Below the pieces are notes generated by a model that saw only the letters and a program-made list of their open reading frames with translations, searched no databases and had not been told where the DNA came from. DNA of 34,104 nt from Ferroacidibacillus organovorans (GTDB lineage: Bacteria; Bacillota; Bacilli; Alicyclobacillales; SLC66). The translations under genes were made by a program, and so were the position numbers. The stretch covers positions 1-34,104 of the forward strand of contig NZ_LSUQ01000029.1 in assembly GCF_001642725.1 (NCBI RefSeq), written 5' to 3'. This document shows positions 1 through 34,104 of the stretch, one piece after another (position 1 is the stretch's first letter; each line of letters begins with the position of its first letter).

Positions 1-44
1 TGACGGAGTCAAAGTCCGTTGCCTTACCACTTGGCGACTCCCCA
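1..44 (-). tRNA. tRNA-Gln (TTG), 3' part cut by window edge
   Basis: Read on the minus strand, this starts TGGGGAGTCGCCAAG and shows a normal D-arm. The anticodon stem-loop CGGAC-TTTGA-CTCCG has TTG at the anticodon position, which reads the glutamine codon CAA. The unpaired-looking first T and the D-loop GTGGTAAGGC match Firmicute tRNA-Gln. The variable loop, T-arm and 3' acceptor strand lie outside the window. It is the second of at least two tRNAs in a minus-strand array, 7 nt after tRNA-Tyr. Confidence 0.9.
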
Positions 45-51
45 AAATGTA

Positions 52-135
52 TGGTGGAGGGGGTAGGATTCGAACCTACGAAGCTTGCGCAACGGATTTA
101 CAGTCCGCCCCAGTTGGCCACTTTGGTACCCCTCC
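52..135 (-). tRNA. tRNA-Tyr (GTA)
   Basis: This is a complete tRNA on the minus strand. It has the acceptor strand GGAGGGG pairing with CCCCTCC, anticodon loop CTGTAAA (GTA, tyrosine), a long class II variable arm, T-loop GGTTCGAATCC, and an encoded CCA end at 52-54. The 84-nt length fits a class II tRNA. It is followed closely by tRNA-Gln, so the two are probably cotranscribed. Confidence 0.95.
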
Positions 136-154
136 ATGCCGTCACAGCTTTCCT

Positions 155-183
155 AGTATAACACCAACTTGTTGAAAAAGAAA
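155..183 (-). promoter_or_regulatory. candidate sigma-A promoter for the tRNA-Tyr/Gln array
   Basis: On the minus strand a good -10 box, TATACT (160-155), lies about 20 nt upstream of the tRNA-Tyr 5' end. A 17-nt spacer separates it from a poor -35 (TTTCTT, 183-178). The -10 and its position support the call; the -35 does not. Confidence 0.45.
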
Positions 184-214
184 ACCCGTTGATCACACTC
201 TTTTTTTCTGTCTG

Positions 215-223
215 TGGTATGCT
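215..223 (+). promoter_or_regulatory. candidate extended -10 element for the membrane protein gene
   Basis: TGGTATGCT is an extended -10 (TGN plus TATGCT) about 85 nt upstream of the ATG at 307. No convincing -35 is visible at 17 nt. An open frame starts inside this element at 214 but has no ribosome binding site, so the region is more likely 5' untranslated. Confidence 0.3.
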
Positions 224-306
224 CATCCTGTCGCAACGCGCCGCATGAATCCTTGTATCGAATGGCGTTTAAAACTCCCTTGCGACACAGAAGTCGGAGG
301 GATATC

Positions 307-1593
307 ATGTCTGTCAATCAGGCAGTCACTCAAAAAAAGAGCATATCGGCAACTGTGTATTATCTGATCACTTCACTCAGTTGGAGCATTCCAGCACTGC
401 TTCTGGTTAGCATCGCGCTTCCCCAAGCACTTCTTGGGAATCTGGGTGATCCACTTCTCCTGGCCGCCATTCACGCCATCATTCTTGGCACACTGCTAAC
501 CGCAGCCTGTGGTGTATTATGGCAATTCATCCCGATTGCATTTCAAGCGCCCCCGCTCAGTCGCCGCGTTCTCTATTGGCATCTCCCCACACACACAATC
601 TCCGTGCTTCTCATGGTTCTCGGTTTTATTCAGAGTCAGTGGAACATCGTGGCGTGGGGCGGATCCCTTTTACTTCTGATAACCATCGTGTACGGTACAT
701 ATCTTTTCGCACATTTACGCCGAGCGCGCAATCAAACCGCCGTTCACAAACTTATGGCTTTCCCGCTTATTTCGCTCCCCATCGTCATGTTCGTCGGGCT
801 ACTCCTTGCGACTCATCGCGTAGCAGGGTCAAACCCATGGTTGGTCACACACGCAACCCTTGGCTTTTTTGGATTCTGGATCAGCCTCGTGATGGTGATC
901 AGTTACAAATTTATCCCTATGTTTTCCCTTAGTCACGGGTACCGGGTTATACCTCACTTCGTTATGCGTCTGTATTTCATCAGCCTAACCCTTCTCCTCG
1001 TTGCAGGATTGCTTCCACTCCTGCATATCTCCCCGCTTTTTTCACGCGCCTTACAGTGGATCGGCGCTTCCCTAAACGCTGTCTCTCTCACACTCTTTGT
1101 ACGTGACAGTGTGCGAATTTTGCAGGCGAGAAAAAGACGACGAATTGCATTTCCGCTTATCGCCGCGCTGCTCTCATCCAGCTTTCTCATCCTTTCCGCA
1201 CTGCTTGCACTCGCGGTTTTTAGCGGCTGGATTCACATCTCTGTGACCCTTATCGCATATCTCATGATCCTTGGCGGACTGTTTCCTCTGCAACTCGCGT
1301 ATATGCACAAGATCATCCCCTTTTTACGCTATGAGTACCGTTACTCCCACGCGCCAGATCGAAAATCAGCTCCACGTTTAGACGATATGGTGCAAAAAGA
1401 CAATGCAAAACGAGGCTCGATCATGTACGCGGCTGGTTTTCTGATCAGCTTTTCGCTCATCCTGATCCAACCGCGCGCATTATCCGAGCCTGTAAGCATC
1501 ATTTTAGGCTTGTTACAAATAGGTGGAATTCTTTCAGTAATCACCGGGTTCGTCAAGACGCTCCAGAGCGGCGGCGTTCGTCCACCCGCATAA
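307..1593 (+). CDS. polytopic membrane protein, heme-copper oxidase subunit I/NnrS-like
   Basis: This is a 428-residue protein made almost wholly of hydrophobic segments, about eleven or twelve predicted by eye. Isolated histidines occur in or next to helices: AAIHAIILG, WHLPTH and VTHATLGF. The pattern of helix histidines followed by LG...GVLWQFIPI recalls the NnrS and heme-copper oxidase subunit I-like proteins, in which histidines bind heme, but I cannot assign a specific family. The start was chosen at ATG 307 because GGAGG (296-300) precedes it at good spacing; the frame is open back to 214 but without a ribosome binding site. It stands alone, converging on the methyltransferase gene with only 17 bp between the stops. 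A role in heme or nitric-oxide-related membrane chemistry is inference; an unrelated transporter remains possible. Confidence 0.6.
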   Translation: MSVNQAVTQKKSISATVYYLITSLSWSIPALLLVSIALPQALLGNLGDPLLLAAIHAIILGTLLTAACGVLWQFIPIAFQAPPLSRRVLYWHLPTHTISVLLMVLGFIQSQWNIVAWGGSLLLLITIVYGTYLFAHLRRARNQTAVHKLMAFPLISLPIVMFVGLLLATHRVAGSNPWLVTHATLGFFGFWISLVMVISYKFIPMFSLSHGYRVIPHFVMRLYFISLTLLLVAGLLPLLHISPLFSRALQWIGASLNAVSLTLFVRDSVRILQARKRRRIAFPLIAALLSSSFLILSALLALAVFSGWIHISVTLIAYLMILGGLFPLQLAYMHKIIPFLRYEYRYSHAPDRKSAPRLDDMVQKDNAKRGSIMYAAGFLISFSLILIQPRALSEPVSIILGLLQIGGILSVITGFVKTLQSGGVRPPA

Positions 1594-1610
1594 GAAAAAA
1601 CCAACTTCAA

Positions 1611-2186
1611 TTAAGCGACGACAGACGAATCGACAAGAAATCCATAGTGAACAGGATTCAAATGGTGCAACTGGTGAGAAACGTTAAGCTCTGTGAGAGC
1701 AGCGCCTAGCGATGCGGAGGAGAGACGGTGATGAATCGGTGGTCCAAACTCGCTCTCCTTTTTTTCCCACTCAATGAGCAACATCTTGCCACTCGGTTTT
1801 AAAATTCGAATGAATTCTTTCAGCGATTGTGACAGGTCATCCACCTCGTGAAGGACAAACGAACATAAAATTCGATCAACAGAGTGATCAGGAAGCGCAA
1901 TACTTTCTGCTGGACTCTCGACCGTAGTAACGTTTTGGCAATTCGCCTCTGCAGCGCGCTTTTGCACATAGGAAAGCATCACGGAAGAGAGATCAACGCA
2001 ATACACTGAGCCCTTCGTTTTTGCTGCCAACGGAAGAGAAAAATAGCCAGGACCACACCCGATATCTGCCACGTCATCCGTTTCTCGCACATCGAGAAGT
2101 TGCAGCGTTTCATCAGGAGGTAAAAGCTTCATACGTTCAGCGCTCAACAAGCGATCTACGTGTGCCGGATCAAAGCGATGTCCCAT
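1611..2186 (-). CDS. class I SAM-dependent methyltransferase
   Basis: This 191-residue protein is a small Rossmann-fold methyltransferase. SAM-binding motif I is VADIGCGPGYFSLPLA (residues about 38-53). An acidic residue ends strand 2 (YCVDLS), and motif II/III is DRILCSFVLHEVDD, typical of the UbiE/COQ5-like Methyltransf_11 group. The N-terminus (RFDPAHVDRLLSAERMKLLPP) is common in small Firmicute relatives annotated only as methyltransferases; the substrate is unknown. An AGGGGAT ribosome binding site precedes the ATG. The gene begins 22 nt after the methylmalonate-semialdehyde dehydrogenase stop, so the two are probably cotranscribed, though no functional link is obvious. Confidence 0.85.
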   Translation of the reverse strand: MGHRFDPAHVDRLLSAERMKLLPPDETLQLLDVRETDDVADIGCGPGYFSLPLAAKTKGSVYCVDLSSVMLSYVQKRAAEANCQNVTTVESPAESIALPDHSVDRILCSFVLHEVDDLSQSLKEFIRILKPSGKMLLIEWEKKESEFGPPIHHRLSSASLGAALTELNVSHQLHHLNPVHYGFLVDSSVVA

Positions 2187-2208
2187 TTTAAATCCCCTTT
2201 TTAAGATG

Positions 2209-3669
2209 TCATGAATGGCGCGCCGTTACCATTTTCCTGCGCGTATAAAACTCCACGCCATCTTTGCCATTGGCGTGAAGATCTCCATAAAAGGATTTCT
2301 TCCAGCCGGAAAACGGGAAGAATGCCATGGGGGCAGGTACGCCGAGATTGATACCAAGCATTCCCGCGTCAATCTCTTCGCGAAATTTCCGAATCGCACT
2401 CGCGCTGTCCGTAAAAAGGCATGCCCCATTAGCAAAATCGGACTGGTTCGCGATCTGAATCGCTTCATCAAACGTTTCAACGCGAACAACCGATAACACC
2501 GGTGCAAAAATTTCATCCGTCCAAACTTTCATCCCAGGCTTCACGTGATCAAGAAGCGTCGCGCCAAGAAAATACCCATCTTCAGACACTGGGTCGTTTC
2601 GTCCATCGCGCACGACGATCGCACCCTCCCGCTCACCGTGTTCAATGTAAGAAGTGGCGCGCTCTTTTTGCGACTGTCGAATGACCGGACCGAGGAAAAC
2701 GTTTTCTTCGAGTCCATTCCCGATGATCAATTCATCGCCCGCATTTTTTAACCGCTGAACGAGCTCATCCGCAACATCGCCCACCGCAACCACGACGGCG
2801 CACGCCATACAGCGCTCTCCCGCCGACCCGTAGGCGGCCCCAACAATCTCTTTTACCGCAAGATCAAGATCCGCATCCGGCAAAACAATCGTGTGATTTT
2901 TCGCCCCAGCGAGCGCCTGAACGCGCTTTCCATTCGCTGCCGCCGTCTTGTAAACGTATTCCGCGACAGGCTGCGACCCCACAAAAGAGATGGCAGTGAT
3001 ATCCGGATGGGAAAGCATTCCATTGACGACGTCACGCGCACCGTGCACGATGTTGAATACACCATCCGGGAGCCCCGCTTGGGAGAGCAACTCAGCGACG
3101 CGATTGGCGGTAAGCGGCGTACGCTCCGACGGCTTTAACACAAATGTGTTCCCGCAGGCGATCGCGAGTGGGAACATCCAAAACGGCACCATCATCGGAA
3201 AATTAAACGGTGTGATGCCACCGACGACTCCGATCGGATAGCGATACATCCCTGATTCAATATCTGTCGCGATACTCGACAATTGATTTCCCATCATAAG
3301 CGTAGGTGCACCCGCTGCAAACTCAACACATTCGATACCACGTAACACTTCGCCATGCGCCTCTTTAAAACTCTTTCCATTCTCCATCGTGACAAGTTGG
3401 GCGAGTTCATCCCAGTGCTTGACGAGTAGTTGCTGAAAGGAAAACATGATGCGCGCACGCTTAGGAGCAGGCACGCGGCTCCACGTTTTAAACGCGTGTG
3501 CGGCGTCCGCGACCGCCGCGTTTACGTCTTCCAGCGTAGAGAGCGGAACGTGCGCCAGCGTTACCCCAGTTGCTGGATTCACGACGGCTTCCGTCTCATT
3601 TGAGCGAGACGGCACCCACTTTCCGCCACTATAATTTTGAAGCGTTTCTCCATCACAAGTCAAATTCAC
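2209..3669 (-). CDS. mmsA: methylmalonate-semialdehyde dehydrogenase (CoA-acylating)
   Basis: This 486-residue aldehyde dehydrogenase converts malonate or methylmalonate semialdehyde to acetyl-CoA or propionyl-CoA in valine, beta-alanine or inositol breakdown (family knowledge). Subfamily marks are the catalytic cysteine C287 in GERCMAC, the GAKNH segment near 255-259 where other ALDHs carry a conserved glutamate, the NAD-binding region [13 protein letters not shown], and the C-terminal [19 protein letters not shown]. Length matches IolA/MmsA (about 487). The start is GTG at 3669, preceded by AAAGGGGG at 3674-3681. No other valine or inositol genes lie nearby, so the pathway cannot be decided here; iolA is the alternative symbol. 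A methyltransferase gene follows 22 nt downstream. Confidence 0.92.
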
Positions 3670-3718
3670 GTGCCCCCTTTAATCAGCTTCTAGCAGTAAC
3701 CCCCACAACGCTAGTCTA

Positions 3719-3805
3719 TCACACAGATGGTGGTACCCTCACGATGACCTTCACAGATTCAACATTCTCCACGGCAAATACACGCCATGCGTAGCTGCGT
3801 TCAAA
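3719..3805 (-). other. possible second coding remnant (29 codons), unidentified
   Basis: Directly after the stop of the molybdoenzyme remnant, and in the same frame, 28 codons read like protein (SYAWRVFAVENVESVKVIV in part) up to a TGA at 3721-3719. There is no start codon or ribosome binding site. It could be the tail of another deleted gene or chance open sequence. The rest of the space up to 3669 holds only the ribosome binding site of the dehydrogenase; I see no clear promoter. Confidence 0.2.
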
Positions 3806-3994
3806 TCAGGTGTTGTCTGATGCTGAAATTCTCACAACGGTGTCATTCCACGACTGACCGCCGCCAATCGGATCTGCGCCACTCGCAATCAGAGCATTCG
3901 GATTGTATCCGCGAAAAGCAGCAGTTCTACCATACTGCCAATGCCCGAAACTCGCTGATATCGCGACGACCTGTGGGTGAATCGCTTCGCACGT
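3806..3994 (-). pseudogene. C-terminal remnant of a molybdopterin oxidoreductase
   Basis: The minus strand directly after the ModA-domain stop codon (3997-3995) encodes 62 residues followed by TGA (3808-3806), with no start codon. The stretch contains HPQVVAISASFGHWQYGR, YNPNALI, and DPIGGGQSWNDTVVRI. This pattern closes the molybdopterin dinucleotide-binding C-terminal domain (MopB_CT) of DMSO-reductase-family enzymes such as PsrA/PhsA-type catalytic subunits. The missing part would be some 600-900 residues. It lies in the same frame as the preceding ModA stop, so one TGA separates the two. Most likely a deletion removed a molybdoenzyme gene that once lay beside its molybdate transporter. 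The MopB assignment is by eye; the deletion is inference. Confidence 0.65.
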
Positions 3995-5944
3995 TCATCC
4001 GTTTCCTCCCACAGTAGACAGCGGCTGATAACCGAACTGCTGAAAGATGGCCTGCCCCTTTGCTGATACCATCATGCGCAAAAGCGCGTTCGCGAGCGCA
4101 GGGTGTGGCGCGTGTACGGGAACCGCGATATAATTCGTCGCAATCACGTTGAGCGTTGCCGGAATTGGGATCACGGTCACTTTGGAACGAAGCGTAGGCG
4201 TTACGTCCGTCTGGTATACAATCCCCGCTCCTGCGTCGCCGAGCGCCACCTTCTCGAGAATCTGTTTTACGTTTACCTCTTCCGATACGACATGTGCCAG
4301 CGCATCTGTCGAAAATGCAGATCCATACACGGCATTCGCCTTTTGAAAGATCTCTCTTGTGTACTTTCCGATCGGAACACTCGTGACCCCAATGATGAGA
4401 TTGACTGGTTTACGTCCGAGATCTGCGAGAGATGTGATATGCGCCGGGTTAGCTTTAGGGACAACGATCACTTCCTTATCGTGTGAAACCGGATAAAACT
4501 GGGTCACGAGCCCTTCTTTCTTAATCTGCGCAATATGACTCAGATCGGCCGAGAGAAAAAGATCATCCGGCGCGCCTTGCTGTAGCTGTGTTTGCAAGAT
4601 TTGTGTCCCGGTATAACTCGCCTGAATGAAGACACCGGAATGCCTTTGTTCAAACGCCTGGATGATCGCGTTAAAGGGGTCGGTTGCATTCGCCGCGACA
4701 AACGCCGTAAGTGTCGTCGAGTGACCCGCCTGATTTGCGCCTGCGCCCTGCGCGTGAGAGTACGTAGTAACGCTTGCTCCCACACCGACTGCGGCAATCA
4801 GCGCTACTGCCGCTGTGAGTGGCGATCTCAAAAAGCATATGCGCGAGGCTGGACGCCACAGTTCTCCAACTTGCGTCTGCTTTTCCGATGGTTCATCTCG
4901 AACGAAAATAGAAGCATCTCGACGTTCTTCATCAGCACTTTGCGCACGAGTGACATACTGGCGTATGTGCTCGCTCGCCACGCTGATGCAGACATCCTCG
5001 CCCACCTCAAACGAGCTTTCACGAAGTGTGTGCGATGACACATCTGCAATGAGCGGAACATCTCCATCAACCCACAAACGCAGCGCATGCCCATATAGCG
5101 CACGATCGCGAATACGTCCACGCCACTGACGCTCCGCTGAAACGGGCCCCCGCGTGACCACCGCGTGCCACGGATCAAACGAGAGGACGCGCGTCTCCTC
5201 TTCTCCACACGTTTCGCTCACCTGATCATCTGCCACCCAGTTGGTTCCGACAAATTGCGCCACAAAACGATTCGCAGGACGCTCGCGCACCTCTTCTGGC
5301 TCTCCGCGCTGTAAAATGATGCCGCGATCCATGACAGCGATCTCTTGCCCGAGGACGCGCGCGTCTTCATAATCGTGCGTCACCACAATACAGGGAATCC
5401 CGATCTGATCGAGTTGCGTACGCAGTTCTGCCCGCACATGGCCGCGTGTTTCTACATCCAGCGCGGACAAGGGTTCATCAAGCAGCAGCAACTTCGGCCG
5501 TTTGACGAGCGCCCGCGCAAGCGCCACGCGTTGTTGCTGTCCTCCAGACAACGTGTTTGGCTTAGCTTCAGAGAGCGACTCTAACTGAAACATCCGCAAT
5601 ACATCACGCACACGTTCTGCGATTTCGGCACGCGCGACTCCCTGCAATCCGTACGCGATGTTGTCACCGACGGACAGATGTGGAAAAAGCGCATAGTTTT
5701 GAAACACCATGCCGATGTTGCGCCGCTCCGTTGGCAACATCACCGTTTGCTTTGCGTCAAACAGGGTTTTTCCATCCAATTCGATAAAACCGTCATCGGC
5801 ATGAACAAGGCCCGCAAGGAGTTGAAGCAGTGTCGTTTTACCACACCCAGAGTGCCCGATAAGCGCTAACGTGTGCGCTGGCACATTGAGCTTGACATCA
5901 AGTGTAAACTCACGAAGTGATTTGCGAAGTTGAAAGGACAGCAT
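3995..5944 (-). CDS. fused molybdate ABC transporter: ModC ATPase + membrane segment + ModA binding protein
   Basis: This single 649-residue frame joins two normally separate proteins. Residues 1 to about 335 are a ModC-like ABC ATPase: Walker A GHSGCGKTT (30-38), Q-loop FQN (81-83), signature LSGGQQQRV (132-140), Walker B LLLLDEP (152-158), H-loop H190, then a TOBE-like region (about 275-330). Residues 336-370 are a polar linker. Residues 373-395 are hydrophobic and end in YSHAQG, like a signal peptide without a lipobox cysteine. Residues 410-645 are a ModA-type binding protein, with TSVPIGKYTREIF and GAGIVYQTDV typical of the family. The predicted topology is sensible: ATPase inside, binding domain outside. 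Signal peptidase cleavage after SHA could still split it. The ATG at 5944 overlaps modB by 35 bp. Tungstate is an alternative substrate. I saw no good internal start for a separate ModA. Confidence 0.85.
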   Translation of the reverse strand: MLSFQLRKSLREFTLDVKLNVPAHTLALIGHSGCGKTTLLQLLAGLVHADDGFIELDGKTLFDAKQTVMLPTERRNIGMVFQNYALFPHLSVGDNIAYGLQGVARAEIAERVRDVLRMFQLESLSEAKPNTLSGGQQQRVALARALVKRPKLLLLDEPLSALDVETRGHVRAELRTQLDQIGIPCIVVTHDYEDARVLGQEIAVMDRGIILQRGEPEEVRERPANRFVAQFVGTNWVADDQVSETCGEEETRVLSFDPWHAVVTRGPVSAERQWRGRIRDRALYGHALRLWVDGDVPLIADVSSHTLRESSFEVGEDVCISVASEHIRQYVTRAQSADEERRDASIFVRDEPSEKQTQVGELWRPASRICFLRSPLTAAVALIAAVGVGASVTTYSHAQGAGANQAGHSTTLTAFVAANATDPFNAIIQAFEQRHSGVFIQASYTGTQILQTQLQQGAPDDLFLSADLSHIAQIKKEGLVTQFYPVSHDKEVIVVPKANPAHITSLADLGRKPVNLIIGVTSVPIGKYTREIFQKANAVYGSAFSTDALAHVVSEEVNVKQILEKVALGDAGAGIVYQTDVTPTLRSKVTVIPIPATLNVIATNYIAVPVHAPHPALANALLRMMVSAKGQAIFQQFGYQPLSTVGGNG

Positions 5945-6749
5945 GCTTCTTGCGCACCCCCTTTTTGACGGTGCGATTCACATGCGTGGTGCGCCCGAGC
6001 ATATACACCAGGATAAGTAAAATGAAGGAAACGAGCAAAAGGAGTGCGGACATCGCAACCGCCACATTAAAGTTCGACTGCATCGCCGTATAGATCGCGA
6101 GGGGCAGCGTCTGCGTAATGCCAGGCAAATTGCCAGCAAACATCATCGTAGCGCCAAACTCCCCAAGCGCCCGTCCCCAAGCGAGCGCCGCGCCAGAGAG
6201 TAGCCCAGGCGCCGCAAGCGGAATGGTGACGCGCCAGAAAGTCGACCATCTCGATACGCCAAGTGTGCGCGAAACAGTGAGGAGTTGCCCGTCCACCGCC
6301 GCGAACGCTTGCATCGCAGCGTGGATGTAAAACGGCGCACTGATGAACATCTGGGCAATGATCACGGCGGACGTGTCAAAAGAGAGGGAAATCCCGAACA
6401 GGGAAAAAGCGTGCCCGAGGAGTCCTGATTGACCAAAGACTAAAAGCAGGCCGACACCTGCAACAGCTGGTGGACTGACGATTGGCATTTGAACCGCAGC
6501 GCGAACAAGCGACTGTCCGCGAAAGTTGCTTCTTGCGAGCCAGTATGCGATTGGCGTGCCGAGTAAAAGAATGACGATAAGTGCACTGACACTTGTCTTT
6601 ATACTCAGTTGGAGCGCCTGATACGATGCTGCCGTGTTTAATTCGCGAAAAAGTGTGCCAATAGGCATTGAGAAAAAAACGGCGAGTAACGGAAGAAAGA
6701 GAAACGCTAAACCGATTGCGATAACAATGCTCCATAAAATACGAAACAT
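5910..6749 (-). CDS. modB: molybdate ABC transporter permease ModB
   Basis: This 279-residue inner-membrane permease has about five or six hydrophobic segments. The cytoplasmic coupling (EAA) motif is in SRTLGVSRWSTFWRVTIPLA, followed by WGRALGEFGATMMFAGN, which is characteristic of ModB/CysW-type anion permeases. It would form the channel through which molybdate passes, driven by the ModC half of the next protein. AAGGGA precedes the ATG. It is the first gene of a two-gene operon, and its last 35 bp overlap the start of the fused ATPase/binding protein, which suggests translational coupling. A 25-bp imperfect palindrome lies 42 bp upstream. Confidence 0.9.
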   Translation of the reverse strand: MFRILWSIVIAIGLAFLFLPLLAVFFSMPIGTLFRELNTAASYQALQLSIKTSVSALIVILLLGTPIAYWLARSNFRGQSLVRAAVQMPIVSPPAVAGVGLLLVFGQSGLLGHAFSLFGISLSFDTSAVIIAQMFISAPFYIHAAMQAFAAVDGQLLTVSRTLGVSRWSTFWRVTIPLAAPGLLSGAALAWGRALGEFGATMMFAGNLPGITQTLPLAIYTAMQSNFNVAVAMSALLLLVSFILLILVYMLGRTTHVNRTVKKGVRKKHAVLSTSQITS

Positions 6750-6790
6750 GCGATCCCTTGTGTTGATTGTGAACTCTCCCCTCTTCCACC

Positions 6791-6815
6791 TATATCAGAT
6801 AAGTTATCATATATA
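6791..6815 (-). promoter_or_regulatory. imperfect palindrome upstream of modB, candidate operator
   Basis: A 25-bp inverted repeat is centred on GATAA-G-TTATC (6798-6808), with outer arms TATAT and ATATA (two mismatches between them). It lies 42-66 bp upstream of the modB ATG in an AT-rich stretch where a promoter is expected. The shape recalls ModE-type TATA-rich operators, but no modE gene is in the window. The rest of 6816-6931 holds short T-tracts and no clear terminator for the upstream gene. Confidence 0.35.
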
Positions 6816-6931
6816 ATAAAAAAACGGAATAAAAAGCACGCACCATGCCACGGTCCGTTAAAAAGCCGTTGAGCAAAAGAATGCCTGAATTCTCTTTTTG
6901 ACATCGCCATTTTTCTTGCAGAGACACACCT

Positions 6932-8611
6932 TTAATACGTTGCACCTTGCAAAAACTTAACGCGCTCACCCATCGGTGGAATCTCGTTACCATCAACGAC
7001 CACTTCAATGAAGACGGGCATCCCCCTTTGCGTCCACTGGAGCATCTGTTCTTTCGTTATATCGCTTATCCGGCTGACTTGATACGCTTCAATCCCGAGC
7101 GATCGCGCCACCTCGGTGAGATTGATCCGCTCCTGACTAAACTCACTTGGGCAGCGCTGATATTGAAGCATGTGCCCGTGATAGACCATGCCAAGACGCG
7201 CGTTGTTCACGACAATAAAAAGAAGGGGGATCTTTGCCTCTTTTGCCGTAAGAATTTCCATACCGTGCATAAAAAAGCATCCATCTCCCGTGATGCATAC
7301 AACGGGCCGCTCCGGTTCCGCGAGCTTAGCGCCAATAGAACTTGTGATTCCTGATCCCATCCCTCCAAAATGAATGTTGATATCAAAATCAAATCCAGGC
7401 CTCATCGTCAACTCTTGGATCGCATAGGTCATCAGTTCGCCAATATCCACGTAAAACTTCGTACCCTCAGGTGCGCACGCACCGATGCGGCGAATGATGT
7501 CACGCGTTTTAAGTGAATTCTCAGTCGATTTTGGCGACCCTTCATCGAAACTGGGGGACATCTCTTCCGCTGCCGCCGCAATTTCTTGCGTGAACGTGGT
7601 GGTCAAAGGCGGCCGCGCACCGAGTTTTTCAATCAGCAGCGAAAGTATGGGTTCGATGTGCCCTGTGATCGTTCGATACGGCGTGAATCCGCGCCCAAAC
7701 ACTTTCGCGTCATAATCGATGTGAATCAATCGTTTCTCGTTTACGAGTTGTTCATCCCAATTGCACGTCCCACTCTCCCCAAGACTCGAACCGATGACAA
7801 GTAAGACATCCCATTCTTTGCTATGTAAATACATAATCGCACGCTCGTGACCTGCCAACCCATAGACACCAAGACTCAAGGGATGCGTTTCTGGAAATCC
7901 TCCCTTCCCTCGCGGTGTTGTGGCGACCATCCACTGCAGTCTCTCTGCGAGTTCAAGCGCGAGACGTTTCGCTGACTTTGCTCCATAACCGAGAAGAATC
8001 GCGCCGCGCTGACCGGACTGTTGAATGATTTGTGTGATTTCTTCGACTTCACTCAGCTTGAATTGCGTTTGTATTTTTTCACTTGTATTCTTGACAATAG
8101 GATGAGAATGGATCTCAGCCATCTGCACATTGATTGGGAGTTCAACGTGAACAGGGCCCGGAATTCCTGAAACTGCCGTTTCATAGGCGCGGACAAGCGC
8201 ACCTGGCACATCGCTGGGATTGTGAACTGCAACGGATGATTTGGTGATCGACTTAAACAAAGGCGTAGCGAGGAGTTCTTGTGCCCCACCTTTGCCAAGG
8301 ATAGGTGTCGGAACCGCTCCCGTGATAAAGAGGACAGGCGTTTTTTCTGTGAATGCATTCGCACACGCGGTTAGCAGATTGGTCGCTCCCGGACCGCTTG
8401 AGCCGATGGCCAGTGATGGTCGTCCCGTAACTCTTGAGTACGCCGCGGCGATGTATCCAGCGCTTGCCTCGTGTTTGACGATCAGCGATTTTATTTCAGG
8501 AATATCGAGCAGCGCATCATAGATCGCATTGATCGATCCCGCAGGGATTCCAAATGCGTGCGTTACACCGCACTGCGCTACTTCACGCAATCCAACCTCA
8601 ATCGCTCTCAT
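6932..8611 (-). CDS. thiamine-pyrophosphate enzyme, acetolactate synthase-like
   Basis: This 559-residue protein has the three-domain layout of the IlvB/POX family. The N-terminal pyrimidine-binding domain carries the conserved glutamate E48 in VKHEASAG and GSSGPGATNLLTA. The middle domain lies at about 190-330. The C-terminal PP-binding domain has ITGDGCFFMHGMEILTAKEA followed by VVNNARLGMVYHG, the GDG...NN cofactor motif. Acetolactate synthase is the best-known relative, but no ilvN regulatory subunit or other branched-chain gene is near, so a different 2-keto acid or acyl-transfer reaction is equally possible. The ATG at 8611 has a distant AGGAG. It is divergent from the histidine kinase, with 68 bp between the starts. 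Confidence 0.85.
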   Translation of the reverse strand: MRAIEVGLREVAQCGVTHAFGIPAGSINAIYDALLDIPEIKSLIVKHEASAGYIAAAYSRVTGRPSLAIGSSGPGATNLLTACANAFTEKTPVLFITGAVPTPILGKGGAQELLATPLFKSITKSSVAVHNPSDVPGALVRAYETAVSGIPGPVHVELPINVQMAEIHSHPIVKNTSEKIQTQFKLSEVEEITQIIQQSGQRGAILLGYGAKSAKRLALELAERLQWMVATTPRGKGGFPETHPLSLGVYGLAGHERAIMYLHSKEWDVLLVIGSSLGESGTCNWDEQLVNEKRLIHIDYDAKVFGRGFTPYRTITGHIEPILSLLIEKLGARPPLTTTFTQEIAAAAEEMSPSFDEGSPKSTENSLKTRDIIRRIGACAPEGTKFYVDIGELMTYAIQELTMRPGFDFDINIHFGGMGSGITSSIGAKLAEPERPVVCITGDGCFFMHGMEILTAKEAKIPLLFIVVNNARLGMVYHGHMLQYQRCPSEFSQERINLTEVARSLGIEAYQVSRISDITKEQMLQWTQRGMPVFIEVVVDGNEIPPMGERVKFLQGATY

Positions 8612-8679
8612 CCGTTTACACGCTCCTATTCTACTGAATCAGCCGTGTATGCAATCTTAGATTGTTGGAGGAACTTTCC

Positions 8680-10833
8680 ATGAGCATAGCACAAAAATTG
8701 CTACAATTGACTGGTATGATTTATTCCAGTCAAACTGTTCTTGAAATTTTGCAGGCGATGATCGATGCGATTGCCAGCGAAATCACGTCGGCAGATTTGG
8801 TCGGTTTCTTTATTCGGGAGAATGAATCGATGTTTCGAGGAAAAGTTACGAATGTTCCTGGCGATCGCGATTTTATTCAAACATTAACCATCGATTTGCG
8901 TGAGGATCCGTTTGCGCGGCAAATCGCAGAGACAAAACGTCCGGTGTTTGTCTCCAATGTGAAAAAAGAAGCGACGATTGATCCTGTCAAACAGGAAACT
9001 CTATCCATTCAATCCATTTTAGGGTTGCCTCTGCTTGTCGACCAACACATCTACGGCATGGTTTTTGCGCACAATGTCGGAAAGCCTATGCTGCTGACAC
9101 AAGAGCAACAGTCTGTCGCTGAAACGTTTATCAATGTAGCCAGTATCGCAATCCAAAACATAGAAATTTTAAAAGCCCAAAATTTGCGGAATCAATTCTC
9201 CAACCGCATGTCTGAATGCAAATCGATTAAAGAAGTGACGAAAATTTGTTCTGACTATGTAAAACAAGTATGCGACGCGCACGCGATTGGCATTCACCTG
9301 CTTGACGTTGCGACACAGCGCACGACGGCGGTCTTTGTGTCGCCAGAAGCGCGCGTCACGCCAACGGAGTTGAACGCCCTCTACCGCGCGGGATTCGATC
9401 ACATTGAGCGACACTCCATTTTTTGGGAGGTCATAGAATCCCGCGCGTGGGTCTTTATTCCAGATACGGCGCGTGACGAGCGCGTCAATTCAACACTGTG
9501 CAAGGAATTCGATATTCAAAGTCTGCTTGTGCTTCCACTCAGAGAAAAGGATACGGTCGTCGGTCTCATGACGATTCCAGGCATTGGTGCGAGCAGAGCT
9601 TACAGAACCGATGACATTGCGATCTTACAATCCATGGCGGATACAACCGGTGTGACACTCTCCAATGTCATCCACTCGAATGAATTAGAACGACTTGTAT
9701 TGACGCGAACCGAAGAGTTACGCGAACGGAACTCTCAGCTCAAATCAAGCATTTCCTACTTGGAAATTCAAGAAGCCAGACTGCGCGGTCTTGTCAATGC
9801 GATGCCACTCTCGATTGTTCTCATCGATGAAAACGGAAAATGGATTGAAGCCAATCACATTGCTATTCAATTTTTTAAACTACAAAACGTGCACTATCGA
9901 TTCAAGACAGGAAGTGAGTTGAGCGCACTTTGTGGCGCCAATCGAGAGATCATAGAACACATGATGAATCGCAAACACCATGTGTACGACAAGAATCAAC
10001 CTTGCATCTTCACGGATGAGTATAAAAAATCTGATGGATCCATACTGGTGTATAAAACATACCTTTGTCCGATGATCCCTCAGGCTGATCAACTTCAGGG
10101 CATCATTTATATTGGCGAGGATTTGACAGAACAACGCCGGATCGAAGAAGTGCTTTATCGCTCAGAAAAGCTTGCGCTTGTGGGTCAACTCGCGGCAGGT
10201 GTCGCTCACGAAATTCGCAATCCATTGACATCCTTGAGCGGTTTCATCCAGTTGCTTAAGGAGGAAGGAGCCAACCCAATGTATTGCGATGTGATGCTCC
10301 GGGAACTTGAGCGACTCAACACCATTACCAAGGAGTTCCTTTTTCTCGCAAAACCAGCGCAGCCCAACCGAACGTACAGTGATCTTAACGCGATTCTCTT
10401 CGACGTAATCCTGCTCTTTCAAGCGCAGACCATGCTTCAGCAAATTGAATTGAATGTCGACGCGGTCCGCGATGTCCCACTTCTCTTCTGTGACGAAAAC
10501 CAGATCAAACAGGTTCTTATCAATCTGCTCAACAATGCAATCGAAGCCTTGCCATCTGGCGGCAAGGTAACCTTGTCGACCTTCTTTTCGAGCGATGACA
10601 CCCACTTTGTCGTTCGCATCAAAGACAACGGAAGCGGTATCTCAAAAGATCGCCTCAAGCGAATTGGAGAACCTTTCTATACAACAAAAGAAAAAGGAAC
10701 GGGACTCGGTCTCATGACCTGTTTTAAGATCATGGAGCTTCACGGTGGAGCGCTCGACATAAAAAGTGATCTGGATCACGGCACTGTCGTCGACATTCTT
10801 CTTCCATTGGTCAAACCGTCAAAAGAGATCTAG
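8680..10833 (+). CDS. orphan sensor histidine kinase, sporulation-kinase type (GAF-GAF-PAS-HisKA-HATPase)
   Basis: This 717-residue protein has no evident membrane segment. By eye it has two GAF domains (about 15-150 and 170-335), a coiled coil (about 335-365), a PAS domain (from about 367), HisKA with phospho-acceptor H510 in GVAHEIRNPLTSLSGFIQLL, and HATPase_c with N615 in NLLNNAIEALP, DNGSGIS and GTGLGLMT. The HisKA stretch, including MLRELERLNTITKEFLFLAKP, closely resembles B. subtilis KinA/KinE-type sporulation kinases, which phosphorylate Spo0F. No response regulator is adjacent, which fits that role. The start is ATG 8680 with GGAGG at 8667-8671, rather than the TTG at 8662. The input signal and partner are inferred, not seen. 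Confidence 0.9.
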   Translation: MSIAQKLLQLTGMIYSSQTVLEILQAMIDAIASEITSADLVGFFIRENESMFRGKVTNVPGDRDFIQTLTIDLREDPFARQIAETKRPVFVSNVKKEATIDPVKQETLSIQSILGLPLLVDQHIYGMVFAHNVGKPMLLTQEQQSVAETFINVASIAIQNIEILKAQNLRNQFSNRMSECKSIKEVTKICSDYVKQVCDAHAIGIHLLDVATQRTTAVFVSPEARVTPTELNALYRAGFDHIERHSIFWEVIESRAWVFIPDTARDERVNSTLCKEFDIQSLLVLPLREKDTVVGLMTIPGIGASRAYRTDDIAILQSMADTTGVTLSNVIHSNELERLVLTRTEELRERNSQLKSSISYLEIQEARLRGLVNAMPLSIVLIDENGKWIEANHIAIQFFKLQNVHYRFKTGSELSALCGANREIIEHMMNRKHHVYDKNQPCIFTDEYKKSDGSILVYKTYLCPMIPQADQLQGIIYIGEDLTEQRRIEEVLYRSEKLALVGQLAAGVAHEIRNPLTSLSGFIQLLKEEGANPMYCDVMLRELERLNTITKEFLFLAKPAQPNRTYSDLNAILFDVILLFQAQTMLQQIELNVDAVRDVPLLFCDENQIKQVLINLLNNAIEALPSGGKVTLSTFFSSDDTHFVVRIKDNGSGISKDRLKRIGEPFYTTKEKGTGLGLMTCFKIMELHGGALDIKSDLDHGTVVDILLPLVKPSKEI

Positions 10834-10848
10834 CGGATCCCTTTTGAC
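10818..10848. terminator. bidirectional intrinsic terminator between convergent genes
   Basis: GTCAAAAG-A-GATC (10818-10830) pairs with GATC-C-CTTTTGAC (10836-10848). This gives 12 pairs with one mismatch and a 5-nt loop. A/T runs at the stem base could serve both strands. It contains the stop codon of the kinase (10831-10833) in its loop and lies 11 bp from the stop of the binding-protein gene. Confidence 0.75.
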
Positions 10849-10858
10849 GGAATGGAGA

Positions 10859-11788
10859 CTAAATCAACCCTTTTTTCACGAGAAACTGATGTGCCACCGT
10901 GCTCGGACTCTCTTTTAAGACGTCGACCTCATAATTCATCTGTGTCTGCGCCGCCGTAGAAATTGTCCCCCACAGAGGCTTGAGCACCTTTGTAAGATGA
11001 TCCGCTTTGCGAACCGAATTTTTAATCAGAACAATCCCGTGATAAGGCGGAAAGAATTTTTTATTGTCTGCGAGCGGAACCTCATGCAACTTCTTGAGGC
11101 GACCGTCCGTCGAGTAGGCCATGATCGCCTGTACATCATGATGCGCCAATGCTTCATAAATCAAATTGTAGCTCATCGGCGTCACTTTCTTGAATGTGGC
11201 CCCGTATGTGCGTTCAAACCCTTTCAAACCTGTGTGATGTAGATAGGGAAACGTCGTGTCCGTCGCCATATTCCATGTCCCAAAATACTTTGCCGCCTGA
11301 GAATCGGTGGTCAGATGGTATTTTTGCGCCGTGGATTGATTGACGGCCAACGCATACGTATCTTGATACCCGAGGGATGGCGATACCCAGACACCAAACT
11401 GCTTCATCTCCTGTGTTTTTACGTATTTTGTCACCGCTTTTGGATGCCCCGCAAATTTCCCACTGTAAGACTGATGCAGCGACTCTTGAAACTCAGTCCC
11501 ATCATACCCGACATACATTTGAATCGCCCCCTGCTGCATCATCGAATGCATGAGTTGCGACGCGCCGGAGGTTTGTTTGATCGTCACATGAATATGCGTC
11601 TTCACTTCAATGAGATCCTTTAAAATGTAGTCATCAATCACAGCCTCAGAAAAATCCTGTGACGCAATGGTGATCTGCTTCGGGGCAGCCCCAAGGCTAC
11701 TTGTCGCAGACTGTACACCGCATCCCGCGAGCGCGACGGCCATGACGCCACTCGCACTTAAAATCAACCCTTTTCGCTTGTTGCTCAT
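10859..11788 (-). CDS. glycine betaine/carnitine/choline-type ABC transporter substrate-binding lipoprotein
   Basis: This 309-residue exported lipoprotein has a basic N-terminus (MSNKRKG), a hydrophobic core and the lipobox LAGC (residues 20-23), so C23 is the predicted acylation site. The mature part is of the OpuAC/OpuCC/OsmF type: ITIASQDFSEAVIDDYILKD near the start, the YVGYDGTEF region, and TPMSYNLIYEALAHHDVQAI followed by AYSTDGRL, which match the ProX/OpuCC fold. It would capture quaternary amines outside the cell for the permease and ATPase encoded just upstream. The first four bases overlap the permease stop (ATGA). The exact solute (betaine, carnitine, choline) is not decided. The riboswitch of the operon supports an osmolyte role. 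Confidence 0.88.
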   Translation of the reverse strand: MSNKRKGLILSASGVMAVALAGCGVQSATSSLGAAPKQITIASQDFSEAVIDDYILKDLIEVKTHIHVTIKQTSGASQLMHSMMQQGAIQMYVGYDGTEFQESLHQSYSGKFAGHPKAVTKYVKTQEMKQFGVWVSPSLGYQDTYALAVNQSTAQKYHLTTDSQAAKYFGTWNMATDTTFPYLHHTGLKGFERTYGATFKKVTPMSYNLIYEALAHHDVQAIMAYSTDGRLKKLHEVPLADNKKFFPPYHGIVLIKNSVRKADHLTKVLKPLWGTISTAAQTQMNYEVDVLKESPSTVAHQFLVKKGLI

Positions 11789-12456
11789 CGCTCACCCGCG
11801 CCTCCCACTCGCACGCGCAATCCGCGCGGTGTTACCCATTTTTCCAATTGCGCCATCAGAAATTCAGCTAAAAATGCCATCAAAACGGCCGGGATGGTCC
11901 CCGCCAAGACAATTGAGTTGCTGGCCATGCTAAGCCCTTGCAAAATAAGCGAACCAAGCCCTCCTCCGCCAACCAAAGCGGCCAGTGTGGCAAATCCTAC
12001 GGTAGATACTAATGAAGAACGAATTCCTGTAAGAATGACCCGAAGCGCCAAGGGAAGTTCAACAAACCAGAGTAGTTGCCATTTCGTTGTGCCCATCCCA
12101 ATCGCCGCTTCTTTTAATTCTGAAGCGACACCGTCAATCCCTACGTACGTATTCCGAACAATGGGCATAAGCGCGTAGACGAACAGTGCGACGATCGATG
12201 GAAGAACGCCGATTCCAAGCCCTAATGTAATCATTAAAACGAGCAGCGCGAGACTGGGGATTGTTTGCACCGCGTTGCTAAACCCGATAACCCACGGGTA
12301 TAACTTGCGCACGCGTGTCGCAAGAATGGTCATCGGAACAGCGATCAAGACCGCCAATCCGATTGGAATCAACACCAAGACGATCTGTTGTTCCGTCGCC
12401 CTGAGAATATGGCCTGTGTGTTGCGCAAAATACTGCAGCGTATGTTGAATCAGCAT
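11785..12456 (-). CDS. glycine betaine-type ABC transporter permease
   Basis: This 223-residue permease has about five or six membrane segments and belongs to the OpuCB/ProW/OsmW group. Typical stretches are SNAVQTIPSLALLVLMI, the coupling loop EAAIGMGTTKWQLLWFVELPLA, and FATLAALVGGGGLGSLI. The length matches OpuCB-type half permeases (about 215-220), which act as homodimers or with a second permease. Only one permease is present, so a homodimer is the simplest model. It overlaps the ATPase gene by 7 bp upstream and the binding-protein gene by 4 bp downstream. Confidence 0.88.
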   Translation of the reverse strand: MLIQHTLQYFAQHTGHILRATEQQIVLVLIPIGLAVLIAVPMTILATRVRKLYPWVIGFSNAVQTIPSLALLVLMITLGLGIGVLPSIVALFVYALMPIVRNTYVGIDGVASELKEAAIGMGTTKWQLLWFVELPLALRVILTGIRSSLVSTVGFATLAALVGGGGLGSLILQGLSMASNSIVLAGTIPAVLMAFLAEFLMAQLEKWVTPRGLRVRVGGAGER

Positions 12457-13349
12457 GAGGATCGCACCGCCTCCCCCGCTACATTCACTGTTACTTTTTC
12501 TGCAGGAGTAGCTTGTCGCGCCATTTCGCTATCTGCCCCGCAGGCATTCACGCTTCGCAAATCCATTTCTTGAAACCGCCCCAACATCCTTTGACGACCG
12601 ATGAAATTCGCGACAAACTCATCCGCCGGATTGCGTAGGATCTCGTCAGGCGCAGCCACCTGCACGATGTGCCCGCCCTTCATCACAACGATGCGATCGG
12701 CGAGGCGCAATGCTTCGTCCATATCGTGCGTGACAAAGAGAATCGTCTTTTGTACGCTACGCTGCAAACGTTTCAACTCATCTTGAAGTTGTTCGCGCGT
12801 AATCGGATCAAGTGCCCCAAACGGCTCATCCATTAGAATAATCTCTGGATTATGCGCCAACGCGCGAAGAACACCGACGCGCTGTTGCTGCCCCCCACTC
12901 AACTCGACGGGATAGCGGTCAAGATAAGTGTCCGGGTCGAGATCAGCGAGTTTCAGCAATTCTCGCGCCCGCGCGCGCCTTTGCACTTTGCCTATTCTTT
13001 GAAGTTTCAAGACAAACGAAATATTCTCCGCGATCGTCAAATGAGGCATCAATCCAATCTGTTGAATCACATACCCTAACCGCCTGCGAAGTTCAACAGG
13101 GGGATAGGAGCGAGCGTCACGTTGGTCAATCTCGATCGTTCCAGACGTCGGTTCAACCAGACGGTTTACCATGCGCAGCGTGGTCGATTTGCCACACCCC
13201 GAGGGACCTATGAGCACGACAAACTCTCCACGCTCGATCGATAGATTGAGATGATCAACGGCAACCGTCTGATCAGCGTAGGATTTTGTTAAATCGATAA
13301 AACGTAAAATCGTCCGTTCAACCCCTTTTCCGGCGCTTAGGCGCAACAA
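12450..13349 (-). CDS. glycine betaine-type ABC transporter ATPase (start uncertain)
   Basis: This ABC ATPase of the OpuCA/ProV type drives quaternary-amine import. The conserved domain begins with ILRFIDLTKSYADQTVAV and has Walker A GPSGCGKSTT, Q-loop QQIGLMPHLT, signature LSGGQQQRV, Walker B ILMDEPFGALD and H-loop VTHD. There is no full CBS pair after the ABC domain; only about 45 residues follow, so regulation by CBS domains as in OpuCA is absent. The frame is open up to a GTG at 13511, but that codon lies at the edge of the riboswitch, so I doubt it. TTG at 13349 (weak ACGGG upstream, 299 residues) is a compromise. ATT at 13310, 11 nt after AAAAGGGG, is another option. Confidence 0.85.
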   Translation of the reverse strand: MLRLSAGKGVERTILRFIDLTKSYADQTVAVDHLNLSIERGEFVVLIGPSGCGKSTTLRMVNRLVEPTSGTIEIDQRDARSYPPVELRRRLGYVIQQIGLMPHLTIAENISFVLKLQRIGKVQRRARARELLKLADLDPDTYLDRYPVELSGGQQQRVGVLRALAHNPEIILMDEPFGALDPITREQLQDELKRLQRSVQKTILFVTHDMDEALRLADRIVVMKGGHIVQVAAPDEILRNPADEFVANFIGRQRMLGRFQEMDLRSVNACGADSEMARQATPAEKVTVNVAGEAVRSSC

Positions 13350-13509
13350 ATGAATACCCGTGATCGAATCGCGGGCAATGCGTACGCTACCCACCCTTCC
13401 TGGTGGATTTCCTTGGCCAATACGCATCATTTTAGACAGACAAAAAGAAGCGTATTGAATCAATTGATGCATTGGGATTGGAAAGTAAAATGAGCGGCAC
13501 ATGGTCGCC

Positions 13510-13662
13510 ACCAGTATTCGCCTACGAGGTTAGCTGACGGATTCGGCGAAATAATACGCGCCTAAGAGCGACTGCGGGCGCAGTCCACTCTATTCACCCC
13601 ACAAATGGTTCCCCCGTTCTCCAAAAAAGGAGATTCGGCCCTTCCCGCGGTACCAAGGATAG
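13510..13662 (-). promoter_or_regulatory. c-di-AMP riboswitch (ydaO-yuaA type)
   Basis: Read on the minus strand, this holds the hallmarks of the ydaO aptamer in the right order: GCCGAATCTCC and a hairpin, ACGGGGGAACCA, GTGGGGTGAA, a GACTGC/GCAGTC hairpin, then CCGAATCCGTCAGCTAACC and TCGTAGGCG. This closely follows the B. subtilis ydaO leader. The family senses cyclic di-AMP and controls potassium and osmolyte transport and cell-wall genes, which fits the betaine importer downstream. A GTGGCG/TGCCGC hairpin with a weak U-run just past the aptamer (about 13511-13485) could be part of the expression platform. Boundaries are approximate. Confidence 0.9.
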
Positions 13663-13674
13663 TTTACTACAATA

Positions 13675-13703
13675 ACTATACCATACTCGCTAAATCTTGG
13701 CAT
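13675..13703 (-). promoter_or_regulatory. candidate sigma-A promoter (extended -10) of the riboswitch/betaine operon
   Basis: TATAGT (13680-13675) is preceded by TGG, giving an extended -10. A 17-nt spacer separates it from ATGCCA (13703-13698), a 4-of-6 match to TTGACA. It sits just upstream of the riboswitch. I see nothing else in 13704-13810. Confidence 0.55.
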
Positions 13704-13810
13704 CATGCTGGGGTTGTAATGAGGTTTCTTTGCAACGACACTCTTTTACATTCTATCTTTAATGATAAATCATAACACATACGAGCCTCATGTTGACTCA
13801 TCCATAAACT

Positions 13811-13841
13811 AAAAAAAGGCTTTCTCAAGATCGAGAAAGCC
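13811..13841 (-). terminator. intrinsic terminator after tRNA-Thr
   Basis: The perfect 9-bp stem GGCTTTCTC (13818-13826)/GAGAAAGCC (13833-13841) with a 6-nt loop is followed on the minus strand by seven T (13817-13811). It lies 18 bp past the tRNA-Thr 3' end. Confidence 0.93.
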
Positions 13842-13859
13842 CGTCAAATCAAGGTATTT

Positions 13860-13935
<76 letters not shown>

Positions 13936-14010
13936 ATATCGACAACACACATAAGATAGCACAATTGAATTTCCAAGTCAAGAACAAGTTGCATTTCATA
14001 ATTTGCACAC

Positions 14011-14029
14011 GCTCACATTCGCTGTGAGC
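14011..14029 (-). other. hairpin downstream of hfq
   Basis: The perfect 7-bp stem GCTCACA/TGTGAGC has a 5-nt loop and lies 27 nt past the hfq stop. No T-run follows on the minus strand, so it is not a classic intrinsic terminator. A role as a processing or RNA-protecting element is inference. Confidence 0.4.
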
Positions 14030-14055
14030 GGCGCGAATGCGTGCGTCGCACGTTT

Positions 14056-14304
14056 TTACGTGGTCTGATTCAGCGCCTCTGTGTCAAAACGCACATTTCT
14101 GCTCGGCGTAAAGGTTGAAACTGCGTGCTTGTAGATCAATTGCTGTTTGCCATCTGACTCGATCACAATGGTAAAATTGTCAAACGCTTTGACAATCCCC
14201 CGAATTTGGAATCCATTGACCAAATAAACGATCACTGGCACATTTTCTTTGCGAATCTGATTCAAAAATGCATCCTGAATGTTAATCAATTTTCCGTTAC
14301 TCAC
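14056..14304 (-). CDS. hfq: RNA chaperone Hfq
   Basis: This 82-residue Sm-like protein forms hexameric rings that bind U-rich and A-rich RNA (family knowledge). Sm1 is [21 protein letters not shown] and Sm2 is [11 protein letters not shown], matching the Firmicute YKHAISTI version. The N-terminal [11 protein letters not shown] supplies the RNA-binding face residues. Length is normal for the Bacillus type (about 73-85), with a short tail. The start is GTG at 14304 with GGGGG upstream, overlapping the miaA stop as GTGA. The miaA-hfq order is conserved widely across bacteria. Confidence 0.97.
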
Positions 14305-15260
14305 CGTGTGCCCCCCAGCGGCTGCGAGCCGCTCCGCGACTCAAACCATCCTTGTAAAACGCGATCGCGAATCATTTCCAGTATCATACCATCTTCTGAA
14401 CGATCGTACCAGTGTACGCTCTGATCGTTTCGATACCACGACCACTGACGCTTTGCATAGCGCCGACTTGCCTTTTTAATCTCGTCGATCATCGCTTCGC
14501 GCGAGATCAACCCTTCGAAAAAATCGAACACTTGCCTGTACCCAATCGCCTGCATCGAAGCCATGTCGCGACGACACCCGCGCGCGCGCAACCGTTCCAC
14601 CTCATCAAGCAATCCTTCTTCCATCATCTGCAAAACCCGTGCATCGATTCTCTGATAGAGTGCGTCACGAGAAAGAGTCAATCCAATCATAACTGAATCG
14701 TAAGGTGAATCACCTTGATTCCAGTTCTCGTGAAGCGTTTTTCCAGTGATCTCATTTACTTCAAGCGCCCGAATGATGCGCCGAAGATCATTCGGATGAA
14801 TTCTTGTTGCCGCCTCAGAATCGCGCAGCATAAGCTCCTCGTGCAATCGCTGCACGCCTTCACGCTCTGCGCGGGCAGTGAGTTGCGCCCGAAACGCCTC
14901 ATTCTCACGTGTCTCCGTAAAATCAAAATGCTCCGTGAGCGCCCGCACGTAGAGCCCCGTTCCACCAACGACAATCGGAGTCTTGCCGCGCAGCGCAATC
15001 TCATCAATCGTCTTTCGGGCCTGAACGGCATAGCGGTGCACGGTATATACCTCTGTAGGGTCTGCAACATCAATCATATGATGCACAATTCCGCGGCGCT
15101 GATTCATCAGCAGTTTGGCCGTGCCAATATCCATTCCGCGATAGACTTGCATAGAGTCTGCACTTACAATTTCTCCAGAGAGCGCTTCTGCAAGCTGCAA
15201 GCTGAGTTCCGTTTTGCCGACGGCCGTCGGCCCGACAATACAGAGAATGCGCGTTTTCAT
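14301..15260 (-). CDS. miaA: tRNA dimethylallyltransferase MiaA
   Basis: This 319-residue enzyme adds a dimethylallyl group to A37 of tRNAs that read UNN codons, the first step toward ms2i6A. Visible motifs are the P-loop GPTAVGKTE (residues 9-17), [15 protein letters not shown] with the catalytic Asp, HHMIDV, and [10 protein letters not shown]. The product feeds MiaB, encoded five genes upstream in the same cluster. The ATG at 15260 overlaps the end of the methyltransferase gene by 4 bp (ATGA). Length is normal. Confidence 0.97.
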
Positions 15261-16054
15261 ATGGATCCCCCTTCCTGTGACGGTGCTGCGTAAAAAACGG
15301 CATAGGCAATTCGCGCAGACTCATGAAGTTCATCAGGCTGAACAGCGCGTAGCCACGCACTGTGCCGTCTCGTTTTAACGATCAATCTGCGTCTCGCAAA
15401 ACCGCGCGCCAAATCCAAATCCGCACGCGAAAAGCATGCGGGCAGCGTGTACGGTTTTAACGCCTGCATGCCAGAAGAGCGGTTGATCGTCTGTTCAAAC
15501 ATCGGGTCTAAATAGAAGATGTCCGGACGCTTTGTCGCGTCCATGCGAACCTGTTCCTGCCATACCCCAAAGCGCAGCGCAATTCGCCGGATGGCACTGT
15601 TAAACTGTGGGGACGAGGAATGATACGCTGCCAATCCTTCACGAACCACCAGATAGGTCAAGAAATGCGCCTCAGTCGCCGTTACCTGTCCTTCCTCGCC
15701 GACTGCCGCCGCGAGCAGCGTTGCCTCCGAGCAGAGTCCTGCGGTCCCATCCCAAACGTGATCCCCGCGACGTACACCACACAGCTCCACAAAGCGATCC
15801 ATTTCCCCTTTTTCCATCGCCTTGACGCGTGGGAGAGAAATGCCCGGATGATAGAAAAAACCGTGTGGCGACACCCCGTCAAAAAGTGCGACCCGCGGGT
15901 CATCGCCAATGACAATCGCAGTGTCGACCCCTTCGTCTTTAAGAAATAGCGCCAAGGGCCGCTTTGTCCGCGCCACAAAGCGTAGATGATACTGTTTTGC
16001 AATATGGCGCGCGCGCCCCTCTTGTCGCAGCGCGCCATTGGCGGACGTTGTCAC
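15257..16054 (-). CDS. class I SAM-dependent methyltransferase (SAM_MT_15/RsmJ-like)
   Basis: This is a protein of about 265 residues. Motif I is GDHVWDGTAGLCSEATLLAAAVG, and the catalytic-type motif is FYLDPMFEQ. Together with the N-terminal VTTSANGALRQEGRARHIA and the middle YHPGISLPRVKAM, these match the RsmJ-like family PF04445, which includes an rRNA guanine methyltransferase in E. coli; Firmicute members are mostly uncharacterised. Its location between mutL and miaA-hfq fits a nucleic-acid-modifying enzyme, though the target is unknown. The frame is open to 16276, but the first 60 codons would lie inside mutL. GTG at 16054, at the family's usual VTTS start and 30 nt past the mutL stop, is preferred although no good ribosome binding site is visible. 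Confidence 0.8.
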   Translation of the reverse strand: MTTSANGALRQEGRARHIAKQYHLRFVARTKRPLALFLKDEGVDTAIVIGDDPRVALFDGVSPHGFFYHPGISLPRVKAMEKGEMDRFVELCGVRRGDHVWDGTAGLCSEATLLAAAVGEEGQVTATEAHFLTYLVVREGLAAYHSSSPQFNSAIRRIALRFGVWQEQVRMDATKRPDIFYLDPMFEQTINRSSGMQALKPYTLPACFSRADLDLARGFARRRLIVKTRRHSAWLRAVQPDELHESARIAYAVFYAAPSQEGGSI

Positions 16055-16083
16055 GACCGCATGCTTGCGCCAATACGTCTCAT

Positions 16084-17997
16084 CTAACGCCTGCGAAATT
16101 CCTTTTCCAGTCGATCCCGTCCGATCCTCAGCGCGGTTGGTCGACCGTGTGGGCACGTAAACGGATTCTGAAGCGTCGAAAGCTCGTCGAGAAGCGCCTG
16201 CATCTCCATCATGGATAACCTTTGATTCGCCTTGATCGCCGCTTTGCAGGCGCGCAGAATCACTCGTTTTTCCCACGTTTTTTGATCGGCTCCTTCGTCC
16301 TCTAAAAAAGTGTCGATCGTTTCTTGCACCATGCGATCAAGCGGTATGCCCTGCCACCAGAGCGGAACCGCGCGCACCACGAGGTCATGTTCGCCAAACG
16401 GCTCATACACCAGTCCCATTCGCTTGGCATCCGTGATCCGCTCCATCACGCGAAGAAACGCGGCAGGTGTAAGCGAGTAGGTGAGCGGAACGAGCAGTTC
16501 CTGTTCCTGCGTCGTTCCTGCCCCGGCCATTTTCATGAATCGCTCATAGAGTATCCGCTCGTGCGCCGCATGCTGATCGATCAAGTAGACCGCCTCGTCA
16601 TCCTCTGCAACGACATACATCGTTAACGCCTGGGCAATCGGCCGCAGTCGCGCGCGATCCTGAAGATCGTCTACCGGCTCCTGCGACACCGTCTGCTCCC
16701 GCGCAGGTGTTCGCGTCAGTGCCTCTGCCAGCTCCGCTCCTAGGGGCGTCGAGGGAGAAGACGAAGCAGACTGAACGCGGGTGTACACTTGGCATGTCTG
16801 GCGAAATTCACCCTCGCGCGATTGCGATTCGTATCCACCCGCGTCTGAATCCTGCACATGGTGCGAAGCGCTGTAAGACATGCGGTCAACCCCGTCGGCG
16901 TCGCTGATCGCCAACTGCTTTGACAGATACGCGTCATCGTGCGGGCGTTCACGCAGTTGCAACAGTTCATCTGCAGGCGATTCCTTTTCAGACAAGTCAG
17001 GAATATAGAGGCCTGTCATAAGCGCCGCCTGAATCGCCCGCGTCACCGCATCCCGCACATCCTGTTCCTCACTGAAGCGAACCTCCAGCTTGCTCGGATG
17101 GATATTCACATCAACGAGCGCCGGATCCATCTCAAGAAAGAGTGCTGTCAGCGGATACCTTCCTTTGAATAGTGCGGTGCCATACCCCTCGATAACCGCA
17201 TACTGTAACGCCTGACTGCGAATCGGTCGCTGATTCACATAAAACCACATCGCGTGACGCGCGGTGCGCGCGTCTTGCGGCGCCCCAATCAGGCCGTGTA
17301 CACGCAAATCAGGACGCACACCGTGAACGGCGAGCGCGCGCTTCGTCACATCCGCTCCGTACAACGAGAGAAAAACGGATGTCAGGTCGCCGCTTCCGGG
17401 TGTCAAAAAGGTCAGCTTGCCATCCACTTTCAAGGTAAAGGCAATCGCTGGATACGCCATGGCGCGCTTTGTGACAACCTCCGTGATATGACTGACCTCC
17501 GTCTGGAGCGATCGCACAAACTTGAGCCGCGCAGGCGTGTTATAAAAGAGGTCTTCGACCGTCACACGCGTTCCGCGCGCCATGCCAATCGGCGCCTGAT
17601 CGATCTTTTCTCCACCTGTCACACGCAATTCAATGCCGCCAGGATGCCCTTCCACGCGCGAGCGCAAGATCATGTGGCTGACCGATGCGATCGAAGGCAG
17701 CGCCTCTCCGCGAAAACCGAGCGTGTGAAGCTTTCGAAAGTCATCCATCGTGCGCAATTTGCTCGTCGCGTGGCGAATAATGGAGAGCACCAGATCATCC
17801 TCATCCATCCCGCAGCCGTTGTCCTGTACTTCCATGCGCGTGAGTCCACCACCGGACACGGTGACGTCAATCTTCGTCGCCCCAGCGTCTATCGCATTGT
17901 CGAGGAGTTCGCGAATGACCGACGCCGGTCGCTCGACAACTTCACCTGCCGCAATCTGATTGGCGACAAGTTCACTCAGTTGCGCGATGCGCCCCAT
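16084..17997 (-). CDS. mutL: DNA mismatch repair protein MutL (endonuclease type)
   Basis: This 637-residue protein couples mismatch recognition by MutS to strand incision. The GHKL ATPase domain has ELLDNAIDAGAT, DNGCGMD and TLGFRGEALPSIASV, followed by VTVEDLFYNTPARLKF. A variable linker spans about residues 340-430. The C-terminal domain carries the zinc-endonuclease motif DQHAAHERILYE and the CPHGRPT end motif, as expected for a bacterium without MutH. Length is close to B. subtilis MutL (627). The ATG lies inside the end of mutS (22-bp overlap), so the two are likely translationally coupled. Confidence 0.97.
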   Translation of the reverse strand: MGRIAQLSELVANQIAAGEVVERPASVIRELLDNAIDAGATKIDVTVSGGGLTRMEVQDNGCGMDEDDLVLSIIRHATSKLRTMDDFRKLHTLGFRGEALPSIASVSHMILRSRVEGHPGGIELRVTGGEKIDQAPIGMARGTRVTVEDLFYNTPARLKFVRSLQTEVSHITEVVTKRAMAYPAIAFTLKVDGKLTFLTPGSGDLTSVFLSLYGADVTKRALAVHGVRPDLRVHGLIGAPQDARTARHAMWFYVNQRPIRSQALQYAVIEGYGTALFKGRYPLTALFLEMDPALVDVNIHPSKLEVRFSEEQDVRDAVTRAIQAALMTGLYIPDLSEKESPADELLQLRERPHDDAYLSKQLAISDADGVDRMSYSASHHVQDSDAGGYESQSREGEFRQTCQVYTRVQSASSSPSTPLGAELAEALTRTPAREQTVSQEPVDDLQDRARLRPIAQALTMYVVAEDDEAVYLIDQHAAHERILYERFMKMAGAGTTQEQELLVPLTYSLTPAAFLRVMERITDAKRMGLVYEPFGEHDLVVRAVPLWWQGIPLDRMVQETIDTFLEDEGADQKTWEKRVILRACKAAIKANQRLSMMEMQALLDELSTLQNPFTCPHGRPTALRIGRDRLEKEFRRR

Positions 17998-20543
17998 GCG
18001 CTCACCCCTTCACTCCCGTTTTCGCGTGTCGCGCGCAGGCGTTCACGAAGGTCAAAAAGATAGGTCAGCGCATCGCGCGGCGTCCACTCATCGAGAGGAA
18101 GCTCCGCAAGCGTCTCAAGAATCGCCCTGGCCTCTTGGTCCTCTTGTGCAGTCGGCGTATCAAAAAAGGAAACCTGTTCACGATTCATCTGGCGCGCCTG
18201 TGCCTCGCGCTCTTGAAGCAGCATCCGCGCGCGCGCCGTCACCCGTTTCGGGACGCCCGCCAGTTTTGCGACATCAATGCCATAGGAGCGATTCGCCGGT
18301 CCTTCGTTTACGTGGTGGAGAAAAATAAGCGCGTCACGCTCCGTGGACGCGGCAACCGAGAGATTGAACGTGCGCGGCAAACGCTGCGGGAGTTCGGTGA
18401 GCTCGTGATAATGCGTTGCAAAAAGGGTGCGCGCTTTAACCTGATCGTGCAGAAATTCAATCACCGCCTCTGCAATCGAGAGCCCGTCATACGTTGCGGT
18501 TCCGCGCCCGATTTCATCGAGCAAGATCAAACTTTTCTCCGTCGCCATCGTGAGCAATTCTGCGGTTTCAGCCATTTCCACCATAAACGTGCTCTGCCCA
18601 GACGCGACATCATCCGATGCGCCAATGCGCGTAAACAGCTTGTCCACTATGCCGATGCGCGCGTAGTCCGCTGGCACATACGAGCCAATTTGCGCGAGGA
18701 TCACAATCAATGCCACTTGTCTCATATACGTGCTCTTTCCGCCCATGTTCGGCCCCGTGATGATCGCGAGTTGCCGCTCATCAGAGAGAAACGTGTCATT
18801 CGGGACGTAGGCGGCAGAGAGCCACCGCTCCACAACGGGGTGACGCCCCGCCTTGATCTCAAGGTCCGTGCTGTCATCGAGTACAGGACGGGTGAAGCGA
18901 TAGCGCAGCGCAATCTCTGCGAGGTCCGTGAAGGCGTCAAGCATGCCGATGAGTGAGGCCGTTTTCTGAATCTCAGGAACCCGCCTGCGCATTTCCTCGA
19001 TCATCTGGCGCACGCGGCCTTCTTCAAGATTGCGCAGTTGATCTTCCGCTGACAGAATCTCCGTTTCCCGCAGTCGAAGCTCCGGCGTCACATAGCGCTC
19101 AGCGCCTGCCAACGTCTGTTTTCGTTCATAATCATCAGGCACCAGAGCGCGATTGCTCGCCGTCACCTCGATGTAATACCCAAAGACGCGGTTATAGGCG
19201 ATTTTAAGCGAACGTATCCCCGTCCGCTGCCGCTCGCGCGCTTCGAGTTCCGCCATGTACGCGCGACTGTCTTGTGCGATGCGACGCAATCGGTCAATCT
19301 CAGGATCTACGCCCTCCCGAATCACGCCAAGCGCCCGCTCGGCGACGGGCGGATCATCCACCAACATCGCCTCAATCTGCACATCCTGCGCGTCATCGCG
19401 CGGCAGATCCGCGAGCAGCGCGTGGAGGGGGACCGCAGTCGCAACCTGTTCCCATACGTTTCGAATCTGCACCGCGCGGCGCATCGACTGCGCGATAAAA
19501 AGTATATCGCGCGGGCCTGCAGCCCCGCTTGAAAGGCGCGCGCACATCTTCTCAAGATCGCGGAACCCGCGCAACAGCTCTGCCGTCTCTGCGCGGGCAA
19601 CCGCGTTTTCCATCACGTGATCAAGCACGACGAGACGCGCTTCAATCGCCTTGCCATCCGCGAGTGGGTAGAGAATCATTTGGCGCAACGCGCGTTTTCC
19701 CATCGCGGTGTGGGTAGTCTGTAGAAAATCAAAGAGGGACGTCGAGCGCTTGGCAAAGCGGCGCGGCTCAAGCAGTTCCAGGTGGTGCGCCGTGCCTGCA
19801 GATACATACAGATAAGGTGTGTCATTTACAGACGTTGCAGGTTTCATATGGAGCGGCGTTGTGCAAAGCGTATACGATACGTACTCAACGAGACGTGTTG
19901 TGACAACCTGCGCGAGGTCATCCTGTGCGTGCGTCACGCGATCTGCCGGCAAATGGGAAACGAGTGCATTGAGCGCCGTCGCCATCTCCCCAATTGCCCG
20001 CCTCGCCTGTTCAGATGTTTGGCTGTCAACAATCAATTCGCGCACGCCCGATGTTTTAAACCAGCCGAGGAGTTCCTGCGTCGTCGCCTCCATGCGCAGA
20101 CAATCCCCCGTAAGTGGATCAAGCATCGCTGCAACCGCCCCCAAAGTGCGCGAGGAGCGCAGCTCAAGCGTCCCGATGCGCAGCGGTCCGTCTTCCTCCC
20201 GCAAATACTCGTGCGCAGTTCCTGGCGTAACGATGCGCACAATTTCGCGGCGAACGATGCCCTTGACGCTGCGCGGATCTTCCACCTGCTCACAGATCGC
20301 CACGCGCAGCCCCGCATCCACCAGTTTCCCGATGTATCCTTCTGCCGCGTGAAACGGAACCCCGCACATCGGAATGCGCGAATCCCCTTTGCCCCGACCC
20401 GTGAGAGTCAGTCCGAGTAGCTCGCTCGCAAGCGTTGCATCGTCATAAAACAGCTCATAAAAGTCACCCAGGCGGTACATCAAAAGGGCGTCCGGACAGG
20501 ACGCCTTGATACGCTCGTACTGGTCAAGCATCGGGGTCTTCAT
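17976..20543 (-). CDS. mutS: DNA mismatch repair protein MutS
   Basis: This 855-residue protein recognises mismatches as a dimer. The N-terminal mismatch-binding domain has the Phe-X-Glu motif in RLGDFYELFYDD. Connector, lever and clamp domains follow. The ABC-type ATPase has Walker A TGPNMGGKSTYMRQ (about 595-605), Walker B LLDEIGRGTATYDGLS and the FATHYHELTEL segment. Length matches B. subtilis MutS (858). The ATG overlaps the miaB stop as ATGA. In Bacillus cotE lies directly upstream of mutS; here miaB and a large cluster separate them. Confidence 0.98.
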   Translation of the reverse strand: MKTPMLDQYERIKASCPDALLMYRLGDFYELFYDDATLASELLGLTLTGRGKGDSRIPMCGVPFHAAEGYIGKLVDAGLRVAICEQVEDPRSVKGIVRREIVRIVTPGTAHEYLREEDGPLRIGTLELRSSRTLGAVAAMLDPLTGDCLRMEATTQELLGWFKTSGVRELIVDSQTSEQARRAIGEMATALNALVSHLPADRVTHAQDDLAQVVTTRLVEYVSYTLCTTPLHMKPATSVNDTPYLYVSAGTAHHLELLEPRRFAKRSTSLFDFLQTTHTAMGKRALRQMILYPLADGKAIEARLVVLDHVMENAVARAETAELLRGFRDLEKMCARLSSGAAGPRDILFIAQSMRRAVQIRNVWEQVATAVPLHALLADLPRDDAQDVQIEAMLVDDPPVAERALGVIREGVDPEIDRLRRIAQDSRAYMAELEARERQRTGIRSLKIAYNRVFGYYIEVTASNRALVPDDYERKQTLAGAERYVTPELRLRETEILSAEDQLRNLEEGRVRQMIEEMRRRVPEIQKTASLIGMLDAFTDLAEIALRYRFTRPVLDDSTDLEIKAGRHPVVERWLSAAYVPNDTFLSDERQLAIITGPNMGGKSTYMRQVALIVILAQIGSYVPADYARIGIVDKLFTRIGASDDVASGQSTFMVEMAETAELLTMATEKSLILLDEIGRGTATYDGLSIAEAVIEFLHDQVKARTLFATHYHELTELPQRLPRTFNLSVAASTERDALIFLHHVNEGPANRSYGIDVAKLAGVPKRVTARARMLLQEREAQARQMNREQVSFFDTPTAQEDQEARAILETLAELPLDEWTPRDALTYLFDLRERLRATRENGSEGVSAWGASRN

Positions 20544-21994
20544 GATCCTGTCATCGCCACACTTTCACGATCCACGCGCTCCCCGCGCAGCGTCCACGTG
20601 TTGGCCGATAGGATGCGAACGTAAATCGACTGCCCAATCCACTGCGGCGGTCCTTCCACCAGCACCAGCTTATTCGTGTCCGTCCGAGTAGCGAGGACGT
20701 GCCCGTTCGTTCGCGAGACGCCTTCTACCAAAACGCGCGCCGTCGCGCCTACCGCTCGCTGACTCGCCGCAAGCGTATAGCCATCCTGAACGCTCATCAA
20801 ACGAGCCAAGCGCTGCTTTTTTTCATCTTCTGAAACGGCATCCTTAAATCCAGCCGCCGGCGTACCTGTTCGCGCCGAATACGAAAACGTATATGCATTG
20901 TCAAACTGAACGTCAGAAACGAGGGTGAGCGTCTCTTGAAAATCTTGCTCCGTCTCCCCCGGAAACCCTACAATCAAATCGGTCGTCAGCGCGACGCCCG
21001 GGATGCGTTCGCGGATCTTTCTCACCAGTTCGAGATAGTACTCGCGCGTGTATCCCCGGTTCATCCGCTTTAAGATTGCATTGCTACCCGACTGCACCGG
21101 GAGGTGAATGTGATGGCATACGGTCTTCGTCTCGGCAATCGCTTCGATCAAATCATCTGTAAAATTCCACGGATTAGACGTGGTAAAACGTACCCGTTCA
21201 ATCCCCGCGACACCCCCCACAGCCCGCAACAGTGTCGAAAAATGCGTTCCAAGATCCAATCCATAGTCATTCACATTCTGGCCGAGCAGCGTCACCTCTT
21301 TAAAACCGCGCGCGGCAAGGTCTACGACTTCCGAAACGATGCTCTCCATCGTGCGGCTACGCTCTTTTCCGCGCGTGTACGGCACAATGCAGTACGTGCA
21401 ATACTTGTTGCAACCGTACTGAATATTGACCCAAGCGCGCGTCTGATCGGTGCGCGCCTTTGGGAGTTCATCAAGCGTCTCCACCGACTGTTCCCAAACC
21501 TCCATGACCGTTTCAAACGAGTGACTCGCCTGCTCAATCAGTTCAGGCATGCGATGGATATTGTGCGTGCCAAAGACGACATCCACCCACGGATATGTGC
21601 TGCGCACACGCTCTTGCACCGCAGTTTCTTGCGGCATGCACCCGCAAACGCCAAGCAAGAGTTGCGGATTAAGCTGTTTCAGCGGTTTGACGCGTCCAAT
21701 CTCGCCAAACACTTTGTTTTCCGCATTCTCGCGCACCGCACACGTATTAAAAAGAATCAAATCCGCAGCCGTTTCATCGGTTGTCGCGGCATATCCCATT
21801 TCTTCGAGCAACCCGGCAATCATTTCCGAGTCGTGTTCATTCATTTGACATCCATACGTTTTTAGGAGATAGCGTTTCCCGCGGTACGCACCCTTTAGTT
21901 CTTCGCGCAATCCCGCCGCATGTTTCAGCGCTTCCTGCACGGGGATCGAGGGGCGATGCACGGTCAATGCGGGATCAAGTTCACTTCGCAGCAC
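20540..21994 (-). CDS. miaB: tRNA-2-methylthio-N6-dimethylallyladenosine synthase MiaB
   Basis: This 484-residue radical-SAM methylthiotransferase converts i6A37 (made by MiaA) to ms2i6A37. Cysteines of the N-terminal UPF0004 domain lie in TYGCQMNEHDSE, FNTCAVRENAENK and GVCGCMPQ and should hold the auxiliary 4Fe-4S cluster. The radical-SAM motif is CNKYCTYC in GCNKYCTYCIVPYTRGKERS. A TRAM domain ends the protein. The frame is open back to 22084, but those codons run through a hairpin and lack a ribosome binding site. GTG at 21994, preceded by GGGAGG (22003-22008), is the better start. It is the first gene of the miaB-mutS-mutL-miaA-hfq run. Confidence 0.96.
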   Translation of the reverse strand: MLRSELDPALTVHRPSIPVQEALKHAAGLREELKGAYRGKRYLLKTYGCQMNEHDSEMIAGLLEEMGYAATTDETAADLILFNTCAVRENAENKVFGEIGRVKPLKQLNPQLLLGVCGCMPQETAVQERVRSTYPWVDVVFGTHNIHRMPELIEQASHSFETVMEVWEQSVETLDELPKARTDQTRAWVNIQYGCNKYCTYCIVPYTRGKERSRTMESIVSEVVDLAARGFKEVTLLGQNVNDYGLDLGTHFSTLLRAVGGVAGIERVRFTTSNPWNFTDDLIEAIAETKTVCHHIHLPVQSGSNAILKRMNRGYTREYYLELVRKIRERIPGVALTTDLIVGFPGETEQDFQETLTLVSDVQFDNAYTFSYSARTGTPAAGFKDAVSEDEKKQRLARLMSVQDGYTLAASQRAVGATARVLVEGVSRTNGHVLATRTDTNKLVLVEGPPQWIGQSIYVRILSANTWTLRGERVDRESVAMTGS

Positions 21995-22066
21995 CAGGTC
22001 GTTCCTCCCTGTTCTCGTTGACTCTAGTTTATCGAAAGATCGGTTAGGTGACAAATTTTCCATGCA

Positions 22067-22093
22067 AAAGCCGCAGGAGGACATTCCTGCGGC
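22067..22093 (-). terminator. terminator-like hairpin upstream of miaB
   Basis: The perfect 8-bp GC-rich stem CCGCAGGA (22072-22079)/TCCTGCGG (22086-22093) with a 6-nt loop is followed on the minus strand by C and TTTT. It could end the ATP-grasp cluster transcript or a small RNA, or act as an attenuator before miaB. The T-run is short. Confidence 0.65.
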
Positions 22094-22108
22094 GGTTCAC
22101 TTGTCTTT

Positions 22109-22213
22109 TCATTTAAAACCCGCGCATGCCGTAAAGGACGCGTGTTTTCGAACCTGCTCTCGCAGGTGGGCAACTGTGGTTTCGAGTGTTTGACGTCCCT
22201 TCAAAGAGGGCAT
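22109..22213 (-). CDS. possible small protein of 34 residues
   Basis: The ATG at 22213 opens a short frame whose product (including TLETTVAHLREQVRKHA) looks like an amphipathic helix. GGAG lies 12 nt upstream of the ATG, which is rather far. It ends 16 bp before the terminator-like hairpin and lies downstream of a candidate promoter. I do not recognise the family. It competes with the idea of a non-coding structured RNA. The frame is open further upstream, but that part looks non-coding. Confidence 0.3.
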   Translation of the reverse strand: MPSLKGRQTLETTVAHLREQVRKHASFTACAGFK

Positions 22214-22298
22214 GCCAGCACGAAACTCCGATCTGTTTCCCTTATAACACGTAAGGTTCAAAACATAAGCCCTCATACGCACACGGCAGGTGTGAACA

Positions 22299-22327
22299 TC
22301 ATAGCAAGCGTGCGCGCTTCGCGCAAC
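22299..22327 (-). promoter_or_regulatory. candidate sigma-A promoter upstream of the miaB leader
   Basis: TATGAT (22304-22299) is a 5-of-6 -10 box. A 17-nt spacer separates it from TTGCGC (22327-22322), a weak -35. It lies between the last ATP-grasp gene and miaB and would start transcription near 22292. Confidence 0.5.
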
Positions 22328-22345
22328 CATCAGTTTTCTCCAGAC

Positions 22346-23392
22346 TCAGCTTTCGGCGATGTGTTGCAGTGTGCGCAAAAGACGCATTTTTCCTTCTGTT
22401 TCAATCTTCGTCTCATCAAATTTCATGGGTTTTGCATTGGCTTCAAATAGAATAGGCGTCCCCTCCGGCGCCAGACCGAGGTCAAAGGAGAGTTCACACC
22501 AAATGCCGCCGCACCCGAGTTCAAGTGCGCGCGCGGCAGATTGAACAACCTTCTCAATCCGCGCATTCACCTCTTCACTACGCCGCCCATAAAGCTCATG
22601 TAACGTCTTGTCAAGCGCTGCCAATCGTCCGCCGTTTGGAACATGCGTCGTGATCCCGTCGCGCGGTCCAATTCGAACGCCCGCACCCGATCGCGTAAAA
22701 CCATCCTGCAAGTCACGATGCATCAGCATCCGCACGTCGACGCGACAGCCATCAATCGTTAGCGTATTCGCCTCGCGCTGCAACACAAAGCGCGCGGGGA
22801 GACTCCGCCAAAACGCCCGAACCATCAACTCATCGCGCAGTTCTGATATACGAGTACGGCCTTTTTCCTGATGGGTAATCCCGATCGAGTGAGCACCGCA
22901 CTGCAAACGCTTGATGCCCATCCCCGCTTTGCCGTGCGCTGGTTTCAAATACCACACCGGATACTCGCGAAACGCGAGAAGTGCTTCTTCTACAGTCGGC
23001 GAAACGAGTGAAACGGGAACGTTTGCGGATAATTCAGGCGCGCGTGACCAAATGCGTGCAAGTTCATCTTTATAGAGGAAGTTTGGGTTGGTGAGAATTC
23101 TCCCTTCGCGTGAAAAGCGGGTCTTAAAGGATGTTACCCAATCCGTTTGCTCCAGCCTGCGTGTCGGAATGCGGTTGTAGAGCACACGCGGCAACTGTTT
23201 CATCTGAATTTCCGTGAAACCTCCGCCAGACGCATTCCACGCATACGTTTCAAGGGTACCGTTTGGCTTGAGGCTATACACAAAAATGGGGATCCCCATG
23301 TGCTCGCCGAGGCGAACGAGTCTGCGAAAATGCATGGTGTCGCCACCCGGTTTGCCGCGCGTTACGCTTGCCGTCAGTACGCCGACACTCAT
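22346..23392 (-). CDS. YheC/YheD-type ATP-grasp protein (cluster gene 5)
   Basis: This 348-residue protein has an N-terminal domain starting SVGVLTASVTRGKPGGD and ending in LPRVLYNRIPTRR, as in YheC/YheD. An ATP-grasp domain follows: the glycine-rich ATP loop WYLKPAHGKAGMGIKRL, DVRMLMHRD, the DGITTHVPNGG segment, and metal-binding ELSFDLGLAPEGTPILFEANAKP. Metal ligands appear intact, so it should be an active carboxylate-amine ligase, but the substrate is unknown. YheC and YheD of Bacillus are linked to the spore coat. The ATG overlaps the preceding cluster gene as ATGA. It is the last gene of the cluster; a candidate promoter for the miaB unit follows within 50 bp. Confidence 0.88.
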   Translation of the reverse strand: MSVGVLTASVTRGKPGGDTMHFRRLVRLGEHMGIPIFVYSLKPNGTLETYAWNASGGGFTEIQMKQLPRVLYNRIPTRRLEQTDWVTSFKTRFSREGRILTNPNFLYKDELARIWSRAPELSANVPVSLVSPTVEEALLAFREYPVWYLKPAHGKAGMGIKRLQCGAHSIGITHQEKGRTRISELRDELMVRAFWRSLPARFVLQREANTLTIDGCRVDVRMLMHRDLQDGFTRSGAGVRIGPRDGITTHVPNGGRLAALDKTLHELYGRRSEEVNARIEKVVQSAARALELGCGGIWCELSFDLGLAPEGTPILFEANAKPMKFDETKIETEGKMRLLRTLQHIAES

Positions 23393-24606
23393 CGCGCCCG
23401 ACTCCCATACGTTTCAAAGGAAGCCGACTCTTGCGTAGTGGATTCTTCGAAAGGCGTGCCCGATTCGTTCTTAGGGAGCGACGTGTCAAGTTTTGGCTTA
23501 AGGCGATTCTGCGGGGGGCGCGTCAGACTCGCCGCAAAAGAGAGCAGCATCCTGCGCGAGGCTGCCGCTTGATTTTTTAAGGAAGGGTGGTGAAAGATGG
23601 TGCGCCCAGGTTTGGCATTTGCCTCAAACAAAACGATGCGATCATCCGCCGAGATGCCCATGTCAAGACCCAGTTCTCCAAGCGACCCTGAGACGAATCG
23701 CTCTAACGCACGTCCAATGGTGATAGCTGACTGGTCGATGCGTTCACGCATCGTCAGCGCGCGCGCGCCATACCAGCCGCGCAAGACCTGTTCTGCCGCA
23801 TCAACGTGCCCCCCACTGTATACGTGCGTGGTAATCGCATCGCGCCGCGCAATCTTTGCCGCGCTGCCAGCGATCCGCCATTGACCTTCGCCGTCCTTGC
23901 AAAGATGAACGCGAAAATCCGTAGGGCATCCCTGCACCGAACGCAGTTGTATTCCTTCTTGCAAGACGCACGTCGCGCTACGTGTGCGCGTCACGTGTTT
24001 GGCGAGCGCAGAAATACTCTCAAACGTCGTCGAAACGACGCGCCGACCGCGCCTCTCTGCCATCACGACCCGCCCCGCCTCGCGCGCGATGCGCACAATG
24101 CCTTCGCCAAAACTTCCGTCAGTCGGCTTGATAAAGACGAGTGGATAACGCTTTAGAAATTCTTTTACATCGTCTTCACTGAAATGAGACGTTGTGTCAG
24201 GTAACAATGCGGACGCCTGATCGTCTTGATGGAGCCAGATGCTTACATCGCGCTTGGAAAGGAAAGACGGATTAAAATAGGGGATCTTTCGCGCATCAAG
24301 CATTTGTTTGCACTGAACAACCGCCGATTGCGACTCGTCTTTACGCGTCCCCAAGCGATTATAGACGACAGCTGAGCGCTCAATTGTCTGTAGCACTTCG
24401 AGGAGTTGCGGTGTAGTCACGATCGCTGCGTCAAACCCAAACCACGCCGCCTCACGCTTTAGCGTTTGCAGATAGGCAGTGCGCACCTGACGCTCTCCGA
24501 TCCACACCATACACAGCGGCTTTGAAGAAAGCGTAGACGCGCGCTTCCGGTGCAAAGAATCTTCATGCCCCTCGCGCAGTGCGTCAGTATTTTTATCATA
24601 CGGCAT
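23389..24606 (-). CDS. YheC/YheD-type ATP-grasp protein (cluster gene 4)
   Basis: This 405-residue protein has an N-terminal part with YLQTLKREAAWFGFDAAIV and SAVVYNRLGTRK. Its ATP-grasp domain has FIKPTDGSFGEGIVRI, CPTDFRVHLCKDG, AITTHVYSGGHV and GELGLDMGISADDRIVLFEANAKP, with metal ligands intact. A basic, low-complexity tail of about 50 residues follows the domain and is absent in the sister genes. AAAGGG precedes the ATG by 8 nt. It starts 52 bp after the amidoligase stop; that gap holds a triple ATCAC repeat and a small hairpin. Expected chemistry is ATP-dependent amide bond formation through an acyl phosphate; acceptor and donor are unknown. Confidence 0.87.
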   Translation of the reverse strand: MPYDKNTDALREGHEDSLHRKRASTLSSKPLCMVWIGERQVRTAYLQTLKREAAWFGFDAAIVTTPQLLEVLQTIERSAVVYNRLGTRKDESQSAVVQCKQMLDARKIPYFNPSFLSKRDVSIWLHQDDQASALLPDTTSHFSEDDVKEFLKRYPLVFIKPTDGSFGEGIVRIAREAGRVVMAERRGRRVVSTTFESISALAKHVTRTRSATCVLQEGIQLRSVQGCPTDFRVHLCKDGEGQWRIAGSAAKIARRDAITTHVYSGGHVDAAEQVLRGWYGARALTMRERIDQSAITIGRALERFVSGSLGELGLDMGISADDRIVLFEANAKPGRTIFHHPSLKNQAAASRRMLLSFAASLTRPPQNRLKPKLDTSLPKNESGTPFEESTTQESASFETYGSRAR

Positions 24607-24630
24607 GAAAAAAACCCTTTCTCTTCTCTC

Positions 24631-24660
24631 ATCACATCACATCACAAGCGACAATCGCTT
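24631..24660. repeat. ATCAC tandem repeat and small hairpin in the cluster
   Basis: ATCAC occurs three times in tandem (24631-24645). Next to it AAGCGA and TCGCTT form a 6-bp stem (about 24646-24660) that includes the amidoligase stop. This is the only gap inside the cluster longer than 20 bp. The hairpin could be a weak processing or attenuation site. Confidence 0.5.
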
Positions 24661-26104
24661 AAGAAGCCGTTGTCCGTGCGCGACTTTCAGCCTGCTCACG
24701 CACACCCCACGCATCGCGCACATCCACATTCTCATCCCACACTTCGTCGCGCTCGATCATCTCAAAAACAGGGTCGATGACATCCTGGAATCGCTCATAC
24801 GCGGTCGTTCTACGCAGGGAAGAATAGATCGCTCGCGCCATAGGCAAAAGCGTGTCGCGGTCATTTTTGTAAAACGCGCGCGTCATTTCATCCTCGTAGA
24901 GTGGATGGCAGACAAGCTCCTGCTGATGGTGAATGACGATGTGCGCCAATGCGAATGCGCACATGGCGATGACCGGATCGACCAGAAAGCTGCCAGGTGT
25001 GCGGTACTCAAAACCCCCGTGCGGCTTGTGACGAACATCACCAAGAAAACCGTAGCGCGGTCTTCTGCGCACACTGCTCATCGGATCCTCAATCAGCATC
25101 AGCGGAAGCCCGACATACACATCCAGCAGATGGACCAACCTGCCGTGAAAAGGTACCCCGCTCATATGAATATGACCACCTGTCGGAAAGCGTTCAAACG
25201 GCGCACACCCGGCAATCCACTGTGGAAATTCGTGCGGGAAGCGCCCGGCGGCCTCATAGAGCGTCTGTCGCACATTCTCACACAGGCGTTCCGGCGTGGC
25301 GGCGGGTGCCGGGCGCACCTCTGCAAGCGGGTGTTTCATGCGGTCTCCACCAAAGCTCCGATCGTCACAGCCAACCACGCCTTTGAGCGGAAAGAAGCGA
25401 GACGCGAGAACCATCTTCCCCTTTTTTCCGCGTAGCATAAATTCAAGATCGGTGCCAAGTAAAATGCGCGCCGGATCGATAGCTGTTTCACGCTGTTCAA
25501 TCCACTCGTGAATCGCTTGCGCAAACACTTCGAGAATCCTTCCTTGCATGACAGGCGCCGGAGAGACGTCCAAGACAACAAGCATGCCGCGCGGTGTGAC
25601 ACCAATGCTCACAAGGGACATTTCTAGTCCCAATGCGTGTGTCGCGCGCACAGCCAATTGGCACACTTTTCCTGCCTGTTCATCAAAATCGAGCGGAATT
25701 TCTGACATCGAGTCAACCACTTCACGTACGCGCTGGCTCAGCCACACCGTTTTTTGATCGGTGCGAAAACACGCGAGGGCGCGCAGCCCAAACACCGGAA
25801 TGCGATAGTGCCTCGTCAAAGGAGCCTGCCATCCATCGCGCGCCGATCGCGCATATTTCGGCAAGCGAACCCCTGTCATTTTAAGTCGCTCGGCCATACG
25901 CTTGCGCTGACTGGCTGTTTCAAATGCAGCCCTTCGATTGATGACCCACGCGCCTGCGTCCGGCTCTTCTCCGCCCACATAGCGAATCAGTCGATCGGTC
26001 GACTGCACATGGCCACGCACCTCGCGAATCCCGATCAGTCCAGGCACACGTTTAACCAGCCGCCTGGCAGAAGCCTGCCCCTGATGGAGAAGGTATGTGC
26101 TCAT
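24659..26104 (-). CDS. COOH-NH2 amidoligase (glutamine-synthetase fold) with degenerate ATP-grasp-like N-terminus
   Basis: This 481-residue protein has a C-terminal domain (about 212-460) that matches the phiEco32-type putative amidoligase family (PF14395): GTDLEFML (217-224), EVRPAPA (262-268), FPTGGHIHMSGVPF (306-319), LIEDP (337-341), YGFLGDVR (351-358) and FEYRTPGSFL (365-374). These are glutamate/histidine-rich sites expected to bind metal-ATP. Residues about 50-205 resemble a RimK-type ATP-grasp: WVINRRAAFETASQRKRM at the start and LGLEMSLVSIGV...MLVVLDVSPAP at the end. The metal ligands are changed (LDVS where EVN is usual), and the ATP-lysine region is short, so this part is probably inactive. 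AGGGG precedes the ATG, which overlaps the upstream gene as ATGA. It probably forms amide bonds with its ATP-grasp neighbours. Confidence 0.82.
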   Translation of the reverse strand: MSTYLLHQGQASARRLVKRVPGLIGIREVRGHVQSTDRLIRYVGGEEPDAGAWVINRRAAFETASQRKRMAERLKMTGVRLPKYARSARDGWQAPLTRHYRIPVFGLRALACFRTDQKTVWLSQRVREVVDSMSEIPLDFDEQAGKVCQLAVRATHALGLEMSLVSIGVTPRGMLVVLDVSPAPVMQGRILEVFAQAIHEWIEQRETAIDPARILLGTDLEFMLRGKKGKMVLASRFFPLKGVVGCDDRSFGGDRMKHPLAEVRPAPAATPERLCENVRQTLYEAAGRFPHEFPQWIAGCAPFERFPTGGHIHMSGVPFHGRLVHLLDVYVGLPLMLIEDPMSSVRRRPRYGFLGDVRHKPHGGFEYRTPGSFLVDPVIAMCAFALAHIVIHHQQELVCHPLYEDEMTRAFYKNDRDTLLPMARAIYSSLRRTTAYERFQDVIDPVFEMIERDEVWDENVDVRDAWGVREQAESRARTTAS

Positions 26105-27267
26105 CGCGGTACCCCTTTTTGACCTCGTTTCACGCTCAGTCCCTGCGCAAAGCGCAGAGGACGCAAAAACGAGAGATCGAGCAATTTCTCCGAACCGAGT
26201 TCGGTGACAGGTGATTTGAACGGCTTGCTGTTCACCTCAATGACATAAAGATGACCGTCAGGCGCAATTCCAAAATCAAGACCGAGTTCACCGATCAACG
26301 TGTGACTCTCTTCTTCGATACAATCACAGACCTCCATCGTAAGCGTCTTGATCGTCTCGCGAAGTGACTGAGCGTTTTGAATCAGCCCGCTGCGCTCCAG
26401 ATCGCCAATGCGAAGCGCCTCACCGCCCGTGGTTAGATTGGAGACAAACTCACCGCTGGCGGCTTTTCGGGCGTATTGCTTTGTGATGCACCATATGCCT
26501 AAGCGATTTTTTTGTGCAACGACACGCAAGTCGACAGGACACCCATTAACCTGAATAAGCGTCAGACCCTGTTGGAGGATGTGGGGACGCAAAAAACGTT
26601 TTTGATAACGCGCAAACAGCTCCTCTGCGCTTTTAAACGTTTCTTCACGCAGCGCCCCTGAGCGCTCTCGCAACTGTGCGAGGCAGTCGCGATCTTTTTG
26701 AATCACCCGCAAAATTCCGATGCCAAGGCTTCCAGCCGTCGGTTTGATAAATGTGACTGGGTGTCTCATCAAAAAAGAATGCAATTGATCTGCGTCACGG
26801 AGTGGATACGTCTCTGGTAGAAAGGAAAGGAGTGCGGTACGCTTTTTTAACCATTGATCGACATCCCACTTGTCGAAATAACCGTTGTTAAACAGTTTGG
26901 CATTCTTTTGCAGATACGCGCGCAGCGGTCGAAAAGAACGCAATTGCTCGTATCTCCGGGACAAGATCTGATCGTAAATGACCAGAGGAATCGGCATTTC
27001 GCGCTGAATGACCTGGGACGTCTCGATCCCGCGCAACACATACCCCTGCAGCACATGGCGTTTTATATCGACATCCGCCGGGTCAAAGATGCACACCGCG
27101 ATGTCATGCTTTCTCCCAAGCTCAAGATATTTCATGAGGGCGAGGCCCTGTCTCCCAGCAAACTGGCCATCGACAAGTCGCACGTGCGTCATGACGCCGA
27201 CCGTGCTTCCCTTGTTGTCTGCACCTGTCAGAAATGGTTTTCGCACGCGCCTTGATGGACTCGCCAC
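26101..27267 (-). CDS. YheC/YheD-type ATP-grasp protein (cluster gene 2)
   Basis: This 388-residue protein has the family's N-terminal STVGVMTHVRLVDGQFAGRQG and PIPLVIYDQILSRR. Its ATP-grasp domain has FIKPTAGSLGIGILRV, VDLRVVAQKN, NLTTGGEALRI and GELGLDFGIAPDGHLYVIEVNSKP. Conserved Asp, Glu and Asn metal ligands are present, so activity is expected. The start is GTG at 27267 with GAGGAG 8 nt upstream. It begins 15 bp after cluster gene 1 and overlaps the amidoligase start by 4 bp, a close coupling that suggests the two act together. Confidence 0.88.
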   Translation of the reverse strand: MASPSRRVRKPFLTGADNKGSTVGVMTHVRLVDGQFAGRQGLALMKYLELGRKHDIAVCIFDPADVDIKRHVLQGYVLRGIETSQVIQREMPIPLVIYDQILSRRYEQLRSFRPLRAYLQKNAKLFNNGYFDKWDVDQWLKKRTALLSFLPETYPLRDADQLHSFLMRHPVTFIKPTAGSLGIGILRVIQKDRDCLAQLRERSGALREETFKSAEELFARYQKRFLRPHILQQGLTLIQVNGCPVDLRVVAQKNRLGIWCITKQYARKAASGEFVSNLTTGGEALRIGDLERSGLIQNAQSLRETIKTLTMEVCDCIEEESHTLIGELGLDFGIAPDGHLYVIEVNSKPFKSPVTELGSEKLLDLSFLRPLRFAQGLSVKRGQKGVPR

Positions 27268-27282
27268 ACGCCATTCTCCTCG

Positions 27283-28542
27283 TCATGATTTGATCGTTTC
27301 ATACCCTGTAATGCAAAGCGCATGCTCTAGGATTCGCGTGATGGAGTGCATGCGCAACCGCGGATCGACATTTCTGAGCATCCTCCGACCGGGGCATGGA
27401 TTGATTTCAAGGATATAGATGCGAAGATTCTGATCAAACGCGAAATCGATTCCCACTTCTCCCAACTCGCCATGCTGGCGCTGGAGCATTTCAAACAGAT
27501 CACACGCGAGAGATTCTGCACGTCGAAATTCTGCAGGCATTGCGCTCGCCTGCGACGCAGTGAGACGCGGCAGGAGGTCCTGCGCAGAAACCGCCTCACC
27601 GCCTGTGTGAAGATTGGTCGTGATCGATTGCGGGGAACCGACGCGCGCGATAAGCGCCGTCGCGACGGGTCGACCGTTTACCGCCTGCACGAGGCAGCGA
27701 AAATCAAGCGGTCGCTTATCCATGGTGTGAAGAAGCGGGATGGTCTCCTGCACGATGACACGTTCACCCACACGAAAAAAAGAAGCGTACCAAAGTGCGA
27801 GCTCAGGTAGAGAAATCTTGCTCGCAGGCGCGCCATCGCGTAGGAATTCATGGCCGCCGCGCGTACGGCGCAGGCGCGCGATACCGATGCCTTGGGTGCC
27901 ACGCGCTGGTTTCACGTAGCAGTCGTCAAATGCATCCACACACGCGATGAGCGTCTCTTCATTGTGAGCAATCTTGGTCTGTGGCACGTGTGAAGAAAAA
28001 GGAGCGCGCGTCAATACGCGTTGATGCATAACACCCTTCTCACTCATGGAGCGCGGCAGCGTGATTTGCGGCATCTCCGAGAAGACTGTTTCATCCTCGA
28101 TCAACTTCGCCTGCAGTGCGCGTGGGCGACTGGTCAATCTGCGCCACACGATGTCCGGATAAGGACACGTTTCTTCGCGCCACACACCTTCGCGAAAACG
28201 GTACCCCGAGACGACATGAACACCCGCCCGGACAGCCCCAGGCGTTATCACAAAGATGTCCATGCCTAGGCGCGCGCCAAGCCGACTGACATCTTGAAAC
28301 AGTGTCTGCTGTTGGCCAAAGCGTCGCCCCTTTGCTTTTGAGAGAGCATAAATCGCAAACGCAGGACCGAGTCGAATGGCCTGATTGCCCGTTGTCATAA
28401 AACGCATCGCGTGAGGCGGCAGGTGAAGCGCGCGGCGAATGTTTGTGTGCAAAAGAATTCTCGTCTTACGTCTGCTGCCAAAAAGATTTACCCGCTCGCA
28501 AAGTGCACCATACGCAGCATTCACCATGTGCGACTGCGTCAT
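27283..28542 (-). CDS. YheC/YheD-type ATP-grasp protein (cluster gene 1)
   Basis: This 419-residue protein is the most complete YheC/YheD-like member. It has an N-terminal extension of about 65 residues, then IRLGPAFAIYALSKAKGRRF and VVSGYRFREGVWREE...CPYPDIVWRRL. The ATP-grasp domain has YVKPARGTQGIGIARL, LDFRCLVQAVNG, ITTNLHTGGEAV and GEVGIDFAFDQNLRIYILEINPCPGR. Metal ligands are intact. The start is ATG 28542, with AGGGGG 7 nt upstream; the frame is open to 28593, but those codons follow the cotE terminator and lack a ribosome binding site. It is the first gene after cotE, so it probably belongs to the sporulation programme. Confidence 0.88.
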   Translation of the reverse strand: MTQSHMVNAAYGALCERVNLFGSRRKTRILLHTNIRRALHLPPHAMRFMTTGNQAIRLGPAFAIYALSKAKGRRFGQQQTLFQDVSRLGARLGMDIFVITPGAVRAGVHVVSGYRFREGVWREETCPYPDIVWRRLTSRPRALQAKLIEDETVFSEMPQITLPRSMSEKGVMHQRVLTRAPFSSHVPQTKIAHNEETLIACVDAFDDCYVKPARGTQGIGIARLRRTRGGHEFLRDGAPASKISLPELALWYASFFRVGERVIVQETIPLLHTMDKRPLDFRCLVQAVNGRPVATALIARVGSPQSITTNLHTGGEAVSAQDLLPRLTASQASAMPAEFRRAESLACDLFEMLQRQHGELGEVGIDFAFDQNLRIYILEINPCPGRRMLRNVDPRLRMHSITRILEHALCITGYETIKS

Positions 28543-28579
28543 GACGTCGCCCCCTCTTGTGCAATGCGCGAATCTAGAG

Positions 28580-28600
28580 AAAAAAGGGCGCATCGCGCCC
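28580..28600 (-). terminator. intrinsic terminator after cotE
   Basis: GGGCGC (28586-28591)/GCGCCC (28595-28600) form a 6-bp GC stem with a 3-nt loop. Six T follow on the minus strand (28585-28580). It lies 21 bp past the cotE stop and only 38 bp before the first ATP-grasp start. No obvious promoter fits between, so partial read-through from cotE may feed the cluster. Confidence 0.88.
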
Positions 28601-28620
28601 CCGCACTACATGAAGTTCTA

Positions 28621-29139
28621 TTACAGGCTTGACTCTTCAAGCGAGCTGCTCTCAATGTCAAAGCTGTCTTTTTTATGGGAGGGGGTCATCGTCAATACCC
28701 ACACCTTCGTCGGCCCGATCACTTCGACAAGCCATTCCGTTTCGACGCGAACCAAGATCTCGGAGTGGTCATCTACAATCGTCGCGTCGACACAATTGGG
28801 TTGCTGCTTGACTTTGACGTGCACAGACAAATCGTCTCGTGCGCAATTTGGGTCAAGCCCTTGCAAGCTGATTTGCTCAACGTAGGAAACCGTATCTTTT
28901 GCAACCGCGGTTTCACTGTTGTCGTTATACGAATACCAAACGTTCGTATCAAAACGCCCGCGAACCTCGACCGTCTCGTCGATCAGAATCCCTTCGCACG
29001 AGTGATTCATCACCCAGCAACCGCCGATGGTGGTAGGACGATTCGCCGTGTGGATGGTATAGGTATGCTGACTGTACTTACTACCGCGACCACAAACCGC
29101 ATCTGTAATGATTTCGCGGTATTCATCTCGTGAGTGCAC
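28621..29139 (-). CDS. cotE: outer spore coat morphogenetic protein CotE
   Basis: This 172-residue protein organises the outer coat layer of the endospore in Bacillus (family knowledge). Recognisable segments are EYREIITDAVCGRGSKYSQ, GGCWVMNHSC, FDTNVWYSYNDNSETAV, the KQQPNCVDATI block and a WLVEVIGPTKVWV near the C-terminus. It is acidic and serine-rich at the end, as usual. Length is near B. subtilis CotE (181). The start is GTG at 29139, 7 nt after AAGGAGGT (29148-29155). In Bacillus cotE precedes mutS; here it precedes the ATP-grasp/amidoligase cluster. Confidence 0.96.
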   Translation of the reverse strand: MHSRDEYREIITDAVCGRGSKYSQHTYTIHTANRPTTIGGCWVMNHSCEGILIDETVEVRGRFDTNVWYSYNDNSETAVAKDTVSYVEQISLQGLDPNCARDDLSVHVKVKQQPNCVDATIVDDHSEILVRVETEWLVEVIGPTKVWVLTMTPSHKKDSFDIESSSLEESSL

Positions 29140-29216
29140 GCCCGCGACCTCCTTCAGCCATGTTGACAGTGCATCGTCTGCTCCTCTGTTAATGGATCGA
29201 TCGATCTGTCAGCACA

Positions 29217-29224
29217 TCCTATGA
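29217..29224 (-). promoter_or_regulatory. possible mother-cell (sigma-E/K) -10 element for cotE
   Basis: CATAGGAT (29224-29217) resembles the CATANNNT core of mother-cell sigma factor promoters, and an AC lies about 15 nt upstream. It sits about 80 bp before the cotE start. The match is short. I see nothing else in 29156-29282. Confidence 0.3.
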
Positions 29225-29282
29225 ATCGGTCTAGGCCAGTGACACGGATTTGCGCGCCCAAATCACAGGCGTATGAGAGGAA

Positions 29283-30113
29283 CTAGGTGCGGAGTTTTGC
29301 GGGGAGGTCTTCATATTCCATGATTTGACTTCCGAGATCGCCGCGGTGACCACTCGTTAACCCGTGGAAATCAGAGCCAGCCGTCGTAAACAGGTTCATC
29401 CGCATTGCAATCGCGCGGTACGTCGCGCGCTTTGCAGCGTCGTTGTCTGGATGATCCACTTCAATCCCGTCCATGCCAAGGTGTAGATACGATTCGACAT
29501 ACGCGTCATCCCCAATCAATGCCGGATGCGCCAAGACGGCCACACCTCCCGCATCGTGAATCCATTGTACGGCGTTCTTTACTGCGAGTTGCGGGCGATC
29601 GACAAAACAGGTTCCACCGCGCCGCAGGTGAAGCGCAAACGCTTCTTGAACAGACGATACGAGTTGCCGTTTGACCATGGCGCGCGCAAGATGCGGACGT
29701 CCGACCGTCCCTCCTGACGATTCACGCAAGACATCATCCATCCCGATGGTCATCCCGCAAGCCTGGGCGCGTTCGACCATTTTTTTGATGCGTTCGTCAC
29801 GCTCACTGCGAAGTGCAGAAAGTTTTTCCCGAAACAAAGCATCGAGAAGATCGATCCCGTAACCGAGCAGATGGACATCTCTGCTCTCATCGGTCGCACT
29901 CAGTTCCACCCCTGCGATCACACGCACGGAAAATTCTACGCCAGCGCGCTGCGCCTCGACGACGCCGTCTACCGTGTCGTGATCGGTAATTGCTACGCCA
30001 TAAAGCTTTCGCTCTCGAGCGAGTTTCACGACCGCGCGGGGAGAAAGCGTACCGTCGGACGCTGTGGTGTGAACATGAAGATCCACTGCATGCGCGGTTT
30101 TTACCATCTCCAT
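29283..30113 (-). CDS. PHP-domain metal-dependent phosphoesterase (TrpH/YciV type)
   Basis: This 276-residue PHP-fold protein has all four motifs: VDLHVHTTASDGTLSP, AITDHDTVDG, VIAGVELSA and VLAHPAL, followed by TAGSDFHG near the end. This is the metal-binding set of the TrpH/YciV group, whose E. coli member is a 5'-3' exonuclease acting on short RNA and 3',5'-bisphosphates. The RNase Y gene lies three genes upstream, so an RNA-end role is plausible but unproven. GGAGGG precedes ATGs at 30113 and 30107; either could start. The GTG at 30152 lacks proper spacing. Confidence 0.88.
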   Translation of the reverse strand: MEMVKTAHAVDLHVHTTASDGTLSPRAVVKLARERKLYGVAITDHDTVDGVVEAQRAGVEFSVRVIAGVELSATDESRDVHLLGYGIDLLDALFREKLSALRSERDERIKKMVERAQACGMTIGMDDVLRESSGGTVGRPHLARAMVKRQLVSSVQEAFALHLRRGGTCFVDRPQLAVKNAVQWIHDAGGVAVLAHPALIGDDAYVESYLHLGMDGIEVDHPDNDAAKRATYRAIAMRMNLFTTAGSDFHGLTSGHRGDLGSQIMEYEDLPAKLRT

Positions 30114-30182
30114 TCGCCCTCCATCTGTGTTAACCCTCACTCTCGCAGTCACACCCTCGCGAAATGATCGCCTCTCACCATC

Positions 30183-31130
30183 TTAGCGGAGCACCGTTTC
30201 TAGAACGCGAAGCCAGGATTCACCCGCGATCTTTTTCGCGACTGGATCCCCATACGTTCGATACAGTCGCTCTAAAAGAACAGGATAGGATCGTCCGTCG
30301 CGCAATCCCACAGGTCCCTCATCTATGCCATCGAAATCAGAACCGAGACCCACCGCATCTTCGCCTGCGATCGTCAAGAGATGATCGATGTGACGCATCA
30401 CATCATCGATCGATGCGTCTTTCTCTGCGAGAAAGGGCGGAACAAACGTAGCACCAATCAATCCGCCTGAGCGCGCGATGGCCCGGATTTGGTCGTCCGT
30501 AAGATTTCTGCGATGCGCGTGAACGCGCATCGCATTGCTGTGTGACGCAATGACCGGCGCGCTCGATGTCTCGAGGACATCCCAAACGCCCTGAACACTC
30601 AGATGGGAGACATCGATGACCATGCCGAGTTGGTTCATTCGCTGTACCACTTCGAATCCAAACTGCGTAAGTCCGCCGCCACGCGATTCACCAACGCCGT
30701 CCGCGAGACAGTTCTGACCATTCCACGTGAGTCCAACGAGGCGAACCCCCATGCGATACAGTCCGTCTAGAACACTGATTCGACGGTCGAGGCACTCTGC
30801 GCCTTCAACGCTCAAGAGACCAAAGATTGGGTTTGAATCAGATTCGCGCAAACGCGCGATATCGGCAGCGGACAAAACTGGTGAAATGCCTTTCGGAACA
30901 ACTTCATCATAAAAACGTTTGAGCGACGCAAACACTTCGTACAATTGTTCGCCACTTGAGAGCGCAGGTTCCACGAACGTAACGAATACTTGCAAGTCAA
31001 CGCCGCTCGCCTTTAATTTCTCATAAGATTGATGAAGACCCGAGTCAGGATCGCCAAATGACAAATGATCATGACCCATGCGATATAAAATATCTGCGTG
31101 TCCGTCGACAACTCGATTCCCCTGAAACAT
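30183..31130 (-). CDS. membrane dipeptidase, peptidase family M19
   Basis: This 315-residue zinc dipeptidase of the renal-dipeptidase family has the metal and active-site motifs VDGHADILYRM, LSVEGAECLD, VIDVSHLS, PVIASHSNAMRV and VGLGSDFDGID. No signal peptide is visible, so it is likely cytoplasmic in this organism. Members cleave L-X or D-amino-acid dipeptides. It sits in a row with ymdB upstream (37 bp) and the PHP gene downstream (69 bp). AGGAGG precedes the ATG. The substrate is unknown; a role in dipeptide recycling during sporulation is only inference. Confidence 0.92.
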   Translation of the reverse strand: MFQGNRVVDGHADILYRMGHDHLSFGDPDSGLHQSYEKLKASGVDLQVFVTFVEPALSSGEQLYEVFASLKRFYDEVVPKGISPVLSAADIARLRESDSNPIFGLLSVEGAECLDRRISVLDGLYRMGVRLVGLTWNGQNCLADGVGESRGGGLTQFGFEVVQRMNQLGMVIDVSHLSVQGVWDVLETSSAPVIASHSNAMRVHAHRRNLTDDQIRAIARSGGLIGATFVPPFLAEKDASIDDVMRHIDHLLTIAGEDAVGLGSDFDGIDEGPVGLRDGRSYPVLLERLYRTYGDPVAKKIAGESWLRVLETVLR

Positions 31131-31167
31131 GGCTCAGCCTCCTCTGAATGGAGTAACGCAGTATCTG

Positions 31168-31947
31168 CTACTGTTCAAGCTGTTGAATGCGTTCAATCTT
31201 CGTGACTCGGCCACTCTCTGAAACGTCAATAAGCACACCCGACAATTGGAGAAATCCGTCTGCAACATCAAATTTTGCGGGCAACTGATCAATGAATTTG
31301 CGAATCACCGTTTCTTTGCGCACGCCGAGCACTCCGTCACGCGGGCCCGTCATGCCGACATCCGTCAAATAGCCGGTTCCCCCCGGCAAGATGCGTTCAT
31401 CTGCCGTCTGAACATGAGTGTGCGTGCCAATCACCGCCGTAGCTCGCCCATCCGCATGCCAGCCCATCGCTAATTTTTCTGATGTGAACTCTGCGTGAAA
31501 ATCGACAAAGAGAAAATCGCAAGATGCGGAAATGTCTTTATAAAATTGATCAAAAAAGAGAAAAGGATTGCTTCCAAGCGGAATTCCTGCAGGTCCAATG
31601 AGATTTAATACGGCTACAACTTTCCCTTTTACCTTAACGGTTGTGTATCCCTGACCAGGCACCGACGTGTGTAGATTCGCGGGGCGAACGATACGCGGGT
31701 CATCGCCAAGCCACGAAGCGGTATCCTTTTGATCAAAGGCGTGATTGCCAAGTGTCAATATTTCTACACCCGCGTCATAGAGTCGCTCCGCCGCCTGCCG
31801 CGTAATTCCGCGACCATTTTGCGCTGAGTTCTCTGCGTTTGCAAGCACGAGATCCGGGCGGTGTTTTGTAATGAGACCAGGTAAATAGCGGGCGACTGCC
31901 GCCACTCCAGGATGGCCTGTGATATCGCCAAGCATCAACCATCTCAT
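31168..31947 (-). CDS. ymdB: YmdB-type metallophosphoesterase (2',3'-cyclic nucleotide phosphodiesterase)
   Basis: This 259-residue calcineurin-like phosphoesterase of the YmdB/TIGR00282 family has metal-binding motifs LGDITGHPG, ANAENSAQNGRGIT, LGNHAFDQKD, VDFHAEFTSEKLAMGW, IGTHTHVQTADE and TDVGMTGPRDGVLG. In B. subtilis YmdB affects motility and biofilm choice through RNA turnover, and its gene lies next to rny, as here. The start is ATG 31947 with AAAGGGG 9 nt upstream; the frame is open to 31971 but with no better site. Length is close to YmdB (264). Confidence 0.94.
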   Translation of the reverse strand: MRWLMLGDITGHPGVAAVARYLPGLITKHRPDLVLANAENSAQNGRGITRQAAERLYDAGVEILTLGNHAFDQKDTASWLGDDPRIVRPANLHTSVPGQGYTTVKVKGKVVAVLNLIGPAGIPLGSNPFLFFDQFYKDISASCDFLFVDFHAEFTSEKLAMGWHADGRATAVIGTHTHVQTADERILPGGTGYLTDVGMTGPRDGVLGVRKETVIRKFIDQLPAKFDVADGFLQLSGVLIDVSESGRVTKIERIQQLEQ

Positions 31948-31985
31948 CCTGAGCGCCCCTTTCCAAATCAATTTTCAATCCGACG

Positions 31986-32016
31986 AAATAAAAATAAGGG
32001 CAGCCAAAGGGCCGCC
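31986..32016 (-). terminator. intrinsic terminator after rny
   Basis: GGCAGCC (31999-32005)/GGCCGCC (32010-32016) form a 7-bp stem with one G-U pair and a 4-nt loop. TTATTTTTATTT follows on the minus strand. It lies 1 bp past the rny stop and before ymdB. Confidence 0.85.
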
Positions 32017-32017
32017 T

Positions 32018-33568
32018 CTATTTTGCGTATTCTACTGCTCTGGTCTCGCGAATTACCGTGACTTTAATCTGGCCAGGGTAATCCAGTTCACTCTCAATTC
32101 GCTTTGAAATCTCTCGCGCTACGCGAATGGACTCTGCATCATCCACTTGCTCAGGTTTTACAATAATTCGGATCTCACGCCCCGCTTGAATCGCGTATGA
32201 CTTGTCCACGCCTTCAAACGAGCATGCAATCTCTTCAAGACGCTCTAATCGCTTAAGGTACACGTCAAGCGACTCGCGACGGGCGCCTGGTCGCGCTGCG
32301 GACAACGCGTCTGCTGCGCCTACGAGCACCGACACGGGTGACGTATACTCAATATCCCCGTGATGCGCGCCGATTGCATTGATGACAATCGGGTGCTCAC
32401 GGTATTTTCTCGCAAGGTCTACGCCAATTTCTACGTGTGACCCCTCCACCTCATGCGTAACCGCTTTTCCTACATCGTGAAGAAGTCCTGCACGTTTTGC
32501 CAACGCCACGTCTAAACCGAGTTCTGCCGCCATAAGTCCAGCCAAATGGGCCACCTCGATAGAGTGCTTAAGCACATTTTGACCGTAGCTCGTGCGAAAT
32601 TTCAAACGTCCCAAAACCTTAACCAAATCGGGGTGTATGCCGTGAATCCCCGCTTCAAACGTCGCCTGTTCACCTTCTTCGCGAACGCGGTCTTCCACGT
32701 CCCTGCGCGCTTTTTCCACCATCTCTTCAATGCGTGCAGGGTGGATGCGACCGTCCGCAACCAACCGCTCAAGGGCAATCCGCGCCACCTCGCGGCGAAT
32801 CGGGTCAAAGCCGGACAAAATGACAGCCTCCGGTGTGTCGTCAATGATCAAGTCGACACCTGTCAGTGTTTCAAGGGTGCGTATGTTGCGGCCTTCACGA
32901 CCGATAATGCGCCCTTTCATTTCGTCGCTCGGCAGTGTCACCACAGACACTGTCGTTTCTGCAACATGGTCTGCCGCGCAACGTTGAATCGCTGTTGCAA
33001 TAATTTCTTTCGCTTTCCGTTCCGCATCGTCACGCGCCTGCGTCTCAATCTCTTTCATTAAGACAGCAGCATCGTGTTTACACTCTGAACGTACTTGTTC
33101 CAAAATCATCGCTTTTGCCTCATCGCGCGTCAAAACGGCAATCCGTTCCATTTCCTGGGTGCGCTCGACAACGAGCGCTTCCGCATCCTCACGCAGTTTA
33201 TCGAGGTTTCGCTCCTGCATTGCAAGGGATTCTTCGCGTCGATCCAAGGCTTCATTCCTGCGATCAAGCGCCTCTTCTTTTTGCAAAAGACGGCGCTCCA
33301 AACGCTGAACTTCAAACCGTCTCTCGCGAATATCGCGCTCCGCATCACTGCGAATTCGGTGCGCCTCTTCTTTTGCCTCAAGGGTTGATTCTTTTAGCTT
33401 ACCTTCTGCTTCCCGTTTCGCCGCTTCAATCAATTGTTCCGCCTGTGCCTGAGCCGCAGACAACGAGGTCTGAATCGATTTGTTTCTCATTAAAATCATG
33501 AGAATGCTGAATGCTACCACAAGGATGAGCAGAAAAACAACGATTAAAACAATTCCTTCACCAATCAT
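32018..33568 (-). CDS. rny: ribonuclease Y
   Basis: This 516-residue membrane-anchored endoribonuclease starts bulk mRNA decay. It has an N-terminal membrane helix ([20 protein letters not shown], residues about 5-24), a long charged coiled coil (about 30-200), a KH domain with [16 protein letters not shown], and an HD domain with [22 protein letters not shown] and GAHHGD that hold the metal-binding His-Asp pairs. Length is close to B. subtilis Rny (520). The start is ATG 33568 with GGGAGG 11 nt upstream; the frame extends to 33595, but the helix normally begins right at the N-terminus. A sigma-A promoter lies 140 bp upstream and a terminator follows directly. Confidence 0.97.
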
Positions 33569-33709
33569 GGGCAATTTGCCCTCCCTGCTCACCATACTTC
33601 GAGCGCGGGACGTCGCATGAATTCACTAACGCTTTCAAGAACGCTTCAAAGACCAGAACTGTGTCGTAAACGTTTCGAGAAAAAATCAACAGCAGGTATA
33701 CGCTTTACC

Positions 33710-33739
33710 AGTATAAATCAGCCCATTCACCGCTGTCAA
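33710..33739 (-). promoter_or_regulatory. sigma-A promoter of rny
   Basis: TTGACA (33739-33734, perfect -35) and TATACT (33715-33710, 5 of 6) are separated by 18 nt, reading toward rny. This leaves a leader of about 135 nt. I saw no clear riboswitch or terminator in 33596-33709. Confidence 0.85.
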
Positions 33740-33809
33740 AGCAAAATCTCGTCCTCCACAGCATCCTATCCGCTGTCGCAGACTCATTTGCCGTCGACAG
33801 TCGGACGTC

Positions 33810-34104
33810 TCACTCGAATTCCGCATCGTCGCTACGCCAAGCGCCTTCATTTTCCTCACCTTGTGAAGATCCGATCTGTTCGACAACGTGCGAAACGGTA
33901 CTGTGCTTAAAACCGCGTCGAGCAAGATACTGTCCTAGTAGCAGCAAACCGTGCCGCAGAACTTCACCATTCCGTTCCACGCGCTCGACCGCTCCCTTAT
34001 GTTTCATTCGCTCTACCCTTTTTTCAGCGCGTCGCAACAGTTCAGGAAACTTCTTAAGGGCAAGCCGTACCGCCGCCTGTTCCTCATCGCGCTCTGCACC
34101 ACGC
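33810..34104 (-). CDS. recX: RecX-type regulator of RecA, C-terminal part (window edge)
   Basis: The frame is open across the window edge and ends at 33810; 97 residues are visible. The charged helical sequence with QAAVRLALKKFPELLRRAEKR, then LLLLGQYLARRGFKHSTVSHVVEQ, fits the C-terminal three-helix repeats of RecX, which ends in L..RGF....I-type patterns. RecX inhibits or modulates RecA filaments. A recX gene upstream of rny fits the recA-recX-rny order seen in several Firmicutes, with recA expected outside the window. The tail after the repeats is acidic. The internal TTG at 34037 is not the true start. Assignment by pattern only. Confidence 0.75.
   Translation of the reverse strand, partial: RGAERDEEQAAVRLALKKFPELLRRAEKRVERMKHKGAVERVERNGEVLRHGLLLLGQYLARRGFKHSTVSHVVEQIGSSQGEENEGAWRSDDAEFE

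Follow-up and report, generated by a model that had tools for sequence, protein, structure and literature searches.

Results

Five ligase genes lie beside cotE. The window, the whole 34,104-nucleotide stretch of Ferroacidibacillus organovorans DNA that was analyzed, carries a gene for the spore coat protein CotE and five ligase genes on its minus strand. We use AMD for the PF14395 amidoligase and AG1 to AG4 for the four ATP-grasp proteins; the gene order is AG1-AG2-AMD-AG3-AG4. The features are as follows.

28621..29139, minus strand: cotE, outer spore coat morphogenetic protein, 172 amino acids (PF10628, E = 1.3e-55)
28669..28674, minus strand: CotE tail lysine codons K156-K157, candidate acceptor site (sequence; comparison of genomes with and without AMD)
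28584..28602, minus strand: terminator-like hairpin that separates the ligase genes from cotE (consensus scan; sister species L056)
27283..28542, open reading frame open from 28593, minus strand: AG1, YheC/D-type ATP-grasp ligase (PF14398, E = 1e-43)
26101..27267, minus strand: AG2, YheC/D-type ATP-grasp ligase (PF14398, E = 8.3e-65; structure model)
24659..26104, minus strand: AMD, COOH-NH2 ligase, 481 amino acids (PF14395, E = 2.1e-91; catalytic residues present)
25484..26104, minus strand: AMD residues 1-207, predicted degenerate RimK-like ATP-grasp domain (structure model; hhalign)
24692..25483, minus strand: AMD residues 208-471, predicted GCS/YbdK/PafA-like catalytic domain (fold matches)
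23389..24606, minus strand: AG3, YheC/D-type ATP-grasp ligase (PF14398, E = 2.4e-67)
22346..23392, minus strand: AG4, YheC/D-type ATP-grasp ligase (PF14398, E = 2.6e-41)

A sequence-only reading of this DNA had described four YheC/D-type ATP-grasp genes and one amidoligase gene, head to tail beside cotE. Pfam searches and the open reading frame coordinates confirmed this, with PF14398 in all four ATP-grasps, PF14395 in the fifth protein and PF10628 in the neighbor. The close spacing was borne out as well: AG1 and AG2 are 15 bp apart, AG2 and AMD overlap by 4 bp, 52 bp separate AMD from AG3, and AG3 and AG4 overlap by 4 bp. The neighborhood is presumably the same as that given in the Pfam notes for PF14395.

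The first ATG of AG1, at 28593, falls inside the terminator-like hairpin (28602-28584), which is also present in sister species L056. Because the hairpin overlaps this ATG, a start at 28542, the coordinate given in the sequence-only reading, is more likely. That the hairpin parts cotE from the ligase genes is a point against the joint system proposed below. The consensus scan found 10 terminator-like sites in the region versus 9.2 in shuffled sequences, and these sites are therefore not enriched. A promoter scan limited to the sigma-70-type consensus gave one site, below the shuffles, and offers no ground for a sporulation promoter.

The four ATP-grasps retain conserved residues, and AG2 has a RimK-like predicted fold. 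AG1 to AG4 scored 142 to 227 bits against PF14398 (curated cut-off, 26.8 bits). Residues K133, K175, D246, R248, D331, E344 and N346 (AG2 numbering), which we take to include the ATP-grasp lysine and the D/E/N metal ligands, are invariant in an alignment of 19 YheC/D sequences that includes all four window proteins. Since this set is invariant, the earlier claim that all four proteins keep their metal ligands holds. The AG2 structure model (pLDDT 87.3) matched LysX (Z 23.0), ArgX and RimK (both Z 22.6), TTLL11 (Z 19.8) and the RiPP ATP-grasp macrocyclases (Z about 18.5). The NCBIfam rimK_fam model (TIGR00768) gave AG1 29.7 bits and AG3 19.5 bits, below its cut-off of 143.4 bits, and AG2 and AG4 were not among the matches listed. 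Fold is thus the sole ground for supposing that the ATP-grasps may work like RimK. At least four YheC/D genes occur somewhere in the genome in 191 of 197 AMD-positive genomes of the window's class, a count that assumes zero YheC/D genes in unlisted genomes and treats six genomes as unsampled.

AMD is predicted to have two domains. AMD matched PF14395 with 306 bits over 254 of 254 positions (curated cut-off, 25 bits). Residues D219, E221, E262 and R264 are present in 127 of 127 cellular and 9 of 9 viral rows of the alignment, and H311 and H313 in 125 of the 127 cellular rows. An extra N-terminal domain of about 207 residues is unnamed by Pfam and was missed in the sequence-only reading. Its model (residues 1-207; pLDDT 91.9) matched RimK with a Z of 16.6 over 189 residues, and hhalign related it to the ATP-grasps (probability 84, E = 7.4e-6). 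The fold of residues 208-471 matched 1tt4 (Z 16.5), YbdK (15.9), plant glutamate-cysteine ligase (15.6) and PafA/Dop (14.3-14.4). The PafA alignment (4bjr) spans 248 residues at an rmsd of 3.7, in a fold common to GCS and YbdK. From these models, AMD is therefore predicted to join a degenerate RimK-like ATP-grasp domain to one of the glutamate-cysteine-ligase/PafA type. When the AMD profile was searched against the sequences of solved structures, the four matches had E values of 0.048 to 0.14, which we took as chance. In the proteins of three loci (L095, L303 and L348), AMD is fused to a complete YheC/D-type ligase.

AMD occurs with CotE. Among 398 genomes of the window's class, 203 carry AMD and all 203 have CotE; 66 have CotE only and 129 neither. 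In a broader sample from the phylum (159 genomes, three of which recur from the class sample), CotE was above the cut-off in 15 of 20 AMD-positive genomes versus 22 of 159 overall; without the three recurring genomes, CotE was found in 13 of 18 AMD-positive genomes and in 19 overall. The sequence-only reading had held that the same cluster in nonsporulating relatives without cotE would speak against it. For the absence of CotE alone, this was found in part: in the phylum sample, 5 of the 20 genomes with the amidoligase gave no CotE match.

AMD is preceded by cotE, in the same orientation, in 79 of 81 AMD regions, and in 51 of the 81 there is no ATP-grasp gene within 6.5 kb of AMD. Because cotE is so regularly upstream, often without an ATP-grasp gene nearby, AMD is, as judged from gene order, the core partner of CotE. 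The five-gene set of the window is not unique. The miaB-cotE-mutS region is conserved in the window's class whether AMD is present or absent, and clusters of cotE, ATP-grasp and AMD genes are also found in Clostridia, without miaB-mutS surroundings. The link between CotE and AMD is therefore not merely inherited synteny. Linkage without miaB or mutS nearby, in several gene orders, was seen at L201, L210, L215, L345, L352-L359, L362 and L363; Thermincola is a clostridium. The earlier tie of the cluster to CotE is thus upheld by the class-wide co-occurrence and by clusters beyond miaB-mutS, with the change that AMD, not the whole set, is the core partner.

The B. subtilis control has CotE and PF14398 matches and no match to PF14395. 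A scan of named genomes with a single protein as the query found nothing, and an alignment query succeeded. Among the 80 of 517 confirmed relatives that were retained, AMD relatives were found in Alicyclobacillus, Tumebacillus, Paenibacillus, Aneurinibacillus, Thermoactinomyces and others.

A lysine in the acidic tail of CotE tracks with AMD. By a rule picked after the tails had been inspected, alignment-anchored windows showed a lysine in the acidic tail of CotE in 95 of 95 AMD-positive versus 6 of 51 AMD-negative genomes. Exactly one lysine is present in 65 of the 95 AMD-positive tails, and the flanking residues are mostly D or E. A scan of 161 starts, four window lengths and 20 residues yielded 12 overlapping features that passed a 97%/35% filter. 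All 12 represent this same lysine, and no other windowed residue feature separates the two groups equally. Other CotE columns differ too (for example K81, 71/95 versus 0/51), and when the rule was relaxed to any acid-flanked lysine within tail residues 1-40, the counts were 91/95 versus 25/51.

The tails cover 98 of the 203 AMD-positive genomes (99 rows, including G198) and 51 of the 66 genomes with CotE only. Before exclusions, a lysine in tail residues 7-20 was present in 97 of the 99 positive rows and 12 of the 51 negative rows. The 95/51 count excludes four genomes: G344 (AMD decaying, with the lysine), G380 (fused AMD paralogue only; window without lysine), G198 (AMD missing in a 91% complete draft with cotE and then an ATP-grasp gene; lysine present) and G121 (frameshifted tail without lysine). 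Among AMD-negative genomes, the short locus of G270 yielded no CotE open reading frame, and G453 and G486 of the phylum sample, with borderline CotE matches (26.9 and 25.4 bits), were omitted from the tail comparison because their ends, which do contain lysines, are unlike CotE tails. An earlier regular-expression motif left about 20 tails unparsed, with 14 AMD-positive genomes scored negative and 11 AMD-negative genomes scored positive, and the alignment-anchored windows were used instead.

The CotEs of families f7, f16, f26 and f44 carry the tail motif, as seen after it was defined. The same holds for six phylum-sample CotEs with a D-K type motif (L353, L355, L357, L359, L362 and L363); the L215 CotE was known before and is outside these six. 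Five CotE loci in four AMD-negative genomes of this sample have no tail lysine. Eight of the 20 phylum-sample CotEs adjoining AMD are without an acid-flanked tail lysine, and six of these have tails of 4-11 residues. L364 is a class-sample genome (AMD negative, lysine present) and was counted once.

On a MutS tree, two changes suffice to explain the AMD state, one loss covering the AMD-negative clade and one decaying copy, so the contrast amounts to about one event. Independent-pair tests had two to three pairs, too few to reach significance. As the split in the lysine is essentially one evolutionary loss, it is a lead and not proof. Retention of the tail lysine where AMD occurs suggests that the spore coat may be chemically modified there. 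The option in the sequence-only reading that the ligases decorate CotE has thus gained a concrete candidate site.

Discussion

We propose, with somewhat less than even confidence, that the cluster encodes a spore coat protein modification system with CotE as its main target, in which AMD acylates the tail lysine and the ATP-grasps build or extend a chain. Enzymes related to AMD activate the gamma-carboxylate of glutamate. With the genes presumably expressed in the mother cell, AMD would activate a carboxylate with ATP and couple it with the lysine epsilon-amine at the start of the acidic C-terminal tail of CotE; the amide would probably be gamma-glutamyl. The RimK/LysX-like ATP-grasps would make, supply or lengthen the attached amino acid chain. 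RimK, LysX/ArgX and TTLL modify acidic protein tails, and the ATP-grasps might alternatively glutamylate the acidic tail of CotE itself. The degenerate ATP-grasp domain of AMD probably binds the substrate or partner ligases. Sequences or models show the genes, their retained active sites, the tie to CotE, the pattern of the tail lysine, the predicted folds and the fusions, and from these we infer the enzyme activity, the substrate, the type of bond, the sequence of steps and expression in the mother cell.

Other explanations bear on this proposal. The cluster could lie beside cotE merely through conservation of the miaB-cotE-mutS region, which is class-wide with or without AMD. We consider this very improbable: none of the 203 AMD-positive genomes is without CotE, and passenger synteny was largely rejected by the CotE-AMD clusters away from miaB and mutS, in their various orders. 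The ligases might also make a free peptide or poly-amino-acid, several monomers being linked in turn, for the coat or the mother cell, with CotE as a neighbor or anchor and not a substrate, an unlikely reading that still carries real weight. The second AMD domain is like YbdK and GCS in fold, enzymes whose substrates are small molecules, and CotE is missing from five AMD-positive genomes of the phylum sample. For metabolites and storage peptides, linked peptide ligases often perform one ligation after another, and ATP-grasp genes have been observed before in linkage with COOH-NH2 ligases (PMC4431377). However, a free product leaves the tracking of the CotE tail lysine with AMD unexplained, and many genomes have AMD and cotE with no other ligase alongside.

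Alternatively, AMD could cross-link CotE molecules to each other or to further coat proteins, joining the tail lysine to a neighbor's Glu or Asp with no free amino acid, in a bond that we liken to transglutaminase or graspetide bonds. We regard this as quite unlikely. It would suit the single lysine amid many acids in most tails, the presence of PafA, an isopeptide-forming protein ligase, among the AMD fold matches, the macrocyclase matches of AG2, and the absence of a Tgl match from all 39 sampled AMD-positive genomes in f1 and f2, which are the window's family and the second one of its order. Yet Tgl and AMD are not mutually exclusive, and cross-linking gives the four ATP-grasps no clear task. 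There is a similarly small chance that the lysine, with no role as an acceptor, docks AMD or another coat protein, since a lysine within an acidic tail can serve recognition alone. One study reports that the C terminus of B. subtilis CotE is required for CotH binding and that an extra acidic end residue rescues a truncated CotE (PMC4618286). Retention of the lysine over such distances, with AMD adjacent, fits chemistry at least equally.

A broader version of the proposed CotE modification, which we hold tentatively and think rather unlikely, is that in many spore formers AMD adds a gamma-linked glutamyl or oligo-amino-acid chain to CotE and YheC/D proteins extend it into a polymer-coated scaffold, the system being ancestral and lost in the B. 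subtilis line. Spore coat assembly work has mostly used B. subtilis, and such a loss would account for the system going unnoticed. If this is true, many spore formers modify the hub of the outer coat by an undescribed ATP-driven protein modification. The question of YheC/D and PF14395 function would be narrowed to one peptide of CotE. The finding of CotE in clostridial genomes extends its range, contrary to a 2012 survey that did not see CotE in them (PMC3533761).

Comparison with known systems

In 2009, Iyer et al. reportedly described the PF14395 family with YheC/D and CotE neighbors and predicted a role in spore coat modification. To this we add the tail lysine, the degenerate AMD domain, the genome-wide co-occurrence, the Clostridia clusters and the AMD/ATP-grasp fusions, some of which that work may already contain; coat modification itself was reportedly predicted then, whereas the proposed site and substrate are new, and unproven. 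Judged by titles and abstract openings, no biochemical study of the cluster was recognized among the open-licence papers searched.

RimK, LysX/ArgX and TTLL are like AG2 in predicted fold; the ATP-grasps differ from the RimK family in their TIGR00768 results, with AG1 and AG3 scoring far under the cut-off and AG2 and AG4 not among the matches listed, and in having mostly at least four paralogues per AMD-positive genome. PafA/Dop, glutamate-cysteine ligase and YbdK are like AMD residues 208-471 in predicted fold (Z 14 to 16.5), and AMD has conserved acids, histidines and arginines. Unlike them, AMD has the additional N-terminal degenerate ATP-grasp domain, and at the sequence level it has no convincing tie to solved chains. 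B. subtilis YheC and YheD share PF14398 with the window's ATP-grasps, whereas PF14395 has no match in that CotE-bearing genome. In B. subtilis, yheC and yheD belong to the sigma-E regulon and are stimulated by SpoIIID (PMC517825), and YheD is listed with SpoIVA-interacting base-layer proteins (PMC3533761). The coat transglutaminase Tgl was rejected as a substitute for AMD, since it occurs with and without AMD, in 75 of 203 AMD-positive versus 31 of 66 AMD-negative genomes with CotE. Tgl forms epsilon-(gamma-glutamyl)lysine bonds in coats by thiolester chemistry with a catalytic cysteine (PMC6490927); the bond is the same as that proposed for AMD, and the chemistry differs.

Gene order and active sites of the ligase cluster

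The minus strand of the window carries, in order, rny, ymdB, the genes for an M19 dipeptidase and a PHP protein, cotE, AG1, AG2, AMD, AG3, AG4, miaB, mutS, and mutL, where rny, mutS, and mutL are names that we presume. Pfam assigned AG1 to AG4 to PF14398 (YheC/D-type ATP-grasp), AMD to PF14395 (COOH-NH2 amidoligase), and CotE to PF10628 (outer spore coat morphogenetic protein), with every score far above the cutoff. The sequence-only reading had proposed that these five head-to-tail ligase genes beside cotE, with metal ligands kept, form a candidate system for coat modification or peptide synthesis. Open reading frame (ORF) coordinates bore out the intergenic gaps and overlaps, and the metal-ligand and catalytic residues of the ATP-grasps were invariant across 19 aligned sequences. 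The draft genome (98 contigs, 3.03 Mb) has five PF14398 places, four of them inside the window. Because a terminator-like nine-pair hairpin (window:22070-22093) overlaps the start of the miaB ORF (22084), the actual miaB start probably lies further downstream.

AMD always occurs with CotE in the class sample

In the 398 genomes sampled from the window's class, which named relatives led us to take for Bacilli, CotE was found in 269 and PF14395 in 203. All genomes with the amidoligase (AMD+) also had CotE (203/203); 66 had CotE alone, and 129 had neither. We took the genomes without the amidoligase (AMD-) for Bacillales, since Bacillus subtilis, the control, has CotE and AMD was not found there.

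Eighty AMD regions, about one per genus, were fetched from the better-scoring listed PF14395 places and, with the window, gave 81. cotE lay upstream of AMD on the same strand in 79; the exceptions were a fused paralogue (L095) and a locus whose genome has cotE elsewhere (L123; cotE at L269). Within 6.5 kb of AMD there were no ATP-grasp genes in 51/81 regions, three or four in 29/81, and two in 1/81, some regions stopping early at contig ends. The window therefore represents a full form, and many lineages have a short form, cotE-AMD-mutS. mutS mostly followed cotE directly in the fetched AMD- regions. At least four YheC/D genes were present in 191 of 197 AMD+ genomes versus 12 of 64 CotE+ AMD- genomes, with about six candidates scored per genome, so that high counts are lower bounds.

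Two genomes of family f5, genus g57 (G084 and G328), are absent from the AMD+ and CotE+ lists, unlike most listed f5 genomes, and each retains four YheC/D genes. In genome G344 (L262/L314), AMD is broken into fragments that lie between cotE and mutS, and the CotE tail lysine described below is still present; this locus probably represents AMD loss in progress.

Clusters outside the class

The hosts of the loci include the clostridia Thermincola (L201 and L210) and Syntrophomonas (L208). Genome G407 is the Thermincola host of L201, and among 159 genomes sampled from its phylum, PF14395 was found in 20, CotE above the cutoff in 22, and both in 15; three genomes (G432, G476, and G549) recur from the first sample with identical places, and leaving them out gives 18, 19, and 13. 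The distance of their CotEs (E values of 1e-44 to 1e-24) led us to place the remaining genomes outside Bacilli. At loci outside the class, cotE is clustered with AMD and three or four ATP-grasp genes. The gene order varies, and most of the stretches fetched contain neither miaB nor mutS.

Orders of cotE, ATP-grasp (AG), and AMD genes outside the class
Two cotE, then four ATP-grasps, then AMD: L201, L210, L345, L352, L356, and L354 (one ATP-grasp frame split)
cotE-AG-AMD-AG-AG-AG: L215, L357, L362, L363
Other orders: L353, L355, L358, L359

Pfam confirmed three CotEs outside the class (two in L201 and one in L215). A 2012 survey (PMC3533761) reported finding no CotE in clostridia.

CotE was not matched in five AMD+ genomes of the phylum sample. 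At the loci of these five genomes, AMD stands with at least one ATP-grasp gene (L346, L347, L349, L351, and L360) or without a separate one (L348, L350, and L361). An ATP-grasp gene is paired with AMD at L206 and L208, in whose genomes CotE was likewise not found; the next gene, on the opposite strand (L206:8465-9253 and L208:8273-9064), encodes an AstE/M99/M14-like carboxypeptidase that, judged by eye, perhaps has a signal peptide. At L358:8640-9218 (AMD orientation), a CotE-like gene whose product has no tail lysine is flanked by two amidoligase genes.

Amidoligase/ATP-grasp fusions

Three proteins of 880 to 924 amino acids combine a PF14395-type amidoligase (N-terminal half) with a complete YheC/D-type ATP-grasp (C-terminal half).

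Genes for AMD-YheC/D fusion proteins
L303:850-3576, AMD-YheC/D fusion protein
L095:8948-11590, AMD-YheC/D fusion protein
L348:7564-10338, AMD-YheC/D fusion protein

These fusions point to joint work of both enzymes, though they are sited away from cotE, no cotE gene being present within the fetched stretches. Distant PF14395-like proteins were also seen on fifteen viral contigs (L216 to L230; 24 to 35% identity in the best segment). The viral matches are mostly confined to the catalytic domain, and L217, L218, and L220 have two or three, some weak.

A lysine in the CotE tail accompanies AMD

All three groups compared share an acidic C-terminal CotE tail. In AMD+ genomes this tail begins with a lysine amid mostly acidic residues (DDK, EDK, KKD), a place mostly taken by W in AMD- genomes (W in tail residues 7 to 22 in 42/51 AMD- versus 10/99 AMD+ rows). 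Within an alignment-anchored eight-residue window, the lysine was present in 95/95 AMD+ versus 6/51 AMD- rows, four rows (G344, G380, G198, and G121) having been left out. The 95 AMD+ tails contain one lysine in 65 cases, two in 26, and three in 4. When every residue type was scanned along CotE in windows of 1, 4, 8, and 14 residues, this lysine was the only feature present in at least 97% of AMD+ and at most 35% of AMD- rows. Other single columns also split the groups, the best being K81 (71/95 AMD+ versus 0/51 AMD-).

After the motif was noted, the lysine was also found in AMD+ families f7, f16, and f26, and in f44, though AMD was not found there; AMD- family f4 has an acidic stretch ending in W. 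Twenty CotEs come from AMD clusters outside the class (phylum sample plus L201, L210, and L215): seven have a D-K-type tail, five have D-L-K in a longer tail, and eight have no acid-flanked tail lysine. The eight comprise six with tails of 4 to 11 residues and the second copies in L345 and L358. The lysine was not found at five CotE loci of four AMD- phylum-sample genomes (two loci identical in the part shown), one of these tails being mostly acidic and over 50 residues long. It is also missing from the tail window in G380, whose sole AMD is an AMD/ATP-grasp fusion away from cotE.

All AMD- rows except G344 form one clade in a MutS tree (FastTree, local support), so the losses of AMD and of the tail lysine amount to about one common event. 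A CotE-core tree gave three independent pairs and 0 reversals over 200 pairings, a number of pairs too small for significance. A looser lysine rule lowers the contrast to 91/95 AMD+ versus 25/51 AMD-. We regard this sequence pattern as a lead, not proof.

Predicted structures and a proposed reaction

In the AMD model (pLDDT 91.9), residues 1 to 207 match RimK (Z 16.6, 189 aligned, rmsd 3.2). Profile alignment matched this domain to the ATP-grasps at their metal-ligand motif (probability 84, E 7.4e-6, 43 columns). Because LDVSPAP stands where their E-x-N should, the first domain is probably inactive as an ATP-grasp. Residues 208 to 471 match 1tt4 (Z 16.5), YbdK (15.9), plant GCL (15.6), and PafA/Dop (14.3 to 14.4); D219, E221, E262, and R264 are kept in 136/136 aligned rows.

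Members of this fold group are known to activate the gamma-carboxylate of a glutamate and couple it to an amine, which for PafA is a protein lysine. For AMD, the natural acceptor would be the tail lysine of the neighboring gene's product, CotE. The predicted fold of AG2 (pLDDT 87.3) is nearest to LysX (Z 23.0) and to ArgX and RimK (22.6), with TTLL11 and TTLL6 also matching (19 to 20). All five are known to attach amino acids, either to acidic tails of proteins or to an acidic-tailed carrier. The RimK/LysX-like ATP-grasps could lengthen the added chain or act on acids of the CotE tail. We infer this combined reading, which has rivals.

Both Iyer et al. in 2009 and the Pfam notes reportedly placed PF14395 beside YheC/D and CotE and predicted coat modification. 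To that picture, our analysis adds the lysine in the CotE tail, the domain make-up of AMD, the genome counts, the AMD/ATP-grasp fusions, and the clusters in clostridia.
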